Shown here piece after piece: positions 1 through 64,000 of a stretch of 64,000 bases of DNA (positions are counted from its first letter, which is position 1; each line of letters opens with the position of its first letter). This stretch comes from Desulfonispora thiosulfatigenes DSM 11270. Lineage in GTDB: Bacteria; Bacillota; Peptococcia; Peptococcales; Desulfonisporaceae. The notes below the pieces were generated by a model, which worked only from the letters and a program-made list of their open reading frames with translations, was not told where the DNA came from and made no database searches. Location of the stretch: NCBI RefSeq assembly GCF_900176035.1, contig NZ_FWWT01000016.1:142409-206408 (forward strand), read 5' to 3'. The translations under genes and the position numbers were made by a program.

Positions 1-1287
1 CCAAAGATAGAAACTATGTCTAGAGACGAAATAAAAGAAATCCAATCTGAACGTCTAGTAAATTTAGTAGAAAGAGTGTATTTTAATGTACCACATTATC
101 GCCATGCTTTCCAGGATAAGGGTATAGAACCAGGGGATATTAAAAGTGTAGATGACTTAAAAAATCTTCCATTTACAATGAAATCAGATCTTAGAGATAG
201 TTATCCATATGGAATGTTTGCGACACCCATTTCTGAAATTGTAAGACTTCATGCTTCTTCAGGTACAACGGGTAAACCAACCGTAGTAGGGTATACTAGA
301 AAAGACTTAACTACCTGGTCAGAAATCATGGCAAGGGCACTTACTTGTGGAGGCGTTAAAAGAGACTCTGTGGTGCAAAATGCTTATGGATATGGGCTTT
401 TTACTGGAGGATTAGGGGTACATTATGGAGTTGAAAGATTAGGCGCTTCTGTTATACCAATTTCAGGTGGAAATACAAGTAAACAAATTATGTTAATGCA
501 AGACTTTGGCACAACAGTACTTACCTGTACTCCTTCTTATGCTATTTACTTAGCGGAAACAATGGAAAAAATGGGCATTGATCCAAAATCATTAAAACTT
601 AAAAATGGTATTTTTGGTGCTGAACCATGGTCTGAAAATATGCGTACAGAAATTGAAAATAGATTAGGAATAACAGCTTTAGATATTTATGGTTTGTCTG
701 AAGTAATGGGACCAGGGGTTGCTTGTGAGTGTAACGCAAAAGATGGTATGCATATTTATGAAGATCATTTTATTCCGGAAATTATTGATCCAGTGACTGA
801 AAAAGTATTACCATATGGTACACAAGGAGAATTAGTTTTCACTACAATAACTAAAGAAGGAATTCCGATTATTCGCTATCGTACTAGAGATATATCTGTT
901 TTAAATGCAGAGGTCTGTAATTGTGGTCGTACACATGTAAGAATGGGTAAAGTGATGGGTCGAACTGATGATATGTTAGTAATTAGAGGGGTAAATGTTT
1001 TCCCAACTCAAGTAGAGAGTATTTTATTAGAAATTGGAGAAACAGAGCCTCATTATCAATTAATTGTTAGTCGTAATGGAAATTTAGATGAATTACAAAT
1101 TGCAGTAGAGGTTTCTGAAGCAATGTTTTCAGATCAAATTAGCGGTCTAGAAAGATTACAAAAGGTTATTGCAGGAAAAGTTAATTCTATTCTTGGAATA
1201 TCTGCTAAAATAAAGTTAGTAGAACCAAATGCTATTCCTCGTAGTGAAGGAAAAGCTGTAAGAGTAATTGATAATAGAAAATTATAA
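1..1287 (+). CDS. paaK: Phenylacetate-CoA ligase family protein (5' end outside window)
   Basis: Adenylate-forming enzyme that activates an aryl acid such as phenylacetate with ATP and CoA, in the cytoplasm. The phosphate-binding loop SSGTTGKP is at residues 81-88 counted from the ATG at 16. YGLSE lies further on and the C-terminal lid has [16 protein letters not shown]. The frame is open back to base 1 (encoding PKIET before that ATG), and family members normally begin a few residues earlier with a WNP-IE-M stretch. The true start is therefore probably just upstream of the window, so the gene is partial. The ACT-domain gene follows 13 bp later, a pairing common in Clostridia that ferment aromatic amino acids beside indolepyruvate:ferredoxin oxidoreductase. 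The exact substrate cannot be read from the sequence. Confidence 0.9.
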
Positions 1288-1300
1288 GGGGGTAATATTT

Positions 1301-1726
1301 ATGATTAAGCAAATTTCCGTATTTTTGCAAAATGAAAAGGGAAGATTAGAAAAACTTATTTACATTTTAAGTGAAAACGATCTTAATATCAGAGCTCTTT
1401 CTATTGCTGATACCGAAGAATTTGGGGTATTACGTTTAATAGTAAATGATCCTGATAAGGCAAAAAATGTGCTTAATGAAAAAGGTTTTAGAGTGTCTGA
1501 AACTGAAGTAATTGCTGTAGAAGTACCTGATGTGCCGGGTGGATTAGCAGGGGCTTTACACAAATTAACTGAAAAAGGCATTAATATTGATTATATGTAT
1601 GCGTTTTTAACTAAAAAGTCAGATTTTGCTAATGTGATTTTTAGAGTAGAAGATACTCAAAAAGCTGAAGAAGTCTTAAATGCTGCAGGTGTAAAGGTGT
1701 TAGGTGGCGAGAGCGTTTACATGTGA
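1301..1726 (+). CDS. Tandem ACT-domain protein, probable amino-acid sensor
   Basis: A 141-residue protein made of two ACT modules: residues 1-65 begin MIKQISVFLQNEKGRLE and residues 70-141 contain VPDVPGGLAGALHKL. Both carry the NxxGxL-like turn used to bind small ligands. An upstream in-frame ATG at 1268 lies inside the preceding gene. ATG 1301 follows the ribosome binding site AAGGGGG at good spacing and is preferred. Stand-alone double-ACT proteins next to phenylacetate-CoA ligase are common in Clostridia and are thought to bind an amino acid. The ligand and the regulated partner are unknown. The gene ends before a strong terminator, so it closes the ligase operon. Confidence 0.85.
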   Translation: MIKQISVFLQNEKGRLEKLIYILSENDLNIRALSIADTEEFGVLRLIVNDPDKAKNVLNEKGFRVSETEVIAVEVPDVPGGLAGALHKLTEKGINIDYMYAFLTKKSDFANVIFRVEDTQKAEEVLNAAGVKVLGGESVYM

Positions 1727-1758
1727 TGAAAAATTAAGGATATTACTGGATTGTAATT

Positions 1759-1790
1759 AAGGACGGCTGGGGTCGTCCTTTTTATATTTT
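1759..1790 (+). terminator. Rho-independent terminator after the ACT gene
   Basis: Stem AAGGACG / CGTCCTT (1759-1765 with 1774-1780), eight-base loop, then a T-rich tract. Confidence 0.85.
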
Positions 1791-1848
1791 TAAATTTACT
1801 TAAGAATTTAATTTTTTTGTTAATTTTTGTTTTTGCACAAAAAGAAAT

Positions 1849-1877
1849 TTGACAAGGAAAAAAGGGTAGGGTAATCT
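1849..1877 (+). promoter_or_regulatory. SigA-type promoter of lgt
   Basis: TTGACA at 1849-1854, 17 bp spacer, TAATCT at 1872-1877. The lgt start lies 32 bp downstream. Confidence 0.8.
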
Positions 1878-1909
1878 TGAAAAAGAGATTATTATGAGGG
1901 AGTGAAAGT

Positions 1910-2656
1910 ATGATTGACCCAGTTGCCCTGGAAATTGGGCCTTTACAAATTAGGTGGTATGGAATTTTGATGTCGACGGCTCTCCTACTAGGAACTATTT
2001 TAGCTTTACGGGAGATTAGACGTCAAAACATTGATGAAGATAAATTTCTCAATGTTTTATTAGTTGCGATACCATTTGGATTTATAGGTGCAAGGCTGTA
2101 TTATGTAATATTTAAATGGGATTATTATTCTCAGTTTCCTAGTGAGATTCCAGCTGTTTGGCACGGGGGGCTTGCTATTCATGGCGGTATTATTGGTGCT
2201 TTTATTGCTGGTTATATCATGGTGCGGATTTCAAAATTAAATTTTTGGCAAATAGGAGATATTGTAGCCCCAAGTTTGATTTTAGGTCAAGCTATTGGAA
2301 GATGGGGTAATTTTATTAATCAAGAAGCTTATGGTTATGTGGTTGATAAAGCAAAGGTTCCTTGGGCTATGATGATTGATGGGGCTTATCGCCACCCGAC
2401 CTTTTTATATGAATCTATCTGGAATTTAATTGGTTTTCTAGCTCTCTTATGGGCTCGTAAAAAGTCATGGATTAAACAAGGTGAGATATTATTAGGTTAT
2501 TTTATTTTTTATTCATTAGGAAGATTTATGGTTGAAGGGTTTAGAACAGATAGTCTAATGTTAGGACCTCTCCGGATTGCACAGGTTATGAGTATTGCAT
2601 TACTAATAGGTGCGATTTCTTTAATTGTTATGAGGAGAAAAAAGCAGCCAAGATAA
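1910..2656 (+). CDS. lgt: Prolipoprotein diacylglyceryl transferase
   Basis: Integral membrane enzyme that moves diacylglycerol from phosphatidylglycerol to the lipobox cysteine of prelipoproteins, the first step of lipoprotein maturation. The 248 residues carry the family signatures HGGLAIHGGIIGA, GRWGNFINQEAYG (the Lgt signature with its essential Arg and Asn) and RHPTFLYES, with about seven membrane segments. Length is slightly below the usual 260-280. ATG 1910 follows a GAGGGAG ribosome binding site and the promoter at 1849. Likely substrates inside this window are the GerMN lipoprotein directly downstream and the ABC substrate-binding lipoprotein at 34 kb. Confidence 0.95.
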   Translation: MIDPVALEIGPLQIRWYGILMSTALLLGTILALREIRRQNIDEDKFLNVLLVAIPFGFIGARLYYVIFKWDYYSQFPSEIPAVWHGGLAIHGGIIGAFIAGYIMVRISKLNFWQIGDIVAPSLILGQAIGRWGNFINQEAYGYVVDKAKVPWAMMIDGAYRHPTFLYESIWNLIGFLALLWARKKSWIKQGEILLGYFIFYSLGRFMVEGFRTDSLMLGPLRIAQVMSIALLIGAISLIVMRRKKQPR

Positions 2657-2747
2657 AAGAATAGGTTTAATTTTAAAAAATAGTAATAATTGTCCTCACC
2701 TTTGGATATTATTTAGTGAATATCCTAGTAGAAGGGGAGGAAAGAAA

Positions 2748-3383
2748 TTGCAGAAAAAAATTTTAATACTAATAATGTTACTAGCAGTAACTATGTTTGG
2801 AGTTGCAGGTTGCGGTCTTTTAGAAAAACTAACTGCAATAAAAGATGATTTTAACGATGCAAATGGGGTAAATTTAGAAGAAAAAGAAAAGGACACTGAA
2901 ATGAGTGAATTGGTGGTAGAGACGCCAACTTTGGATGATTCGGTTAAAACTGAAGAAATCGGTGAAATTAAAAAGGTTCTTCTTTATTTTAGTACACCGG
3001 ATGGGAAAAATTTAGTGCCTGTAGAAAAGGAAATTTCTAAGGTAGAAGGATTAGGCAGACAAACGGTAGAAAATTTATTGGAAGGTCCAAGTTTAGAAGA
3101 AGGATTAGTATCTGCACTACCTTTAGGAACTAATTTACTAGATATCAATATTAAAGATGACAAATTATGTATAGTTGATTTTAGCAGAGATTTAATTGCT
3201 GGTTTATCAGATGGAGATGGTAAAGAAACATTAGCGGTATATTCTATTGTTAATACTTTATGTCAATTTGACTCTGTTGATCGTGTAGAAATTAGGGTAG
3301 AAGGAAAGAAAATCAATACCCTAGCAGGACAGATAGATCTCACGGAAGCTGTAATGGCCAATCCGAGTATTGTAAGAAAATAA
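2748..3383 (+). CDS. gerM: GerMN-domain lipoprotein
   Basis: A 211-residue secreted lipoprotein: N-terminal signal peptide ending in the lipobox VAGC (Cys at residue 22), an acidic linker, then one GerMN domain (about residues 70-205, IKKVLLYFSTPDGKNLVPV onward). GerM of Bacillus supports cell-wall events in sporulation and germination and has two such domains; this protein has only one, so exact orthology is uncertain. The start is TTG 2748 behind GAAGGGGAGG. It sits in a gerM-amidase-murI-rph neighbourhood like that of Bacillus gerM-racE-rph. It ends before a terminator. Confidence 0.75.
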   Translation: MQKKILILIMLLAVTMFGVAGCGLLEKLTAIKDDFNDANGVNLEEKEKDTEMSELVVETPTLDDSVKTEEIGEIKKVLLYFSTPDGKNLVPVEKEISKVEGLGRQTVENLLEGPSLEEGLVSALPLGTNLLDINIKDDKLCIVDFSRDLIAGLSDGDGKETLAVYSIVNTLCQFDSVDRVEIRVEGKKINTLAGQIDLTEAVMANPSIVRK

Positions 3384-3396
3384 TATAAAAAAATGG

Positions 3397-3427
3397 CAGC
3401 CTTTTAATTCAAAGGGCTGTTTTTTTA
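3397..3427 (+). terminator. Terminator after the GerMN gene
   Basis: Stem CAGCC(TTTT) / (AAAG)GGCTG followed by seven T. Confidence 0.8.
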
Positions 3428-3515
3428 CTTTTATGGTAGTAATTTCTTGAAGGATTATGAAATTATAGGTAGAAGTATGGTACTGCAGGGAAAAATGTAT
3501 AATCTATGAAAGGAG

Positions 3516-5402
3516 ATGAAATGTAAAAAATTGTCTAGTTTTAAAAAGAGTATTTTCATCAGTTTGCTAATGTGGATGTTAATATTATTACCTAATTATG
3601 CTTTTGCGCAAGATGCAGAAATAACCGGTAGTATTGTTAATGTTAGGGGAGGCCCTAGTACACAAAATACAGTAATCACTAAAGTTGTAAAGGGTCAAAA
3701 TGTATCAATAATTTCTGAACAAAATGGCTGGTGTAATGTAAAATTATCTAATAATACCGTAGGTTGGATCTCACAGGATTTGCTCAAAAAGTTAGCGGTT
3801 AATAATACTAATATTCAGAAGCCACTACCGGTACCGGATGCAAAACCAGTACCTGTGCCAGTTCCAGCATCAAAACCTGTACCAACTCCAATACCTGTAC
3901 CAAAACCAGTTCCTAATCCAGCACCAACACCTGCAAAGACTATTGTTAACGTTGCTCCATATGCTGTATCTGTAACAGGAAGCATTGTGAATATAAGACA
4001 ATCTTCAGATACAAACTCAGCAATTTTAACATCAGTTAAGCTAGGTGAAAATTTAACTGTTTATGGAAAACAAGGGGAATGGTTAAATGTTAAATTATCA
4101 GATGGTAGATCAGGTTGGATTGCAGGATGGTTAACAAAAGAAGCACATTCTGTAGTAACGCCTACAGGAAACACACTTAGGTTGCCAATAGGTAATAGGA
4201 ATTTAGTTTTAACGAATCTTGATAATGGACTTAAGATTAATTTATCAGGGGTTAACGAAAATGATTATACATTAAGCACAACAACTAATCAGACTGACTT
4301 AATAATTAAAGTCAATAATAATGGTGTAAAATCAGCAAAGAAATCTATAAATACTTGGGGCGTAAAAGATATTAGTATCGAACCTAGTTATATTTATCTT
4401 AGCTTTGATAAACCATTTACTTTTACAGACTCATATGTACGTAGTCAACTAGAAGCTAATATTACTTTTGCCAAGGTACAAGCTCAAGGAATTAATAAAA
4501 TTAAGTTAAATGCAAGTAATGAAAAATCAATTGTGCAAATATCAGCTAAAGGTAATCTTGAATATACTACTAGTAATGTAGGTACAAGTAAGCTTTATGT
4601 TGATATACCAAAGGCAGAATTAAAATTATCTTCTGCAAATGAATTAGAACAAGCAGTAAATTATGGACCAATTCGCAAGGTTCTAGCTAAACAAATCTCT
4701 AGTGATATAGTTCGTTTAGAGGTGGATTTAGCAAGTGGTGCTATTTGCAATGTTATTGAAAATGATGGATATTTAATTTTAGCAGGTAGATTAGGAAATG
4801 GATCTTTAAAAGGAAAAACAATTGTTCTTGACCCAGGACATGGAACTATTGGCACAGGAGGATTTTCTGATCCAGGCGCTGTAGGTCGTGACCTTAAGTT
4901 AAGGGAAAAGGATGTTGTTTTAGGGATTTCTTTAAAACTCAGAGATTCATTAGTTAAAGAAGGCGCAAATGTAATTATGACACGCACTTCAGATGGTAAA
5001 TATTTGAGCCTAGAAGGTAGAGCAGCTATAGCAAATAAGAGTAATGCAGATGTCTTTGTAAGTGTGCATGCTAATTCAAGTACAAATAGAGCAGCAAATG
5101 GTAGCTCAGTTTATATGTATGCTCCTTATAGCAAGCCAAATCTTTATAATCAAAGGAATATCCGTAAAGAATTAGCTACAGATATTCAAAATGAAATTGT
5201 TAAATCTGCTGGAAGAAAAAATTTAGGAGTTAAAGAAGCTAATTTCTCAGTATTAAGAAATACCCAAGTACCTTCAGTATTAGTAGAAACTGCGTTTTTA
5301 AGTAATCCTGAAGAAGAAAAATTATTTAATACTGATGGCTTCCTGCAAAAAATGGCAGATGGAATTTTTAATGGTTTAAAGACATTTTTTAAAAATAATT
5401 AA
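3516..5402 (+). CDS. N-acetylmuramoyl-L-alanine amidase with SH3, AMIN and Amidase_3 domains
   Basis: Secreted cell-wall hydrolase of 628 residues. Order: signal peptide (cut near AFAQ, residue 32), bacterial SH3 domain (about 34-95), a proline-rich KPVPxP linker (about 103-140), a second SH3 domain (about 148-210), an AMIN-like beta domain region (about 225-430), and a catalytic Amidase_3 domain (about 438-628). The catalytic part has the zinc ligands in LDPGHGT and SVHANSS and the catalytic Glu in LVETAFLSN. The start is awkward: ATG 3516 overlaps the AAAGGAG ribosome binding site (3509-3515), while in-frame TTG 3531 has a 15-base gap. Either leaves the signal peptide intact. It probably cleaves the amide bond between MurNAc and the stem peptide during growth, division or spore formation. 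Confidence 0.9.
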   Translation: MKCKKLSSFKKSIFISLLMWMLILLPNYAFAQDAEITGSIVNVRGGPSTQNTVITKVVKGQNVSIISEQNGWCNVKLSNNTVGWISQDLLKKLAVNNTNIQKPLPVPDAKPVPVPVPASKPVPTPIPVPKPVPNPAPTPAKTIVNVAPYAVSVTGSIVNIRQSSDTNSAILTSVKLGENLTVYGKQGEWLNVKLSDGRSGWIAGWLTKEAHSVVTPTGNTLRLPIGNRNLVLTNLDNGLKINLSGVNENDYTLSTTTNQTDLIIKVNNNGVKSAKKSINTWGVKDISIEPSYIYLSFDKPFTFTDSYVRSQLEANITFAKVQAQGINKIKLNASNEKSIVQISAKGNLEYTTSNVGTSKLYVDIPKAELKLSSANELEQAVNYGPIRKVLAKQISSDIVRLEVDLASGAICNVIENDGYLILAGRLGNGSLKGKTIVLDPGHGTIGTGGFSDPGAVGRDLKLREKDVVLGISLKLRDSLVKEGANVIMTRTSDGKYLSLEGRAAIANKSNADVFVSVHANSSTNRAANGSSVYMYAPYSKPNLYNQRNIRKELATDIQNEIVKSAGRKNLGVKEANFSVLRNTQVPSVLVETAFLSNPEEEKLFNTDGFLQKMADGIFNGLKTFFKNN

Positions 5403-5440
5403 TTGGCATCCTGCTTTGCAGGGTGTATTTGGTACGATAA

Positions 5441-5497
5441 AAGTGTAAATGCAAGACATCAAATTAATGGTGCCTTGTGTTTGCACTTATTTTTTTA
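5441..5497 (+). terminator. Long terminator hairpin after the amidase gene
   Basis: About 15 bp imperfect stem (5441-5455 with 5474-5488, wobble pairs allowed), then a T-rich run. A smaller CCTGC/GCAGG hairpin lies just upstream near 5410-5422. Confidence 0.7.
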
Positions 5498-5532
5498 TAA
5501 AGTAAAAAGGAAATTGAGCTAAAATTATTTGT

Positions 5533-5561
5533 TTGACATACAATTAATTATTGAGCATAAT
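5533..5561 (+). promoter_or_regulatory. Promoter of the UPF0316 gene
   Basis: TTGACA at 5533-5538, 17 bp spacer, CATAAT at 5556-5561. It lies inside the longest open frame, supporting the later ATG 5607 as the true start. Confidence 0.65.
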
Positions 5562-5606
5562 TTACCAAAAGGTTTAGAAAATCTGTATAATATAGGGGTG
5601 AGTCTA

Positions 5607-6122
5607 ATGGATGTTTTTTTAGGATTACTATTTATTTTTGTAGCAAGAGTTACAGATGTGAGCTTAGCTACTACTCGGATGTTAATGGTTGTTAAAGGGA
5701 AAAAAGCTTTAGCTGCCTCTATTGGTTTTTTTGAAGTGCTTGTTTATATTTTAGCTTTAAATAAGGTCATGCAGACTTTAGATAACCCCGTGAATCTGAT
5801 AGTTTATTGTTTAGGTTTCTCTGTAGGTAATATAGTAGGGATATCCATTGAAGACAAATTAGCTATGGGTTATCTTACAGCTCAGGTTATCACTTTAGAA
5901 AATCCTTTAGAATTAAGCGATAAACTTAGAGAAGAAGGATTTGGTGTAACTGTGACTATTGGTCAAGGTCGAGAAGGTGAACGCTATATTTTAGAAATTA
6001 TGCTTTTAAGAAAAAGAATGCCAAGGCTACAAAAGATAATTGATAATTGGGATAAGAAGGCTTTCATGGTTGTCTTAGATGCTAGAGCAACTAAAGGTGG
6101 CACTGCGGTTTATAAACGGTAA
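5607..6122 (+). CDS. UPF0316 membrane protein with DUF2179 tail
   Basis: A 171-residue protein of the YebE/UPF0316 family. About three membrane helices are followed by a cytoplasmic C-terminal DUF2179-type domain (around residues 105-165, VTLENPLELSDKLREEGFGVTVTIGQGREGERYILEI is the start region). The conserved N-terminal stretch FVARVTDVSLATTRMLMVVKG is present. ATG 5607 follows GGGGTGAG and sits downstream of a good promoter, so the longer open frame from 5529 is not used here. The molecular function of the family is unknown. Confidence 0.85.
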   Translation: MDVFLGLLFIFVARVTDVSLATTRMLMVVKGKKALAASIGFFEVLVYILALNKVMQTLDNPVNLIVYCLGFSVGNIVGISIEDKLAMGYLTAQVITLENPLELSDKLREEGFGVTVTIGQGREGERYILEIMLLRKRMPRLQKIIDNWDKKAFMVVLDARATKGGTAVYKR

Positions 6123-6202
6123 CATAAATTTGCTACTAATAGTTTAAACTAAAGGATACATAAGTATACTCATAATTTATATTTTGGATGGAGATGAATA
6201 GA

Positions 6203-7000
6203 GTGGGAAGCCAAAAACCAATTGGAGTTTTTGATTCGGGAGTAGGGGGACTAAGTGTTGCTCGGGAAATTTTTCGCAAATTACCGAATGAACAAATAAT
6301 ATATTTTGGAGATACAGCTCATGTCCCTTACGGCCCGCGGAGCCAGTCGGAACTTATCCATTTTGGCAATCAAATAACTGATTTTTTAATTAATCAAGGC
6401 GTAAAGATGATTATTATCGCCTGTAATACCAGTTCTTCGCTTTCTTTTGAATCTTTAAAGGAAAAATATAATTTACCCTTTGTGGATGTGATTAATCCTA
6501 GCATAGATGTAGCCATCAAAAATTCGACAAAACAAAAAATTGGGGTTATAGCTACAGAGGCAACTATTAAGACAGGTGCACATAAGAAACTATTATTAGC
6601 TGAAAATCCTAATGTAGAAGTATTTACAAGCGCTTGTCCAAAATTTGTACCTTTAGTAGAACAAGGGACCGTTGAGGGCAAAGAGGTAGAAAAAATTATA
6701 TATGAATATTTAGCGCCTTTAATGGAAAAAGAAATAGACACCTTGATTTTAGGATGCACTCACTATCCTTTTTTAGAAAAAAGCATCAAAAAGGTGCTAG
6801 GAAAAGATATAAAAATAATTGATCCTGCTCAAGAAACAGTAGTGATGGCTAAAACAAGTTTACAAAGGTTAAACTTATTAAATTTGCACCCGAATAAAGA
6901 TAATGAGTACTGGGTGAGTGGAGATCCAGATAGTTTTTATAAAAATGCACAAAATTTTATTCAAGATAATATTAAAAAGGTAAATCAGGTGACGTTATAA
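6203..7000 (+). CDS. murI: Glutamate racemase
   Basis: Cofactor-independent racemase that makes D-glutamate for peptidoglycan. The two catalytic cysteines are in ACNTSS and LGCTHYP, and the N-terminal [12 protein letters not shown] signature is intact. About 265 residues, normal for the family. GTG 6203 is preferred because GGATGGAG (6186-6193) is then a correctly spaced ribosome binding site. An in-frame ATG at 6188 lies inside that site and would add five residues. It is followed by rph as in Bacillus racE-gerM-rph. Confidence 0.93.
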
Positions 7001-7085
7001 GCTGAGTTTAAAAAATCTATGTATTTTATATGACAATATAACAAAAAGTATAGAGGATGAGAAGATTATCTGGAGGGCTAAACCT

Positions 7086-7808
7086 ATGCGTGATGATGGC
7101 AGAAATGAAAATGAGTTACGAAAAGTAAGAGTTGAGCAAGATTACATAAAGTATCCTGAAGGATCAATATTATTTGAAATGGGAGATACCAAGGTAATTT
7201 GTAATGCAACAGTTGAAGAAAAGATTCCAGGATGGCTAAAAGGTCAAGAAAAAGGATGGATTACTGCAGAATATTCAATGCTTCCTAGAGCAACGGATGT
7301 TAGGACAAGAAGAGAGGCCACTCAAGGGAAAATAGGAGGCAGGACTCAAGAAATACAAAGACTTATTGGTAGGTCATTAAGACCCGTAGTGGATTTAAAG
7401 GCATTAGGAGAGCGCACAATTTGGATTGATTGTGATGTTATTCAAGCTGATGGTGGTACGAGGACAGCAGCTATTACAGGTGGTTTTATTGCCTTAGTAA
7501 AGGCTCTACAAAGCCTTGTTGAAAAAGGGATTTTAAAAAATTTCCCAATTTTAGATTATGTAGCGGCAGTAAGTATTGGTAAGGTTGGGGAAAATATTCT
7601 ATTAGATTTAGCCTACTCTGAAGATTGTGAAGCAGATGTTGATTTAAACTTAGTAATGACAGGTTCAGGAAAATTCATCGAAATTCAAGGAACAGCTGAA
7701 GGTTACCCATTTAATCGCGAAGAACTAGATGAAATTCTTATGCTAGGTGAAGAAGGAATAAATAAATTAATTGAAATTCAAAAAAGCATTTTAGGGAGCA
7801 TTGTGTAA
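7086..7808 (+). CDS. rph: Ribonuclease PH
   Basis: Phosphorolytic 3'-5' exoribonuclease that trims tRNA 3' ends. The 240 residues match the family length. Features include [12 protein letters not shown], the phosphate/RNA-binding [16 protein letters not shown], and [21 protein letters not shown] 7086 follows CTGGAGG. The stop overlaps the start of the next gene by one base, so the two are translationally coupled. Most tRNAs in the nearby cluster encode CCA and need 3' trimming of this kind. Confidence 0.95.
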
Positions 7809-8371
7809 TGAAGGAAAAGGTCTTAGTTTTAGCTAGTAATAATAAAGGAAAAATTAGCGAATTTGAAAGATTGTTAGAAAGCTTAAAGATAAAAGTATTG
7901 CCTATGTCACATTTCCCAGAAATTAATGAGGTCGAGGAAACTGGAACAACTTTTAAGGAAAATGCTTTACTAAAAGCAAGAGAAGTAGCTAGATTAAGTG
8001 GACAGGTAAGCTTAGCAGATGACTCTGGTTTAGAGGTGGATTATTTAAAAGGTGAGCCAGGTGTTTACTCAGCACGTTTTGCAGGTGAACCTAAAAGTGA
8101 TGAAAGAAATAATGAAAAACTTTTAGAAATGTTAAAAGGTGTACCTTCTGAAAAGAGAACGGCTAGATTTAAATGCTGCATTGCGATAGTTTTACCAGAT
8201 GGTAAAGAATATACAGTAGAAGATAGTTGTGAAGGTTATATTTTAGAACAATTAGTTGGTGAAGGTGGCTTTGGTTATGATCCTTTATTTTTTGTGGATT
8301 CGTTAGATAAAACCTTTGCTGAGTTAAATATGCAAGAAAAAATAAAATTAGTCATAGAGGTAAGGCAGTAG
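7808..8371 (+). CDS. rdgB: XTP/dITP (non-canonical purine NTP) pyrophosphatase, C-terminus frameshifted
   Basis: House-cleaning Ham1/RdgB enzyme that hydrolyses XTP, dITP and ITP to monophosphates. It starts VLVLASNNKGKISEFERLL and has LADDSGLEVDYLKGEPGVYSAR and GFGYDPLFF. The predicted protein stops at 187 residues after AELNMQEK with a non-family tail (IKLVIEVRQ). In the next frame the expected family ending reads NKISHRGKAVEKSLEYLRDIF and stops at 8412. One extra A in the six-A run at 8337-8342 would restore it. The gene is thus either mis-sequenced by one base or has really lost its conserved SHRGKA nucleotide-binding end. Confidence 0.88.
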   Translation: MKEKVLVLASNNKGKISEFERLLESLKIKVLPMSHFPEINEVEETGTTFKENALLKAREVARLSGQVSLADDSGLEVDYLKGEPGVYSARFAGEPKSDERNNEKLLEMLKGVPSEKRTARFKCCIAIVLPDGKEYTVEDSCEGYILEQLVGEGGFGYDPLFFVDSLDKTFAELNMQEKIKLVIEVRQ

Positions 8372-8419
8372 AAAAATCTCTTGAATATTTAAGGGACATT
8401 TTTACTGAGTAAAAAAGGT

Positions 8420-8455
8420 CTCGGATGCTGATAAAAGGTATTCGAGTTCTTTTGG
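8420..8455 (+). terminator. Weak terminator-like hairpin after rdgB
   Basis: CTCGGATGC (8420-8428) pairs with GTATTCGAG (8438-8446) with two wobble pairs, then a short T-rich stretch. Confidence 0.4.
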
Positions 8456-8483
8456 TTAACTTTATATAATAGGAGAGAATGTT

Positions 8484-8972
8484 ATGCGTATAGGGGTTAT
8501 TAGTGATACACATCGAGCATTAGATTTAGCTCGTAAGGTTATTAAGGATATGGGCAATATTGATTTGCTGATTCATGCTGGCGATCACTATCAAGACGCG
8601 ATGAAATTAGGAGAAGAATTCAATATTGAAGTTAAAAATGTAGTGGGTAATTGCGATTATTTAGATGAAGGAAATTCTGAAGAATTAATTAATATATGTG
8701 AAGGAAAAATTAAAATATTTTTAGTGCATGGGCATCAATATAAAGTAAAAATGGGTTTACAGAACTTATATTATAGAGGTTTAGAATTAGGAGCCGACAT
8801 TATTATTTTCGGTCATACGCATATTCCACTGGTAGTAAAAGAAGGAGATATTAAAATTTTGAATCCTGGGAGCATAGGATTTCCAAGAGGAAATCAGGGC
8901 GTAACCTATGGTTTAATAGAGATAGGACAAGATCCTTTGGAGGAAATAAAAATAAAATTAAAAAATATTTAG
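8484..8972 (+). CDS. YfcE/YsnB-family metallophosphoesterase
   Basis: A 162-residue calcineurin-like phosphodiesterase. All metal-binding motifs are visible: SDTH near the N-terminus, GDHYQD, GNCD, HGHQ and GHTHIP. It follows rph and rdgB as ysnB does in Bacillus. Family members hydrolyse artificial phosphodiesters; the physiological substrate is not settled. ATG 8484 follows TAGGAGAG. Confidence 0.88.
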   Translation: MRIGVISDTHRALDLARKVIKDMGNIDLLIHAGDHYQDAMKLGEEFNIEVKNVVGNCDYLDEGNSEELINICEGKIKIFLVHGHQYKVKMGLQNLYYRGLELGADIIIFGHTHIPLVVKEGDIKILNPGSIGFPRGNQGVTYGLIEIGQDPLEEIKIKLKNI

Positions 8973-9065
8973 CAAAACACTTGCATTATTAAATTAACGA
9001 TGATATAATTCTTTTTGTCGCCAATAAACAGCAATAACTGCTGAAAGACGACAAGAAAAAAAGTG

Positions 9066-9094
9066 TTGACAAGCTAAATTAAAAGTTATACAAT
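9066..9094 (+). promoter_or_regulatory. Promoter of the eight-tRNA operon
   Basis: TTGACA at 9066-9071, 17 bp spacer, TACAAT at 9089-9094. The first tRNA begins 13 bp later. Confidence 0.85.
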
Positions 9095-9106
9095 GAATAT
9101 TGTCGT

Positions 9107-9183
9107 CGGGGCGTAGCGCAGTTTGGTAGCGCACCTGGTTTGGGACCAGGGGGCCGGGGGTTCGAATCCCTCCGCCCCGACCA
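9107..9183 (+). tRNA. tRNA-Pro(TGG)
   Basis: Acceptor CGGGGCG/CGCCCCG, anticodon loop TTTGGGA with anticodon TGG, T arm GGTTCGAATCC, CCA encoded. Confidence 0.95.
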
Positions 9184-9202
9184 TTAACAACTTTTATGAC
9201 AT

Positions 9203-9276
9203 GCGGGTGTAGCTCAGTGGTAGAGCCCTGGCCTTCCAAGCCAGTCGCGAGGGTCCGATTCCCTTCACCCGCTCCA
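9203..9276 (+). tRNA. tRNA-Gly(TCC)
   Basis: Acceptor GCGGGTG/CACCCGC, anticodon loop CTTCCAA with TCC, CCA encoded. Confidence 0.94.
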
Positions 9277-9281
9277 AATGT

Positions 9282-9355
9282 GTGCCTGTAGCTCAGCTGG
9301 ATAGAGCATCGCACTTCTAATGCGAGGGTCAGGGGTTCGAATCCCTTCAGGCACG
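9282..9355 (+). tRNA. tRNA-Arg(TCT), CCA not encoded
   Basis: Acceptor GTGCCTG/CAGGCAC, anticodon loop CTTCTAA with TCT. The bases after the discriminator G are CTA, so unlike its neighbours this tRNA must get its CCA from the CCA-adding enzyme. Confidence 0.93.
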
Positions 9356-9365
9356 CTATTTCTGA

Positions 9366-9442
9366 GGTGGGTGTGGCGAAGTGGTTAACGCACCGGATTG
9401 TGGTTCCGGCATTCGTGGGTTCGAGACCCATCACCCACCCCA
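9366..9442 (+). tRNA. tRNA-His(GTG)
   Basis: Extra G-1 (9366) facing C73, as required for histidyl tRNA. Anticodon loop TTGTGGT with GTG. CCA encoded. Confidence 0.94.
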
Positions 9443-9514
9443 TTTATTTTGAATAAAATAAATGGTTTATGGACACAATTTAAGAGTGATTTCAGATTAG
9501 TGGTTATTTAACAA

Positions 9515-9589
9515 TGGGGTATCGCCAAGCGGTAAGGCACGAGACTTTGACTCTCGCATTCGTAGGTTCGAATCCTGCTACCCCAGCCA
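9515..9589 (+). tRNA. tRNA-Gln(TTG)
   Basis: Acceptor TGGGGTA/TACCCCA, anticodon loop CTTTGAC with TTG, CCA encoded. Confidence 0.94.
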
Positions 9590-9596
9590 TTATCTT

Positions 9597-9672
9597 GAGC
9601 CATTAGCTCAGTTGGCAGAGCACCTGACTTTTAATCAGGGTGTCCCGCGTTCGAGTCGCGGATGGCTCACCA
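9597..9672 (+). tRNA. tRNA-Lys(TTT)
   Basis: Acceptor GAGCCAT/ATGGCTC, anticodon loop CTTTTAA with TTT, CCA encoded. Confidence 0.94.
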
Positions 9673-9704
9673 TTTACACATTTCAACATTTTTCAACTTA
9701 ATAT

Positions 9705-9789
9705 GCGGGAGTGGCGGAATTGGCAGACGCACCAGACTTAGGATCTGGCGGTTCGCACCGTGGGGGTTCAAGTCCCTTCTCCCGCACCA
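9705..9789 (+). tRNA. tRNA-Leu(TAG)
   Basis: Class II tRNA with a long variable arm. Acceptor GCGGGAG/CTCCCGC, anticodon loop CTTAGGA with TAG, CCA encoded. Confidence 0.94.
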
Positions 9790-9799
9790 TATTTAAAAT

Positions 9800-9874
9800 G
9801 CGGAAGTGGCTCAGTGGTAGAGCATCGCCTTGCCAAGGCGAGGGTCGCGAGTTCGAATCTCGTCTTCCGCTCCA
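9800..9874 (+). tRNA. tRNA-Gly(GCC)
   Basis: Acceptor GCGGAAG/CTTCCGC, anticodon loop TTGCCAA with GCC, CCA encoded. Last gene of the tRNA operon. Confidence 0.94.
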
Positions 9875-9880
9875 AAAAAA

Positions 9881-9914
9881 AAGATGCGTGCTTTTAAGTA
9901 CGCATCTTTTTTTT
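9881..9914 (+). terminator. Terminator of the tRNA operon
   Basis: AGATGCGTGCTT / AAGTACGCATCT hairpin (one wobble pair) with a TT loop and an eight-T tract. It starts about 8 bp after tRNA-Gly. Confidence 0.9.
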
Positions 9915-10057
9915 GCTTTAAACATTACTTTTATTTGAATATTTTTGTTTTATGTTTTATTATTAGATATGTGTGTATTTAAGGAAATAAGGGTATAATT
10001 GTATAAAAGGTAATTCTATAAATTTACATATATTATTTAATTAAGGGGGAGCATAAT

Positions 10058-11356
10058 ATGAACGTGAGTAGTAAAAAAATAGAGAAAAATCAAGTTGAAT
10101 TAAATATTGAAGTAGATGCAAAAGATTTTGAGGAAGGTTTAAAGTTTGCCTATGAAAAAGTAGCAAAGCAAATTAATATACCTGGATTCCGCAAAGGAAA
10201 AGTTCCACGTAAAATTATTGAGCAAAAATTTGGGGTAGAAGTTTTATTTGAAGATGCAGTAGATTTTGCTATGCCAAAGGCATATGGTAAGGCGATTGAA
10301 GATTTAGAAGAGGACATGAAACCCGTTGGTAAACCTGAAATTGATATAGTTCAATTAGAAAAAGATAAACCGTTTATCTTTACAGCTACATATGATATTA
10401 AACCAGAAGTTAAATTAGATGAATATAAAGGCTTTAAATTAGAAAAGATAGATACTAGTGTAAGTGAAGAAGAAATTGAAAAAGAATTAGAGCTTATTCG
10501 TCAACGTCACTCTCAATTAGAAACATTAGCTGAAGATGAGCCAATTGCAAAAGGAGATTTTACCTTTATTGACTTCGAAGGTAAAAAGGATGGAGTACCT
10601 TTTGAAGGTGGTACTGCAACGGATCATTCTTTAGAAATTGGATCTGGACAATTTATTCCAGGTTTTGAAGAACAATTAATAGGGCTGAAAACAGGAGATG
10701 AAAAAACTATCGAGGTTACTTTCCCGGCAGAATATCATCAAAAAGATTTAGCAGGACAGCCTGTAACATTTGATGTAAAAATAAAATCAGTAAAAAGAAC
10801 TATACTAGCTGATTTAGACGATGAATTTGCAAAAGATGTAAGTGAGTTTGAAACTTTGCAGGAATTAAAAGAAGATTTAAAGAATAAATTAGAAGAACTA
10901 GCACAGAATAAAGCAAGAACTGGTTTAAGAGAACAAGTTGTAAACAAGCTAGTTGAAAACTTAAAAGCAGATATTCCAGATTCAATGATTGAGTCACAAG
11001 TTGACACTTTAATTCAAGATTTTGAATTTCGTTTACGCTCTCAAGGCTTAACACTTGATAAGTACTTAGAATTTACTAAGGATACTATGGATAGCGTTAG
11101 AACAAAATATCAAGAAGAAGCTGTAAAAGCTGTTAAGGAAAGATTAGCGCTTGAGTATATTATTAAAGCTGAAAACCTTGAGCTTGACGAACAAGTAGTT
11201 GAAACAGAATTAGAAAAAGTAGCTAAGGCATATAACGAAGAATTAGAAAAAATCAAAGAAGTTTTAGCTAAGCAAGGTCAATTAGAATCATTCAAACAAA
11301 GCTTATTACTTGAGAAAGCATCTGACCTAGTAATCGACAGCTGCATAATTGAATAG
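10058..11356 (+). CDS. tig: Trigger factor chaperone / peptidyl-prolyl isomerase
   Basis: Ribosome-bound chaperone that shields nascent chains. The 432 residues are typical. The N-terminal ribosome-binding domain has the signature [17 protein letters not shown] (residues about 44-60). The FKBP-type domain follows (about 165-245, [14 protein letters not shown] onward) and then the helical C-terminal domain. ATG 10058 follows AAGGGGGA. It heads a tig-clpP-clpX set with short gaps, the standard order in many bacteria. Confidence 0.96.
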
Positions 11357-11379
11357 TTTTAATAAAGGAGGATTTTAGG

Positions 11380-11976
11380 ATGAGTACGTTAGTTCCTATG
11401 GTTGTTGAACAGACTAACAGAGGAGAAAGGGCTTATGACATTTATTCGCGCCTGTTAAAAGATAGAATTATCTTTATAGGTAGTGCAATTGATGATCATG
11501 TAGCAAATCTAATGATTGCACAATTACTGTTTTTAGAAGCAGAAGATCCTGATAAAGATATCCATGTTTATATAAATAGCCCTGGAGGATCTATTACTGC
11601 TGGTATGGCTATTTTTGATACCATGCAATACATTAAACCTAGTGTTTCAACTATTTGCGTTGGAATGGCTGCAAGTATGGGGGCATTCTTATTAGCGGCA
11701 GGGGAAAAAGGTAAAAGATTTGCTCTTCCTAATAGTGAAATCATGATCCATCAACCACTTGGTGGTACTCAGGGTCAAGCTACAGACATCGAAATACATG
11801 CTAAACGAATTCTTGAAATGAAAGATAAGTTAAACGAGATCTTAGCTGAAAGAACTGGTCAAACAAAAGAGAAGATCGCATCTGATACTGAACGTGATAA
11901 CTTTATGACTGCTGAAGTTGCTAAAGAATATGGAATTGTTGATGAGGTTTTAACACGAAATTCCCTGAAGTCCTAA
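11380..11976 (+). CDS. clpP: ATP-dependent Clp protease proteolytic subunit
   Basis: Serine protease subunit that forms the ClpP tetradecamer and works with ClpX encoded next door. Catalytic Ser99 is in [11 protein letters not shown] and His124 in MIHQPLGG. The 198 residues match the family. A strong AAAGGAGG site precedes ATG 11380. Confidence 0.97.
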
Positions 11977-11998
11977 AAGGCTAATGAGAGGTGATATG

Positions 11999-13252
11999 AT
12001 GCATAAGTTTGGTGATGAAAAAGGGCAATTAAAATGTTCTTTTTGTGGTAAGGTTCAAGATCAAGTAAAAAAACTTGTTGCAGGTCCTGGCGTTTATATT
12101 TGTGATGAATGTATTGAACTGTGCAATGAGATCATTGAAGAAGAGTTAAGCGAAGAGACAAACTTTGATCTTGGTGATATCCCTAAACCAAAAGAAATTA
12201 AGTCAATTTTAGATCAGTATGTTATAGGTCAAGATAATGCTAAAAAAGCTCTTTCAGTAGCTGTATACAATCATTACAAAAGAGTTAATTTAGGCATGAA
12301 AATAGAAGAGGTAGAATTACAAAAGAGTAATATTTGTTTACTAGGTCCTACAGGAAGTGGTAAAACATTATTAGCTCAAACCTTGGCTAAAATTTTAAAT
12401 GTACCTTTTGCTATTGCTGATGCTACATCACTAACTGAAGCTGGATATGTAGGTGAAGACGTTGAAAATATTCTGCTGAAATTAATTCAAGCAGCTGATT
12501 ATGACGTTGAAAAAGCCGAAAGAGGTATTATCTATATCGATGAAATTGACAAAGTAGCAAGAAAATCTGAAAATCCATCTATTACACGCGATGTTTCTGG
12601 TGAAGGAGTACAACAAGCTTTACTGAAAATTTTAGAAGGTACTGTTGCAAGTGTACCTCCTCAAGGTGGACGTAAACATCCTCATCAAGAATTTATACAG
12701 TTAGATACGACAAATATCTTATTTATTTGTGGTGGAGCATTTGACGGAATAGATAAATTGATTCAAAAAAGAATCAATAAGAAGGTAATGGGTTTTAATG
12801 CTGATGTTAAATCTAAAACTGAAATTAAAATAGGTGAAGTATTAAAAAATATTTTACCAGAAGATTTATTAGGTTTTGGTTTGATTCCTGAGTTCGTAGG
12901 AAGAATACCAGTAGTTGTAACTTTAGATTCCTTAGATGAAGAAGCTCTAATTCAAATTCTTACTGAGCCTAAAAATGCCTTGGTAAAACAATATATCAAA
13001 CTTTTTGAGATAGATAAGGTTGGGCTAGAATTTGATGAAGAAGCTTTACGGAGTATAGCAGCTAAGGCACTTAGTAGGAAAACAGGTGCAAGGGGTCTAA
13101 GGGCAATTGTAGAAGATATTATCATGGATGTAATGTATGAAATTCCATCTAGGGATGATGTTAGCAAAGTAATTGTTACTAAAGAAGTAATTGAGGATAA
13201 AGCAGAGCCAAAATTAATTAAAGCTGAATCCAAGGATATTGAAAGCGCCTAA
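11999..13252 (+). CDS. clpX: Clp protease ATP-binding subunit ClpX
   Basis: AAA+ unfoldase that feeds substrates to ClpP. The N-terminal zinc domain has CSFCGK and CDECIELC. Walker A is GPTGSGKT, Walker [12 protein letters not shown], and the pore and sensor regions are intact ([17 protein letters not shown]). ATG 11999 is preferred because GAGG at 11988-11991 is then seven bases upstream. In-frame ATGs at 11996 and 11984 are less well placed. About 417 residues, as expected. A bidirectional terminator follows. Confidence 0.96.
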
Positions 13253-13273
13253 AAACCTTGAAGCAAAATAAAA

Positions 13274-13325
13274 GATACCCTATAGAATAGATGAAAAGCA
13301 AAAATCTATCTATAGGGTATTTTCA
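13274..13325. terminator. Bidirectional terminator between clpX and the SASP gene
   Basis: ATACCCTATAG (13275-13285) pairs with CTATAGGGTAT (13310-13320), extended by ATAGAT/ATCTAT inside, with A-rich and T-rich flanks. It serves convergent genes. Confidence 0.85.
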
Positions 13326-13332
13326 TGTTAAG

Positions 13333-13509
13333 TTAGTTATTTTGTTGATTTAGAGAGCGGTTTGCAATATCAATTGCTTTTTGAACCATAAGTCCACAAT
13401 TTCTGGAGGATACATCTCCCCATCCATCATTTTTTACAGTATCATAAACCCCGAGTTCTTTAGCTATTTCATATTTTAATTGATCAGACATAACGCCTTT
13501 ATTAGCCAT
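13333..13509 (-). CDS. Small acid-soluble spore protein, alpha/beta type
   Basis: A 58-residue protein on the minus strand, too short for many gene finders. It reads MANKGVMSDQLKYEIAKELG and then contains GWGDVSSRNCGLMVQKAI, the two conserved SASP segments. These proteins coat DNA in the dormant spore, protect it from UV and heat, and are later degraded by the Gpr protease. The start follows a TTGGGGG-type ribosome binding site. It lies alone, convergent with clpX and divergent from lonB, fitting a separate late forespore promoter. This is direct evidence that the organism is a spore former. Confidence 0.9.
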   Translation of the reverse strand: MANKGVMSDQLKYEIAKELGVYDTVKNDGWGDVSSRNCGLMVQKAIDIANRSLNQQNN

Positions 13510-13686
13510 AAGAAAACCCCCAATTTATTTTTATCAACTAATTTTAATAAACTAACTTATTTTAATTTTCCCAAAACACTTATAATTTATTTATTAAATT
13601 AATTGGTAAAAACCCTAATAAAAACTAGATATAAGGAACATAATAAACGTAGTAGTTTATATCATGAGTTTGAAAGGGGTACTTTT

Positions 13687-15360
13687 ATGCTTGGAGGAAG
13701 CTTGGGTGGAATCTTAGGTTTTGTGCAAATATTTTTTGCTATTGTTATTGGGCTTTATTTCTGGAATCTTTTAAAAAATCAACAAGGAACTAAAGTAGCT
13801 GTGCAGAAGGAATCAAGACTAGAATTAGAAAAGTTAAGGAAAATGAGATCAATTAAGCTAACAGAGCCATTAACCTCAAAAACTAGGCCAAAAGAGTTTA
13901 CTGACATAATTGGTCAAGGTGAAGGTGTTAAGGCGTTACAAGCAGCTTTATGTGGTCCTAACCCACAACATGTTATTATCTATGGGTCGCCAGGTGTAGG
14001 TAAGACGGCAGCAGCTCGTTTAGTGTTAGAAGCAGCTAAAAAGAGTAAGTTATCACCATTTAAAGAAAATGCTAAGTTTATTGAGGTAGATGGAGCTACT
14101 GCTCGCTTTGATGAACGAGGAATTGCTGATCCTTTGATTGGGTCTGTGCATGATCCAATTTATCAGGGTGCAGGAGCTATGGGTATGGCTGGAATACCTC
14201 AGCCAAAAACTGGAGCAGTTACAAAGGCGCATGGAGGTATATTATTTATTGATGAAATTGGAGAACTTCATCCTATTCAAATAAATAAATTATTAAAGGT
14301 TTTAGAAGATCGTAAGGTTATTTTAGAAAGTGCTTACTATAGTTCCGAGGATTCTAATATCCCTAGTTATATTCATGATATTTTCCAAAATGGACTTCCA
14401 GCAGATTTCCGCTTAGTCGCTGCGACTACAAGAAGCCCAAGAGAAATTCCTGCAGCTATAAGATCTCGATGTTTGGAAATATTCTTTAGAGGACTTTTAC
14501 CAGAAGAAATAGCAACAATTGCTACAAATACTGCTAAAAATGTTAACTTTACAGTAGAAGAGGATGCTTTAGAAGTAATTAAAGCTTATTGCACTAATGG
14601 CAGGGAAGCAGTTAATATGGTGCAAATTGCAGTAGGACTAGGTTTAGGTGAAAATCGAGAAGTAATAACTAAAGCAGATATTCAATGGGTTGTAAATAGT
14701 GGTCAATATTCTCCAAGACCAGATAAAAAAATAGCAGCAAAACCACAAGTAGGATTAGTAAATGGTCTTGCAGTTTATGGATCAAACATGGGAATGTTAA
14801 ATGAAATAGAAGTAAGTGTTATAAAAAACAAGGTAGCAGGCAAAGTAATTGTGACAGGCATAGTAGAAGAAGAAGAACTTAGTGGTGTAGGCGGTCAAAA
14901 AATCAGAAGAAAAAGTATGGCCAAAAGTTCTGTGGAAAACGTGTTAACGGTTTTAAGAAGAGTTTTAGATATAGATACTAGTGGCTATGATATCCATGTT
15001 AATTTCCCTGGTGGTGTGCCAACTGACGGGCCTTCCGCAGGAATTGCAATAGCAACGGCTATTTATTCTGCTATAAAGAATATCCCCATTGATAACAAGG
15101 TAGCCATGACTGGTGAAGTTTCCTTAAGAGGAAGTGTAAAACCGATTGGTGGAGTAATTGCTAAGGTTGATGGAGCAAGACAAGCAGGAGCAGAAGTAGT
15201 TATAATACCTAAAGATAACTGGCAGGAAATGTTCAGTAAGGTTGAGGGTGTAAAAGTAATTCCCGTAGATACTTTAGAGGAAGTTTTGGAATTAGCATTA
15301 GTTAAAAATGAAGCAATAAACAAAGTATATAATCCTACAAATGTTGTATTATCAAGCTAA
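13687..15360 (+). CDS. lonB: ATP-dependent protease LonB (sporulation type)
   Basis: Membrane-anchored Lon paralog of 557 residues. One N-terminal transmembrane helix (residues about 8-28, FVQIFFAIVIGLYFWNLL) replaces the usual Lon substrate domain. The AAA+ domain has Walker A GSPGVGKTAA and Walker B ILFIDEIGEL. The protease domain has catalytic Ser in GPSAGIAIAT and Lys in GVIAKVDGARQAG. ATG 13687 follows GAAAGGGG; the open frame extends upstream without a good start. In Bacillus lonB lies between clpX and lonA and is forespore-expressed; the same order here, beside a SASP gene, supports that role. Confidence 0.93.
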   Translation: MLGGSLGGILGFVQIFFAIVIGLYFWNLLKNQQGTKVAVQKESRLELEKLRKMRSIKLTEPLTSKTRPKEFTDIIGQGEGVKALQAALCGPNPQHVIIYGSPGVGKTAAARLVLEAAKKSKLSPFKENAKFIEVDGATARFDERGIADPLIGSVHDPIYQGAGAMGMAGIPQPKTGAVTKAHGGILFIDEIGELHPIQINKLLKVLEDRKVILESAYYSSEDSNIPSYIHDIFQNGLPADFRLVAATTRSPREIPAAIRSRCLEIFFRGLLPEEIATIATNTAKNVNFTVEEDALEVIKAYCTNGREAVNMVQIAVGLGLGENREVITKADIQWVVNSGQYSPRPDKKIAAKPQVGLVNGLAVYGSNMGMLNEIEVSVIKNKVAGKVIVTGIVEEEELSGVGGQKIRRKSMAKSSVENVLTVLRRVLDIDTSGYDIHVNFPGGVPTDGPSAGIAIATAIYSAIKNIPIDNKVAMTGEVSLRGSVKPIGGVIAKVDGARQAGAEVVIIPKDNWQEMFSKVEGVKVIPVDTLEEVLELALVKNEAINKVYNPTNVVLSS

Positions 15361-15367
15361 AGTTTAA

Positions 15368-15394
15368 AGGAGATGAACTATCAGTTTATCTCCT
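15368..15394 (+). other. Stem-loop after lonB
   Basis: AGGAGATGAACT (15368-15379) pairs with AGTTTATCTCCT (15383-15394) with one wobble and a three-base loop. There is no long T tract, so it may be an RNA-stabilising or weak terminator structure. Confidence 0.5.
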
Positions 15395-15537
15395 AAATAT
15401 TCTAAGAAGAAACGACAAAATTCATCAACTTCTTTTAAATTAGTATTTATTAGCAGGAAGTACTGTTTTAAGGTAGAATATAAACAAATGAATTTTGTAT
15501 AGCATTATTAGCTATGGATTATCCTGGAGGTGGAGTA

Positions 15538-17863
15538 ATGGTCCAAAAATATATTAGAGAATTGCCACTATTACCTTTACGTGGTTTATTGGTCTTCCCA
15601 TATATGGTAATAAATCTAGATGTGGGAAGAGAAAAGTCAATAAAGGCTATAGAGGAAGCCATGATAAAGGACAAACATATCTTTTTAGCAAGTCAAAAGG
15701 AAGCGGCTATTGACGATCCTGAAGAAGAAGATATTTATTCAATAGGAACGATAGCTGAAATAAAACATACGATTAAGTTACATGGTGGGACGCTACGAGT
15801 ATTAGTTGAAGGAATTGGTAGGGGAGAAATTACTCAATATATAGATGATGGTAGTGAAAGGTATATAAAGGCAGAAATTAAAGAGTTTATAGACGAAGAA
15901 GTACAAGATGAAGAAATAGAAGCTATTGTGAGGAGTATAATTTTTCATTTTGAAAGATACATAAAGCTAAGTAAACAATTACCACTAGAAAGTTTAGTGG
16001 GGGTTATATCTTTAGAGGAACCTGGAAGATTAGCTGATGTAGTAGCTTCTCATATGTTATTAAAAATAGAAGAAAAACAAAAGATTATGGAAGCTGTTAA
16101 TTTAAAAGACCGTTTAGAAATAATTTATGGCTATTTACTTAAAGAGTTAGAAATATTAGAATTAGAAAACAAGATAAGTGCACGTGTGCGCAATCAAATG
16201 GATAAAACTCAACGGGAATATTATTTAAAAGAACAAATAAAGGCTATTAATCAAGAATTAGGCGATAAAGATGATCGCACCGCTGAAGTTGAGGAGTATA
16301 GAGAAAAAATAGAAGAAGCTAATTTACCTGAAGAAGTCGAGACTAAGGTTTTAAAAGAAGTAACTAAATTAGAAAAAATGCCTCCAATGGTTGCTGAAGC
16401 CACAGTTGTACGTAATTATTTGGATTGGATTTTTGGATTTACCTTGGAATGAAATAACAGAGGATAGTTTAGATATTGATAAAGCAGAAGAGATACTTAA
16501 TGAAGATCATTATGGTCTTGCAAATCCTAAGGAGAGGATTTTAGAATTTTTAGCTGTACGAAAACTAGTAAATAAAATTCAAGGTCCAATAATTTGTTTA
16601 GTAGGTCCACCAGGGGTAGGGAAAACATCTTTAGCAAAGTCTATGGCTCGCTCATTAGGTAGGAAGTTTGTGCGTATTTCCTTAGGTGGGGTTAGAGATG
16701 AAGCAGAAATAAGGGGTCATAGAAGGACATATGTTGGGGCTATGCCAGGCAGAATTATTCAAGGCATGAAAAATGCTGGGACTAAAAATCCTATATTTTT
16801 ATTAGATGAAATAGATAAAATGAGCATGGATTTTAGAGGAGATCCATCAGCAGCTTTATTAGAAGTTTTAGATCCTGAACAAAACACAACATTTAGTGAT
16901 CATTATATTGAAATTCCTTTTGATTTATCTGATGTTATGTTTATTACTACTGCAAATGTTATACATAACATACCTAGGCCGTTATTAGATAGAATGGAAG
17001 TTATCAGGATACCGGGTTACACTGAAGAAGAAAAGGTAAACATTGCTGAAAAATATCTTGTACCTAGACAGTTGGAAAAGCATGGTTTAGATAATGAAAT
17101 GTGTAATATTTCTAAACAAACTTTACTTCAAATTGTTAGAACTTATACACGTGAATCAGGTGTTCGTAATTTAGAACGTGAGATTGCAAATATTTGTCGC
17201 AAAGTAGCAAAGGTAATAGTTAAAGATATGGATAAAAAGGTTAAAGTCACCGTTAAAAACCTTAATAAATATTTAGGAATCCCACGTTTTCATTATGGGA
17301 CTACTGAAAAGGATAATGAAGTTGGGGTAGCTACAGGATTAGCCTGGACAGAAGTAGGAGGAGATATCCTGCAGATAGAGGTATCCTTACTAGCTGGTAA
17401 AGGTAAGCTCCTTTTAACTGGTAAGCTTGGAGAAGTAATGAAGGAATCAGCACAAGCAGGTTTTAGTTATATTAGAAGTATTGCAGAAAAGTTAAAAATA
17501 GAAACTGATTTTCACGAAAAATATGATATTCATATCCATGTTCCTGAAGGAGCAATTCCTAAGGATGGACCATCTGCAGGGATTACGATGGCTACAGCAT
17601 TAGCTTCAGCACTAAGTAAGAAAAAAATTAAAAAAGATGTTGCTATGACAGGTGAAATTACTTTAAGAGGAAGAGTTTTACCAGTTGGAGGGATAAAAGA
17701 AAAAGTGCTAGCTGCTCATAGGGCTGGAAGCAAGATTATTATTATACCTAAGGAAAATGAAAAGGATTTAGAAGATATCCCAATGAATGTAAGAAAACAA
17801 TTAGAATTTGTTTTAGCAGAACATTTAGATGAAGTTTTGGAGAAAGCATTAGTGGAGGAGTAA
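15538..17863 (+). pseudogene. lon: ATP-dependent protease La (LonA), split by a one-base frameshift
   Basis: Full-length Lon (about 775 residues) read in two frames. Residues from ATG 15538 (RBS GGAGGTGG) run in frame to 16452 and cover the substrate-binding domain and coiled coil. The rest, from about 16430 to 17863, is in the next frame and carries Walker A GPPGVGKT, Walker [11 protein letters not shown], catalytic Ser in [10 protein letters not shown] and Lys in [14 protein letters not shown]. The break is at a run of five T (16430-16434). With four T the family sequence NYLDWILDLPWNE is restored. Both halves look otherwise intact and selected, so a sequencing error or very recent mutation is more likely than decay. 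Lon degrades misfolded and regulatory proteins. Confidence 0.92.
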
Positions 17864-17865
17864 AA

Positions 17866-18456
17866 TTGATTATTAAAAGTGCAGAATTTATTATAAGTGC
17901 AGTAAGTGCCAAACAATATCCTGAAGAAGGCTTGCCAGAAATCGCATTAGCAGGAAGATCTAATGTGGGCAAATCTTCTTTAATTAATAAAATAATAAAT
18001 AGAAAAAATTTAGCTAGGACAAGTAGCCAACCTGGTAAGACTCAAACTTTAAATTATTATAAAATTAACGAAGAATTTTATTTTGTTGATTTACCTGGAT
18101 ATGGATTTGCTAAAGTGTCTAAGGAATTAAGAAATAAGTGGGCTGAATTTATAGAAGATTATTTATCTAAAAGAGAAGTGTTGCAAGGCGTTATACATAT
18201 AATTGATGTGCGTCATCCGCCTACAGGTGAAGATTGCATGATGTATGATTGGCTTACACATTTTAAATTGCCTACATTAGTAGTAGCTACAAAAGCAGAT
18301 AAGATTTCAAGAGGTCAATGGCAAAAACATATTAAAGAAATTAAGGTTAAAATGAAGTTACCAGCAAGTCAGCAGCTAGTGTTATTTTCAAAAGAAACAG
18401 GTCAAGGATTACCTGAAATAACTAAATGGATAGAAGATGTAAAAAAGGATGCATAG
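17866..18456 (+). CDS. engB: Ribosome biogenesis GTP-binding protein EngB/YsxC
   Basis: TRAFAC GTPase needed for assembly of the large ribosomal subunit. G1 is GRSNVGKSSL, G2 region TSSQPGKTQT, G3 DLPGYGFA, G4 TKAD. The 196 residues match the family. It starts at TTG 17866 right after lon, with GAGGAG inside the lon end serving as ribosome binding site. The lon-ysxC order is the same as in Bacillus, so co-transcription is likely. Confidence 0.95.
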   Translation: MIIKSAEFIISAVSAKQYPEEGLPEIALAGRSNVGKSSLINKIINRKNLARTSSQPGKTQTLNYYKINEEFYFVDLPGYGFAKVSKELRNKWAEFIEDYLSKREVLQGVIHIIDVRHPPTGEDCMMYDWLTHFKLPTLVVATKADKISRGQWQKHIKEIKVKMKLPASQQLVLFSKETGQGLPEITKWIEDVKKDA

Positions 18457-18471
18457 GCATCCTTTTTTTTT
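18445..18471 (+). terminator. Terminator overlapping the engB stop
   Basis: AAGGATGC / GCATCCTT stem with a long T tract. The engB stop codon sits in the loop. Confidence 0.88.
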
Positions 18472-18482
18472 GTGAACTTTTA

Positions 18483-18785
18483 TCAGGGAGATGTAAATAA
18501 AATAAGTATTCCATTGCCAATTACATATAAACCAGCTACAAAAGGAGCTAGGATAAATAAAATATTATACATTCTACGTCCCCAAGTAGGACCAAACTTA
18601 TTTACCATAAACTCTCGTTTATTAGATTTGGTATTATTCTTTTCAGCTGAACGGAGTCCCATAAGATTATGAATAGAAAGATAAATAGCTATAAACCCAA
18701 GATAAATAATTTTATAAGGAACTGTCAGTGGGAGTATTAGCCACCCCACTACTAAAACAAGATAAATGATTTGACTAGGACGCAT
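18483..18785 (-). CDS. Small membrane protein of unknown function
   Basis: A 100-residue minus-strand protein with about three hydrophobic helices: residues 6-20 and 24-40, then a basic stretch with SNKRE and GPTWGRR, then 73-95. I do not recognise the family. The reading frame is supported by an AAAGGTGG ribosome binding site seven bases before ATG 18785 and by regular positive charges at helix ends. It is convergent with engB and followed, on its own strand, by the engB terminator hairpin. Confidence 0.65.
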   Translation of the reverse strand: MRPSQIIYLVLVVGWLILPLTVPYKIIYLGFIAIYLSIHNLMGLRSAEKNNTKSNKREFMVNKFGPTWGRRMYNILFILAPFVAGLYVIGNGILILFTSP

Positions 18786-18900
18786 GATTAATCCACCTTT
18801 CTATAGTTGTTAATGAAATAGTATCAAATTTAGTAAGAAAAATATAGACGAATTAATTACATATTTAAAAACTTAGATTAAAATCTTTTGAAAAATGCTA

Positions 18901-19062
18901 TTAATTATCCTTTCTAGATCCTCTAAGATAGCTGAGATTATCCTCTTTTTTTCCTATATATTTTTTCCCGGATTTCAATAAATATGATTGCAACTTTGTT
19001 TTTACTATAAGCAAGAAAACTGTAAATATGATTACATAAATTGTAATAAGCAGATTATCCAT
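18901..19062 (-). CDS. Small single-helix membrane protein, hypothetical
   Basis: A 53-residue minus-strand protein: one transmembrane helix (residues about 4-23, LLITIYVIIFTVFLLIV) followed by a lysine-rich cytoplasmic tail (KSGKKYIGKKED). The start is chosen at 19062 because AAAAGGGGTGG lies just upstream; the longer open frame to 19182 has no such site. Function unknown. It could form an operon with the 100-residue membrane protein 115 bp downstream on the same strand. Confidence 0.5.
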   Translation of the reverse strand: MDNLLITIYVIIFTVFLLIVKTKLQSYLLKSGKKYIGKKEDNLSYLRGSRKDN

Positions 19063-19444
19063 AAACCCACCCCTTTTATACACGATATGCAAATTTCGTA
19101 AAAAATCCCAACTTAGCATGAATAATTTTGTAATTAATGGCATAAGTTGTACAATATCCCGAGAAAAACATGTCGAACCCATGATGTATACACATAATTA
19201 CATTAATTTAAAATATACTTAAAAGTGTCTTTTTTCGACAAAATAGTAATGATTTATCTAAAATGTAAATTAATAAATAGTTAAATTCCGAGGATGAATT
19301 ACTCAAAATGTATTTTTAGTAAATAAAAGGAGGTGGATGGTGGCGAAAGATAAGGGAATTTTACGGAATTAAAAAACAGGGAAAATAAATGAAAAAAAGA
19401 ATACCTTGTAAAGAAAAATAAAGTTGCGGAGTTTAAAATATGAC
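19063..19444. other. Gene-poor AT-rich stretch with a strong orphan ribosome binding site
   Basis: No convincing long gene. AAAGGAGGTGG at 19327-19336 directly precedes ATG 19337, which opens only an 11-codon frame ending at TAA 19370-19372. The same phase is stopped again at 19409 before the large orphan gene begins. It may be a leader peptide or the ruined start of the downstream gene. Confidence 0.4.
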
Positions 19445-19462
19445 ATGAAGGGAAGTTCTAGC

Positions 19463-21262
19463 GTGATTAAAGAAAGAATAATCTCTAACCATGGATTTAG
19501 TGAATTAGCCAATGAATTAATAATTTTAATTGAAGCGAGAGGCTCTAGCGCAGGATGCCTAGAAATTTTAAATACATTAGATATTGATGTACAGTCTGAT
19601 TTTATATTGGAATTAGCTTTAATGAATAATCCAAAGTTAATTACTTTTTTTAATATGGTGGTTAAAGAAAAAACTGGAGAAGTGCAAGAAATTGCACGAA
19701 GGGTATTACGTAAATTTGCCTTATTAGGGCATAAAATAAATGAGGATAGTACCAAGCACTTACCATTTGATTACATTCAGGCTTATATCTCTCCAACTAG
19801 ATTAAAAGGATACTGTACCTTGATGTTTTTAATTAAAAAGATAAATGGAGAACATGATGCACATTATTTCAAATTAAAGTTTAACCATTTAGGTATAAAA
19901 GGATACTTTCACTATGCAGGACTATCAAGAAAGGAGCTGATTTCTATTGTGGAAAAACAAGGACTTTATCCTTTAGATGTTAGCGATGCAAAAATAATCT
20001 TACAGGATGCGTATATGCAGAATAATCGTTATGCAAAAAAACTACCAGAGGGGTATAAAAAGTACAAAGACTTACTTGTTTTGAAGGATTATGAAAAAGA
20101 AAAAAACAAAAGAATCTTATTTAAATTACAAGAAAAATTACGTAGTTATCCAAGGGTAATCAATGCTTATTTATTAGCCCTAAAAAATCTTGACTTAAGT
20201 TTAATTTATGATTTGGCTACGAATTCATTACAAAAAACATATGGGGAAAGAGATCACTTTCTGAAAAACTGGAATCATATGTTACAGAATTATACCTTGC
20301 TAAAGTCTGAAATTTTAAACTTTACCGAAGATGGAAAATATAGAAGATACGAAGTACAAATTGTAGGGACAGATTCAGAAGACAATTTAAAAGAAATAGG
20401 CGTGGAATTTAATATAGTAAGATTAGCTGATCAACATTTAATTGAAGATGTACAGATTGGAGAGATAATAGACATTAATCCAGAGGATCCTTTAAACCCA
20501 CTGAACTACCCTGTGTATACAAAAATTTATCAAATCAATGATTATAAAAAGGTTAAAGAATTTTTTCAGAAAAACAATTTTATCCATATAACGGGAGAGC
20601 TAGAAGATCAAATATGTTATAAATGGTTTAAAAATGTAGATTCCTTAGAAACGGGGATAAATTTTTTGCAACATATTTATGGAGAATTTATCTTAACTAA
20701 TCAGGAACTAATCGTTTATTCTAATAATTTACAAAATTTAAGTGAAATATGTTGTTATCTTAAAAAGAGCATAAATAATGATTGCCTTTACTTTGTGTCT
20801 AAGGCAGTTTGTGACGTGCGCAAAGTTTATCGTCTTATGAGTGAAAAAGCAAACTTCAATGAAGATAAAAAATTAACGTCTCAAGAAAGTTACATTATAC
20901 CTAAAGAGTATTTTGCAAAATGGCATATATTTTGTATGCAAAATTGCTGTAAATCATATTCAAATAAAAATATGACAACGTTCAACTTTAACTGTGAGAA
21001 TGGCCTGATTGAAATAATTTTTTATGGAAAAAGTGGCATTATTAATTTGTTTACTAATAATTTAGCAAAGGTGAGTAAGAACTTTAATTTTCCTCAAAAT
21101 AAACTTTATAAGATAAAAGATTTAACTACTAATGCTAATATTTCAGATACATGGGTTCATTTGAAAATAATAAAAGAATTAAATGAACATAAATTAACCA
21201 AAGTATATAAAAATAGTTGCTCTATCAAAAATCTTGCAACTCAGTATAACTTAGTTCAATAA
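19463..21262 (+). CDS. Orphan protein of about 600 residues with a possible NTF2-like middle domain
   Basis: I do not recognise the family. Start is uncertain: GTG 19463 has AAGGGA nine bases upstream, ATG 19445 has only a distant GGAG, TTG 19424 none. The N-terminal part (about 1-100) is helical and repeat-like, resembling HEAT-type packing. A middle region (about 225-325: LDLSLIYDLATNSLQKTYGE, then YEVQIVGTDSEDN) looks like a SnoaL/NTF2-like fold by pattern. The C-terminal third has many cysteines, including CC pairs near 445 and 505. No signal peptide or membrane helix is seen. It stands alone between convergent or divergent neighbours with its own strong terminator. Confidence 0.7.
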   Translation: MIKERIISNHGFSELANELIILIEARGSSAGCLEILNTLDIDVQSDFILELALMNNPKLITFFNMVVKEKTGEVQEIARRVLRKFALLGHKINEDSTKHLPFDYIQAYISPTRLKGYCTLMFLIKKINGEHDAHYFKLKFNHLGIKGYFHYAGLSRKELISIVEKQGLYPLDVSDAKIILQDAYMQNNRYAKKLPEGYKKYKDLLVLKDYEKEKNKRILFKLQEKLRSYPRVINAYLLALKNLDLSLIYDLATNSLQKTYGERDHFLKNWNHMLQNYTLLKSEILNFTEDGKYRRYEVQIVGTDSEDNLKEIGVEFNIVRLADQHLIEDVQIGEIIDINPEDPLNPLNYPVYTKIYQINDYKKVKEFFQKNNFIHITGELEDQICYKWFKNVDSLETGINFLQHIYGEFILTNQELIVYSNNLQNLSEICCYLKKSINNDCLYFVSKAVCDVRKVYRLMSEKANFNEDKKLTSQESYIIPKEYFAKWHIFCMQNCCKSYSNKNMTTFNFNCENGLIEIIFYGKSGIINLFTNNLAKVSKNFNFPQNKLYKIKDLTTNANISDTWVHLKIIKELNEHKLTKVYKNSCSIKNLATQYNLVQ

Positions 21263-21272
21263 AGAAAAAAAT

Positions 21273-21331
21273 AAAATGTACCCTATAAAGTAGACGATTG
21301 TCAATCAATTCTACCTTATAAGGTACATTTT
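21273..21331. terminator. Bidirectional terminator between the orphan gene and DUF881
   Basis: A 21-base arm at 21273-21293 pairs imperfectly with 21311-21331, with A- and T-rich flanks. Its core resembles the terminator at 13275 (both contain TACCCTATA). Confidence 0.85.
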
Positions 21332-21380
21332 GTGATTTATTATAATGTGTGCTTTAATCTATTATAATTTTAAGTTTAAA

Positions 21381-22079
21381 TTATTCTTCTAACTTAGTTT
21401 CTTTTGCCCGATTTTTAGTAGGCTGTTGTTTGGTAGCGGGAACATAAATTTCTTCTTCTTGGACAATATAAGGATAAGCATGAAATAAAGCTAAGTTGTC
21501 AATAATACCTCCAGGTAGTGTAAGTCCCTTTTCTAAAGTTTGTGAATTACCAATAGCATTAATAATGAGTGGATAAGTAACTAGGCTATCATTTACGGTG
21601 ACAAAAGTATTAAAGTCTTTTTCACTATAAAAAATCGTAGTTCCAAAAGTAACTCGATGACCATTTATAGAGATTGCTTCTGCCCCAGCTGCCCAAAGTT
21701 CATTAATAATTCGGATAATATCAACATATATTATAGGAGAATCCTGTTCGATTACAATTTTAATGCCCGGCCCAGTTAGAGATGATTCTCCATTAATTAT
21801 TTGTAACTTTTGTTTTTCGGACTTTAAATTACTGATAATTTTATCTGTATCTAGCCCTGAGTATTGAATTTCATTAACCTTTTCTTCGATAGAATAGATT
21901 TCTTGATCTAAGCTATCTCTTTTGTCCTTTAAATCCTTAACCATAGCTATTAAATGTTCAGTCTTTTGCATTGTTAAGTCTGAAGTTATTCTAGTTTGAA
22001 TTTGAAATTGATTAGATAATAAAAGGCCTAAGAGGAACATAGTTATAGTTAAAGGTAAAATCCATTCTTTTTTTAGCAT
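21381..22079 (-). CDS. DUF881 protein (YlxW/YlxX-like), copy A
   Basis: A 232-residue protein with an N-terminal membrane anchor (WILPLTITMFLLGLLLSNQF), a coiled coil (about 35-80), then the extracytoplasmic DUF881 domain with GPGIKIVIEQDSP, ELWAAGAEAISINGHRV and GNSQTLEKGLTLPGG. The start is ATG 22079, eight bases after AAAGGTG. It is the last gene of a three-gene minus-strand operon with sbp and another DUF881 gene. In Bacillus such genes (ylxW, ylxX, sbp) sit near the division genes ftsA-ftsZ; the biochemical role is unknown. Confidence 0.88.
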   Translation of the reverse strand: MLKKEWILPLTITMFLLGLLLSNQFQIQTRITSDLTMQKTEHLIAMVKDLKDKRDSLDQEIYSIEEKVNEIQYSGLDTDKIISNLKSEKQKLQIINGESSLTGPGIKIVIEQDSPIIYVDIIRIINELWAAGAEAISINGHRVTFGTTIFYSEKDFNTFVTVNDSLVTYPLIINAIGNSQTLEKGLTLPGGIIDNLALFHAYPYIVQEEEIYVPATKQQPTKNRAKETKLEE

Positions 22080-22104
22080 AATTATCACCTTTAAGTTTTA
22101 AATT

Positions 22105-22461
22105 CTATTGAACTTTTTTGGTTTTACTAAATGTACGATATAATAAATGATGGCGGATTGTTGCAAGGTTTTGAAATAGTCGAACCCCAAAAGCAAAAAC
22201 AGCAGCTAAATATAAATCTATACCTAAACGATCTCCAATATAAGCTAAAAATCCAGCTAAAATAGTATTACTAATAAATCCAGTTATAAGGATTGCACCG
22301 TCAAAGGTATCTCCTAAAAGTCCTTTAATACCACCAAAAACAGAGTCTAATGAAGCTAAGATGGCTATTGACATATATTTTGCATAAATAAGAGGAATCT
22401 GTACCGATACAACTGAACCCATAAGTAGACCAATTAATAGTCCTAGTAAGGGTAGCCACAT
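22105..22461 (-). CDS. sbp: Small basic protein, DUF1290
   Basis: A 118-residue integral membrane protein with about four helices, matching DUF1290/Sbp. Conserved segments include LIGLLMGSVVSVQIPLIYAKYMSIAILASLD (start region) and FGVRLFQNLA. It lies between two DUF881 genes with very short gaps, an arrangement conserved in Firmicutes. Function unknown. Confidence 0.9.
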   Translation of the reverse strand: MWLPLLGLLIGLLMGSVVSVQIPLIYAKYMSIAILASLDSVFGGIKGLLGDTFDGAILITGFISNTILAGFLAYIGDRLGIDLYLAAVFAFGVRLFQNLATIRHHLLYRTFSKTKKVQ

Positions 22462-22464
22462 GAA

Positions 22465-23181
22465 TTATTCACCTTCTTTTACATAATTAAATTGAAAAGC
22501 ACCATTATAAGCAGGGATTGATATAGGATTTTCTTGATTATGAATTTCGTGGTTTACAGGAAAACCAAGTCCTTTTAAAAGATCATATTCACCAGAAAGT
22601 AATAACCTTTTCAATAAATCAGTATCGCCGATAGCTTTGATTTCAAAAGGTGGTGCAAGTCTAGTAGTATTCACTAATATAACATTTCCTACACATCTAA
22701 TTTCAGATTTTGTGGTAAGACGTTGATTATTGATACTTATAGCTTCACAGTTTGCAAGTTTTAGCTCACTAACTATATTAAGGATGTTTTCATAGTGAAT
22801 AATATAACGATTGGGATCATCATCTTGAGAAGATTTCAAGCCAGACTTATTATCATCGACTGTTATTACTATTCCTTCACCATTAACTGGCAATAATCCT
22901 GCTTCGAGTTTTGACTTATGCAAATCCTTTTGAAGTTTTGATATATAGCTTTGTTCTTCAGTTGTTGTTTGTTCAATATTATCTAATTTTTTACGCAGGG
23001 CATTTAATTTATTTTCTTGTTCTGTGATATCGGTCTCAAGATCATTAATGAAACTTACGAGGGCTTCATTTTTTTGATTGACTGGATTAGGATTTTGATT
23101 AAACTGAGACTTGAATTGCCAAATAATAAACACACCTGAAAGAACACTTAACAATGTAACCAAAATAATTCCTTTCTTCAT
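22465..23181 (-). CDS. DUF881 protein (YlxW/YlxX-like), copy B
   Basis: A 238-residue protein with an N-terminal anchor (GIILVTLLSVLSGVFIIWQF), a coiled coil rich in K, E and Q (about 40-95) and a DUF881 domain (GEGIVITVDDN, ANCEAISINNQRL, IKAIGDTDLLKRLL). Start at ATG 23181 behind AAAAGGAG; the open frame extends 11 codons further without support. First gene of the minus-strand DUF881-sbp-DUF881 operon, transcribed divergently from cdaA. Confidence 0.88.
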   Translation of the reverse strand: MKKGIILVTLLSVLSGVFIIWQFKSQFNQNPNPVNQKNEALVSFINDLETDITEQENKLNALRKKLDNIEQTTTEEQSYISKLQKDLHKSKLEAGLLPVNGEGIVITVDDNKSGLKSSQDDDPNRYIIHYENILNIVSELKLANCEAISINNQRLTTKSEIRCVGNVILVNTTRLAPPFEIKAIGDTDLLKRLLLSGEYDLLKGLGFPVNHEIHNQENPISIPAYNGAFQFNYVKEGE

Positions 23182-23304
23182 GCTTTTCTCCTTTTCATAG
23201 CATAATATTTTCAAATAATTATAACATGTATGATTAATAAAAACTTATAAATATATACTATCCTAAATTTATATAATAGAGATGCTTTTTTCCAGAGGAA
23301 AGTT

Positions 23305-23313
23305 TGCTATAAT
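23305..23313 (+). promoter_or_regulatory. Extended -10 promoter of the cdaA operon
   Basis: TGCTATAAT: a perfect -10 with the TGn extension and no clear -35. Confidence 0.55.
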
Positions 23314-23390
23314 ATATGTGAGTCTAATGAAAAAAGGCTTGTATTTAAATAGATAGAGATAAATATTTATATATAGAGAGGGGTGCCCCG

Positions 23391-24191
23391 TTGTTTGGAC
23401 AATTTTTGAAAATTTTAAACCCCATAAATTTACTTGATATTACTATTGTAGCATTTGTAATTTATAAACTAATGATGCTTTTAAGAGGTACTCGTGCTGT
23501 ACAACTCCTCAAAGGATTAGTTGTATTATTAGTAGCTACAATTATTAGTAAATTTTTAGGATTACAATCAATTAACTGGATTTTAGAAAAATTACAAACA
23601 GGACTATTAATAGCGCTACCCATTGTCTTTCAACCTGAATTAAGAAGGGCTTTAGAACAATTAGGACGAGGCAGAATTTTCACTAAGACAAATGGTTATG
23701 TAGCTGAAGAAGAAGCAGAAAGGCTAATTAGTGAAATTGTCCGCTCTGTCAAAGTTATGGCTAAAAATAAAATAGGTGCTTTAATTGTTATTGAAAGAGA
23801 AACAGGGTTAAATGACTTAGTTGAAACGGGAATTAGAATTGATGGTTTGGTTTCAGGTGAATTATTAACTAATATTTTTATCCCTAATACTCCGTTACAT
23901 GATGGGGCCGTTATTATACGCGATGATAAGATATTATCAGCTAGTTGTTTTCTTCCTCTTTCAGAAAATCGTAATCTAAGTAAAGAATTAGGTACTAGAC
24001 ATAGAGCAGGGATAGGGGTTACTGAAGTATCTGATGCACTTGTTGTCTTTGTTTCCGAAGAAACGGGCGTTATTTCCGTAGCTGAAGAAGGTAAACTTAC
24101 AAGATATTTAGATGAAATAACTTTAAAAGAAATTTTAATAAATAAAACGAAACCTCAGCAAAAATCAGTGAAGCAGTGGTGGAGGTTATGA
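23391..24191 (+). CDS. cdaA: Diadenylate cyclase CdaA
   Basis: Membrane-bound DAC enzyme that makes c-di-AMP from two ATP; the nucleotide controls potassium and osmotic balance and is essential in many Firmicutes. About three membrane helices (1-85) precede the DisA_N domain with the catalytic DGAVIIRDDKI and the GTRHRAG motif. The 266 residues match CdaA. Start TTG 23391 follows GAGAGGGGTG. The cdaA-cdaR-glmM operon is the conserved Firmicute order. Confidence 0.95.
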   Translation: MFGQFLKILNPINLLDITIVAFVIYKLMMLLRGTRAVQLLKGLVVLLVATIISKFLGLQSINWILEKLQTGLLIALPIVFQPELRRALEQLGRGRIFTKTNGYVAEEEAERLISEIVRSVKVMAKNKIGALIVIERETGLNDLVETGIRIDGLVSGELLTNIFIPNTPLHDGAVIIRDDKILSASCFLPLSENRNLSKELGTRHRAGIGVTEVSDALVVFVSEETGVISVAEEGKLTRYLDEITLKEILINKTKPQQKSVKQWWRL

Positions 24192-25423
24192 AAATGATTA
24201 ATATTAACAAACAAAATATGTTACCTAAGGTTATTGCGATTTTAATTGCCTTATTATTATGGTTTTACATAAATGGTGACCAAAATCCCCCTATTCAAAA
24301 AAGTATTAATGTAGATATTAATTATGAGGATTTAAGCGAAGATCTCATAGTGACAAATGAAATTAAAGAAATTAAACTAAAAATCAAGGGTGATGAAAAG
24401 GTAATTAATAATTTAAGCATGAGGGATTTTAGTGCAATTATTGGTCTTAAGGATGCCCAGATTGGAGAGCAAGAATTAAAAATTGATGTAAGAGCTCCGA
24501 TTGGGATAGAAATTGTAGATGTAAATCCAAGTAAGGTAAATGTAAATATAGATAAAATGGCAGAAAAACAGGTACCGGTGAGGGTGTCCTTATTAGGAAA
24601 TACAGCGAAAGGTTATTCTAGCTTTAAGCCAACGGTGAAACCTTCTCATGTTGTCTTAAAGGGTCCCAAAAAACTGATTAATACTATTGTTGATGCACGG
24701 GTAGATGTTAATTTGAATAATACTAAGAATAATTTAGTCTTAAATTTACCTATTAAGGTAAAGGATAAAAATGATAAAACTTACGGTACCGAAGTTTTTA
24801 TCATGAATCCTAGCAATGTCGAAGTATTCGTGCCTATTATTAAGGACACGCCTAGTAAACTAATTCCGATCAAACCTGTGTTAGAAGGAAATCCACAAGC
24901 AGGATATAAAGTAGGCAGGGTTATTATTGAACCTGAAACGATTGAAATTGTAGGGGAATATGATAAATTAGGAGCAATTAATTATATTCAAACTGAACCC
25001 ATAAACATAACTGGAATCAAAGAAAATACAACAAAAGAAGTAAGATTAAGACTTCCTTCAAACGTCTCATTGGTATACAATGCTAAAGTCAAGGTAATGA
25101 TTCAAGTAGAAGATAACTTAACTGTAAAGACACTTCAAAGAGAAATTAAAGTTCTTAATCTAGACAAAAATAAAAATATTAAGTTAAGTCCGGCAGTTGG
25201 AAATATAACTGTTGAGGGAAATAAAGAAATTTTAAATGGGTTGGCAGCAAAAGATTTAGAATTGGTCATTGATGTGGCTGGTCTAAATGTTGGAATGCAT
25301 GAACTTGAAGTACAAAGTGTAGCACTAGCCAATCTAAAAACGCTAAAAGTTGAACCTAGTAAAATAAAAGTAGAAATTACAAAAGAAGAAAATAAAGAAG
25401 ACCAACAACAGGAGGTAGAATAA
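24188..25423 (+). CDS. cdaR: CdaR/YbbR-domain regulator of CdaA
   Basis: One N-terminal membrane helix (MLPKVIAILIALLLWFYI) followed by four extracellular YbbR repeats (about 50-400), each with a VxVxGP/GE-type turn such as HVVLKGPKKLI and IEIVGEYDKL. CdaR modulates CdaA activity in Bacillus and Listeria. The ATG 24188 overlaps the cdaA stop by four bases (ATGA), so the pair is translationally coupled. Confidence 0.92.
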   Translation: MKMININKQNMLPKVIAILIALLLWFYINGDQNPPIQKSINVDINYEDLSEDLIVTNEIKEIKLKIKGDEKVINNLSMRDFSAIIGLKDAQIGEQELKIDVRAPIGIEIVDVNPSKVNVNIDKMAEKQVPVRVSLLGNTAKGYSSFKPTVKPSHVVLKGPKKLINTIVDARVDVNLNNTKNNLVLNLPIKVKDKNDKTYGTEVFIMNPSNVEVFVPIIKDTPSKLIPIKPVLEGNPQAGYKVGRVIIEPETIEIVGEYDKLGAINYIQTEPINITGIKENTTKEVRLRLPSNVSLVYNAKVKVMIQVEDNLTVKTLQREIKVLNLDKNKNIKLSPAVGNITVEGNKEILNGLAAKDLELVIDVAGLNVGMHELEVQSVALANLKTLKVEPSKIKVEITKEENKEDQQQEVE

Positions 25424-26764
25424 ATGAGTAAAATATTTGGTACAGATGGTGTAAGAGGATGCGCAAATGTTGATTTAACCCCACAATTAGCTTATGAATT
25501 AGGTAGGGCAGCAGCTTTTGTTCTGAAAAACAAAACAGATAAAAAAACAATTACAATTGGTAAAGATACAAGAAGATCTGGGGATATGTTAGAAGCGGCA
25601 TTAATTTCAGGGATATGTTCTGTTGGAATAGATGTTTATAAGTTAGGTGTAATGCCTACCCCTGCCATAGCTTATTTAACTAGAAAGTTAGATGCCATGT
25701 CGGGTGTAGTGATTTCAGCATCGCATAATCCTGCAGAGGACAATGGAATAAAATTTTTTAGTCATGAAGGTTTTAAATTGCCTGATGAGGTAGAAAGTGA
25801 AATTGAAGCCTTAATAGCAAGTGGACTTGAAGGAATTCCCAATCCTAAAGGAAGTGAAGTTGGGATAGTTAATTATATCCATGATGGAGAGAAACAATAT
25901 TTAAACTTTTTAAAAACAGAAATACCTGTAGATTTAACAGGATTAAAAATAGTAGTAGACTGTGCTAACGGTGCTGCTTCAAATATTACTCCAAGGCTTT
26001 TAGAAAGCTTAGGTGCTGAAGTTATTAGTCTTTATAGTAGTCCGGATGGCATGAATATTAACGCAAATTGTGGTTCAACTTATCCTGAAAACTTACAAGA
26101 AGCTGTGTTAAAGCATGGAGCTGACATTGGAATAGCTCATGATGGAGATGCCGATCGGATGCTTGCAGTAGATGAAAAAGGTAATTTAGTAGATGGAGAT
26201 CAAATTTTAGTAATTTGTGCTCTAGACATGAAAAAAGAAGGAAAATTAAAAGGAAATAAAATAGTAGTTACAGTTATGAGTAATTTAGGCTTAAAACAAG
26301 CCTTTGAAAAACATGATGTAGAAGTAATTGAAACAAAGGTTGGAGATAGATACGTTTTAGAAAAAATGCAAGAATTAGATGCTAGTTTAGGTGGAGAACA
26401 ATCAGGACATTTAATATTCTTGGATCATAATACAACAGGTGATGGCGTTTTATCAGCACTTAAATTACTCGAGGTAATTAACAAATCTAAAAAACCTTTT
26501 AGTGAATTAGCTGTTCAAATGACAAAATTACCTCAAGTTTTGGTAAATGTTAGAGTGAAAAGCACTCTTGGATGGGATGTTAATCCTACTATCAAAGGGG
26601 CTATTAATAAATATGAAACAGAGCTAGGTTCTAGAGGAAGAATTTTAGTGAGAGCATCTGGTACTGAACCTTTAATTCGTGTAATGCTTGAAGGAAATGA
26701 TTATCAGGAGTTAGAAAATATCGCAGGCCATATGAGCACTATTATTAACCAGGAAATAAACTAA
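25424..26764 (+). CDS. glmM: Phosphoglucosamine mutase
   Basis: Converts glucosamine-6-phosphate to glucosamine-1-phosphate on the way to UDP-GlcNAc. The phosphoserine loop is ISASHNPAEDNGIKFF, the metal loop DGDADRM, the sugar-specificity loop GGEQSGH and the phosphate-binding loop RASGTEPLIRVM. The 446 residues are normal. It starts directly after the cdaR stop, with AGGAGG inside cdaR. GlmM physically inhibits CdaA in Bacillus, which makes the operon functionally coherent. Confidence 0.97.
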   Translation: MSKIFGTDGVRGCANVDLTPQLAYELGRAAAFVLKNKTDKKTITIGKDTRRSGDMLEAALISGICSVGIDVYKLGVMPTPAIAYLTRKLDAMSGVVISASHNPAEDNGIKFFSHEGFKLPDEVESEIEALIASGLEGIPNPKGSEVGIVNYIHDGEKQYLNFLKTEIPVDLTGLKIVVDCANGAASNITPRLLESLGAEVISLYSSPDGMNINANCGSTYPENLQEAVLKHGADIGIAHDGDADRMLAVDEKGNLVDGDQILVICALDMKKEGKLKGNKIVVTVMSNLGLKQAFEKHDVEVIETKVGDRYVLEKMQELDASLGGEQSGHLIFLDHNTTGDGVLSALKLLEVINKSKKPFSELAVQMTKLPQVLVNVRVKSTLGWDVNPTIKGAINKYETELGSRGRILVRASGTEPLIRVMLEGNDYQELENIAGHMSTIINQEIN

Positions 26765-26805
26765 ACAAAGATATTATCTACTTGATAAAATGATTTTTGA
26801 AATTT

Positions 26806-26829
26806 GAAAGCCTTTTTGGCTTTCTTTTT
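26806..26829 (+). terminator. Terminator after glmM
   Basis: GAAAGCC / GGCTTTC with a five-T loop and a T tract. Confidence 0.85.
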
Positions 26830-26879
26830 GCTACCTAGTTTTATTGTGTTAAAAATAGGAGTATAATTGAGGTGTTAAA

Positions 26880-27254
26880 ATGATAATAGGAATAGGAACA
26901 GATATAATTGAAATAGATAGAATGAAAGAAGCTCTACAAACTAATTTAAGATTATCAGAACGTTTATTTACTAGTGGGGAATTAGATTATTGTCAGCAAA
27001 AGTGCAATAGTTTTGAATCTTTTGCAGCTAGGTTTGCAGCTAAGGAAGCGATGACAAAGGCTTTAGGAACTGGGTTTAGAAATTATAATTGGACTGATAT
27101 AGAGGTTGTTAAAGATGACCTAGGAAAGCCAAGCATTAATCTAAAGGGTAATGCTCTAATGAAGGCCGAAGAATTAGGCGTGACCCATATTCACTTAAGT
27201 TTAAGTCATGGGAAGGATTATGCTACTGCGATGGTTGTCCTAGAAGGGAGCTAA
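26880..27254 (+). CDS. acpS: Holo-[acyl-carrier-protein] synthase
   Basis: Transfers 4'-phosphopantetheine from CoA to ACP. GIGTDIIEIDRM at the N-terminus holds the metal-binding Asp, and FAARFAAKEAMTKALGTG is the second signature. The 124 residues are typical. GAGGTG precedes ATG 26880. First gene of acpS-nnr-alr. Confidence 0.95.
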   Translation: MIIGIGTDIIEIDRMKEALQTNLRLSERLFTSGELDYCQQKCNSFESFAARFAAKEAMTKALGTGFRNYNWTDIEVVKDDLGKPSINLKGNALMKAEELGVTHIHLSLSHGKDYATAMVVLEGS

Positions 27255-27259
27255 AATGG

Positions 27260-28810
27260 ATGTTTGTAGTAAATAGTGCAGAAATGCAAGAAATAGATAG
27301 AATAGCTACTGAGGAATGGGGTATTCCAGAAATCGTTTTAATGGAAAATGCCGGACTTAAGGTAGTAGAAGAAATTAAAAAAAGATTTACAAATTTAAAA
27401 GATAAAAAGATTACTCTTATTTTAGGAAAAGGTAATAATGGTGGAGATGGTCTAGTTGTAGCTAGGCATTTATGTAATTTAGGGGCAGATATAAAAATAT
27501 TCTTATTTGGTCAAAAAGAATTTAAAAATTCAAGTTTAGTAAATTATAATATAGTAAAAAGATTACCAATAAAGGTTCATAAATTAGAGCATGAAAATAA
27601 TCTGCATCTTTTAAGACTATCATTATATAGTACTGATGTAATAGTAGATGGTCTTTTTGGTACAGGTTTTAAAGGTGAAATTTCCGACTTTTTAAGCAAA
27701 ATAATTAAGATAATTAATGATACAGATTGCTTAAAAGTTGCTATAGATATACCTTCGGGGTTAAATGCAGACACAGGACGCGCACGAGAATGTATAAAGG
27801 CTAATTTAACGGTAACTTTTGCGCTTCCTAAAATAGGACTAGTTGTCTATCCAGGAACAAGCTTTGCAGGAGATGTGAAGGTTGTAGATATTGGAATACC
27901 AAGTCAATTAGTAAGAGCATTAAATATTGATAAAAGAATTTTGCAACTAGATGAAATAAAGAATAACATACCTGAGCGAGATGAAAATTGTCATAAAGGA
28001 AACTTTGGACATCTCTTAGTTATAGGGGGCAGCCTAGGGATGATGGGAGCTGTTCATCTTGCCTGTTTAAGCGCTTTCAGAATGGGGGCAGGGTTAGTTT
28101 CAGCTGCAATACCTGCAAGTATTCAAACAAATCTAGCAGTTAGTTTACCAGAAATGATAACATATCCTCTTAAAGAAATGGTTCCAGGAATTTTAGATAG
28201 TGAGGCAGAGGAAGAAATATTAGCCAGTATAGAAGGAAAATCAGTAATTGTTATTGGACCAGGTTTTGGAAATAATGAAGAATATGTGAGTATTCTTAAA
28301 CATATACTAGAAAAAATCGACATACCTATAGTAATAGATGCTGATGGAATTAATCTTTTGGCAAGAGATATAAGTATATTAGATAATATTAAGGCACCTG
28401 TTATCTTAACTCCTCATCCAGGTGAAATGGCTAGATTATTAGATATTTCTACACAAGAAGTGCAAAAAAACAGAATCGAGTTAGCTAAAAAACTAGCAGA
28501 AAACTATGGGATATGGGTCGTTCTTAAAGGAAATAAAACAGTAATTGCAACTCCTAAAGGAGAAGTACTGATTAATCCTACCGGAAGCCCTTCTCTTGCA
28601 ACCGCTGGGTCAGGGGATGTTTTAGCTGGGATGATTGGTGCGATGTTAGGACAACAATCTGATGAAACTAGAGCAATTTGTTCAGCCGTATATTTACATG
28701 GATTAGCTGGTGAACATGTAGCAGAAACTGTTGGGAAAATAAGTAGCAAAGCAGGAGACATCATAAAGGCTATTCCGATAATTTTAGAAGAGGTGCTGAT
28801 GGATAAATGA
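27260..28810 (+). CDS. nnr: Bifunctional NAD(P)HX epimerase/dehydratase
   Basis: Repairs hydrated NAD(P)H. The N-terminal epimerase (YjeF_N, about 1-215) has GKGNNGGDGLVVARHL. The C-terminal ADP-dependent dehydratase of the ribokinase-like fold (about 230-510) has IDADGIN, LTPHPGEMARL and the catalytic GSGDVLAGMIG. The 516 residues fit the fused form. ATG 27260 is used (RBS GAAGGGAG); an out-of-frame ATG at 27256 stops within six codons. Its stop overlaps the alr start. Confidence 0.95.
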   Translation: MFVVNSAEMQEIDRIATEEWGIPEIVLMENAGLKVVEEIKKRFTNLKDKKITLILGKGNNGGDGLVVARHLCNLGADIKIFLFGQKEFKNSSLVNYNIVKRLPIKVHKLEHENNLHLLRLSLYSTDVIVDGLFGTGFKGEISDFLSKIIKIINDTDCLKVAIDIPSGLNADTGRARECIKANLTVTFALPKIGLVVYPGTSFAGDVKVVDIGIPSQLVRALNIDKRILQLDEIKNNIPERDENCHKGNFGHLLVIGGSLGMMGAVHLACLSAFRMGAGLVSAAIPASIQTNLAVSLPEMITYPLKEMVPGILDSEAEEEILASIEGKSVIVIGPGFGNNEEYVSILKHILEKIDIPIVIDADGINLLARDISILDNIKAPVILTPHPGEMARLLDISTQEVQKNRIELAKKLAENYGIWVVLKGNKTVIATPKGEVLINPTGSPSLATAGSGDVLAGMIGAMLGQQSDETRAICSAVYLHGLAGEHVAETVGKISSKAGDIIKAIPIILEEVLMDK

Positions 28811-29943
28811 TTCCAATGATAACAAATCGACCAGTATGGGCCGAAATCGATCTTGAGGCTATAAAACATAATGTACGAGAAATACGTAAAATAGTAGGAG
28901 ACAAAAGAATAATTATGCCGATTGTAAAGGCTAATGGATATGGTCATGGGGATATTGAAGTTAGTAAGGCATGTCTAGAAAGTGGAGCTGAGCGAGTTGC
29001 TGTTGCGACTCTAGAAGAAGCAGTACACTTACGCAATGAAGAGATAGTAGCACCTATCTTAGTTTTAGGATGGACTAGGCCGGAAGATTATCATATTGCA
29101 ATCAAAGAACAAATTACTTTAACTTTATTTGATTTAGATGAAGTGATTGTTTTAAATGATGTTGCGCGAGGATTAAGTCAAAAAGCAATAATTCATTTAA
29201 AAGTTGATACAGGTATGGGTAGACTAGGAATTGTAGTAAAAAATGAGAATTTGAAAACAGCAGCAAATATTTTAAATTTACCATATTTAGATGTAGAAGG
29301 AATTTATACGCATTTTGCTATGGCTGATGAACAAGATAAAACATATTCAAGGATGCAGTTAAAAAAGTTTTTAGATTTTACTACGGAAATTGAAGAAATG
29401 GCAAATAAGAAAATTCCAATTAAGCATGCTGCTAATAGTGCTGCTATTGTGGACTTTGCCGAGGGCCATTTAGATTTAGTGAGACCAGGAATAATTATGT
29501 ATGGACTATCACCTATTAAAGATATTAGTTTAGATAAGCTTAATTTAAAGCCACCTTTTACATTAAAAGCTACTATTTCTAGAGTAGCTAAATTCCCAGA
29601 AGGGACAAAAATTAGTTATGGAGGTATTTTTACAGCAAAAAGGGAAATAATAGTAGCAACAGTTCCTATAGGATATGCTGATGGATATACAAGAGCCTTA
29701 TCTGGAAAAGCAAAAGTACTAGTAAAAGATACGGTATGCCCTGTAATCGGAAGAATATGTATGGATCAATGTATGGTTGATGTCACTGATATTCCGGATG
29801 TAAAGGTTGGTGATGAAGTAATTTTAATTGGTAAAGGAATTAATAATCAAATTACTATTGATGAAATTGCAGATATGTTAGGTAGTATAAATCATGAGGT
29901 CATTTGCATGTTATCTCCTAGAATTCCTCGTAAATATATTTAA
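28807..29943 (+). CDS. alr: Alanine racemase
   Basis: PLP enzyme making D-alanine for the cell wall. The PLP lysine is K41 in VKANGYGHG; the catalytic Tyr lies in ISYGGIFTAKRE, and GRICMDQCMVDVT is the C-terminal signature. The 378 residues match. The start overlaps nnr by four bases. In Bacillus alr likewise lies between acpS and the EndoA toxin-antitoxin genes. Confidence 0.96.
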   Translation: MIPMITNRPVWAEIDLEAIKHNVREIRKIVGDKRIIMPIVKANGYGHGDIEVSKACLESGAERVAVATLEEAVHLRNEEIVAPILVLGWTRPEDYHIAIKEQITLTLFDLDEVIVLNDVARGLSQKAIIHLKVDTGMGRLGIVVKNENLKTAANILNLPYLDVEGIYTHFAMADEQDKTYSRMQLKKFLDFTTEIEEMANKKIPIKHAANSAAIVDFAEGHLDLVRPGIIMYGLSPIKDISLDKLNLKPPFTLKATISRVAKFPEGTKISYGGIFTAKREIIVATVPIGYADGYTRALSGKAKVLVKDTVCPVIGRICMDQCMVDVTDIPDVKVGDEVILIGKGINNQITIDEIADMLGSINHEVICMLSPRIPRKYI

Positions 29944-29989
29944 TCCACAAAATACCAGGGTTATTAGCCTTTATAATAGGGTGATAATG

Positions 29990-30019
29990 TTGACACGCTT
30001 AGTGAAAAATAGATATAAT
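29990..30019 (+). promoter_or_regulatory. Promoter of the EndoAI/EndoA operon
   Basis: TTGACA at 29990-29995, 18 bp spacer, TATAAT at 30014-30019. Confidence 0.8.
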
Positions 30020-30081
30020 GTAAGTTGTTAAGTATATGGAAACGACATGTAAAATGTTACCATTTACCGGGGGGTGCTTGC

Positions 30082-30351
30082 GTGGCGGATTTGAAGAGAA
30101 TAATGATATCACTGCCTAATAGTTTATTAGAAGAGGTTGATGGTATGGTTATTTTGGAAAAAAGAAATCGTAGTGAGCTCATAAGAGACGCGATGAAACT
30201 ATATATAGGTGAAAAAAAGAAAAGATATTTACGAGAGCAAATGTGTAAGGGTTATCAAGAAATGGCCAGTATTAATTTGAGTTTAGCTCAAGAAGGTCTC
30301 CCAAGTGAAGAAGAAGTGCAAATGTTATTTGAGAACGCACTTGGGGTGTAG
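30082..30351 (+). CDS. ndoAI: EndoAI-type antitoxin (ribbon-helix-helix)
   Basis: An 89-residue CopG/MetJ-like ribbon-helix-helix protein: [20 protein letters not shown] forms the strand and first helix, [15 protein letters not shown] the second. It should bind DNA at its own promoter and neutralise the downstream toxin through its acidic C-terminus. GTG 30082 follows CCGGGGGG; the open frame runs further upstream but overlaps the promoter region. The toxin gene begins five bases after its stop. Confidence 0.88.
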
Positions 30352-30356
30352 ATGAA

Positions 30357-30710
30357 ATGATAACTGTAAAGCGTGGGGACATTTTTTATGCTGAACTTAG
30401 TCCTGTGGTCGGGTCAGAACAGGGTGGAATACGTCCTGTCCTTGTAATCCAAAATGATATAGGTAATCAGTATAGCCCTACGACTATAATAGCGGCTATC
30501 ACTAGCCAGATTATTAAGGCTAAACTTCCTACTCATGTAGAAATTTCATCAGAAGAAAGTGGTCTGTCGAAAGATTCAGTTGTTTTAACAGAGCAAGTGC
30601 GGACAATTGATAAAAAAAGATTAAAAGATAAAATCTGTACAGTAAACGAAAGTCTACTAAATAAAGTTGATAGTGCCTTGGAGGTAAGCTTAGGTTTAGT
30701 AGACATATAA
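30357..30710 (+). CDS. ndoA: EndoA/MazF-type endoribonuclease toxin
   Basis: A 117-residue PemK/MazF family mRNA interferase. [21 protein letters not shown] is the family N-terminus with the conserved Arg and Asp loop, and [12 protein letters not shown] contains the catalytic Thr/Glu-Gln-Arg region. EndoA of Bacillus cleaves at UACAU; specificity here is not readable. Paired with the antitoxin upstream, in the conserved alr-ndoAI-ndoA order. Confidence 0.95.
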
Positions 30711-30728
30711 TACATAGAATATTTGAAG

Positions 30729-30750
30729 CAGGCTTATGAGCCTGTTTTTT
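30729..30750 (+). terminator. Terminator after ndoA
   Basis: CAGGCT / AGCCTG stem followed by a T tract. Confidence 0.85.
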
Positions 30751-30825
30751 GTTCTGTAAAGAAGAAGTATACTTTAATCTCTAAAGGAATAAAAATTGAT
30801 ATTAAAAGTATAAGGGGGAATATTT

Positions 30826-31533
30826 TTGAGGCCAATCATAGGAATAACAGCAGGTTTTAAGAATCAAGAAAATAAGTTCTATTTATCAGAGTATTATATT
30901 AATGCTATAGAGCATGCAGGCGGTACCCCGATAATCCTACCTGCTGTTATGACAGGGTTAATTCCACAAATATATGATATGGTTGATGGGATTATTTTTT
31001 CTGGTGGTAGTGATGTAGATCCAAGCTTTTTTGGACAAAATCCACTCCGTGGTTTAGGAGAAATTACCCCAAATCGAGATCAATTTGAACTTTTTTTAGC
31101 TAAAAAAGCTATAGGAGGCAACAAACCAGTATTAGGAATTTGTCGCGGAATGCAGGTAATTTCTATCGCTGCAGGAGGCACTATATATCAAGATATTTCA
31201 GAGATAACTAGGCAAGAGCACCGTCAAAAAGCACCAAAATGGTATCCTTATCACGAGATAAAAATTGAACAAGAATCTAAAGTTTATGGTATTATAGGAA
31301 GAAACAGGATAAAGGTTAATAGTTTTCATCATCAAGCCGTAAAAGAACCCGGAAGTTTACTAAAAGCAAGTGCATGGGCTGAAGATGGTTTAATTGAAGC
31401 GGTTGAAAGTATAAGTGAAGATGGAAATATAATAGGTGTACAGTGGCATCCTGAATGTTATTGGGATAGAGAAAAAAGCTCGATAGTTTTATTTGAAAAC
31501 TTAGTGCAAAAGGCCAGTGAATATAAGGAATAA
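30826..31533 (+). CDS. Class-I glutamine-amidotransferase-like hydrolase (PuuD family)
   Basis: A 235-residue peptidase C26 protein. The nucleophile elbow is GICRGMQ and the His-Glu pair is in VQWHPE; IFSGGSDVDP and FHHQAVKEPG are also family signatures. Relatives hydrolyse gamma-glutamyl-gamma-aminobutyrate or other gamma-glutamyl amides. No putrescine-degradation genes lie nearby, so the real substrate is open. TTG 30826 follows AAGGGGGAA. Confidence 0.85.
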   Translation: MRPIIGITAGFKNQENKFYLSEYYINAIEHAGGTPIILPAVMTGLIPQIYDMVDGIIFSGGSDVDPSFFGQNPLRGLGEITPNRDQFELFLAKKAIGGNKPVLGICRGMQVISIAAGGTIYQDISEITRQEHRQKAPKWYPYHEIKIEQESKVYGIIGRNRIKVNSFHHQAVKEPGSLLKASAWAEDGLIEAVESISEDGNIIGVQWHPECYWDREKSSIVLFENLVQKASEYKE

Positions 31534-31599
31534 TTTTAGTCGGATAATTTATTATCCGATATATGCAGCAAAAACACATTTTAAGAAGGGAGAAAATTG

Positions 31600-33753
31600 A
31601 TGCAAATCATAGAAAAGATATCGCAGGAACTGAACCTGCCTAAAGATAAGGTCGAAAAGACCGTTAATTTATTAGACGAAGGGAACACTATTCCTTTTAT
31701 CGCTAGATATCGTAAAGAAGTTACTGGGGAAATGGACGAAGTAGTCCTACGTAATTTATTTGATAGATTGACGTATTTACGCCATTTAGAAAAGCGTAAA
31801 GAAGAAATTATAAATTCTATTGACGAACAAGGAAAATTAACCAAAGAATTAGAGACAGCTATTAAGAAATCAGAAGTTTTACAGGAGGTCGAGGATTTAT
31901 ATTTACCCTTTAGACCGAAACGTAAAACAAGAGCTAGCGTGGCAAAAGAAAAAGGGTTAGAGCCTTTAGCTTTAATGATTTTAGAGCAAGAAAAGACTGA
32001 TAGCCTAGAAATGTTAGCTAAGCCTTTTCTTAATACTGAACTGGGGGTTGAAACAGTAGAAGATGCTCTTAACGGAGCAAGTGACATACTAGCTGAAATG
32101 ATAGCAGATGATGCTGATTTAAGAAAAATAGCCCGTAATTTAGTCTGGAAAAAAGGAACTATTATTTCTAAGGCTGTAGATAAAAATAATGTTACCCCGT
32201 ATGAAATGTATTATGAATATGAAGAACCTGTGCAAAAGGTTCCGCCGCATCGTATCCTAGCCATGAATAGAGGCGAAAAGGATAAGGCTTTAAGTATTAA
32301 AATTAGTCAACCAGAAGAAGAGATTGTGGCGAAAATTGAACTTAAATACATAAAAACACCAACTACTGAAATAAAAGAATTTATAGAAAAGGCAATTAAA
32401 GATGGAAATAAAAGATTAATTGCGCCAGCTATTGAAAGAGAAATTCGTAATGAATTAACTAATATTGGAGAAGAACAGGCTATTAAAGTATTTTCAAAGA
32501 ATTTACATAGTTTATTATTACAAGCACCGGTTAAAGGAAACACAGTTTTAGCTCTTGATCCTGGATTTAGAACAGGCTGTAAAGTAGCGGTTGTGGATGA
32601 AACAGGAAAAGTTTTAGATGTAGGAGTAATTTATCCGCATCCTCCCCAAAATAAATTAGATGAAGCAAAAAATATTGTTACTAATTTAATTAATAAATGG
32701 AATGTAGATATAGTTGCAATTGGAAATGGGACAGCTTCTAGAGAAACAGAATTAATGGTTTCTGAGGTTTTACCTCAAATCGAACGAAATACCCAGTATA
32801 TTATTGTTTCAGAAGCAGGGGCTAGTGTTTACTCAGCTTCGAAAATAGCTAAAGAAGAATTTCCAGATTATGACCTTTCTTTACGTAGTGCAGTATCTAT
32901 TGCAAGAAGATTACAAGATCCTTTAGCAGAACTAGTAAAAATTGAGCCGAAGGCAGTAGGGGTAGGGCAATATCAACATGATGTTACTCCAAAAAAATTA
33001 GATGAGTCCCTGCAGCAGGTAGTTGAATCTTGTGTAAACTCTGTGGGTGTCGATATTAATACCGCTTCGAGTGCCTTACTTGGGTACATAGCGGGTTTAA
33101 CTAAAAGTACGGCGCAAGGAATTGTTAAATATCGTGAAGAAAAAGGTAAGCTGACTAATCGTAATCAAATATTAGAGGTGCCAAGACTAGGTAAAAAAGC
33201 ATTTGAACAATGTGCAGGTTTTATTAGAGTTTCAGAGGGGAATAATCCTTTAGATAAAACTCCCGTACATCCTGAATCTTATCCTGTAGCGATTAATTTA
33301 CTTGAAAAACTTGGCTATTCCTTAAATGATTTACAAGGAGATAAATTAGTAGAAATTAAAGAAGAATTACAAAAGGTTAATATTAAGGAAATGGCAGAAA
33401 CCTTAGAAGTAGGAGAACCGACTCTCAGGGATATTGTGCTAGAATTACAAAGACCTGGCAGAGATCCTAGAGAAGAATTACCACCACCATTATTTAGAAC
33501 AGATGTTTTAACGATGGAAGATTTAAAACCAGGGATGCAGTTACAAGGAACTGTCCGAAATGTCGTTGATTTTGGAGCGTTTATTGATATCGGGGTCAAA
33601 CAAGATGGACTTGTCCATATATCTCAGCTAGGAGAAAGATATGTAAAGCACCCTATGGAAGTGCTTTCTGTTGGAGACATTATCACAGTACAAGTTTTAG
33701 AAGTAGATAGCCAAAGAGGTAGAATTGGTTTAACTATGAAATTAACTCAATAA
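31600..33753 (+). CDS. tex: Tex family RNA-binding transcriptional accessory protein
   Basis: A 717-residue cytoplasmic protein with the Tex layout: helical N-terminus (about 1-310), YqgF/RNase H-like domain (about 320-450, NTVLALDPGFRTGCKVAVVD is the start region), helix-hairpin-helix segments (about 480-560, VGVDINTASSALL) and a C-terminal S1 RNA-binding domain (about 640-715, VRNVVDFGAFIDIGVKQDGL). ATG 31600 with AGAAGGGAG is preferred over TTG 31597. Confidence 0.95.
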   Translation: MQIIEKISQELNLPKDKVEKTVNLLDEGNTIPFIARYRKEVTGEMDEVVLRNLFDRLTYLRHLEKRKEEIINSIDEQGKLTKELETAIKKSEVLQEVEDLYLPFRPKRKTRASVAKEKGLEPLALMILEQEKTDSLEMLAKPFLNTELGVETVEDALNGASDILAEMIADDADLRKIARNLVWKKGTIISKAVDKNNVTPYEMYYEYEEPVQKVPPHRILAMNRGEKDKALSIKISQPEEEIVAKIELKYIKTPTTEIKEFIEKAIKDGNKRLIAPAIEREIRNELTNIGEEQAIKVFSKNLHSLLLQAPVKGNTVLALDPGFRTGCKVAVVDETGKVLDVGVIYPHPPQNKLDEAKNIVTNLINKWNVDIVAIGNGTASRETELMVSEVLPQIERNTQYIIVSEAGASVYSASKIAKEEFPDYDLSLRSAVSIARRLQDPLAELVKIEPKAVGVGQYQHDVTPKKLDESLQQVVESCVNSVGVDINTASSALLGYIAGLTKSTAQGIVKYREEKGKLTNRNQILEVPRLGKKAFEQCAGFIRVSEGNNPLDKTPVHPESYPVAINLLEKLGYSLNDLQGDKLVEIKEELQKVNIKEMAETLEVGEPTLRDIVLELQRPGRDPREELPPPLFRTDVLTMEDLKPGMQLQGTVRNVVDFGAFIDIGVKQDGLVHISQLGERYVKHPMEVLSVGDIITVQVLEVDSQRGRIGLTMKLTQ

Positions 33754-33789
33754 ATTTTACTTATGATAAATAATTTTTTAGTACAGGAA

Positions 33790-33947
33790 TTTTCATGCTA
33801 GGGAGAGAATAAACTCTTAATAGCTCATACTATGAAAGTATGGAAAACTTCTCTGAAGAGAATAATAATATAAGCAAAATAAAATTAAACATTAAAACCA
33901 CGAAGGTAAATCCTGGAGAACTCAGGTTTATTTTGTGGTTTTTTTAG
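33790..33947 (+). promoter_or_regulatory. Structured leader ending in a terminator before the ABC transporter operon
   Basis: Three small hairpins can form in sequence: GCTA/TAGC with AGAG/CTCT (33797-33824), CATACT/AGTATG (33826-33842) and CTTC/GAAG (33848-33858). A long terminator follows (33894-33947): AAACCAC/GTGGTTT outside, CCTG/CAGG inside, then a T tract, just 21 bases before the first start codon. It fits either simple termination of tex or a leader attenuator. I see no match to a T-box, S-box, purine or lysine riboswitch core. Confidence 0.5.
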
Positions 33948-33968
33948 TTTGAAAAAGGAGTGTTACGA

Positions 33969-35528
33969 GTGAAAAAGGTTATTTCAATTATTGCGGTATT
34001 TTTAGTAATGCTAGCATTACCAGGGTGTAGTAATCAAGAAAAGGTGCAAACTGACGATACTAAGAAATTAGTTTATGGAGCTGAATTTGAATATGAAAAG
34101 ATAAATCCTATTTTAGAAGAAACCACCGTAGATGAAATGATTTTTAGTGGACTTACCAAGTTTGATGAAAATAATAAGGTAGTACCTGATTTAGCTAAAA
34201 AATGGGACATTAGTCTAGATGGTTTAGAATATACTTTTACTTTAAGAGATGATGTTAAATGGCATGATGGAGAAAAATTTATGGCGGGGGATGTAAAATT
34301 TACCATAGATAAAGTAATAGATCCAAATACTAATACAGCAAAACAAGAAGAATTTGAACAAGTTAATAGTGTAGAAGTTATAGATGAACATAAGGTAAAA
34401 GTAATCCTTAAAAAACCTTTTCCCCCTTTATTAGAAAAACTTTCAATTGGCGTTGTTCCAAAGCATTTACTAGAAGGTAAAGATATCAATAATGCTGACT
34501 TTAATAGTAATCCTATTGGTACAGGACCTTTTAGATTTAAAGTTTGGAATCAAGGTAGTGATTTAACAGTAGTAGCAAATGAGGATTTTTATAATGGGAG
34601 AGCTAAGTTAGATACGGTGATTTTTAAATTTTTACCTGATGCAAATGTAAGATTAGTACAGCTTGAAACAGGTGAAATAGATTTAGCATATTTAGAACCA
34701 GATCAATTAGAACGTATAAAAACGATGGAAAACATTAAGCTATATGAAATGCCTACTGCAGATTATCGTTGTATGATGTATAACATGAAAGAGCCTTTAT
34801 GGCAGGATGTAAAAGTAAGAAAAGCGCTTAATTATGCTGTTGACCGACAAGCTATTATCGATGGAATAGTTTTAGGAAAAGGCACAAGGGCCTATGGACC
34901 TTTACAAGTAAGTTGGGCAAATAACCCAGATGTAGAAAAGTATGAATATAATCTAGATAAAGCTCAAACTTTATTAAAAGAAGCGGGATGGAAGCCAGGT
35001 AGTGATGGAATTTTAGAAAAGGATGGTAAGAAATTTAGTTTTAAACTTACTTGCCCAATTACAGACCCAGTAAGGGTAGCTTTAGCCAATTCTTTAGCGA
35101 CAGATTTTAAGAAAATAGGTGTTGAAGCTATACCTGATCCGCTTGATTGGAGCGTAATTAAAATTGATGAAACAGAGAGCTTTTTATTAGGTTGGGGTAG
35201 TCCTTTTGATCCAGATGATCATACTTATAGATTATTTACAAGTGGAGTAATCGGAAAAGGTTTAAATAATTTAGGTTCATACAAAAATAGTGAAATAGAT
35301 CGTTTGTTAGAATTAGCGCGTACCACTTCTGATACAGAGAAAAGAAAAGAATACTATGGAGAATTCCAAAAGGTATTAGCAGAAGATCCTCCTTATAATT
35401 TTATTTGTTATTTAGATGCATTATATGGAGTAAATAAAAATGTTGAAGGAATCAAACCTCGTACGCTAGGTCATCATGGAGCTGGATTCTTATGGAATAT
35501 CGAGGAGTGGGACATTCAAGGAGAGTAA
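33969..35528 (+). CDS. ABC transporter substrate-binding lipoprotein (peptide/nickel type)
   Basis: SBP_bac_5 family protein of about 519 residues. The signal peptide ends in the lipobox LPGC near residue 19. The body has WDISLDGLEYTFTLRDDVKWHDG, NPIGTGPFRF and RKALNYAVDRQAI signatures. GTG 33969 with AAAGGAG nine bases upstream is preferred over GTG 33960. First gene of a five-gene importer operon plus a methyltransferase. The ligand (oligopeptide, nickel chelate or other) cannot be decided from motifs. Confidence 0.9.
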   Translation: MKKVISIIAVFLVMLALPGCSNQEKVQTDDTKKLVYGAEFEYEKINPILEETTVDEMIFSGLTKFDENNKVVPDLAKKWDISLDGLEYTFTLRDDVKWHDGEKFMAGDVKFTIDKVIDPNTNTAKQEEFEQVNSVEVIDEHKVKVILKKPFPPLLEKLSIGVVPKHLLEGKDINNADFNSNPIGTGPFRFKVWNQGSDLTVVANEDFYNGRAKLDTVIFKFLPDANVRLVQLETGEIDLAYLEPDQLERIKTMENIKLYEMPTADYRCMMYNMKEPLWQDVKVRKALNYAVDRQAIIDGIVLGKGTRAYGPLQVSWANNPDVEKYEYNLDKAQTLLKEAGWKPGSDGILEKDGKKFSFKLTCPITDPVRVALANSLATDFKKIGVEAIPDPLDWSVIKIDETESFLLGWGSPFDPDDHTYRLFTSGVIGKGLNNLGSYKNSEIDRLLELARTTSDTEKRKEYYGEFQKVLAEDPPYNFICYLDALYGVNKNVEGIKPRTLGHHGAGFLWNIEEWDIQGE

Positions 35529-35529
35529 G

Positions 35530-36519
35530 ATGATAAATTATTTAATTAATAGACTTATTCAAAGTACAATTGTTTTATTTATTATAAGCATTATGGCTTT
35601 TACTTTAATTCATGTAGCCCCAGGAGATCCAGTAGATGCCTTATATGGACCTATTGCAATCCAAAAAATGCGCACTGAAGATAAAGAACGAATTAGAGCT
35701 AATATGGGATTAGATAAACCTATCCCTATCCAATATGCTAAGTGGGCAAAAGGTGTATTAAAAGGGGACTGGGGTAATTCTTATATAAGTGGAAGACCTG
35801 TCTCAAAGTCTATTATGGAAAGATTACCAGCTACAATGTTGTTAGCTGGTAGTGCTTCTTTAATTATTTTAATCATTTCAATCCTTTTAGGAATCTATAC
35901 TGGTTTACATCGAAATTCCGTAGGTGATCATATTGCAACTATTATTTCGCTTGTATTAGTATCAACGCCCGGGTTTTGGTTATCCCTTATGTTAATTTTA
36001 ATTTTTAGTGTTTTTTTAAAATGGCTTCCTTCAGCTGGGATGACTACTATTGGGAGTAGTTTTTCTCTGGGTGATATATTAAAGCATCTCATACTTCCTG
36101 CAGTAGTATTAGCTTTTAGTCATATTGGCTATTATATTCGTTTTATTAGAGCTTCGGTGTGGGAGCAAATGAAAATGGATTATGTTTTAGCTTTAAAGGC
36201 GCGTGGTGTAAAGGAAAAAACTATTATTTATAAGCATGTGTTAAAAAATTCCCTTTTACCATTTGTAAATTATCTAGGAGCAACTATTCCAATAATGCTA
36301 AGTGGTGCTGTAGTGATAGAGCAAGTTTTTGCTTGGCCTGGGCTTGGACAATTATCAGTAAATGCTGCGATTCAAAAAGACTATAGTCTACTTATGGGAA
36401 CTATTCTTTTTACAGGATTTTTAGTAGTAATAGGTAATTTATGTGCAGATATTATAAGTATGCTATTAGACCCTAGAATTGCTGCTGGTCAATTAGGTAA
36501 GGAGGTAAAAACCTCATGA
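35530..36519 (+). CDS. ABC transporter permease, DppB/NikB type
   Basis: A 329-residue inner-membrane permease with about six helices. The N-terminus MINYLINRLIQSTIVLFIIS and the GxxxDPxDAL-like loop (HVAPGDPVDALYG) are typical. The EAA cytoplasmic loop is ALKARGVKEKTIIYKHVLKN. ATG 35530 is one base after the preceding stop with AAGGAGAG upstream; the open frame starts earlier inside the lipoprotein gene. Confidence 0.93.
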   Translation: MINYLINRLIQSTIVLFIISIMAFTLIHVAPGDPVDALYGPIAIQKMRTEDKERIRANMGLDKPIPIQYAKWAKGVLKGDWGNSYISGRPVSKSIMERLPATMLLAGSASLIILIISILLGIYTGLHRNSVGDHIATIISLVLVSTPGFWLSLMLILIFSVFLKWLPSAGMTTIGSSFSLGDILKHLILPAVVLAFSHIGYYIRFIRASVWEQMKMDYVLALKARGVKEKTIIYKHVLKNSLLPFVNYLGATIPIMLSGAVVIEQVFAWPGLGQLSVNAAIQKDYSLLMGTILFTGFLVVIGNLCADIISMLLDPRIAAGQLGKEVKTS

Positions 36520-37352
36520 GTTACAGTAATTTAAAAAAAATGCCTAAAGCAGTATTATTAGCTTTAATATCATTAGGAAGTATAATTTTAATTGTAACGA
36601 TAGGACCTATGTTAATAAAATTTGATCCCATAGCTGTAGACTTATCTGCTATCTATCAAGCACCTAATTCTAATCATCTTTTAGGCACAGATAGTTTAGG
36701 TAGAGATATTTTAATTAGATTAATTTATGGAGGCAGGGTTTCTGTAGTAGTTGGCATAGTATCTGTAATCATCTCTACTACTTTTGGGACTGTTTATGGA
36801 GCATTAAGTGGGTATGTAGGTGGGATACTAGATTCAGTATTAATGAGAATATTAGATGCAATTTTAGCTCTTCCAAATATGATATTAGTTATTGTGATTC
36901 AAGCTATAACAGGAGCAGGGCTAGCTAATTTAGTATTAGTAATTGGATTTACCAGTTGGATGCAGACCGCAAGGATGGTAAGAGCAGAAGTACTTTCATT
37001 AAAAGAAAGAGATTTTGTAAAGGTATCTAAGGTCTTAGGAACTCCATGGTGGAGGATAATTACAAAACATTTAATTCCACATGCACTTCCAACTATTATT
37101 GTTGTATCTACAGTAGGTGTAGGGCATGCTATTATGAGTGAAACTACTTTAAGTTTTTTAGGTCTTGGAATACCACCTCATGAACCTTCTTGGGGTAATA
37201 TGCTGATGGGTGGGCAAAATAGTATTTTGAGGGGATCTTGGTGGATAACCCTGTTTCCAGGGCTTGCTATAATAAGTACAGTTTTATCAATTATTTATAT
37301 CGGAGATTATTTACAAGTAGTGTTAAATCCAAAAATAAAAAGTGAGGGATAA
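36516..37352 (+). CDS. ABC transporter permease, DppC/NikC type
   Basis: A 278-residue permease with about six helices. It has NHLLGTDSLGRDILIRLIYGGR, the DppC signature, and the EAA loop REDRDFVKVSK-like (LKERDFVKVSKVLGTPWWRI). Overlaps the preceding permease by four bases (ATGA), so the two subunits are made in equal amounts. Confidence 0.93.
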   Translation: MSYSNLKKMPKAVLLALISLGSIILIVTIGPMLIKFDPIAVDLSAIYQAPNSNHLLGTDSLGRDILIRLIYGGRVSVVVGIVSVIISTTFGTVYGALSGYVGGILDSVLMRILDAILALPNMILVIVIQAITGAGLANLVLVIGFTSWMQTARMVRAEVLSLKERDFVKVSKVLGTPWWRIITKHLIPHALPTIIVVSTVGVGHAIMSETTLSFLGLGIPPHEPSWGNMLMGGQNSILRGSWWITLFPGLAIISTVLSIIYIGDYLQVVLNPKIKSEG

Positions 37353-37355
37353 ATA

Positions 37356-38339
37356 ATGGAAAAGGTTTTAGATGTTAATAAATTATCAATTGATTTTCCA
37401 ACCCCTCATGGAATTTATAAGGCTGTGCGAAACTTAAGCTTTTCTTTATATGAAGGTGAAATACTAGCCATTGTTGGAGAAAGTGGGAGCGGAAAAAGCG
37501 TTACAGCTAAAAGTTTATTGGGATTAATTGAAGCACCAGGTATATTAAAAGATGGAATAGTTATGATAAATGGACAAAATATTTTTTCTTTAACAAGCGA
37601 AGAAAGATGCACGATAAGAGGAAAGAGAATAGGGATGATATTTCAAGATCCTAATATAGCCTTTGATCCTGTATGTACAATTGGAAAACAAATGGTTGAA
37701 ACTCTTTTAAATCATAATTTAGTTAAAAACTTTAATGAAGGAAAAAACATTTCCTTAGAATGGCTTGAATATGTAGGTTTTTTAGATCCCTTACGAGTTT
37801 TTAACTCCTATTCCTTTGAATTAAGTGGAGGAATGAGACAAAGAGCTTATATTGCGATGGTTATGGTATTAGAGCCTCAAATTTTAATAGCCGATGAACC
37901 TACGACCGCTTTAGATATGGTAAATCAGGCTAGAGTATTAAATCTTCTTAAAAAAATGAAACAAGAAAAGAATTGTAGTATAATTTTAATAACACATGAT
38001 TTAAGCATAGTAGCTAATACAGCCGATAGGATTTTAGTGATGTATGCAGGAGAGGCTTTAGAATATGGGGAAATGATAGATGTATTATATGACCCTTCTC
38101 ATCCATATACAAAAGCTTTAATTAGAAGCGTGAATATGGGTGAAAAAAACTTAAAGTTAAATGTTATTAAGGGTGAGCCACCAAGGATGAATGAAAAGAT
38201 TAGTGGATGCTCTTTTGCTAAGAGGTGCGAGTTTGCAGGTGATGAGTGTTTAGAGAATAAACCTAAATTAACTCTAGGATCAAAGGGTAAATATGTTCGT
38301 TGTTTAAAATTTCCCAAAAGGTTAGGGGATAAATTATGA
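37356..38339 (+). CDS. ABC transporter ATP-binding protein, DppD/OppD type
   Basis: A 327-residue ATPase. Walker A GESGSGKS, signature LSGGMRQRAYIAM, Walker B ILIADEPTTALD, switch His in ITHDLS. The C-terminal oligopeptide/dipeptide extension (from about 240) has HPYTKAL and a Cys motif CSFAKRC-8-C-7+-C typical of the 4Fe-4S-like or zinc-binding tail of OppD proteins. Confidence 0.93.
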   Translation: MEKVLDVNKLSIDFPTPHGIYKAVRNLSFSLYEGEILAIVGESGSGKSVTAKSLLGLIEAPGILKDGIVMINGQNIFSLTSEERCTIRGKRIGMIFQDPNIAFDPVCTIGKQMVETLLNHNLVKNFNEGKNISLEWLEYVGFLDPLRVFNSYSFELSGGMRQRAYIAMVMVLEPQILIADEPTTALDMVNQARVLNLLKKMKQEKNCSIILITHDLSIVANTADRILVMYAGEALEYGEMIDVLYDPSHPYTKALIRSVNMGEKNLKLNVIKGEPPRMNEKISGCSFAKRCEFAGDECLENKPKLTLGSKGKYVRCLKFPKRLGDKL

Positions 38340-39196
38340 TTAAAATTTGCACTTTAAAAAAATATTATCAAGGTAAAGGGTCTTTTTTAAAAGAGAGTAC
38401 TCCAATAAAAGCTCTAGATGGAATAGATTTAGAGATTAACGAGGGAGAAAACTTAGGTATTATTGGTGAAAGTGGTTCAGGAAAAAGTACGCTCAGCCGT
38501 TTATTAGTTAGTATAGAAAAACCTTCTGAAGGAAAAATATATTTTGAAAATATTGATATAAATAAATGTAGTAAAAAACAATTTAAAGAATTTACTAAAA
38601 ATGTGCAATTAGTATTTCAAAATCCTTATGATTCTTTAAATCCAAGAATGAATGTTAGAAATATTTTAAAAGAGCCATTAGATAATCATTTTAAAATATC
38701 CCAGGAAGAAAAAAACGAAAAAATAAAACAAATATTAAAAGACGTAGGTCTTAATGAAAAATTTATTTCTAGTTATCCTCATGAGTTAAGTGGAGGGCAA
38801 AGGCAAAGAATAGCCTTAGCTAGGGCTTTAATATTAAAACCAAAGTATATAATTTTAGATGAACCCTTAGCTAGTTTAGATGTTTCTTTTCAAGCGCAAA
38901 TATTGAATTTATTAGTAGATTTAAAGGAAAAATTTAAAATCACGTATATTTTTATTTCACATGATTTAAATGCAGTAAGATATCTATGTGAAAAGGTAGC
39001 AGTAATTTACGAGGGTAAAATTATGGAAGTAATACCTGCTGATAAATTAGAAGAAAGCACCCATCCATATACAAAACTCTTATTATCATATATTCCATTC
39101 TTTAAGCCAAATGATAAATTAAAAGATAAAGGTTTATCTAGTAAAAGATTAAGTTTAGGATGTAAAGATATCAGAAAATTAGCTAATCAGTTTTAA
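38336..39196 (+). CDS. ABC transporter ATP-binding protein, DppF/OppF type
   Basis: A 286-residue ATPase with Walker A GESGSGKS, signature LSGGQRQRIALAR, Walker B YIILDEPLASLD and switch His in ISHDL. It overlaps the OppD-like gene by four bases. The C-terminal tail is short and lacks the cysteine cluster of its partner, as is usual for DppF. Confidence 0.93.
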   Translation: MIKICTLKKYYQGKGSFLKESTPIKALDGIDLEINEGENLGIIGESGSGKSTLSRLLVSIEKPSEGKIYFENIDINKCSKKQFKEFTKNVQLVFQNPYDSLNPRMNVRNILKEPLDNHFKISQEEKNEKIKQILKDVGLNEKFISSYPHELSGGQRQRIALARALILKPKYIILDEPLASLDVSFQAQILNLLVDLKEKFKITYIFISHDLNAVRYLCEKVAVIYEGKIMEVIPADKLEESTHPYTKLLLSYIPFFKPNDKLKDKGLSSKRLSLGCKDIRKLANQF

Positions 39197-39240
39197 GGAG
39201 GTATCATGCTATTAAAGATGTAAAAGGAGAAATAGTTACC

Positions 39241-39963
39241 TTGTGGGATGGGTATTCTTTAAGTTATGATGAACAATATGCCCATGGGATTAAATCTAGT
39301 GGAGAAAAAAGTGCTTGGTCTAATTTATTAAAAAGAGAATTAGGATCTTCAAAATATATATTAGATGTAGGTACAGGCACTGGTTTTTTAGCAGTTTTAG
39401 CGGCAAACTTAGGTCATACTTGTCTAGGAATAGATTTATCTGAAAAGATGATGGAAGTAGGTAAGAAAAAGGTTAAAAGTGAAGGTCTAAGTAAAAAGGT
39501 ATCTTTTGAAATCGGAGATGCAGAAAGTTTGTCCTATGAGGATAATACTTTTGATGTGGTAATGAATAGACATTTATTATGGACTTTGCCAGATCCTGAA
39601 AAGGCTTTGAAAGAGTGGAAAAGGGTGCTTAAACCAGGTGGTAAAATTATTATTATTAATGGAGCTTGGTCTACTTTTGGGCTAGGACAAAAATCAATAT
39701 CATTTTTAGGGAAAATGTTAATTGCGATTCAAGAACAAAAAAATCCTTGGTCAGGAGATTATGAGAAAGATCTAAAAAACAAACTTCCGTTATATAACAA
39801 TGTGGAACCTTTAGATATTGAAAAAATATTAAAAGAGATAGGATTTTCCGATGTTTCTTGCATTGATATGAATGATGTATATAAAGAAGAAGTTAAAGCT
39901 TTGCCTTTGAGATATCGTTTAGCCTATAGACATGAAAGATATACGGTTACTGGAATAAAATGA
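39241..39963 (+). CDS. SAM-dependent class I methyltransferase, start uncertain
   Basis: About 240 residues. Motif I is ILDVGTGTGFLAVLA, then IDLSEKMM, the acidic GDAES and the post-I motif VLKPGGKIIII. The standard start would be TTG 39241, but the frame stays open upstream and reads AIKDVKGEIVT, a plausible family N-terminus. AAGGAGGT (39195-39202) is ideally spaced for ATT 39211, or for ATG 39206 if one A is missing from the AAA run at 39214-39216. It ends the transporter operon; a co-encoded methyltransferase may act on the imported or exported small molecule. Confidence 0.82.
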   Translation: MWDGYSLSYDEQYAHGIKSSGEKSAWSNLLKRELGSSKYILDVGTGTGFLAVLAANLGHTCLGIDLSEKMMEVGKKKVKSEGLSKKVSFEIGDAESLSYEDNTFDVVMNRHLLWTLPDPEKALKEWKRVLKPGGKIIIINGAWSTFGLGQKSISFLGKMLIAIQEQKNPWSGDYEKDLKNKLPLYNNVEPLDIEKILKEIGFSDVSCIDMNDVYKEEVKALPLRYRLAYRHERYTVTGIK

Positions 39964-40016
39964 ATACATATTGATTAAGATAAATTGACTATTTAAATAT
40001 AAATTGGAGGATAATT

Positions 40017-40838
40017 ATGAATACTGAACAAATATTTAATACAGCCCTTAAGATAGTAGGACTTTCCGAAGCACCACCAGATAGCGGGGTAATTGTACCT
40101 GGTAATAATATTAAAAGAATAGCCTTTGGAGTAGATATTGATGTAGCAGAATTAATGCTTGCCAAAGATTTAGGCTTTGATTGTGTGATTACTCATCATC
40201 CCCAAAGTTCTAATAAAATTGATCTTTATAAAGTAATGGATAATCAAATTGATAGAATGGTAAAGGCAGGAGTACCGATTAATAAGGCTGAAAAGGCTTT
40301 AGCTAAAAGAAAAGGTCAGGTGGATAGGTCAACTCATGTGACTAATTTTGATCGAGTAAAAAAGGCCGCAGAACTTCTTGGCATGCCTTTTATTGGTATT
40401 CATTCACCTGCGGACTTAATGGTTGAAGATTATTTACAAAACTATTTTGATAAAAACTTAAAAGATCCAAAAAGCAAAATTAGTGATGTAATTGATTTAC
40501 TAAATAAAATACCTGAATATAAAAACTCTTATGCAGGACCAGTAGTAAGAGTGGGTTCAAATGATAGTTATGCTGGGAAAGTATTTGTAACGATGGCCGG
40601 TGGAACTAGTGGTGGGCAAGATGTCTATAAAGCTTATTTTGAGGCAGGAATTGGTACTTTAGTAGTTATGCACGTTCCAGATGATGTGATCGAAGCAGTA
40701 ACAGCTCAAAATATTGGTAATGTTTTAGTTGCAGGTCATATGGCTAGTGATTCTTTAGGTATAAACCTTGTAATTAAAGGATTAGAGAAAAAAGGATTAG
40801 AAATTGTAAGAATGGCAGGAGTAATCGAACCATGCTAG
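40017..40838 (+). CDS. Nif3-like dinuclear metal centre family protein (DUF34)
   Basis: A 273-residue NIF3/YbgI-family protein. The metal ligands are suggested by ITHHPQ (about 58-63) and the C-terminal HVPDD and AGHMASD. The insert KAEKALAKRKGQVDRSTHV is unusual compared with Bacillus YqfO and places this in a distinct subfamily. Proposed roles include GTP cyclohydrolase-like or metal-handling functions, none certain. ATG 40017 follows TTGGAGG. The stop overlaps the amidohydrolase start, so they form a pair. Confidence 0.8.
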   Translation: MNTEQIFNTALKIVGLSEAPPDSGVIVPGNNIKRIAFGVDIDVAELMLAKDLGFDCVITHHPQSSNKIDLYKVMDNQIDRMVKAGVPINKAEKALAKRKGQVDRSTHVTNFDRVKKAAELLGMPFIGIHSPADLMVEDYLQNYFDKNLKDPKSKISDVIDLLNKIPEYKNSYAGPVVRVGSNDSYAGKVFVTMAGGTSGGQDVYKAYFEAGIGTLVVMHVPDDVIEAVTAQNIGNVLVAGHMASDSLGINLVIKGLEKKGLEIVRMAGVIEPC

Positions 40839-41956
40839 CTCTTACAAATGCTAGAATCATCACCATGGAAGATGTAGATTATGACAAAGGAACAATTTTA
40901 ATAAAAGATGGAGAAATATTAGCGATTGGTGAAAATATAGAAATTCCAAAGAATTATGAAATCCTAGATGTTAATGGGAAGTATATTTTACCAGGTTTTA
41001 TCGATGCACATACACATATAGGTATTATCGAGGAAATTTATCAAATAGAGGGTGATGATGTAAATGAAATAACAGACCCCATCACCCCAGCGCTTAGGGC
41101 AATGGACGGAGTTAATCCTTATGATATAGGTTTTGATGATGCAATAGCAGGAGGAGTAACAACTGTAATGGTTGCACCTGGAAGTGCCAATGTTATTGGT
41201 GGTTTAGTTTGTATTTTAAAAACAGGTGGAGAAACTTTAGCTGATAAACTTATTAATAGCGAAGCAGGATTAAAGATAGCTTTTGGCGAAAACCCTAAAA
41301 GTGTATATGGTGAAGAAAAGAAAATGCCTTATACCAGGATGGCTTCGATTTCCCTTTTAAGAGAAACTTTTATTGAAGGTATTAATTACTTAAATAAAGA
41401 GGATCAAGAAAGAGATTTACAAAATGAAGCGATTGCTAAGGTTTTAAATAAAGAAATCCCTTTAAGAGCCCACGCACATAGGGCTGATGATATTTTAGCG
41501 GCTTTAAGAGTAGCTAAAGAGTTTGATTTAAAGATAATCATTGAACATGCAACCGAAGGGCATAAAATTATTAAGGAACTGAAAAAAGAAAATGTCTCTG
41601 TTGTGGTAGGACCATCTTTAGGTAATCGGTCAAAAGTAGAGCTAAGAGAAAGTAGTTTTAAAACACCAGGGATTTTAGCAAAGGAAAATATAGAAGTAGC
41701 TTTAACTACAGACCATCCTGAAACCCCTATACAATATTTAAATATTTGTGCAGCTCTTGCAGTAAGAGAAGGTATGCTAGAAAAAGAAGCATTAAAAGCT
41801 ATTACCATAAATCCTGCACGTATTTTAGGAATAGATAAAAAGGTAGGCAGTTTAAAGGTAGGTAAACAAGCAGATGTAGTTATCTGGAATAACCATCCAC
41901 TTAACATTATGAGTAAGCCTCAAAGTGTCTACATTAGAGGAAAAAAATTCCTTTAA
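40832..41956 (+). CDS. Amidohydrolase (imidazolonepropionase-related)
   Basis: A 374-residue TIM-barrel metal hydrolase. The composite domain starts LTNARIITMEDVDYDKGTI; metal ligands are DAHTHIG (HxH), RAHAHRADD, EHATEG and the catalytic Asp in TTDHPETP. The C-terminal NPARILGIDKKVGSLKVGKQ is the usual strand. Substrate unknown. Starts inside the Nif3-like gene, so translation is coupled. Confidence 0.85.
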   Translation: MLALTNARIITMEDVDYDKGTILIKDGEILAIGENIEIPKNYEILDVNGKYILPGFIDAHTHIGIIEEIYQIEGDDVNEITDPITPALRAMDGVNPYDIGFDDAIAGGVTTVMVAPGSANVIGGLVCILKTGGETLADKLINSEAGLKIAFGENPKSVYGEEKKMPYTRMASISLLRETFIEGINYLNKEDQERDLQNEAIAKVLNKEIPLRAHAHRADDILAALRVAKEFDLKIIIEHATEGHKIIKELKKENVSVVVGPSLGNRSKVELRESSFKTPGILAKENIEVALTTDHPETPIQYLNICAALAVREGMLEKEALKAITINPARILGIDKKVGSLKVGKQADVVIWNNHPLNIMSKPQSVYIRGKKFL

Positions 41957-42061
41957 GACATAATATGACAAAATAACCGAAAACTTGTCAATATCTCTTA
42001 AAGGGAAAAAGGAAAATTCCTCGAAATTATTTAAATGATTAAACACTAATGGAGGATAAGT

Positions 42062-42439
42062 ATGGGGGTTAAAAAGGGTGAAGTATTAGTTGTTGATGAT
42101 CAATTAGGAGTAAGAGCATTACTTTCAATGGCCCTGAAAGATAGAGGATTTTCAGTAGAAACGGCTACTAACGGGCAAGAAGGGGTAGACAAAATAAAAG
42201 AAATCAATTCTGACTTAGTAATTATGGATGTAAAAATGCCAGTAAAAGATGGTGTCGAAGCTTTATATGAAATGAAAAATTTATATCCTAATACTCATAT
42301 AATTATGATGACTGCTTATAGTGAAGGATATACTGTTGAAGCTATTAAAAAAGGTGGCGCGGATAAGTTTATTATTAAACCTTTTGATATTGAATATCTT
42401 ATGAATTATGTTGATAATGTATTTGCACAAAAAGGTTAA
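42062..42439 (+). CDS. spo0F: Spo0F-like single-domain response regulator
   Basis: A 125-residue stand-alone receiver domain. Acidic pair VVDDQ, phospho-acceptor Asp56 in IMDVKMP, Thr in MTAYSE and Lys in IIKPFD. No output domain, as in Spo0F, the phosphorelay intermediate that leads to Spo0A and sporulation. ATG 42062 follows TGGAGG. Other single-domain receivers are possible, but the spore genes nearby support this call. Confidence 0.82.
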   Translation: MGVKKGEVLVVDDQLGVRALLSMALKDRGFSVETATNGQEGVDKIKEINSDLVIMDVKMPVKDGVEALYEMKNLYPNTHIIMMTAYSEGYTVEAIKKGGADKFIIKPFDIEYLMNYVDNVFAQKG

Positions 42440-42510
42440 GATTTTAATTAAAAGTGCAAAGGCTGAGATTTTTTTATTAAGGAATTATAAGAGAAGGCAT
42501 CATATAAAGA

Positions 42511-42533
42511 GGTAGCTTAGGCTACCTTTTTTC
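42511..42533 (+). terminator. Terminator after spo0F
   Basis: GGTAGC / GCTACC with a TTAG loop and a T tract. Confidence 0.85.
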
Positions 42534-42570
42534 TTGCCGTTTTTATAAAGTTGTAATAGGATATACTAAA

Positions 42571-42706
42571 GGTAAGTCTCTTAAAGCAAGTTCTGAATTC
42601 AGGTGGAGATTCTTTCTCTCCACCTAAATTTTAGAACTGCAAATGCATGACTTAGTTGGCGTTTGACTGTCACCTAAAAAGGTGGGAGACTTACGCCAAC
42701 TTAGTC
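42571..42706 (+). ncRNA. Candidate structured RNA with a pseudoknot
   Basis: Four helices fit together in 136 nt. P1: GTAAGTCTC (42572-42580) with GAGACTTAC (42686-42694). P2: AGTTCT (42589-42594) with AGAACT (42633-42638), continued by AGGTGGAGA/TCTCCACCT (42601-42609 with 42617-42625). P3: GTTGGCG (42655-42661) with CGCCAAC (42694-42700), extended by GACT/AGTC (42649-42652 with 42703-42706). P4: CACC/GGTG (42671-42674 with 42681-42684). P1 and P3 cross, making a pseudoknot. A -10-like TATACT (42562-42567) would start the RNA at about 42573. There is no T tract at its end. The family is not identified with certainty; raiA RNA of Clostridia is one candidate to test. Confidence 0.6.
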
Positions 42707-42731
42707 AGGTTAAATTAGAGGAGGTTTTAGA

Positions 42732-43208
42732 TTGGTTTCCATTGTAACTAAAAGTCCACAAGAAACTGAATATATAGGTAAGAGAATGGCTGCATTTTTA
42801 ACACCAGGAGATATTATTTCTCTAACTGGAGATTTAGGTGCAGGAAAAACCTTGTTAGTACAAGGAATTGCAAAAGGTTTAGGGATAGAAGATATAGTAA
42901 CTAGTCCAACCTTTACAATTATACAACAATACGAAGAAGGAAGAATTCCTCTTTATCATATGGATGTATATCGTATCAAGGATCCTATCGAAATGGAAGA
43001 CATAGGATATGAAGAGTATTTTTACGGTCAGGGAGTAACCTTTGTCGAGTGGGGCAATTTAATTCCAGAATTATTTCCTGAAGAACATCTAAAAATACAT
43101 ATTACAAATATTGAAGATGGACGAGAAATAGATTTTGAGCCAGTGGGTCGTCATTATATGGACCTAGTTGAGGAGTTGACAGGACATGCTTATACTCGGA
43201 TTAGATAG
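42732..43208 (+). CDS. tsaE: tRNA t6A synthesis ATPase TsaE
   Basis: P-loop ATPase of the threonylcarbamoyl-adenosine machinery. Walker A GDLGAGKTLLVQG, then SPTFTIIQQY and HMDVYRI. The 158 residues are normal. Start TTG 42732 follows GAGGAGG. It overlaps tsaB by 23 bases and heads tsaE-tsaB-rimI-tsaD. Confidence 0.95.
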   Translation: MVSIVTKSPQETEYIGKRMAAFLTPGDIISLTGDLGAGKTLLVQGIAKGLGIEDIVTSPTFTIIQQYEEGRIPLYHMDVYRIKDPIEMEDIGYEEYFYGQGVTFVEWGNLIPELFPEEHLKIHITNIEDGREIDFEPVGRHYMDLVEELTGHAYTRIR

Positions 43209-43911
43209 CTCTACAATAGTATCTGGGGTAGCAATATTTGATAGTGAAAAAGAGGTAATTTTAGCTGAGAGTTTTTTAAACACAGGAAACACTCATTCAG
43301 AGAAGTTTTTACCATTAATTAAAAGTACATTAGAACAAGCAAATTTATCTTTAAAGGATATAGAGGGGATAGCCGTCACAAAAGGGCCTGGATCCTTTAC
43401 GGGACTACGAATTGGAATGGTAACCGCTAAAAGCTTAGTACAAGTTACAGGAACAAAGCTTATGGGCATTAAAACTTTGGATGCATTAGCCTATAACTTA
43501 TTTGGGTATAGTGGAATTATTTGTCCTATTTTAAATGCACGTAAAAGTGAAGTATATACAGCTCTTTATCAAATGCAAAATAATGAATTAAAGAGAATAA
43601 GTGAATATTTAGCCCTAACGCCTGAAAAACTTGTAAAGTTAATCCTGGAAAATGGTAGTGAAGTAATGTTTTTAGGAGATGGAGTACCAGAGTATCGCGC
43701 TTATCTTGAACAGGCTATACCAAGTCTTGCTCGTTTTGCTTCAAGTAATAATTTATTAACTCGGAGCTCGAGTGTAGCTATTTTAGGTGCTAAGGGATTT
43801 TCAGAAAATAAAGAAGATAGCTTTTTCACCCTAGAACCTTTTTATTTACGTAAATCAGAAGCAGAAATTACCTTGGAGGCAAAACAATGTGCGATGAAGA
43901 AAACCAAGTAA
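43186..43911 (+). CDS. tsaB: tRNA t6A synthesis protein TsaB
   Basis: ASKHA-fold partner that activates TsaD. The N-terminus LILGLDSSTIVSGVAI and KGPGSFTGLRIGM are the family motifs. The 241 residues match. It overlaps both neighbours, consistent with tight co-translation. Confidence 0.95.
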   Translation: MLILGLDSSTIVSGVAIFDSEKEVILAESFLNTGNTHSEKFLPLIKSTLEQANLSLKDIEGIAVTKGPGSFTGLRIGMVTAKSLVQVTGTKLMGIKTLDALAYNLFGYSGIICPILNARKSEVYTALYQMQNNELKRISEYLALTPEKLVKLILENGSEVMFLGDGVPEYRAYLEQAIPSLARFASSNNLLTRSSSVAILGAKGFSENKEDSFFTLEPFYLRKSEAEITLEAKQCAMKKTK

Positions 43912-44357
43912 TTATTAGGCCTATGGATTTTGATGACATTGAGCAGATTGTAGAGATTGAAAAGGCTTGTTTTTCTTCTCCATGGTCTGCTTATGCTTTT
44001 GAATGTGAGCTACATGATAATCAATTTGCAAATTATTTAGTAGTTGCCTTGGCTGAAGATGAAAGTAAATTAGTAGGCTATGGAGGTTTATGGGTAATTA
44101 TAGATGAAGGTCATATTACTAACATTGCTATTTTACCAGAATATAGAGGGAAAAAACTTGGTGAATTACTAATGTTAAATTTAATCCAAATTGCATTAGC
44201 TAAAGATACAACCCGTATGACTTTAGAAGTTAGGGCAAGTAATAATGCTGCCATAAAACTTTATGAAAAGTTTGGATTTAAGACTGAAGGAGTTCGAAAA
44301 GGGTATTATATTCATCCAAGAGAAGATGCTTTAATCATGTGGGCAAAATTAGTGTAA
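43887..44357 (+). CDS. rimI: Ribosomal protein bS18 N-alanine acetyltransferase
   Basis: GNAT acetyltransferase of 156 residues. The acetyl-CoA-binding motif is ILPEYRGKKLGELLM and the Asn/Tyr region NNAAIKLYEKFGF. ATG 43887 follows TTGGAGG inside tsaB. Its presence between tsaB and tsaD is the common Firmicute order. Confidence 0.93.
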   Translation: MCDEENQVIIRPMDFDDIEQIVEIEKACFSSPWSAYAFECELHDNQFANYLVVALAEDESKLVGYGGLWVIIDEGHITNIAILPEYRGKKLGELLMLNLIQIALAKDTTRMTLEVRASNNAAIKLYEKFGFKTEGVRKGYYIHPREDALIMWAKLV

Positions 44358-44369
44358 TTGAGGTGAACT

Positions 44370-45386
44370 ATGAAAGATACGATAATTTTAGCGATAGAAA
44401 CTAGTTGTGATGAAACAGCAGTAGCGATAATTAAAAACGGAAAAGAAGTATTAGCCAATGTAGTTTCTACTCAAATACCAACGCATCAAAAATTTGGGGG
44501 AGTAGTACCAGAGGTGGCTTCAAGAAAGCATTTAGAAATGATGAATATAGTAGTATCAGAGGCCTTAAATAAAGCTAATTTAAATTTCGATGATTTAACG
44601 CATATAGCTGTCACCTATGGGCCAGGTTTAGTAGGTGCTTTGTTAGTAGGTGTTTCATGTGCCAAAGCGCTTGCCTTTGCTTCGGATAAACCTTTAATTG
44701 GAGTTAATCATATTGAAGGTCATGTATATGCAAACTTTTTAGTACATAAAGAGATAAATTTACCAGTAATTTGTTTAATTGTATCAGGTGGCCATACTAA
44801 TATTGTGAAAATAGTAGAGCATGGTAAGTATGAATTTATCGGTCAAACTAGAGATGATGCAGCAGGAGAGGCTTTTGATAAAGTAGCACGTTCCCTAGGA
44901 CTTGCTTATCCGGGTGGACCTGAGATTCAAAAGAGAGCTGAACTAGGATGTAAAGATGCGATAGATTTTCCAAGATCATGGCTAGAAGCAGGTTCTTATG
45001 ATTTTAGTTTTAGTGGGTTAAAATCAGCTGTATTAAATTATTTAAATCAGTGCAAGATGAAAGATATTGAAATAAATACGGAAAACGTAGCTGCAAGCTT
45101 TCAAAGTGCGGTTATCGAGGTTTTAATAACAAAGACAATAAATGCCGCTTTAGAATCTGAAATAGATACAATTTTACTAGCAGGTGGAGTTTCCGCAAAT
45201 AGTGCTCTTAGAGAAGAAATGACCCTAAAGGCAAAGGAAAAAGGAATTAAGGTCTTATATCCTCAAATAGAATTTTGCACAGATAATGCTGCCATGATTG
45301 GAGCGGCAGCTCATTATAAAGCCATTCGTAAGGAATATGCAGACCTTGACTTAAATGCAAATCCTAATCTTAAATTTGGCGTGTAA
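44370..45386 (+). CDS. tsaD: tRNA N6-adenosine threonylcarbamoyltransferase TsaD
   Basis: Catalytic subunit that transfers threonylcarbamoyl to A37 of ANN-decoding tRNAs. Signatures are AIETSCDETAVAI, the metal His pair in NHIEGHVYANF, SGGHTNIV and GGVSANSALR. The 338 residues match. ATG 44370 follows GAGGTG. Confidence 0.97.
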   Translation: MKDTIILAIETSCDETAVAIIKNGKEVLANVVSTQIPTHQKFGGVVPEVASRKHLEMMNIVVSEALNKANLNFDDLTHIAVTYGPGLVGALLVGVSCAKALAFASDKPLIGVNHIEGHVYANFLVHKEINLPVICLIVSGGHTNIVKIVEHGKYEFIGQTRDDAAGEAFDKVARSLGLAYPGGPEIQKRAELGCKDAIDFPRSWLEAGSYDFSFSGLKSAVLNYLNQCKMKDIEINTENVAASFQSAVIEVLITKTINAALESEIDTILLAGGVSANSALREEMTLKAKEKGIKVLYPQIEFCTDNAAMIGAAAHYKAIRKEYADLDLNANPNLKFGV

Positions 45387-45397
45387 TAGGAGGTAAA

Positions 45398-46195
45398 ATG
45401 TTTAATTATTTAGTAGATTATCATGTTCATACACATAATTCTTTTGATAGCACCGAAACCATGCTTGGTCATTGTGAACGAGCAGTTGAAATGGGATTAA
45501 AAGAAATCGTTTTTACAGAGCATTTTGACCTAAATCCTTATGATGAAGGTTTAGGACATTTTAATTATGAAAAATATGCTAAGGAAATAGGAGAATGTAG
45601 AGAAGTTTATGGAGATAAAATATTAATCAAAAAAGGCCTGGAATTAGGAGAGCCCCATCTTTATAAAACTAGGCATGAAGAAATGCTAAAGGATAAAGAT
45701 TTTGACTTTTTACTAGGATCAGTCCATTACTTAGGTGATACCGTGCTACATAGTGATTATACAGGTAGGAAAGAAGAAGTAGTATATGAGCAATTTTTTT
45801 CAGAAGTTTTAAATAGTGCAAAAAAGGGAGATTTTCATATCCTAGGTCATATAGACGTTTTAAAAAGATATGTGCCAAGTAATTATAAAAAGTTCATGGC
45901 CAAAGACCATGAAGAGATGATTAGAGAAATCTTAAAAGAAACTATTAAAAATGATAAAGGGATAGAAGTTAATACTTCAGGAATCAGACAAGCAGTGGGG
46001 GATTATTTGCCTACCTTAGAAATTGTAAAATGGTATCATGAACTAGGTGGAAACATTATTACAGTAGGTTCTGATGCTCATACAGCTAAGCATGTAGGAA
46101 TGCATATAAAAGAGGCGATAGATGCTCTCAGGGAGATGGGTTTTAAAACTATTTCTACATATACAAAAGGTCAAAGAAGCGAAGTGAGAATTTAA
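45398..46195 (+). CDS. PHP-domain histidinol-phosphatase family protein
   Basis: A 265-residue metal-dependent phosphatase of the PHP superfamily (HisJ-like). Metal ligands are DYHVHTHNSFD, FTEHFD, GLELGEPH, GSVHYL, LGHIDVLKRY and GSDAHTAKH. The usual role is dephosphorylation of histidinol phosphate, but no other his gene is nearby, so another phosphomonoester is possible. ATG 45398 follows AGGAGG. Confidence 0.85.
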   Translation: MFNYLVDYHVHTHNSFDSTETMLGHCERAVEMGLKEIVFTEHFDLNPYDEGLGHFNYEKYAKEIGECREVYGDKILIKKGLELGEPHLYKTRHEEMLKDKDFDFLLGSVHYLGDTVLHSDYTGRKEEVVYEQFFSEVLNSAKKGDFHILGHIDVLKRYVPSNYKKFMAKDHEEMIREILKETIKNDKGIEVNTSGIRQAVGDYLPTLEIVKWYHELGGNIITVGSDAHTAKHVGMHIKEAIDALREMGFKTISTYTKGQRSEVRI

Positions 46196-46222
46196 ACAAA
46201 GATTAATTTAAAATTGCACATT

Positions 46223-46256
46223 AAAAAACCTTTATTTAAATAAATAAAGGTTTTTT
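46223..46256. terminator. Bidirectional terminator after the PHP gene
   Basis: AAAAAACCTTTATTTA pairs with its complement ending at 46256; A- and T-runs flank both sides, so it can stop the + strand operon and the minus-strand microprotein transcripts. Confidence 0.85.
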
Positions 46257-46291
46257 ATATGTAAATATATAGTTTTAGGATAAATTATTAT

Positions 46292-46324
46292 GCCTGCATA
46301 ATAATTTACAGTTATTATGCAGGC
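46292..46324 (-). terminator. Hairpin behind microprotein gene A1
   Basis: GCCTGCATAATAA (46292-46304) pairs perfectly with TTATTATGCAGGC (46312-46324), loop of seven. It lies seven bases after the A1 stop on the minus strand. The T tract is weak. Confidence 0.6.
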
Positions 46325-46330
46325 AACTAT

Positions 46331-46441
46331 TTAGCTAAGAGAATGTTTTTGTTCATGTTTTGCCTTTCCGTAAATAACCACTCTAAATCCAACATAAGCA
46401 CTCACTACCGCTAAATATGCAACTCCTATTAGTACACTCAT
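46331..46441 (-). CDS. 36-residue membrane microprotein A1
   Basis: Reads MSVLIGVAYLAVVSAYVGFR then VVIYGKAKHEQKHSLS. One transmembrane helix (residues 3-23) and a basic tail with the YGxxKH motif. The ribosome binding site AAAGGAGG lies seven to ten bases before the ATG. It is one of four tandem paralogs (identity with A2 is nearly complete: 34 of 36). A Rex-like operator (46483-46500) and a 20-bp palindrome (46461-46480) lie directly upstream. Family and function unknown. Tiny single-helix proteins often act as accessory subunits of transporters or respiratory complexes, which is only a possibility here. Confidence 0.75.
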   Translation of the reverse strand: MSVLIGVAYLAVVSAYVGFRVVIYGKAKHEQKHSLS

Positions 46442-46460
46442 TTCAATATCCTCCTTTTAA

Positions 46461-46480
46461 TTAACCCTAATTAGGGTTAA
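46461..46480. repeat. Perfect 20-bp palindrome upstream of A1
   Basis: TTAACCCTAA followed by its exact reverse complement. Degenerate counterparts lie at 46836-46857 and about 47086-47105, at the same place relative to the other two Rex-like sites. Confidence 0.8.
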
Positions 46481-46482
46481 TA

Positions 46483-46500
46483 ATGTTAAATTTTTGACAA
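46483..46500. promoter_or_regulatory. Rex-like operator 1
   Basis: ATGTTAAATTTTTGACAA matches the clostridial Rex consensus TTGTTAANNNNTTAACAA at 12 of 14 fixed positions. On the minus strand it fits between TTGATT and TATTAA, a plausible -35/-10 pair with 16 bp spacing. Confidence 0.65.
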
Positions 46501-46568
46501 TCAAGTACAGACAATATACATTATTTAATCCGCTAAGTTTTCGAAGTATTTACCGATTCACTGACAAA

Positions 46569-46679
46569 TTAGCGAAGAGAATGTTTTTGTTCATGTTTTG
46601 CTTTTCCGTAAACAACCACTCTAAATCCAACATAAGCACTTACTACCGCTAAATATGCAACTCCTATTAATACACTCAT
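46569..46679 (-). CDS. 36-residue membrane microprotein A2
   Basis: Differs from A1 only by Val for Ile at residue 23 and Arg for Ser at the end. Same single helix and YGKAKHEQKH tail. The ribosome binding site AAAGGAGGATATTGAA is identical to that of A1. It begins 23 bp after the stop of B1 on the same strand and has no operator of its own, so B1 and A2 are probably one transcript. Confidence 0.75.
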   Translation of the reverse strand: MSVLIGVAYLAVVSAYVGFRVVVYGKAKHEQKHSLR

Positions 46680-46702
46680 TTCAATATCCTCCTTTTATTT
46701 TA

Positions 46703-46816
46703 TTATCTAACTGATTGCTTGTTTTTATTATGTTTTAACCAACCATATACTAATACTCCAACACTTACATACGTAACAGCTGTTGCTCCGTAGACTAAAC
46801 CTAACATAATTTCCAT
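46703..46816 (-). CDS. 37-residue membrane microprotein B1
   Basis: Reads MEIMLGLVYGATAVTYVSVG then VLVYGWLKHNKNKQSVR. Shares spacing of Gly6, Tyr9, Ala11, Tyr16, Tyr24, Gly25, Lys28 and His29 with the A type, so A and B are one family. AAGGGGGAT precedes the ATG. Preceded by Rex-like operator 2. Function unknown. Confidence 0.75.
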   Translation of the reverse strand: MEIMLGLVYGATAVTYVSVGVLVYGWLKHNKNKQSVR

Positions 46817-46858
46817 TTTAAAATCCCCCTTATATTTAACCCTATTTCAGGGTAATTA

Positions 46859-46876
46859 ATGTTATATTTTTAACAA
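46859..46876. promoter_or_regulatory. Rex-like operator 2
   Basis: ATGTTATATTTTTAACAA: 12 of 14 fixed positions of the clostridial Rex consensus, 43 bp upstream of the B1 start. Confidence 0.65.
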
Positions 46877-46950
46877 TCATATACAGATATAATCGACTAA
46901 ATGTGTAGATTCATAACTTCTTTACTTAACTACTAGTTACCTGAAGAAAA

Positions 46951-47064
46951 TTATCTTACAGAGTGTTCTTTTCTACCGTGTTTTACCCAACCATAAACCA
47001 TTACTCCTACACCAATATACGTAGCAGCCGTTGCTACATAAACTAAACCAAGCATAAATTCCAT
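46951..47064 (-). CDS. 37-residue membrane microprotein B2
   Basis: Reads MEFMLGLVYVATAATYIGVG then VMVYGWVKHGRKEHSVR. Close paralog of B1 with one transmembrane helix and the YGWxKH tail. The ribosome binding site AAAGGAGGATATTGAA is the same as for A1 and A2. Preceded by Rex-like operator 3 and a canonical TATAAT. First unit in the transcription direction. Confidence 0.75.
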   Translation of the reverse strand: MEFMLGLVYVATAATYIGVGVMVYGWVKHGRKEHSVR

Positions 47065-47106
47065 TTCAATATCCTCCTTTTATTTTCCCTTTTCGCTTAA
47101 GGGTTA

Positions 47107-47134
47107 ATTATAATGTTAATTTTTTAACAATCAC
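47107..47134 (-). promoter_or_regulatory. Promoter of B2 with Rex-like operator 3 in its spacer
   Basis: On the minus strand: GTGATT (47134-47129), 16 bp spacer, TATAAT (47112-47107). The operator ATGTTAATTTTTTAACAA (47113-47130 on +) matches 13 of 14 fixed Rex positions and fills the spacer, so bound repressor would block RNA polymerase. Confidence 0.7.
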
Positions 47135-47147
47135 GTGCTTGCAAATG

Positions 47148-47165
47148 TAGTTAAATATTTGACAA
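47148..47165. promoter_or_regulatory. Rex-like operator 4
   Basis: TAGTTAAATATTTGACAA, 12 of 14 fixed positions, 35 bp from operator 3. A second site near the same promoter could allow cooperative binding. Confidence 0.5.
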
Positions 47166-47467
47166 TCGAGAATATGATTTAATGAATAATTCCGAAGTAG
47201 CTATATTGTTTATTTATATAGTAGATTTAGTTTTAGTAAATATTCTCTAACTTAATTTATTAGAGAGTAAGTATTTATCCTTGCTAGTTCTTGTAAGTTC
47301 TTTCACTTGTATAAGTAATTCTTATTCTTAATATAATTATACTCAATATTTCTAAAAAGTATACACCAAAATATCAAATAAATTAAAATCTTTTATTTGA
47401 CAACAACATCGTGATATGGTATGGGGTTGCAGGTACTGAAAAATTAGTATGCATTCAAGTAAATTTT
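47166..47467. other. AT-rich intergenic stretch without a gene
   Basis: About 300 bp with no supported ORF on either strand. A TTGACA at 47397-47402 has no good -10 partner (TATGGG at 17 bp). Confidence 0.6.
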
Positions 47468-47476
47468 TGGTATAAT
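47468..47476 (+). promoter_or_regulatory. Extended -10 promoter upstream of the DnaA-box cluster
   Basis: TGGTATAAT. A transcript from here would begin near 47483 and run through the first DnaA boxes to the small terminator at 47558. Confidence 0.55.
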
Positions 47477-47514
47477 AAGTAAAATAAGGGGCATCTTTTA
47501 ACGGTTAATTACTT

Positions 47515-47777
47515 TGTGGATTCATCGCCTGTGGATAATGTGGATAAAACTGTGTATAACCTCGTATTACGGGTTTTTTTTGTGTGGAGAAAGTTGTGCA
47601 CAGAAAAAAATGTGTTTTTTGTGGATTGTGGGGATAACTTTGTGAAATAGAGGATAAATAGGATTAATACTTGTGGATAATACTGTGGATAGTATTATAA
47701 ATTGTTTTGCATAGAATATGTAAACAGTGTTTTTTTATACCAGTAAAGATGCAGAAATAAAGATGAATTGGGGATAA
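47515..47777 (+). promoter_or_regulatory. Cluster of DnaA-box-like 9-mers
   Basis: Exact TGTGGATAA (complement of the DnaA box TTATCCACA) at 47530-47538, 47539-47547 and 47672-47680. One-mismatch copies are at 47551-47559, 47583-47591, 47684-47692 and 47769-47777; two-mismatch copies are at 47515-47523, 47620-47628 and 47629-47637. All are in the same orientation; the first two exact boxes abut. No dnaA, dnaN or rpmH gene is nearby, and genes on both sides run in the + direction, so a replication origin is less likely than a DnaA-binding regulatory or titration site. Confidence 0.7.
47558..47581 (+). terminator. Small terminator inside the DnaA-box cluster
   Basis: ACC(T)CG / CGGGT stem with a bulged T, loop TATTA, followed by eight T. 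Confidence 0.55.
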
Positions 47778-47811
47778 TACTTGTAGCAACATTAAAAGGA
47801 GGAAAAAACAT

Positions 47812-48483
47812 ATGGGCGAATATGGATGTTTTGATATTATTGGACCTATAATGGTGGGTCCATCAAGTTCTCATACGGCAGGTGCAGTTCGCTTAGGACG
47901 GATGGCAAGAGAAATTGCCGGAGAATTACCTAAAGAAGTAAAGCTTATGCTCTATGGTTCCTTTGCGGAAACTTATAAAGGTCATGGCACGGATTTAGCT
48001 TTAATCAGTGGCTTACTTGGCTTTGATACTTTTGATGAAAGAATTAGAAGCTCGTTTACATTAGCTAAAGAACAAGGATTGCGGTTTTCGTTTATTACGG
48101 GAGAGAAAGAAGAACGCTTTCATCCAAATACAGTGAAATTTATGATTACTACTCATGCAGGAGAAAATTTAACGGTTATTGGATCTTCTATAGGAGGGGG
48201 TAGTGTTGAAATAACTGAAATCAATGGACATCCTTTAAGAATAAAAGGAGACTTTCCTACATTAATAACTTTTCATAATGATATACCAGGTGTTATTTCT
48301 AAGGTTTCAGAATGCTTAGCAAGGTATGATATCAATATTGCATTTATGGAAGTGTTTAGAAAAGAAAAAAGAAAGACAGCAACAATGGTCGTCGAAACAG
48401 ATGAATATATTCCCAATGAAGCTATGCAGGAAATTTTAAAAATAGAACCTATTAGTCATGTCAGATTTGTCCAACCAGTTTAA
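47812..48483 (+). CDS. sdaAB: L-serine ammonia-lyase, iron-sulfur-dependent, beta subunit
   Basis: A 223-residue subunit of the 4Fe-4S serine dehydratase that turns L-serine into pyruvate and ammonia. GPSSSHTAGAVRLGRMAR is the family signature; a C-terminal ACT domain (about 148-220, FHNDIPGVISKVSECL) probably senses serine. ATG 47812 follows AAAGGAGG. The DnaA-box cluster lies in its upstream region. Confidence 0.95.
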   Translation: MGEYGCFDIIGPIMVGPSSSHTAGAVRLGRMAREIAGELPKEVKLMLYGSFAETYKGHGTDLALISGLLGFDTFDERIRSSFTLAKEQGLRFSFITGEKEERFHPNTVKFMITTHAGENLTVIGSSIGGGSVEITEINGHPLRIKGDFPTLITFHNDIPGVISKVSECLARYDINIAFMEVFRKEKRKTATMVVETDEYIPNEAMQEILKIEPISHVRFVQPV

Positions 48484-48497
48484 TCCGAGGAGTGAAA

Positions 48498-49382
48498 ATG
48501 GTGAATTTTAATAGTATAGAAGATTTAATTATAGAAAGTGAAAGAAGGCTAATTAGTATCGGACAGTTAGTAAAAGAATGGGAAGCAGAGAAAAAAGAAA
48601 TATCAATTACTGAAGTTGAAGAAAAGATGCGCACAAACTGGGGTATAATGAAGGAATCAATTATTTTAGGAATTAATAATCCTCAAAAGTCCATGGGGGG
48701 ACTAATTGGTGGTGAAGGAAGAAGGCTGCATGATTATTGTTTAACGCAAAAAACTTTATCGGGTAATTTGGTTAACCTAGCAGTAGCAAGAGCGCTCGCT
48801 GTTTTAGAAGTAAATGCATCGATGGGAAAAATAGTGGCAGCTCCAACTGCTGGTTCTAGCGGAATAATTCCTGGAGTATTATTAACGATGCAAGAACATC
48901 TAGGGGTAGATGATGATAGGGTAATAGATGCTTTATTTACATCTTCGGGGTTTGGGATTATTATTGCGCAAAAGGCTTCTGTATCAGGAGCGGCGGGTGG
49001 ATGTCAGGCTGAATGTGGTTCGGCAGCTGGCATGATTGCAGCTAGCGTAGTAGAATTATCCGGGGGATCTCCAAGACAAGCTGGTCATGCTTGCGCAATG
49101 GTTTTAAAGAATATTTTAGGATTAATTTGTGATCCCGTAGCAGGGCTTGTTGAAGTGCCATGTGCAAAAAGAAATGCTTTGGGTGCCTCTCTTTCCCTGA
49201 CTTGTGCTGATATGGCTTTAGCCGGTATTAAAAGCGTTATTCCAATAGATGAAGTAATTGTAACGATGGGAGAGGTAGGAAGATGCTTGCCTGAATCCTT
49301 GCGCGAAACATCAAAAGGCGGCTTAGCCGTAACCCCTACAGGTAAAAAAATTGCAAAAAAAATATTTACTGAAAAAAAATAA
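48498..49382 (+). CDS. sdaAA: L-serine ammonia-lyase, iron-sulfur-dependent, alpha subunit
   Basis: A 294-residue catalytic subunit. Conserved cysteines for the cluster are in GCQAECGSAAGM, ICDPVAGLVEVPC and the central HACAMVLKN; PTAGSSGIIPG is the phosphate/substrate loop. ATG 48498 is preferred (CGAGGAG upstream) over GTG 48492. Eight to fourteen bases after sdaAB, same operon. Confidence 0.95.
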   Translation: MVNFNSIEDLIIESERRLISIGQLVKEWEAEKKEISITEVEEKMRTNWGIMKESIILGINNPQKSMGGLIGGEGRRLHDYCLTQKTLSGNLVNLAVARALAVLEVNASMGKIVAAPTAGSSGIIPGVLLTMQEHLGVDDDRVIDALFTSSGFGIIIAQKASVSGAAGGCQAECGSAAGMIAASVVELSGGSPRQAGHACAMVLKNILGLICDPVAGLVEVPCAKRNALGASLSLTCADMALAGIKSVIPIDEVIVTMGEVGRCLPESLRETSKGGLAVTPTGKKIAKKIFTEKK

Positions 49383-49482
49383 GAAAAATCAAAAATTAGT
49401 ATACCCTAAAGGAACGATTTAGGCTACAATAGTGTATATTAATTAACAAAAATATAAATTATGATGTATAGTTTTTCAGGTG

Positions 49483-50155
49483 GTGAATAAAGATAAAAAT
49501 TAGTAAAAGGCAACAGGAAATTCTTGAAATTGTCAAAGGTGGAGAACCAATTACAGGGGATAGCATAGCCGAAAGGTTAAATTTAACTAGAGCCTCTCTA
49601 AGATCGGATTTAGCCTTTTTAGTGCAAATAGGACATCTAGAGGCGAGACCTAGAGTAGGATACTTTTATGTAAATAAAAAACCTTATCAAACAATCATAG
49701 ACAAAATAATGAAACTTCGGGTGCGTGATTTTTTATCAGTTCCAGTTGTTGTTTCAGAGAATACGGTTATTTATGATGCAATTGTAGCTCTTTTTGTAAA
49801 TGATGTCGGCACACTTTTTGTAGTTAGTGAGGGAGAAATCCTAGAAGGAATAGTTTCTCGCAAAGATTTATTAAAAACTACACTAGGTAAGGTGGATATA
49901 AATCAAGTACCTGTAAGCGTGATTATGACTAGAATGCCTAATGTTATTACTACCACTATGGAAGAAGGTCTTTGGCATGCTGGGAGGAAAATTTGCAGCC
50001 ATGAAGTAGATGCTCTGCCAGTTGTTAAAGAAATAACGCAAGATAAGATTATAAAGTATAAGGTAGTAGGTCGCCTTTCAAAAACTAATATTACAAAAGC
50101 TTTTGTAGACTTTGGTTTAGGAAAGTTTGGTAGCGAGGAGGAGAATGATTATTAA
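49483..50155 (+). CDS. ccpN: CcpN-like transcriptional repressor (HTH plus CBS pair), start disrupted
   Basis: HTH_11 domain ([20 protein letters not shown], then [14 protein letters not shown]) followed by two CBS domains (about 80-205). In Bacillus CcpN represses gluconeogenic genes, and its relatives are linked to PPDK and its regulator, which follow here. A normal start gives only 177 residues from GTG 49622 and would lose the HTH. The open frame containing the HTH begins after a TGA at 49484-49486. Either ATA 49493 is the start (AGGTGGTG seven bases upstream), or GTG 49483 is used and one A is extra in the run 49495-49499. The HTH is clearly conserved, so the longer form is meant. Confidence 0.8.
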
Positions 50156-50972
50156 TAATACGATTGTATATGTAATTTCTGATTCTTTAGGTGAAACTGC
50201 TGAATTTGTGGCTAGAGCAGCAGTAAGTCAATTTAAATGCGGAACAACGGAATTTAGACGTATTCCATATGTGACCACGGAAGATCATTTATTAGAAATT
50301 ATTGAAGAAGTAAGTCGTTTTCCAAATACCATTATTGCTTATACACTTGTTGTGGAAAGTTTGAAAAAACTATTAGAACAAGAATCAGCAAAAAGAAATA
50401 TTGCTACAGTAGATGTGTTAGGACCTATGATGAAGGTTATTTCAGAGGTTACAGGACATCAGCCACATGGTGAGCCAGGACTTGTACATAAAATGGATGA
50501 TGATTATTTTCGTAAAATAGAGGCTATAGAATTCGCCGTAAAATATGATGATGGTAAAGATCCTAGAGGAATAATGCATGCTGATATAGTCTTAATAGGA
50601 GTGTCTAGAACGTCTAAAACACCATTATGTATGTATTTAGCTCATAAACGCATTAAAGCTACGAATATTCCGTTAGTACCAGAGGTAAGCCCTCCTGAAG
50701 AATTATTTAAATTACCACATGGCAAAATAATCGGCCTTAAAATCAGACCTAATATGTTAAATGAGATTAGGACAGAAAGATTAAAAACCATGGGTTTAAT
50801 GTCAAGCGCTGATTATGCAAGTATTGAAAGAATTTTAAATGAACTAGATTATGCAGAAGAACTAATGAAAAAGTTAGGGTGTCCAGTTCTAGATGTTTCT
50901 AATAGAGCTATCGAAGAAACTGCTAGTAAAATATTGAAAATAATGTATAGAGGTGATCAATTTGAAAAATAA
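50145..50972 (+). CDS. ppsR: Pyruvate, phosphate dikinase regulatory protein (DUF299)
   Basis: Bifunctional ADP-dependent kinase and phosphorylase that switches PPDK off and on by acting on its active-site Thr. The nucleotide loop [10 protein letters not shown] is intact and [16 protein letters not shown] is the N-terminal signature. ATG 50145 with GAGGAGG overlaps the end of the ccpN-like gene by 11 bases; upstream in-frame starts are not supported. About 275 residues, normal. Confidence 0.94.
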
Positions 50973-53619
50973 GAAATATGTTTATCTTTTTGCAGAAGGT
51001 TCTAAGGATATGAGAAATTTACTGGGTGGTAAAGGTGCTAATTTAGCTGAAATGACTAATATTGGACTTCCAGTACCTCCAGGACTTACGATTACTACAG
51101 AGGCTTGTATAGATTATTTTGAGCTAGGGAAAAAACTACCTGAATCATTAGAAGCTGATTTATGGGATAAATTAGAAACAGTAGAAGAAGCTACAGGGAA
51201 AAAATTTGGGGATAATAGCAATCCTTTACTAGTTTCAGTTCGTTCTGGAGCGGTAGCTTCCATGCCAGGAATGATGGATACTATCCTAAACTTAGGTTTA
51301 AATGATGAAACAGTTGAAGGTCTTGCAAAAAGCGTCAACGACCCACGTTTTGCTTATGATTGCTATCGTCGTTTTATTCAAATGTTTAGTGATGTAGTTA
51401 TGGAAGTAGAACATTATGAATTTGAAACTATTTTAGCAAAGCAAAAAGATACAGCAGGTGTAAAAAATGATAATGAGCTAAGTGCAGAAGATTTACAAAA
51501 CATTATCAAGGAATATAAAGTTTTAGTAAAAAGATCTGCAGGAAAAGAATTTCCACAAAATCCTACAGAACAATTAATTATGGCGGTGCAAGCAGTATTT
51601 GATTCTTGGTATAATCCAAGAGCAGATTATTATAGAAAAATTAACAATATTTCAGATGCTTTAGGTACAGCAGTAAATGTACAGTCTATGGTATTTGGTA
51701 ATATGGGAGCAAAAAGTGGAACAGGGGTAGCCTTTACTCGTAATCCAGCTAATGGAGAAAATAAATTATATGGTGAGTATTTAATGAATGCTCAAGGCGA
51801 GGACGTAGTAGCAGGAATTAGAACTCCAAATCCAATTACTAACTTACAAGAAGATTCTCCAGTTGTATATGATCAATTTGTAAAAATAGCTAATCTTTTA
51901 GAAAATCATTATCGTGATATGCAAGATATCGAATTTACAATTGAAAATGAAAAATTATATATGTTACAAACACGTACAGGAAAAAGGACAACTGCTGCTG
52001 CAATTAGAATAGCTGCAGAGATGGTTGATGAAAAATTAATTACTAAAGAAGAAGCTTTATTAAGGATAGAACCAACTCAGCTAGATCAATTACTACACAG
52101 AAGCATAGATCCTAATGCTGAATTAATTGTTATTGCTAAAGGGCTACCAGCTTCTCCTGGTGCAGGCAGTGGTAGAATTGTCTTTAATGCAGATGATGCT
52201 GAAAATTTAGGAAAAGAAGGCAAAGATACAATTTTAGTTAGACTAGAAACCACTCCAGATGATATTCATGGCGTAGTTTATAGCCGTGGTATTTTAACAA
52301 GTCGTGGTGGAATGACTAGCCATGCTGCAGTTGTTGCTCGTGGTATTGGCAAGCCATGTGTATGTGGCTGTGAAGCTCTAGAGATTGATGTGGTAAATGA
52401 AAAATTGGTTGTAGGGAAGCATCAGTTTAAAAAAGGTGATATTATTAGTATTGATGGTACTACTGGTAATATTATTTTAGGCCAAGTACCAATGATTGAT
52501 CCTGAGTTAAGTCCAAGTTTTCAAAGAATATTAACCTGGGCTGACGAAATAAAAACATTAAGCGTAAGAGCAAATGCTGATAGTCCAGAAGAAGCTAAGA
52601 AAGCAAGAGAATTTGGAGCCCAAGGAATAGGACTTTGCCGTACAGAGCATATGTTTATGGATCAAGCAAGATTACCAATCGTACAAGAAATGATCTTATC
52701 AGAAACAATAGAAGAAAGAGAAAAATCTTTAAGAAAATTATTATCTTTCCAACAAGAAGATTTTTATGGAATCTTAAAAGCTATGGAAGGATTACCAGTA
52801 ACTGTGCGTTTATTAGATCCTCCATTACATGAATTCTTACCTAATGCAGAAAGCTTATTAGTTGATATTACGAAGCTTAAATGTAGCGATGGAGATGCTG
52901 AATTGCTTGAAGAAAAAGAAGAATTATTAAAAAAGGTAAAAGCTTTAAGCGAAAATAATCCAATGTTAGGTCATAGAGGGTGCCGCCTTGGAATTACTTA
53001 CCCAGAAATTTATCGTATGCAAGCTAGGGCAATATTCCAAGCAACAGCTCAGCTTGAAAAAGAAGGATATAATATTATCCCAGAAGTAGAGGTTCCATTA
53101 ATTATTGGACCAGATGAATTAAGATTATTAAAAGCAGAAATAGATGAAGTAGCAGTAGCGGTTAGAGAAGAAACAGGCGTAGATTTTGACTATCACGTAG
53201 GTACGATGATTGAATTACCAAGAGCTTGCTTAACTGCAGATGAAATTGCAGAATATGCCGAGTTTTTCACCTTTGGGACAAATGATCTTACCCAAACAGT
53301 TTTAGGATTTAGTAGAGATGATTCTGAAGGCAAATTCATGCAGGAATACTTAGATTATAAAATTATAGAGCATAATCCATTTATTGTTTTAGATCAAAAG
53401 GGTGTTGGGAAATTATTGAAGTATGCAGTGAAAAATGCTAGAGAAGTTAAACCAAACCTACCAATAGGTATTTGTGGAGAGCATGCAGGAGAACCAAGTT
53501 CAATTGAGTTTTCTCATGTTATAGGCTTAGATTTTGTAAGCTGCTCACCATTTAGAGTTCCAATAGCAAGATTAGCTGCAGCTCAGGCAGCAGTTAATAA
53601 TAACAATCAATCTAAGTAA
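50962..53619 (+). CDS. ppdK: Pyruvate, phosphate dikinase
   Basis: Interconverts pyruvate, ATP and Pi with PEP, AMP and PPi; central to gluconeogenesis or PPi-linked glycolysis in anaerobes. Order: ATP-grasp domain (about 1-340), phosphohistidine domain with [13 protein letters not shown] (about 450), PEP/pyruvate TIM barrel (about 510-885) with GLCRTEHMF and catalytic Cys in [11 protein letters not shown] 50962 behind AGAGGTG is preferred over GTG 50953. About 885 residues, as expected. It overlaps its regulator gene, so the pair is co-translated. Confidence 0.96.
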
Positions 53620-53701
53620 GATCAAATAGTATAGGGTAAACACGTAAATTCTTATATATCAAGACTTTGTGGGATTCATTAAAAATTACAAAAAAGATAC
53701 T

Positions 53702-53749
53702 AAAAAGGATACTGCCACTTAATATATTAAGTGGCAGTATCCTTTTTTT
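53702..53749 (+). terminator. Strong terminator after ppdK
   Basis: Near-perfect palindrome with a stem of about 20 bp (GGATACTGCCACTTAA and complement) flanked by A5 and a T run. It can act on both strands. Confidence 0.92.
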
Positions 53750-53879
53750 ATAATATATTGAATATATAAATATATTATTTAGTAAATAAATATATTGTTA
53801 AGTACTAATCGGTAAATAATGACATACTATCAAAACATATTGTATAATAATTGAAACTGTAAAAAACATTAAATAGAAT

Positions 53880-55877
53880 ATGAAAGGAGGGAATGTTATA
53901 AAATTCCATATTTTAACCCTTTTTATTGTTCTTAGTTTAATATTGGGCACTCAGGTTATTGCTCTTTTTGTTCAATATAGAGTGAATAGACCCTACCGTG
54001 GGATTGGCTATTGGTTACTGGGGTCTAGTTTAATGGCACTAGGTTTTATTTTTATGCCCATGGTAACCGTAAAGTCCCTTGAGATGTTTGCAAGGATCGC
54101 AAACCCACTTCTAATTTTAGGTCATATCTTTTTGTACATAGGAATTAAACAGTTTTTTAATAAAAAAGTAACCAAATGGATACCAATTTCAATTTTTGTT
54201 GTCCTTAATCTATCTTATTACTATTACATGTATATAAATAATGATATTTCCGCACGTACATTTGTCGTAACTGCTACTATAGCTATTATTTCATTTATGA
54301 TATCCTACCAGCTTTTCTGCAAAAAAAACAGGCTAATTTCTAGTTCAGCGAATTTTACCGCCGCTGTTTTTTTTGTTTATGGATGTTTTTATACAGTTCG
54401 TACTTTTCGGGTAAGTATGTTGCCTACTATTCACTCATATACTGATCAAGAGGAAATTCTTATAATCGGAGCTATTCTTTCTATCATCATTAGTAATTTA
54501 TGGACATTTGGCTTGATCATCATGGTAAATCAGAGGCTAAATAGTGATAATCAATTAGAAAAGGAAAAATTACAATTGATTTTTAACACAAACCCAGATG
54601 CCCAATTAATAACGCGATTAAATGATGGTTTCATTGTTGAGGTCAATGATGGATTTTCGGTATTGAGCGGTTATTCTAGAGCCGAGGTCATTGGGGATTA
54701 TATCCGAACGATTAGTTTTTGGCATAATCCTGCAGATCGACAACTTTTCATAACAGAGCTGAATGATAAAGTAACTTGCGAAAATAGGGAATTTATTTTC
54801 CAACGAAAAGATAATAGCCAATTTTCCGGAATGATCTCAGCCAGAATTATTATGATTCATTCTGTACCCCATATTATCAGTGCGATTCGCGATATAACCG
54901 AGAGAAAGCAATTTGAGGAGGCACTTATAGAAAGCGAAGAGAAATATCGTTCTATCCTCAACGCCTCCCCGGATGATATCACGATCACGGATTTAGAGGG
55001 GAACATCTTAATGATTTCTTCTGCAGCCAAGAAAATGTTCGGATACAAATCGGATTTTAATAATTTTATAGGTATGCAGCTCCTCGACTTCATTATACCT
55101 GAGGATGTTGAAAGAGCAAAATCTAACCTCCAACAAATGTATCAAGGAGGCAATCTAAAAGCAAATGAATATCATGGAGTGCGTCAGGATCAAAGTATCT
55201 TTGATATTGAGGTGAATAGTGGGTTTGTTTATAGTGCAAATGGACTCCCGGATAAAATGGTATTTATTATTCGTGACATTACAGAACGCAAGTTAGCCGA
55301 GCGAAAAATACAAAAGCTGGTTCAACAACTTGAAATAGAGAAAAATATAGCTCAACTCAATTCGATTACTGACAGTATGACCGGATTAGCTAACCGGAGA
55401 TATTTTGATGAGACTCTTAAAACAGAATTTTTCAGGTTAAGGCGCTCTGGATCTACATTATCGCTAATCATGCTAGATATTGATTATTTTAAGAAATTCA
55501 ATGACAGCTATGGCCATTTAGCTGGGGATCAGTGTTTACGAATGATTGCAACTACGTTAAAAACTATTATAAGCCGAGCACCTGATATTGTTGCGCGATA
55601 TGGAGGGGAAGAGTTTATTATTATATTGCCCGAGACAGATGAAGACGGAGCTAAAGCTTTGGGGGAAAGAATCCGAAAAGCAGTTGAGGAGCTCGCTATT
55701 CCACATTGTGCATCCGACATTGCTAAATGCGTTACGGCCAGCCTCGGTATCGTTACCGTTTACCCGACTGAGTTAATATCACCAGAGCAAGTTTTAAAAC
55801 AGGTTGATGAAGCTCTATATTGTGCTAAAAAAAGAGGGCGTAACCGTTGCCTTTACAGCTCTAATGAAAAACTTTAA
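53880..55877 (+). CDS. Membrane PAS-PAS-GGDEF diguanylate cyclase
   Basis: A 665-residue sensor that should make c-di-GMP. About seven hydrophobic helices (1-220) form an input domain, then PAS 1 (about 235-345), PAS 2 (about 350-460, each ending in DITERK), a short coiled coil and a GGDEF domain (about 495-660). The active site is GGEEF and the inhibitory RxxD site is present five residues earlier (RAPD). The start is doubtful: ATG 53880 has no ribosome binding site, whereas AAAGGAGGG (53883-53891) points to ATA 53898. Codons are visibly richer in G and C than in neighbouring genes, suggesting transfer. Stand-alone, with terminators on both sides. Confidence 0.88.
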   Translation: MKGGNVIKFHILTLFIVLSLILGTQVIALFVQYRVNRPYRGIGYWLLGSSLMALGFIFMPMVTVKSLEMFARIANPLLILGHIFLYIGIKQFFNKKVTKWIPISIFVVLNLSYYYYMYINNDISARTFVVTATIAIISFMISYQLFCKKNRLISSSANFTAAVFFVYGCFYTVRTFRVSMLPTIHSYTDQEEILIIGAILSIIISNLWTFGLIIMVNQRLNSDNQLEKEKLQLIFNTNPDAQLITRLNDGFIVEVNDGFSVLSGYSRAEVIGDYIRTISFWHNPADRQLFITELNDKVTCENREFIFQRKDNSQFSGMISARIIMIHSVPHIISAIRDITERKQFEEALIESEEKYRSILNASPDDITITDLEGNILMISSAAKKMFGYKSDFNNFIGMQLLDFIIPEDVERAKSNLQQMYQGGNLKANEYHGVRQDQSIFDIEVNSGFVYSANGLPDKMVFIIRDITERKLAERKIQKLVQQLEIEKNIAQLNSITDSMTGLANRRYFDETLKTEFFRLRRSGSTLSLIMLDIDYFKKFNDSYGHLAGDQCLRMIATTLKTIISRAPDIVARYGGEEFIIILPETDEDGAKALGERIRKAVEELAIPHCASDIAKCVTASLGIVTVYPTELISPEQVLKQVDEALYCAKKRGRNRCLYSSNEKL

Positions 55878-56035
55878 ATAAATATGCATGTCTAACATAG
55901 CTATAAATTAATCCACACTATTTATATTTTGTTCAGCAAGTCAGAATAGTCAAGAAGTAAGGGTTAAAATAATATTATCGGGTATGGTGAGGCAAACTGT
56001 ATTAAAGCCATAAAAAGCCTCAACAAAAATAAAAA

Positions 56036-56085
56036 AAGGAAAGGGATTATCTTTTAGTGGTTTAAGAGATAATCCCCTTCCTTTG
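56036..56085. terminator. Bidirectional terminator between the GGDEF and SEDS genes
   Basis: AAGGAAAGGGATTATCT pairs with the complementary arm ending near 56083, with A-rich and T-rich flanks. Confidence 0.85.
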
Positions 56086-57399
56086 TTATTCGGATTTTAG
56101 TCCATTATAGTCATTAGAAATATTTTTTCGCATATAAATGCTTGAGATAATACCAATTGTTGCTGCATTAATGACAAGCTGTGAACCGCTATAACTTACA
56201 AAAGGTAACCCCATGGCACTTAGCGGTACTAGCCCTAAATTCATAGATACATTCCATAAAAACTGAACAGCGAGAATAGAAACAAAACCACTTATTAATA
56301 ACTTGGCATAATTAATTTTTACTTGTCTGGCTATACGTGCAATACGTATTAGAAATATAACAATAAAAGCAATAAGCAAAATACTTGCTATCCAACCAAA
56401 TGTATATGTAATAAAGGCAAAAACAAAATCTGTATGGATATTAGGTATTAATTGGGGATTAAATGTAAAACCTTTTCCAAAAATCCCTGAATCAGAAATT
56501 ATTTTACTTAACTGAATCTTTAAATAACCTCCTCCAAGTGGATCAGCTTCAGGGTTTAAAAATGTAAGTAGTCTAGTTAGTTGATAAGGTTTGGTGATAA
56601 TAGAGAGCATTAGTATTACCATTGATACACCTGATATTAAGATAATTTTTTTTAAATCTGCACCTGAAACAATCATGACAACCATACAGGCTATGGCATA
56701 TATAGCTCCCGTTGAAATTGAAGGAGATGCTAAAATTAAAATTAGTGGTAATGCGGATAATATAAAACCTTGCAACATTTTACGCTTATTATTCCAGTCC
56801 CATTTATTAAAGATACCTGCTAGGGCTACTATAAACAATAAGGGGCTAACTGATACAAAGTTAATGCTAAAAGGACCAAGAATTAACCAACTCCTACTGC
56901 CATTTAATTGAATTCCATATAAAATTGTAATGGCAAGAATTAAAAGAGCTCCTAGATAAATGTGTTTAGAATATTTTTCAAGTTTTCTATAATCAAAAAA
57001 GTACAAACATATAAAAGTAATTAAACTTATAAATGAAAAGAGCAAACTATTTTGAAATATATGAATATCATATGTAAGTAAACTTTGTCTTTGGATAAAA
57101 TACATTGCTAATAATCCTATATTGATAAAGATAAAGGAAAATAATAAAATGCTCCATTCAGGTTTTCTCCTATGAACTTGATTCAGTTGTTTTCCGATAA
57201 TGTCAGCATCACCCATTTGAGCAATGGCCTTCCTGATAGCTTCTTTTTCAGAAGAACCTTGTGTTAGATATTGTTCTGAAATTTCCCTGATATGATCTTC
57301 TAATTCTAGCTTTATATCTTGATGAACATCACGAAACTTAACTTGTGAGCATATTTCACGAATATATTCTTGGATATTTTTATTGTGATTTAAATCCAT
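56086..57399 (-). CDS. HAAS-domain / FtsW-RodA-SpoVE (SEDS) fusion membrane protein
   Basis: A 437-residue protein. Residues 1-75 form a cytoplasmic HAAS/permease-prefix domain (IQEYIREICSQVKFRDVHQD, then LELEDHIREI and AIAQMGDADIIG). About ten transmembrane helices of the SEDS family follow, with SRSWLILGPFSINFV, HTDFVFAFITYTFGW (the conserved Asp) and GLPFVSYSGSQL. The usual QPSE motif reads NFVSVSP, so polymerase activity is uncertain. It overlaps a PadR-type regulator gene by ten bases, a common pairing with HAAS proteins. It may be a regulated accessory glycan polymerase or a sensor. Confidence 0.85.
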   Translation of the reverse strand: MDLNHNKNIQEYIREICSQVKFRDVHQDIKLELEDHIREISEQYLTQGSSEKEAIRKAIAQMGDADIIGKQLNQVHRRKPEWSILLFSFIFINIGLLAMYFIQRQSLLTYDIHIFQNSLLFSFISLITFICLYFFDYRKLEKYSKHIYLGALLILAITILYGIQLNGSRSWLILGPFSINFVSVSPLLFIVALAGIFNKWDWNNKRKMLQGFILSALPLILILASPSISTGAIYAIACMVVMIVSGADLKKIILISGVSMVILMLSIITKPYQLTRLLTFLNPEADPLGGGYLKIQLSKIISDSGIFGKGFTFNPQLIPNIHTDFVFAFITYTFGWIASILLIAFIVIFLIRIARIARQVKINYAKLLISGFVSILAVQFLWNVSMNLGLVPLSAMGLPFVSYSGSQLVINAATIGIISSIYMRKNISNDYNGLKSE

Positions 57400-57734
57400 G
57401 AAAAAACCTCCCTCGTTAAAATTTTATCAACTGTTGAACGGAATGTAACCCACTCTTGTTGTTTTTCTTTTAATTCAGATTTGCCTTTAGTAGTTAGACG
57501 GTAATATTTCCTTTGTCTACTGCCTTCTTCACCGCACCAGTAGGATTCAACCATATCTTTTGACTCTAATGAGTGGAGAATAGGATAAAGAGTTCCTTCT
57601 TTAAAACTAAAGATACTATTGGATTCCTTTTCAATTTCTTTAATCATCTGATAACCATACATAGGTTCACGGTTAAGCATGCTTAGTACTAAAACTACTG
57701 TACTGCCTTTTAGCATTTCCTTATTTATTTGCAT
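57390..57734 (-). CDS. PadR family transcriptional regulator
   Basis: A 114-residue winged-helix protein. The PadR signature GSTVVLVLSMLNREPMYGYQM is followed by the wing (YPILHSLESKDMVESYW, then RKYYRLTTKG). Short C-terminal helix for dimerisation. GGAGG precedes the ATG. It probably controls its own operon with the SEDS fusion gene; a candidate operator lies directly upstream. Confidence 0.92.
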   Translation of the reverse strand: MQINKEMLKGSTVVLVLSMLNREPMYGYQMIKEIEKESNSIFSFKEGTLYPILHSLESKDMVESYWCGEEGSRQRKYYRLTTKGKSELKEKQQEWVTFRSTVDKILTREVFSWI

Positions 57735-57756
57735 TGGTTTTACCTCCTCCCATAAT

Positions 57757-57773
57757 ACATAGAATATCTATAC
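57757..57773. promoter_or_regulatory. Candidate PadR operator
   Basis: Inverted repeat ATAGA-ATA-TCTAT (57759-57771), 25 bp upstream of the padR start on the minus strand. Nearby TATCTA repeats add a second half-site near 57780. Confidence 0.4.
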
Positions 57774-57833
57774 ATCGGGTATCTAGGCATAATTATAAAA
57801 GATTTTCTTTAATTAAGCAATAGGGTTAAATAA

Positions 57834-58316
<483 letters not shown>

Positions 58317-58405
58317 ATAAAGAAATGAGCCTTCTATTTTGACAGTTGTAGCCCTATCAACAGTAAATACACAAAGAACAATATTATAAAAAAATCTAAC
58401 AAGAC

Positions 58406-58437
58406 AAAGAGCTCAGCTGTTAACAGCCGAGCTCTTT
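58406..58437. terminator. Bidirectional terminator
   Basis: AAAGAGCTC (58406-58414) pairs with GAGCTCTTT (58429-58437), with inner GCTGT/ACAGC. It overlaps the stop of the CooC-like remnant. Confidence 0.7.
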
Positions 58438-58920
58438 ACATAAGTTTTGATATATTTGTTTGCCTAGTTTTAAAAGTTCAGGATTATTTTCCCACACGGT
58501 TTCTCCGTTTAAGTCAGCTTGGATAATGGTTTCTGTAAAAGGTATCACGGCTAAAATTGGTAGGTCTATATTTTTTTGAAAAAATCCTTCAGCACTAGGA
58601 CGAACTTTATTTGCAATAGCAAAAATTTTAGTTACCCCTAAATCTTTAGCAAGCGGGACGATTGAGTGCGCCGTTTGAATACTTCTTTGACCTGGCTCTA
58701 CTACTACAATAAAGGCATCTACAGAGCCTGCGATAGGAGGCCTGATACCAATATGAACATCAACTCCCTGAACAGTAAAGAATGAACCATTAGCCTTTCC
58801 AATAGCTGTTAGGAATTCCTTTAAGCTTTCTCCACAATATTTTAAACCTTCTGGGGACATTAAAGAGAATTTAGCTAAAGAATGAGCAGAGCAAACAGTA
58901 GCTACTACAAGAACATTGTG
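58420..58920 (-). pseudogene. Remnant of a CooC/MinD-type ATPase, P-loop lost
   Basis: The readable part from ATG 58860 (146 residues) matches the C-terminal half of CooC-like nickel-insertion ATPases: VDAFIVVVEPGQRSIQTAHS, then KIFAIANKVRPSAEG and LAVIPFTETI. The frame stays open upstream to a TAG at about 58896-58898 beyond the segment AFLIKYLKHNVLVVATVCSAHSL, which resembles a compressed N-terminal half. No GKGGVGKT loop can be found. It is most likely decayed. No carbon monoxide dehydrogenase gene is in the window. Exact 5' limit unclear. Confidence 0.65.
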
Positions 58921-59023
58921 TTTTAAATATTTAATTAGAAATGCGACTAGCTAGAAAGCAGGACTTTTAAATAATAAAGAGAATTAGAAACTTGAGACTT
59001 CAATATTTTAGGAAGGTGTAGCC

Positions 59024-60058
59024 TTGGAAATTAGAGAATATATAGAACAACGGGAAAAGGAAAATTTGTCTTCATTTGCTAAATTAGCAATTAAATCTAA
59101 AGGTAGGGCTATCTTTGAACCTGAAGATCCCATTAGAACTTGTTTTATGAGAGATAGAGATAGGGTAATTCATTCTAAAGCATTTCGCAGGTTAAAACAT
59201 AAAACGCAAGTATACATTTCTCCTGGTAATGATCACTTTCGCACTAGACTTACTCATACTTTAGAAGTAAATCAAATTGCTAAAACTATTGGAAAAGGAT
59301 TGCGACTAAATGAAGATTTAATTGAAGCAATAGCGCTAGCTCATGATGTAGGACATACCCCATTTGCACACTCAGGGGAGGAAGTATTAAATGAACTTAT
59401 GACAGATGGATTTAGGCATAATGAAAATAGCGTCAGAGTTTTAACTGAAGTCGAGCAAAGAAGTGAAGGAAGAGGTCTTAATTTAAGTAAAGAAGTACTT
59501 GATGGTGTGTTAAATCATCGAGGATTTGATAAAGATATAAATAGAGCCGAGACCCTTGAAGGACAAGTAGTTAGACTTAGTGATAAGGTTGCTTATGTGC
59601 AACATGATATTGATGATAGCATTAGAGGTGGAATATTACGAAAGTGCGATTTACCTAAAGAACCATTAGAAATTTTAGGGGAAAGCCATAGTGCAAGAAT
59701 AACCACATTAGTAACAGATGCGATTAAGCACGGATTTCATGAATTGGAAAATAGCAAAGAGCCGAAGATAAATCTCAGTCCAAAAATTAAGAAAGCATTA
59801 ATTGATCTTAGGACATTTATGTTCGAACATATTTATAATGGAGAAGTTTGTTCTAAAGAAAGAGAAAGTGCGATGTATGTTATAGAGCATTTATTTAAAT
59901 ACTATAAAAAGAATCCAGAAAGGTTACCATTATTTTATCAAACAATTGCAAAAACAGAAGGAATCGAAAGAGGAGTTGCTGATTATATCTCAGGTATGAG
60001 TGATAATTATTGTGTCACTATATTTAAAGAGTTAGTGATACCTCGTTCTTTTTTGTGA
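59024..60058 (+). CDS. dgt: Deoxyguanosinetriphosphate triphosphohydrolase-like HD protein
   Basis: A 344-residue HD-domain hydrolase. Metal motifs are RLTHTLEVNQIA, ALAHDVGHTPFAHSGEEVL and the late Asp in LSDKVAYVQHDIDD. Bacterial relatives hydrolyse dNTPs to deoxynucleosides and triphosphate. TTG 59024 follows GGAAGGTG. It stands just upstream of yqxD-dnaG-sigA, a frequent order in Clostridia. Confidence 0.9.
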   Translation: MEIREYIEQREKENLSSFAKLAIKSKGRAIFEPEDPIRTCFMRDRDRVIHSKAFRRLKHKTQVYISPGNDHFRTRLTHTLEVNQIAKTIGKGLRLNEDLIEAIALAHDVGHTPFAHSGEEVLNELMTDGFRHNENSVRVLTEVEQRSEGRGLNLSKEVLDGVLNHRGFDKDINRAETLEGQVVRLSDKVAYVQHDIDDSIRGGILRKCDLPKEPLEILGESHSARITTLVTDAIKHGFHELENSKEPKINLSPKIKKALIDLRTFMFEHIYNGEVCSKERESAMYVIEHLFKYYKKNPERLPLFYQTIAKTEGIERGVADYISGMSDNYCVTIFKELVIPRSFL

Positions 60059-60280
60059 AATTAATATATTTTAGAGTAATTTTAATAAAAACTTGCCTAA
60101 ATAGTATGAAAAAGGAAAAAAACACGTTTTAATTTGTAAATTTTAGCATATAATATATTTATCCATTATATACAAAAATTTACCTTTTGCCAAGAAGATT
60201 TTTTTATAGCAGGAAATATTAAAGTAATAGAGAATAATAGTTATCCGTAGAATTAAATTTTAGTAGAGAAATGAGGAAAA

Positions 60281-60718
60281 ATGAATATTTATGTAGATGC
60301 TGATGCTTGTCCTGTAAAAGACATTATTATTGATCTTGGACAAAAGTATAAGGTAAAGGTTGTTATCGTGTGTAGTATTAGTCATTATTCTAAGGCACTT
60401 GAAAATGTTGAAAGTATTATTGTTGATAATGTTCCTCAAGCTGCTGATATGGCTATTATTAATAAAATTAAAGAAAATGATATTGTCATTACCCAGGATT
60501 ACGGGTTAGCTTCTATTGCTTTAGCTAAGAAATGTAAAGTGCTGCATCATACAGGTAAACCATATACAAATGAAAATATTGACAATTTATTATTAAACAG
60601 GCATATTTCAAGTAAAATCAGAAGAGCTGGAGGAAAGACAAAAGGTCCAAAGGCATTCACTGAAGTAGATCGGGAAAGGTTTAGAATGGCTTTATCAGGA
60701 CTTTTGGATAAAAAATAA
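60281..60718 (+). CDS. yqxD: YaiI/YqxD family protein (UPF0178, DUF188)
   Basis: A 145-residue PIN-like protein. The N-terminus MNIYVDADACPVKDII, the central ITQDYGLA and the C-terminal RRAGGKTKGPKAFT are the family signatures; conserved Asp residues suggest nuclease-type metal binding, but no activity is established. The yqxD-dnaG-sigA order matches Bacillus. Confidence 0.9.
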   Translation: MNIYVDADACPVKDIIIDLGQKYKVKVVIVCSISHYSKALENVESIIVDNVPQAADMAIINKIKENDIVITQDYGLASIALAKKCKVLHHTGKPYTNENIDNLLLNRHISSKIRRAGGKTKGPKAFTEVDRERFRMALSGLLDKK

Positions 60719-60837
60719 AAAAGTAAAAATCCTTCGTTGTTAAAAAAATATCATTATTTAAGTTTTCTTTAAATCAGTAGCAGGAATAATGCAAAATATG
60801 GCGAATTTTGTTACATAGTAGGATGAAGGTGATTTTT

Positions 60838-62637
60838 ATGAAAGGTTATATACCACAGGAGATAATCGATGAAATTACTGCCCGCGCTGATATTGTAGAG
60901 GTAATTAAAGAATTTATACCTTTAAAAAAGGAAGGCAGGAACTTTAAAGGATTATGTCCATTTCATCATGAGAAAACTCCTTCTTTCACGGTTTCAGCGG
61001 AGAAACAAATCTTTCATTGTTTTGGATGTGGTGTCGGAGGAAATGTGTATAGCTTTTTAATGAAAATGGATAATATTAGCTTTCCAGAAAGCATAAAAAG
61101 ACTAGGAGAAAAAACAGGAGTCGCTATCCCTGAAACAGAAATAAGTGCTAGTGAAAAGAACAAAATAACTAAGCGAGAACGACTTTTTAAAATCAATGAC
61201 CTTACTTCTAGATTTTATCATAAAATATTGGTTGATTCAAAGCAAGGAAAATTAGCCAGAGAATATTTACAAAAAAGAGGTATAAATCTTGAAACAATTA
61301 ATAAATTTAAAATTGGTTATGCCATAGATTCATGGGATAGTCTTTTGAAATTTATGATGAAAAAAGACATTAAACCTCAGGAACTTTTAGATTTAGGATT
61401 AATCTCACCGCGTAAAAGTGGTAATGGGTATTATGATCGCTTTAGAGGAAGATTGATTTTTCCTATTTGGGATAGTAGGGGAGGGGTAGTGGCTTTTGGG
61501 GCTAGGATATTAGGTCAAGGTGAACCTAAGTATCTTAATTCACCTGATACACCTCTATTTAACAAAAGTTATCATTTATATGGCATAAATCTAGCTAAAA
61601 ATAATATTAGAGATAAGGATATGGCATTAATTGTTGAGGGATATATGGATGTTATAGCCTGTTATCAGCATGGGGTAAAAAATGCTGTTGCTTCATTAGG
61701 TACAGCATTTACCAAATATCAAGCAAACCTTTTAATGCGTTATAGCTATAATCTTGGTATTTGTTACGATGCAGATGCTGCAGGTTCTAAAGCTAGTTTA
61801 AGAGGTTTAGATGTTTTATCTGATTTAGGATGCAATGTGAGCGTAATTAATTTACCTAAGGGATTAGATCCGGATGAATATTTACAAAAAGAAGGCAAAG
61901 ATGGTTTAGAACTATTAATTAAAGATGGACAAAGTTTAATAGAATATAAACTAACCCATTCCATGGAAAATAATGAAATTATTGCGATCCAAGGAAAATT
62001 AAAAGTTATTGAAGATCTAGCAGAAGACTTGCTCAAAATGAAAAGTTTTGTTTTGCGGCAAGGAGCAATTGATTTAATTAGTAAAAAATTAGGATTACCT
62101 TCTGAAACAATTATTAGTGAATTAAAAAAAATTAATCAAGAAGTAAAGAAAGCTTATAATTTTCGGGATACTAAAGATAATCAGAGAGATAATAAGACTA
62201 TAAACTATGACCATTTTAATAAGGTGGAAATCTTAACCTTAAAATTAATTATTGAAAATAATAAGTTGTTTACTGAAATCGAAAATGTAGGTGGAGCTAA
62301 ACTTTTTACATCTACCTTACAAGAATTTTATCAAGAAATTTACAAATTATATCTAGAAACAGGCGAAGTGAGCAGCAGTAATTTCTCTGAAAATAAATAT
62401 AGTAATTTATTTGCCTACATTATGATGCAAGAAAATAAAGCTAGTAATATAAAAAAGGCATTTTTTGATTATCTAAAGAATTTAAGATTACTTTTTTTAG
62501 AGACAGAATATAATGCTAAAAAAACTAAGTTACAAGAAGCTGAAAAAAACGGAAATGTAGATGAGTTAAACAAGCTTCTTTTTGATATAGATACAATTTT
62601 GCAAGAGAAAAAAGTTATTGATACCCTAGGAGGGTGA
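60838..62637 (+). CDS. dnaG: DNA primase
   Basis: Makes RNA primers for replication. The zinc domain has C40, H43, C61 and C64 (CPFHHE, then HCFGCG). The catalytic core contains the TOPRIM motifs VEGYMDVIA and YDADAAG; a C-terminal helicase-binding region (about 440-599) follows. ATG 60838 follows GAAGGTGA; an earlier in-frame TTG lacks a site. 599 residues, normal. The sigA gene starts nine bases later, forming the macromolecular-synthesis operon. Confidence 0.96.
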
Positions 62638-62645
62638 TAAAAAAG

Positions 62646-63743
62646 ATGAACAAAGAAATGAAAGTAGAAACGGTAAAAGAACTTATTGTAAAAGGTAAAA
62701 AAAATGGAAGTCTTACTTACAAGGAAATCATGGATGCTTTACAAGGAGTAGAATTAAATCCTGACCAAATAGATGATATCTATGAACAATTTTCGACTAT
62801 GGGTATAGAAGTAGTAGGTAAGGAAGAAGCACAAGAAGATAAAGACTCGACAGATAAAGAAGATGACGAAGACGAAGAAGAGGTCGAATTAGATTTATCT
62901 GTCCCTGAAGGTATTGGCATTGATGATCCAGTAAGAATGTACTTAAAGGAAATTGGTAGAGTACCTTTATTGACCGCAGAAAAAGAAGTAAAGCTTGCTC
63001 TTTTAATGGAAGAAGGAGACGAAGCAGCTAAAAGGGAATTATGTGAAGCAAACTTAAGGCTAGTTGTTAGTATAGCTAAAAGATATGTAGGGCGCGGTAT
63101 GTTGTTTTTAGATTTAATTCAAGAAGGTAATCTTGGCCTCATAAAAGCTGTAGAAAAGTTTGATTATCGTAAAGGTTTTAAGTTTAGTACTTATGCAACT
63201 TGGTGGATCAGGCAAGCTATAACTAGAGCTATCGCTGACCAAGCACGTACTATTCGGATACCTGTTCATATGGTAGAAACGATTAATAAACTTATTCGTA
63301 TATCTCGTCATCTTTTGCAAGAACTTGGTAGAGAACCAACTCCTGAAGAGATTTCAGTAGAAATGGAAATACCTGTGGAAAGAGTTAGAGAAATACTGAA
63401 AATTGCTCAAGAACCAGTTTCTTTAGAGACTCCAATTGGTGAAGAAGAAGATAGTCATCTTGGTGATTTTATTGAAGATGAAGACGCACCAGCACCAGCT
63501 GAAGCAGCATCATACATTCTTTTAAGAGAACAATTAGAAGGTGTATTAGATTCTTTAACTCCAAGAGAAGAAAAGGTATTAAGACTACGTTTTGGTTTAG
63601 ATGACGGACGTTCAAGGACATTAGAGGAAGTTGGTCAAGAATTTGGGGTTACGAGAGAAAGAATTAGACAAATTGAAGCCAAGGCTTTAAGAAAACTAAG
63701 ACATCCTAGTAGAAGCCGTAAATTAAAAGATTATTTAGATTAA
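62646..63743 (+). CDS. sigA: RNA polymerase primary sigma factor SigA/RpoD
   Basis: A 365-residue housekeeping sigma factor. An acidic N-terminal region 1.1 (about 60-85), region 1.2 ([17 protein letters not shown]), region 2.4 ([17 protein letters not shown]) and region 4.2 ([20 protein letters not shown]) are all intact. ATG 62646 is preferred, with AGGAGGG about eleven bases upstream; GTG 62634 lies in that site. The many TTGACA-17-TATAAT promoters in the window fit its recognition helices. Confidence 0.97.
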
Positions 63744-63761
63744 AATAATTTTAAAATATAG

Positions 63762-63790
63762 TTGACTTATTAACTAGAAATACGTATAAT
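63762..63790 (+). promoter_or_regulatory. Promoter of the terminal tRNA genes
   Basis: TTGACT at 63762-63767, 17 bp spacer, TATAAT at 63785-63790. Confidence 0.85.
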
Positions 63791-63820
63791 GAATCTTGTC
63801 GCGGTAACCACTGCGACTTA

Positions 63821-63895
63821 GGGCCTATAGCTCAGTGGTAGAGCATCCGGCTCATAACCGGATGGTCCCTGGTTCGAACCCAGGTGGGCCCACCA
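63821..63895 (+). tRNA. tRNA with anticodon CAT, probably tRNA-Ile2
   Basis: Acceptor GGGCCTA/TGGGCCC, anticodon loop CTCATAA, CCA encoded. The GGCTCATAACC arm is typical of the isoleucine tRNA whose C34 is changed to lysidine by TilS, rather than of elongator Met (GGTTCATACC). It is not an initiator. Automatic annotation may call it tRNA-Met. Confidence 0.85.
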
Positions 63896-63912
63896 TTTGA
63901 AATTTTCATATT

Positions 63913-63989
63913 GGCCCGTTGGAGAAGTGGCTGAACTCACTAGCCTTTCACGCTAGCACTCAGGGGTTCGAATCCCCTACGGGTCACCA
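63913..63989 (+). tRNA. tRNA-Glu(TTC)
   Basis: Acceptor GGCCCGT/ACGGGTC, anticodon loop CTTTCAC with TTC, CCA encoded. Confidence 0.93.
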
Positions 63990-64000
63990 TTTTGGGCGAT

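Follow-up and report, generated by a model that had tools for sequence, protein, structure and literature searches.

A probable mobile element made of two hairpins in the tsaE leader of Desulfonispora thiosulfatigenes

bcr1 of the Bacillus cereus group is a non-coding, multi-copy and MITE-like repeat of about 150 bp with a TTTAT motif and a conserved secondary structure, which lies between genes and often in UTRs and has no known mobilising enzyme (PMC6542083, PMC3446304, PMC2267715). PATEs (palindrome-associated transposable elements), members of the IS200/IS605 family, are gene-less too: they have hairpins near both ends and no terminal inverted repeats, their terminal oligonucleotide corresponds to the target, and genomes that carry them may lack intact TnpA (PMC3119063, PMC7290912).

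We analysed a stretch of 64,000 nucleotides from Desulfonispora thiosulfatigenes DSM 11270 (the window), in which a first-pass annotation had proposed a pseudoknotted non-coding RNA between spo0F and tsaE. The sequence at 42581-42714 is probably a gene-less mobile element of two hairpins that inserts at ATAAA-like intergenic sites and has ATAAA at both ends; as its mover we infer, more tentatively, a Y1 transposase. Compared by description only, bcr1 appears to be the closest named analogue: the two are alike in size class, lack of coding capacity, multiple copies, intergenic and UTR positions and structure, TTTAT is ATAAA reversed, and the traits of bcr1 group A (TTTAT/ATAAA ends, mobile, intergenic, structured) are all found in the element. 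Reports confine bcr1, however, to the B. cereus group; the two-hairpin element occurs in many families of the sample of another phylum. With PATEs the element shares a length too short for a gene, hairpins at the ends and a terminal target motif, and like them it has no coding capacity, no terminal inverted repeats and subterminal hairpins; it differs in that its hairpins are long and cover nearly its whole length, and in that no IS605 parent with the same ends turned up in the carriers.

The element and its place in the tsaE leader

The window copy belongs to an interspersed repeat of 134 nt (Table 1). In the window genome, with its TTRAA subfamily, the bounds were set by an alignment of eight full copies; the left terminal motif is TTRAA in this genome and ATAAA in most relatives. 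Neither the ends TTRAAGC / CAGGTTAAA nor the ends ATAAAG / GGATAAA are inverted repeats.

Table 1. Positions of the element, its parts and its neighbours in the window
Feature	Position	Strand	Evidence
spo0F-like receiver gene, upstream of the gap	42062-42439		Pfam
spo0F terminator, Rho-independent type, AGGTAGC-TTAG-GCTACCT with T tail	42510-42532	+	sequence
conserved tsaE promoter region, TTGCCG-N17-TAGGAT, overlapping TATACT	42534-42567	+	by-eye alignment with relatives
flanking GTAAGTCTC, outside the element, not conserved	42572-42580		comparison with other copies
copy of the two-hairpin mobile element (probable), 134 nt including TTAAA at both ends	42581-42714	+	alignment of eight full copies, four empty orthologous sites
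left terminal TTAAA, left direct repeat/target motif	42581-42585		copy alignments, filled/empty pairs
hairpin 1, GCAAGTTCTGAATTCAGGTGGAGA ... TCTCCACCT..AGAACTGC	42586-42640	+	fold and compensatory changes
linker AAATGCAT joining hairpins 1 and 2	42641-42648		copy comparison
hairpin 2, GACTTAGTTGGCG ... CGCCAACTTAGTC, inner CACCTAAAAAGGTG stem	42649-42706	+	fold and compensatory changes
TTAAA at the right end, second copy of the target motif	42710-42714		copy alignments, filled/empty pairs
Shine-Dalgarno sequence GAGGAGG of tsaE, directly 3' of the element	42718-42724	+	sequence
tsaE, first in the run tsaE-tsaB-rimI-tsaD, start codon TTG at 42732	42732-43208	+	Pfam

The predicted fold of the element has -61.6 kcal/mol (z = -10.2; none of 200 shuffles was as stable) and consists of the two hairpins in tandem, with no pseudoknot. 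The complementary segments described by the first-pass annotation are thus present beyond chance, and its GTTGGCG/CGCCAAC helix is real and a conserved part of hairpin 2. Covariation of the helices, which the same annotation had put forward as a check, is found as well: in an alignment of 15 class homologues, 20 of 43 pairs have changed on both sides, 95% of the cells pair and 68 cells are compensatory (19.5 +/- 3.6 in shuffles), a signal that is lost when the partners are slid; since many of the aligned copies are paralogues, these cells cannot be counted as independent. Most copies share mismatches, T-T and G-G, at constant positions of the outer stem of hairpin 2; the window copy has lost the G-G mismatch. 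Counts of G-U versus A-C on the plus strand were 30:13 at first, mostly from fixed wobble columns, and 52 versus 35 without these columns, which is not significant (p = 0.09). The substitution pattern argues that pairing of both hairpins is under selection, whether as RNA or as DNA.

The proposed pseudoknot, in contrast, does not hold. It depends on a crossing 9-bp helix between GTAAGTCTC (42572-42580) and GAGACTTAC (42686-42694), and the 5' strand of this helix is absent beside all seven other copies; the flanks are dissimilar among the compared copies, which places this strand outside the element. A 9-mer match as long as the crossing helix is found in 1.9% of shuffled flanks. In reverse complement, the flank matches part of the element exactly, which could be due to chance or be the relic of an earlier inverted copy.

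The surroundings are as first annotated: a spo0F-like gene and tsaE flank the gap, the hairpin of the spo0F terminator is present upstream (the terminator scanner gave only a minus-strand reading of this stem), and the -10-like TATACT (42562-42567) lies inside a promoter that is conserved in four relatives by alignment by eye and was not called by the consensus promoter scanner. The tsaE leaders of these relatives (G003, G009, G011 and G013) have the promoter GTTGTAATAGGATATACTA or close variants of it at a nearly equal distance from the Shine-Dalgarno sequence and have no element. The copy at 42581-42714 has inserted into the tsaE operon's 5'UTR, downstream of the conserved promoter and upstream of the Shine-Dalgarno sequence, and is therefore presumably transcribed with the tsaE leader, in which, judged from the sequence, it is most likely a passenger.

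Copies, spread and insertion sites

A search of the window genome with 42540-42731 revealed additional copies elsewhere, on other contigs; almost all of them start at the equivalent of 42581 and end at about 42714. The covariance-model search listed seven near-full copies in this genome (129-134 nt, 86-93% identity), one deletion copy of 87 nt before trmD and several remnants; one copy was also found in another family. At G000:C8:144331-144381, a deletion derivative lacks both hairpins, as if they had gone by slippage across them, and retains the linker and the right end.

Across the phylum, model R2 matches 46 of 398 sampled genomes and 38 of 268 genera (E <= 1e-4); of the 21 genomes reached via tsaE relatives a single one, from the Clostridia, has a match. 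A recount in eight genomes gave between 3 and 60 copies per genome. According to simple ORF calling, none of 57 classified copies is inside a reading frame, and the left end of eleven copies coincides with the stop codon of the upstream gene. Orientation is neutral, with 20 intergenic copies in sense to both neighbours and 20 in antisense; intergenic copies in both orientations indicate a small, non-autonomous mobile element. In G372, 37 copies have a mean identity of 94%, and ATAAA is exact at the left end of 33 and at the right end of 25 of them. The right ATAAA is thus more variable than the left, as though one of the two belonged to the host, and this is unlike the prediction of the simplest plus-strand IS608-like scheme.

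Mobility is most directly visible in a pair of sister species, at three loci that are filled in G172 and empty in G059, with a net insertion of 126 bp each. The empty sites read flank-ATAAA-flank and the filled sites flank-ATAAA-[element]-ATAAA-flank, with an otherwise unchanged joint; one of the three insertions has GTAAA on the left. Insertion at ATAAA is exact in the three pairs, and the presence of ATAAA at both ends fits a 5-bp duplication equally well.

Several unusual arrangements were seen. At G022:C132:2196-2778 (L235), five copies follow each other head to tail, the terminal ATAAA being common to neighbours. G228 has a variant of about 158 bp with 29 matches in the genome, for example four copies within about 6 kb (C49:114696-120897). 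In G011, a match to TwoAYGGAY RNA (RF01731) on the minus strand of L104:1341-1504 abuts an element copy at 1501-1621. Among plasmid and phage records, the window and G059 copies had no match and the consensus had only short matches to the hairpin tips (E <= 10); viral contigs are nearly free of the element, with no hit for three search patterns and one contig for the fourth.

RNA or mobile DNA, and which mover

A regulatory or structural RNA of the tsaE leader, be it a riboswitch, a raiA-like RNA or a new ncRNA, would explain the strong covarying fold as well as the position between a conserved promoter upstream and a Shine-Dalgarno sequence just downstream; this part of the initial proposal stands. 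The link to tsaE does not: four relatives have tsaE leaders without the element, copies adjoin unrelated genes in both orientations equally, and the excess of G-U over A-C that an RNA reading would favour is not significant on the plus strand. The empty orthologues together with the random orientation rule out a leader RNA specific to tsaE. raiA RNA (RF03072), suggested at first as the family to try, resembles the element in being a structured RNA of Clostridia of about 200 nt, but raiA does not occur as a dispersed, mobile repeat, and its Rfam covariance model has no match to the element: raiA is absent from the cmscan list for 42450-42800 (E <= 5), and it was not found in the window genome either, a genome search that is weak by itself since control genomes also had none. 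A match to another Rfam model was not found: no Rfam 15 family exceeds its gathering threshold on the element, the scan of the window returned only tRNAs, and the element had no Rfam match in 15 homologous loci. Altogether, we regard a leader RNA as very improbable.

If the sequence is a mobile element, it may be a palindrome-associated element of the IS200/IS605 type: a Y1 transposase acting in trans would recognise the hairpins and move the element as single-stranded DNA. On a minus-strand reading its left end would be hairpin 2, and by analogy with IS605 the transposon orientation of 42581-42714 would then be the minus strand. The absence of terminal inverted repeats, the hairpin at each end and the short, fixed target speak for a Y1 enzyme. 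An IS605 of G037 with tnpA and tnpB has a left end that weakly resembles hairpin 2 in reverse (L121; E = 0.0004, and 0.0014 in a second search), over only about 28-63 nt of G+C-rich hairpin: on the minus strand of the element, the inner stem of the CCCC..GGGG type, the CTATA loop and the internal loops are alike, but the outer stems and the other end are not, so that only the tip and the internal loops are similar. In Fusobacterium, short hairpin matches adjoin TnpB genes on one plasmid and in one phage; such matches are also found next to a transposase gene on a plasmid from Mycoplasmatota. Base pairing of the linker CTTATCC with one or the other end (ATAA or GGATAA) is feasible in most relatives, and we read it as compatible with a common guide; in the window genome's own TTRAA subfamily this pairing fails. 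A domain search of the window genome found neither Y1_Tnp nor TnpB, and Y1_Tnp is also absent from the carriers G372 (60 copies), G147, G169, G163, G026 and G033; because of these absences we consider mobilisation by a Y1 transposase to be close to an even call, and with its mobiliser absent, the copies in the window genome would be stranded at present. No element copy was clearly paired with a Y1 gene at the loci tested, and in the carriers we found neither a parent IS605 with matching ends nor a full-length parent.

The same kind of element could be moved in trans by a recombinase or transposase other than Y1, with ATAAA as a 5-bp target duplication comparable to the TTTAT that Okstad 2004 is said to place at each end of bcr1. 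ATAAA at both ends of the three clean insertions and carrier genomes without Y1_Tnp make this a serious possibility, one that we hold tentatively given that terminal inverted repeats are absent, hairpin 2 resembles IS605 ends and no candidate enzyme was found. The lack of inverted repeats rules out a classical MITE with the target duplication of a DDE element. It is improbable that the element is a REP/BIME-type repeat which RAYT transposases have spread: RAYT-like Y1 genes (250-350 aa) are present in several carriers, including G022, G172 and G059, but not in the window genome, G026, G033 or G372, the tested RAYT genes and RAYT-type loci had no copies beside them (for the genes, none within 1.5 kb), and the two-hairpin unit of 134 nt is far longer than described REPs with their 20-40 bp (PMC3733652). 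Finally, a phylum-wide family of gene-less, self-structured mobile elements is conceivable but rather unlikely, in which compensatory change would have preserved both hairpins over dozens of genera while several copy-rich carriers have no detected Y1 transposase, and which a yet undescribed enzyme or host factor would move at ATAAA.

Meaning for the family

Literature searches with pieces of the consensus returned no description of the element, which is weak evidence from a limited sample. Small mobile elements without genes are a known kind, which this element joins with an unusually wide range. What appeared to be an orphan RNA is now an element that can be searched for with a consensus and covariance models, and annotation is affected in many genomes of the phylum, in UTRs, at stop codons supplied by ATAAA and through false ncRNA calls. 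The finding also raises the question of which factor mobilises hairpin elements without genes in carriers with as many as 60 copies in which no Y1 transposase was detected. If homology to bcr1 is true, the bcr1-like kind of element would extend beyond the B. cereus group.
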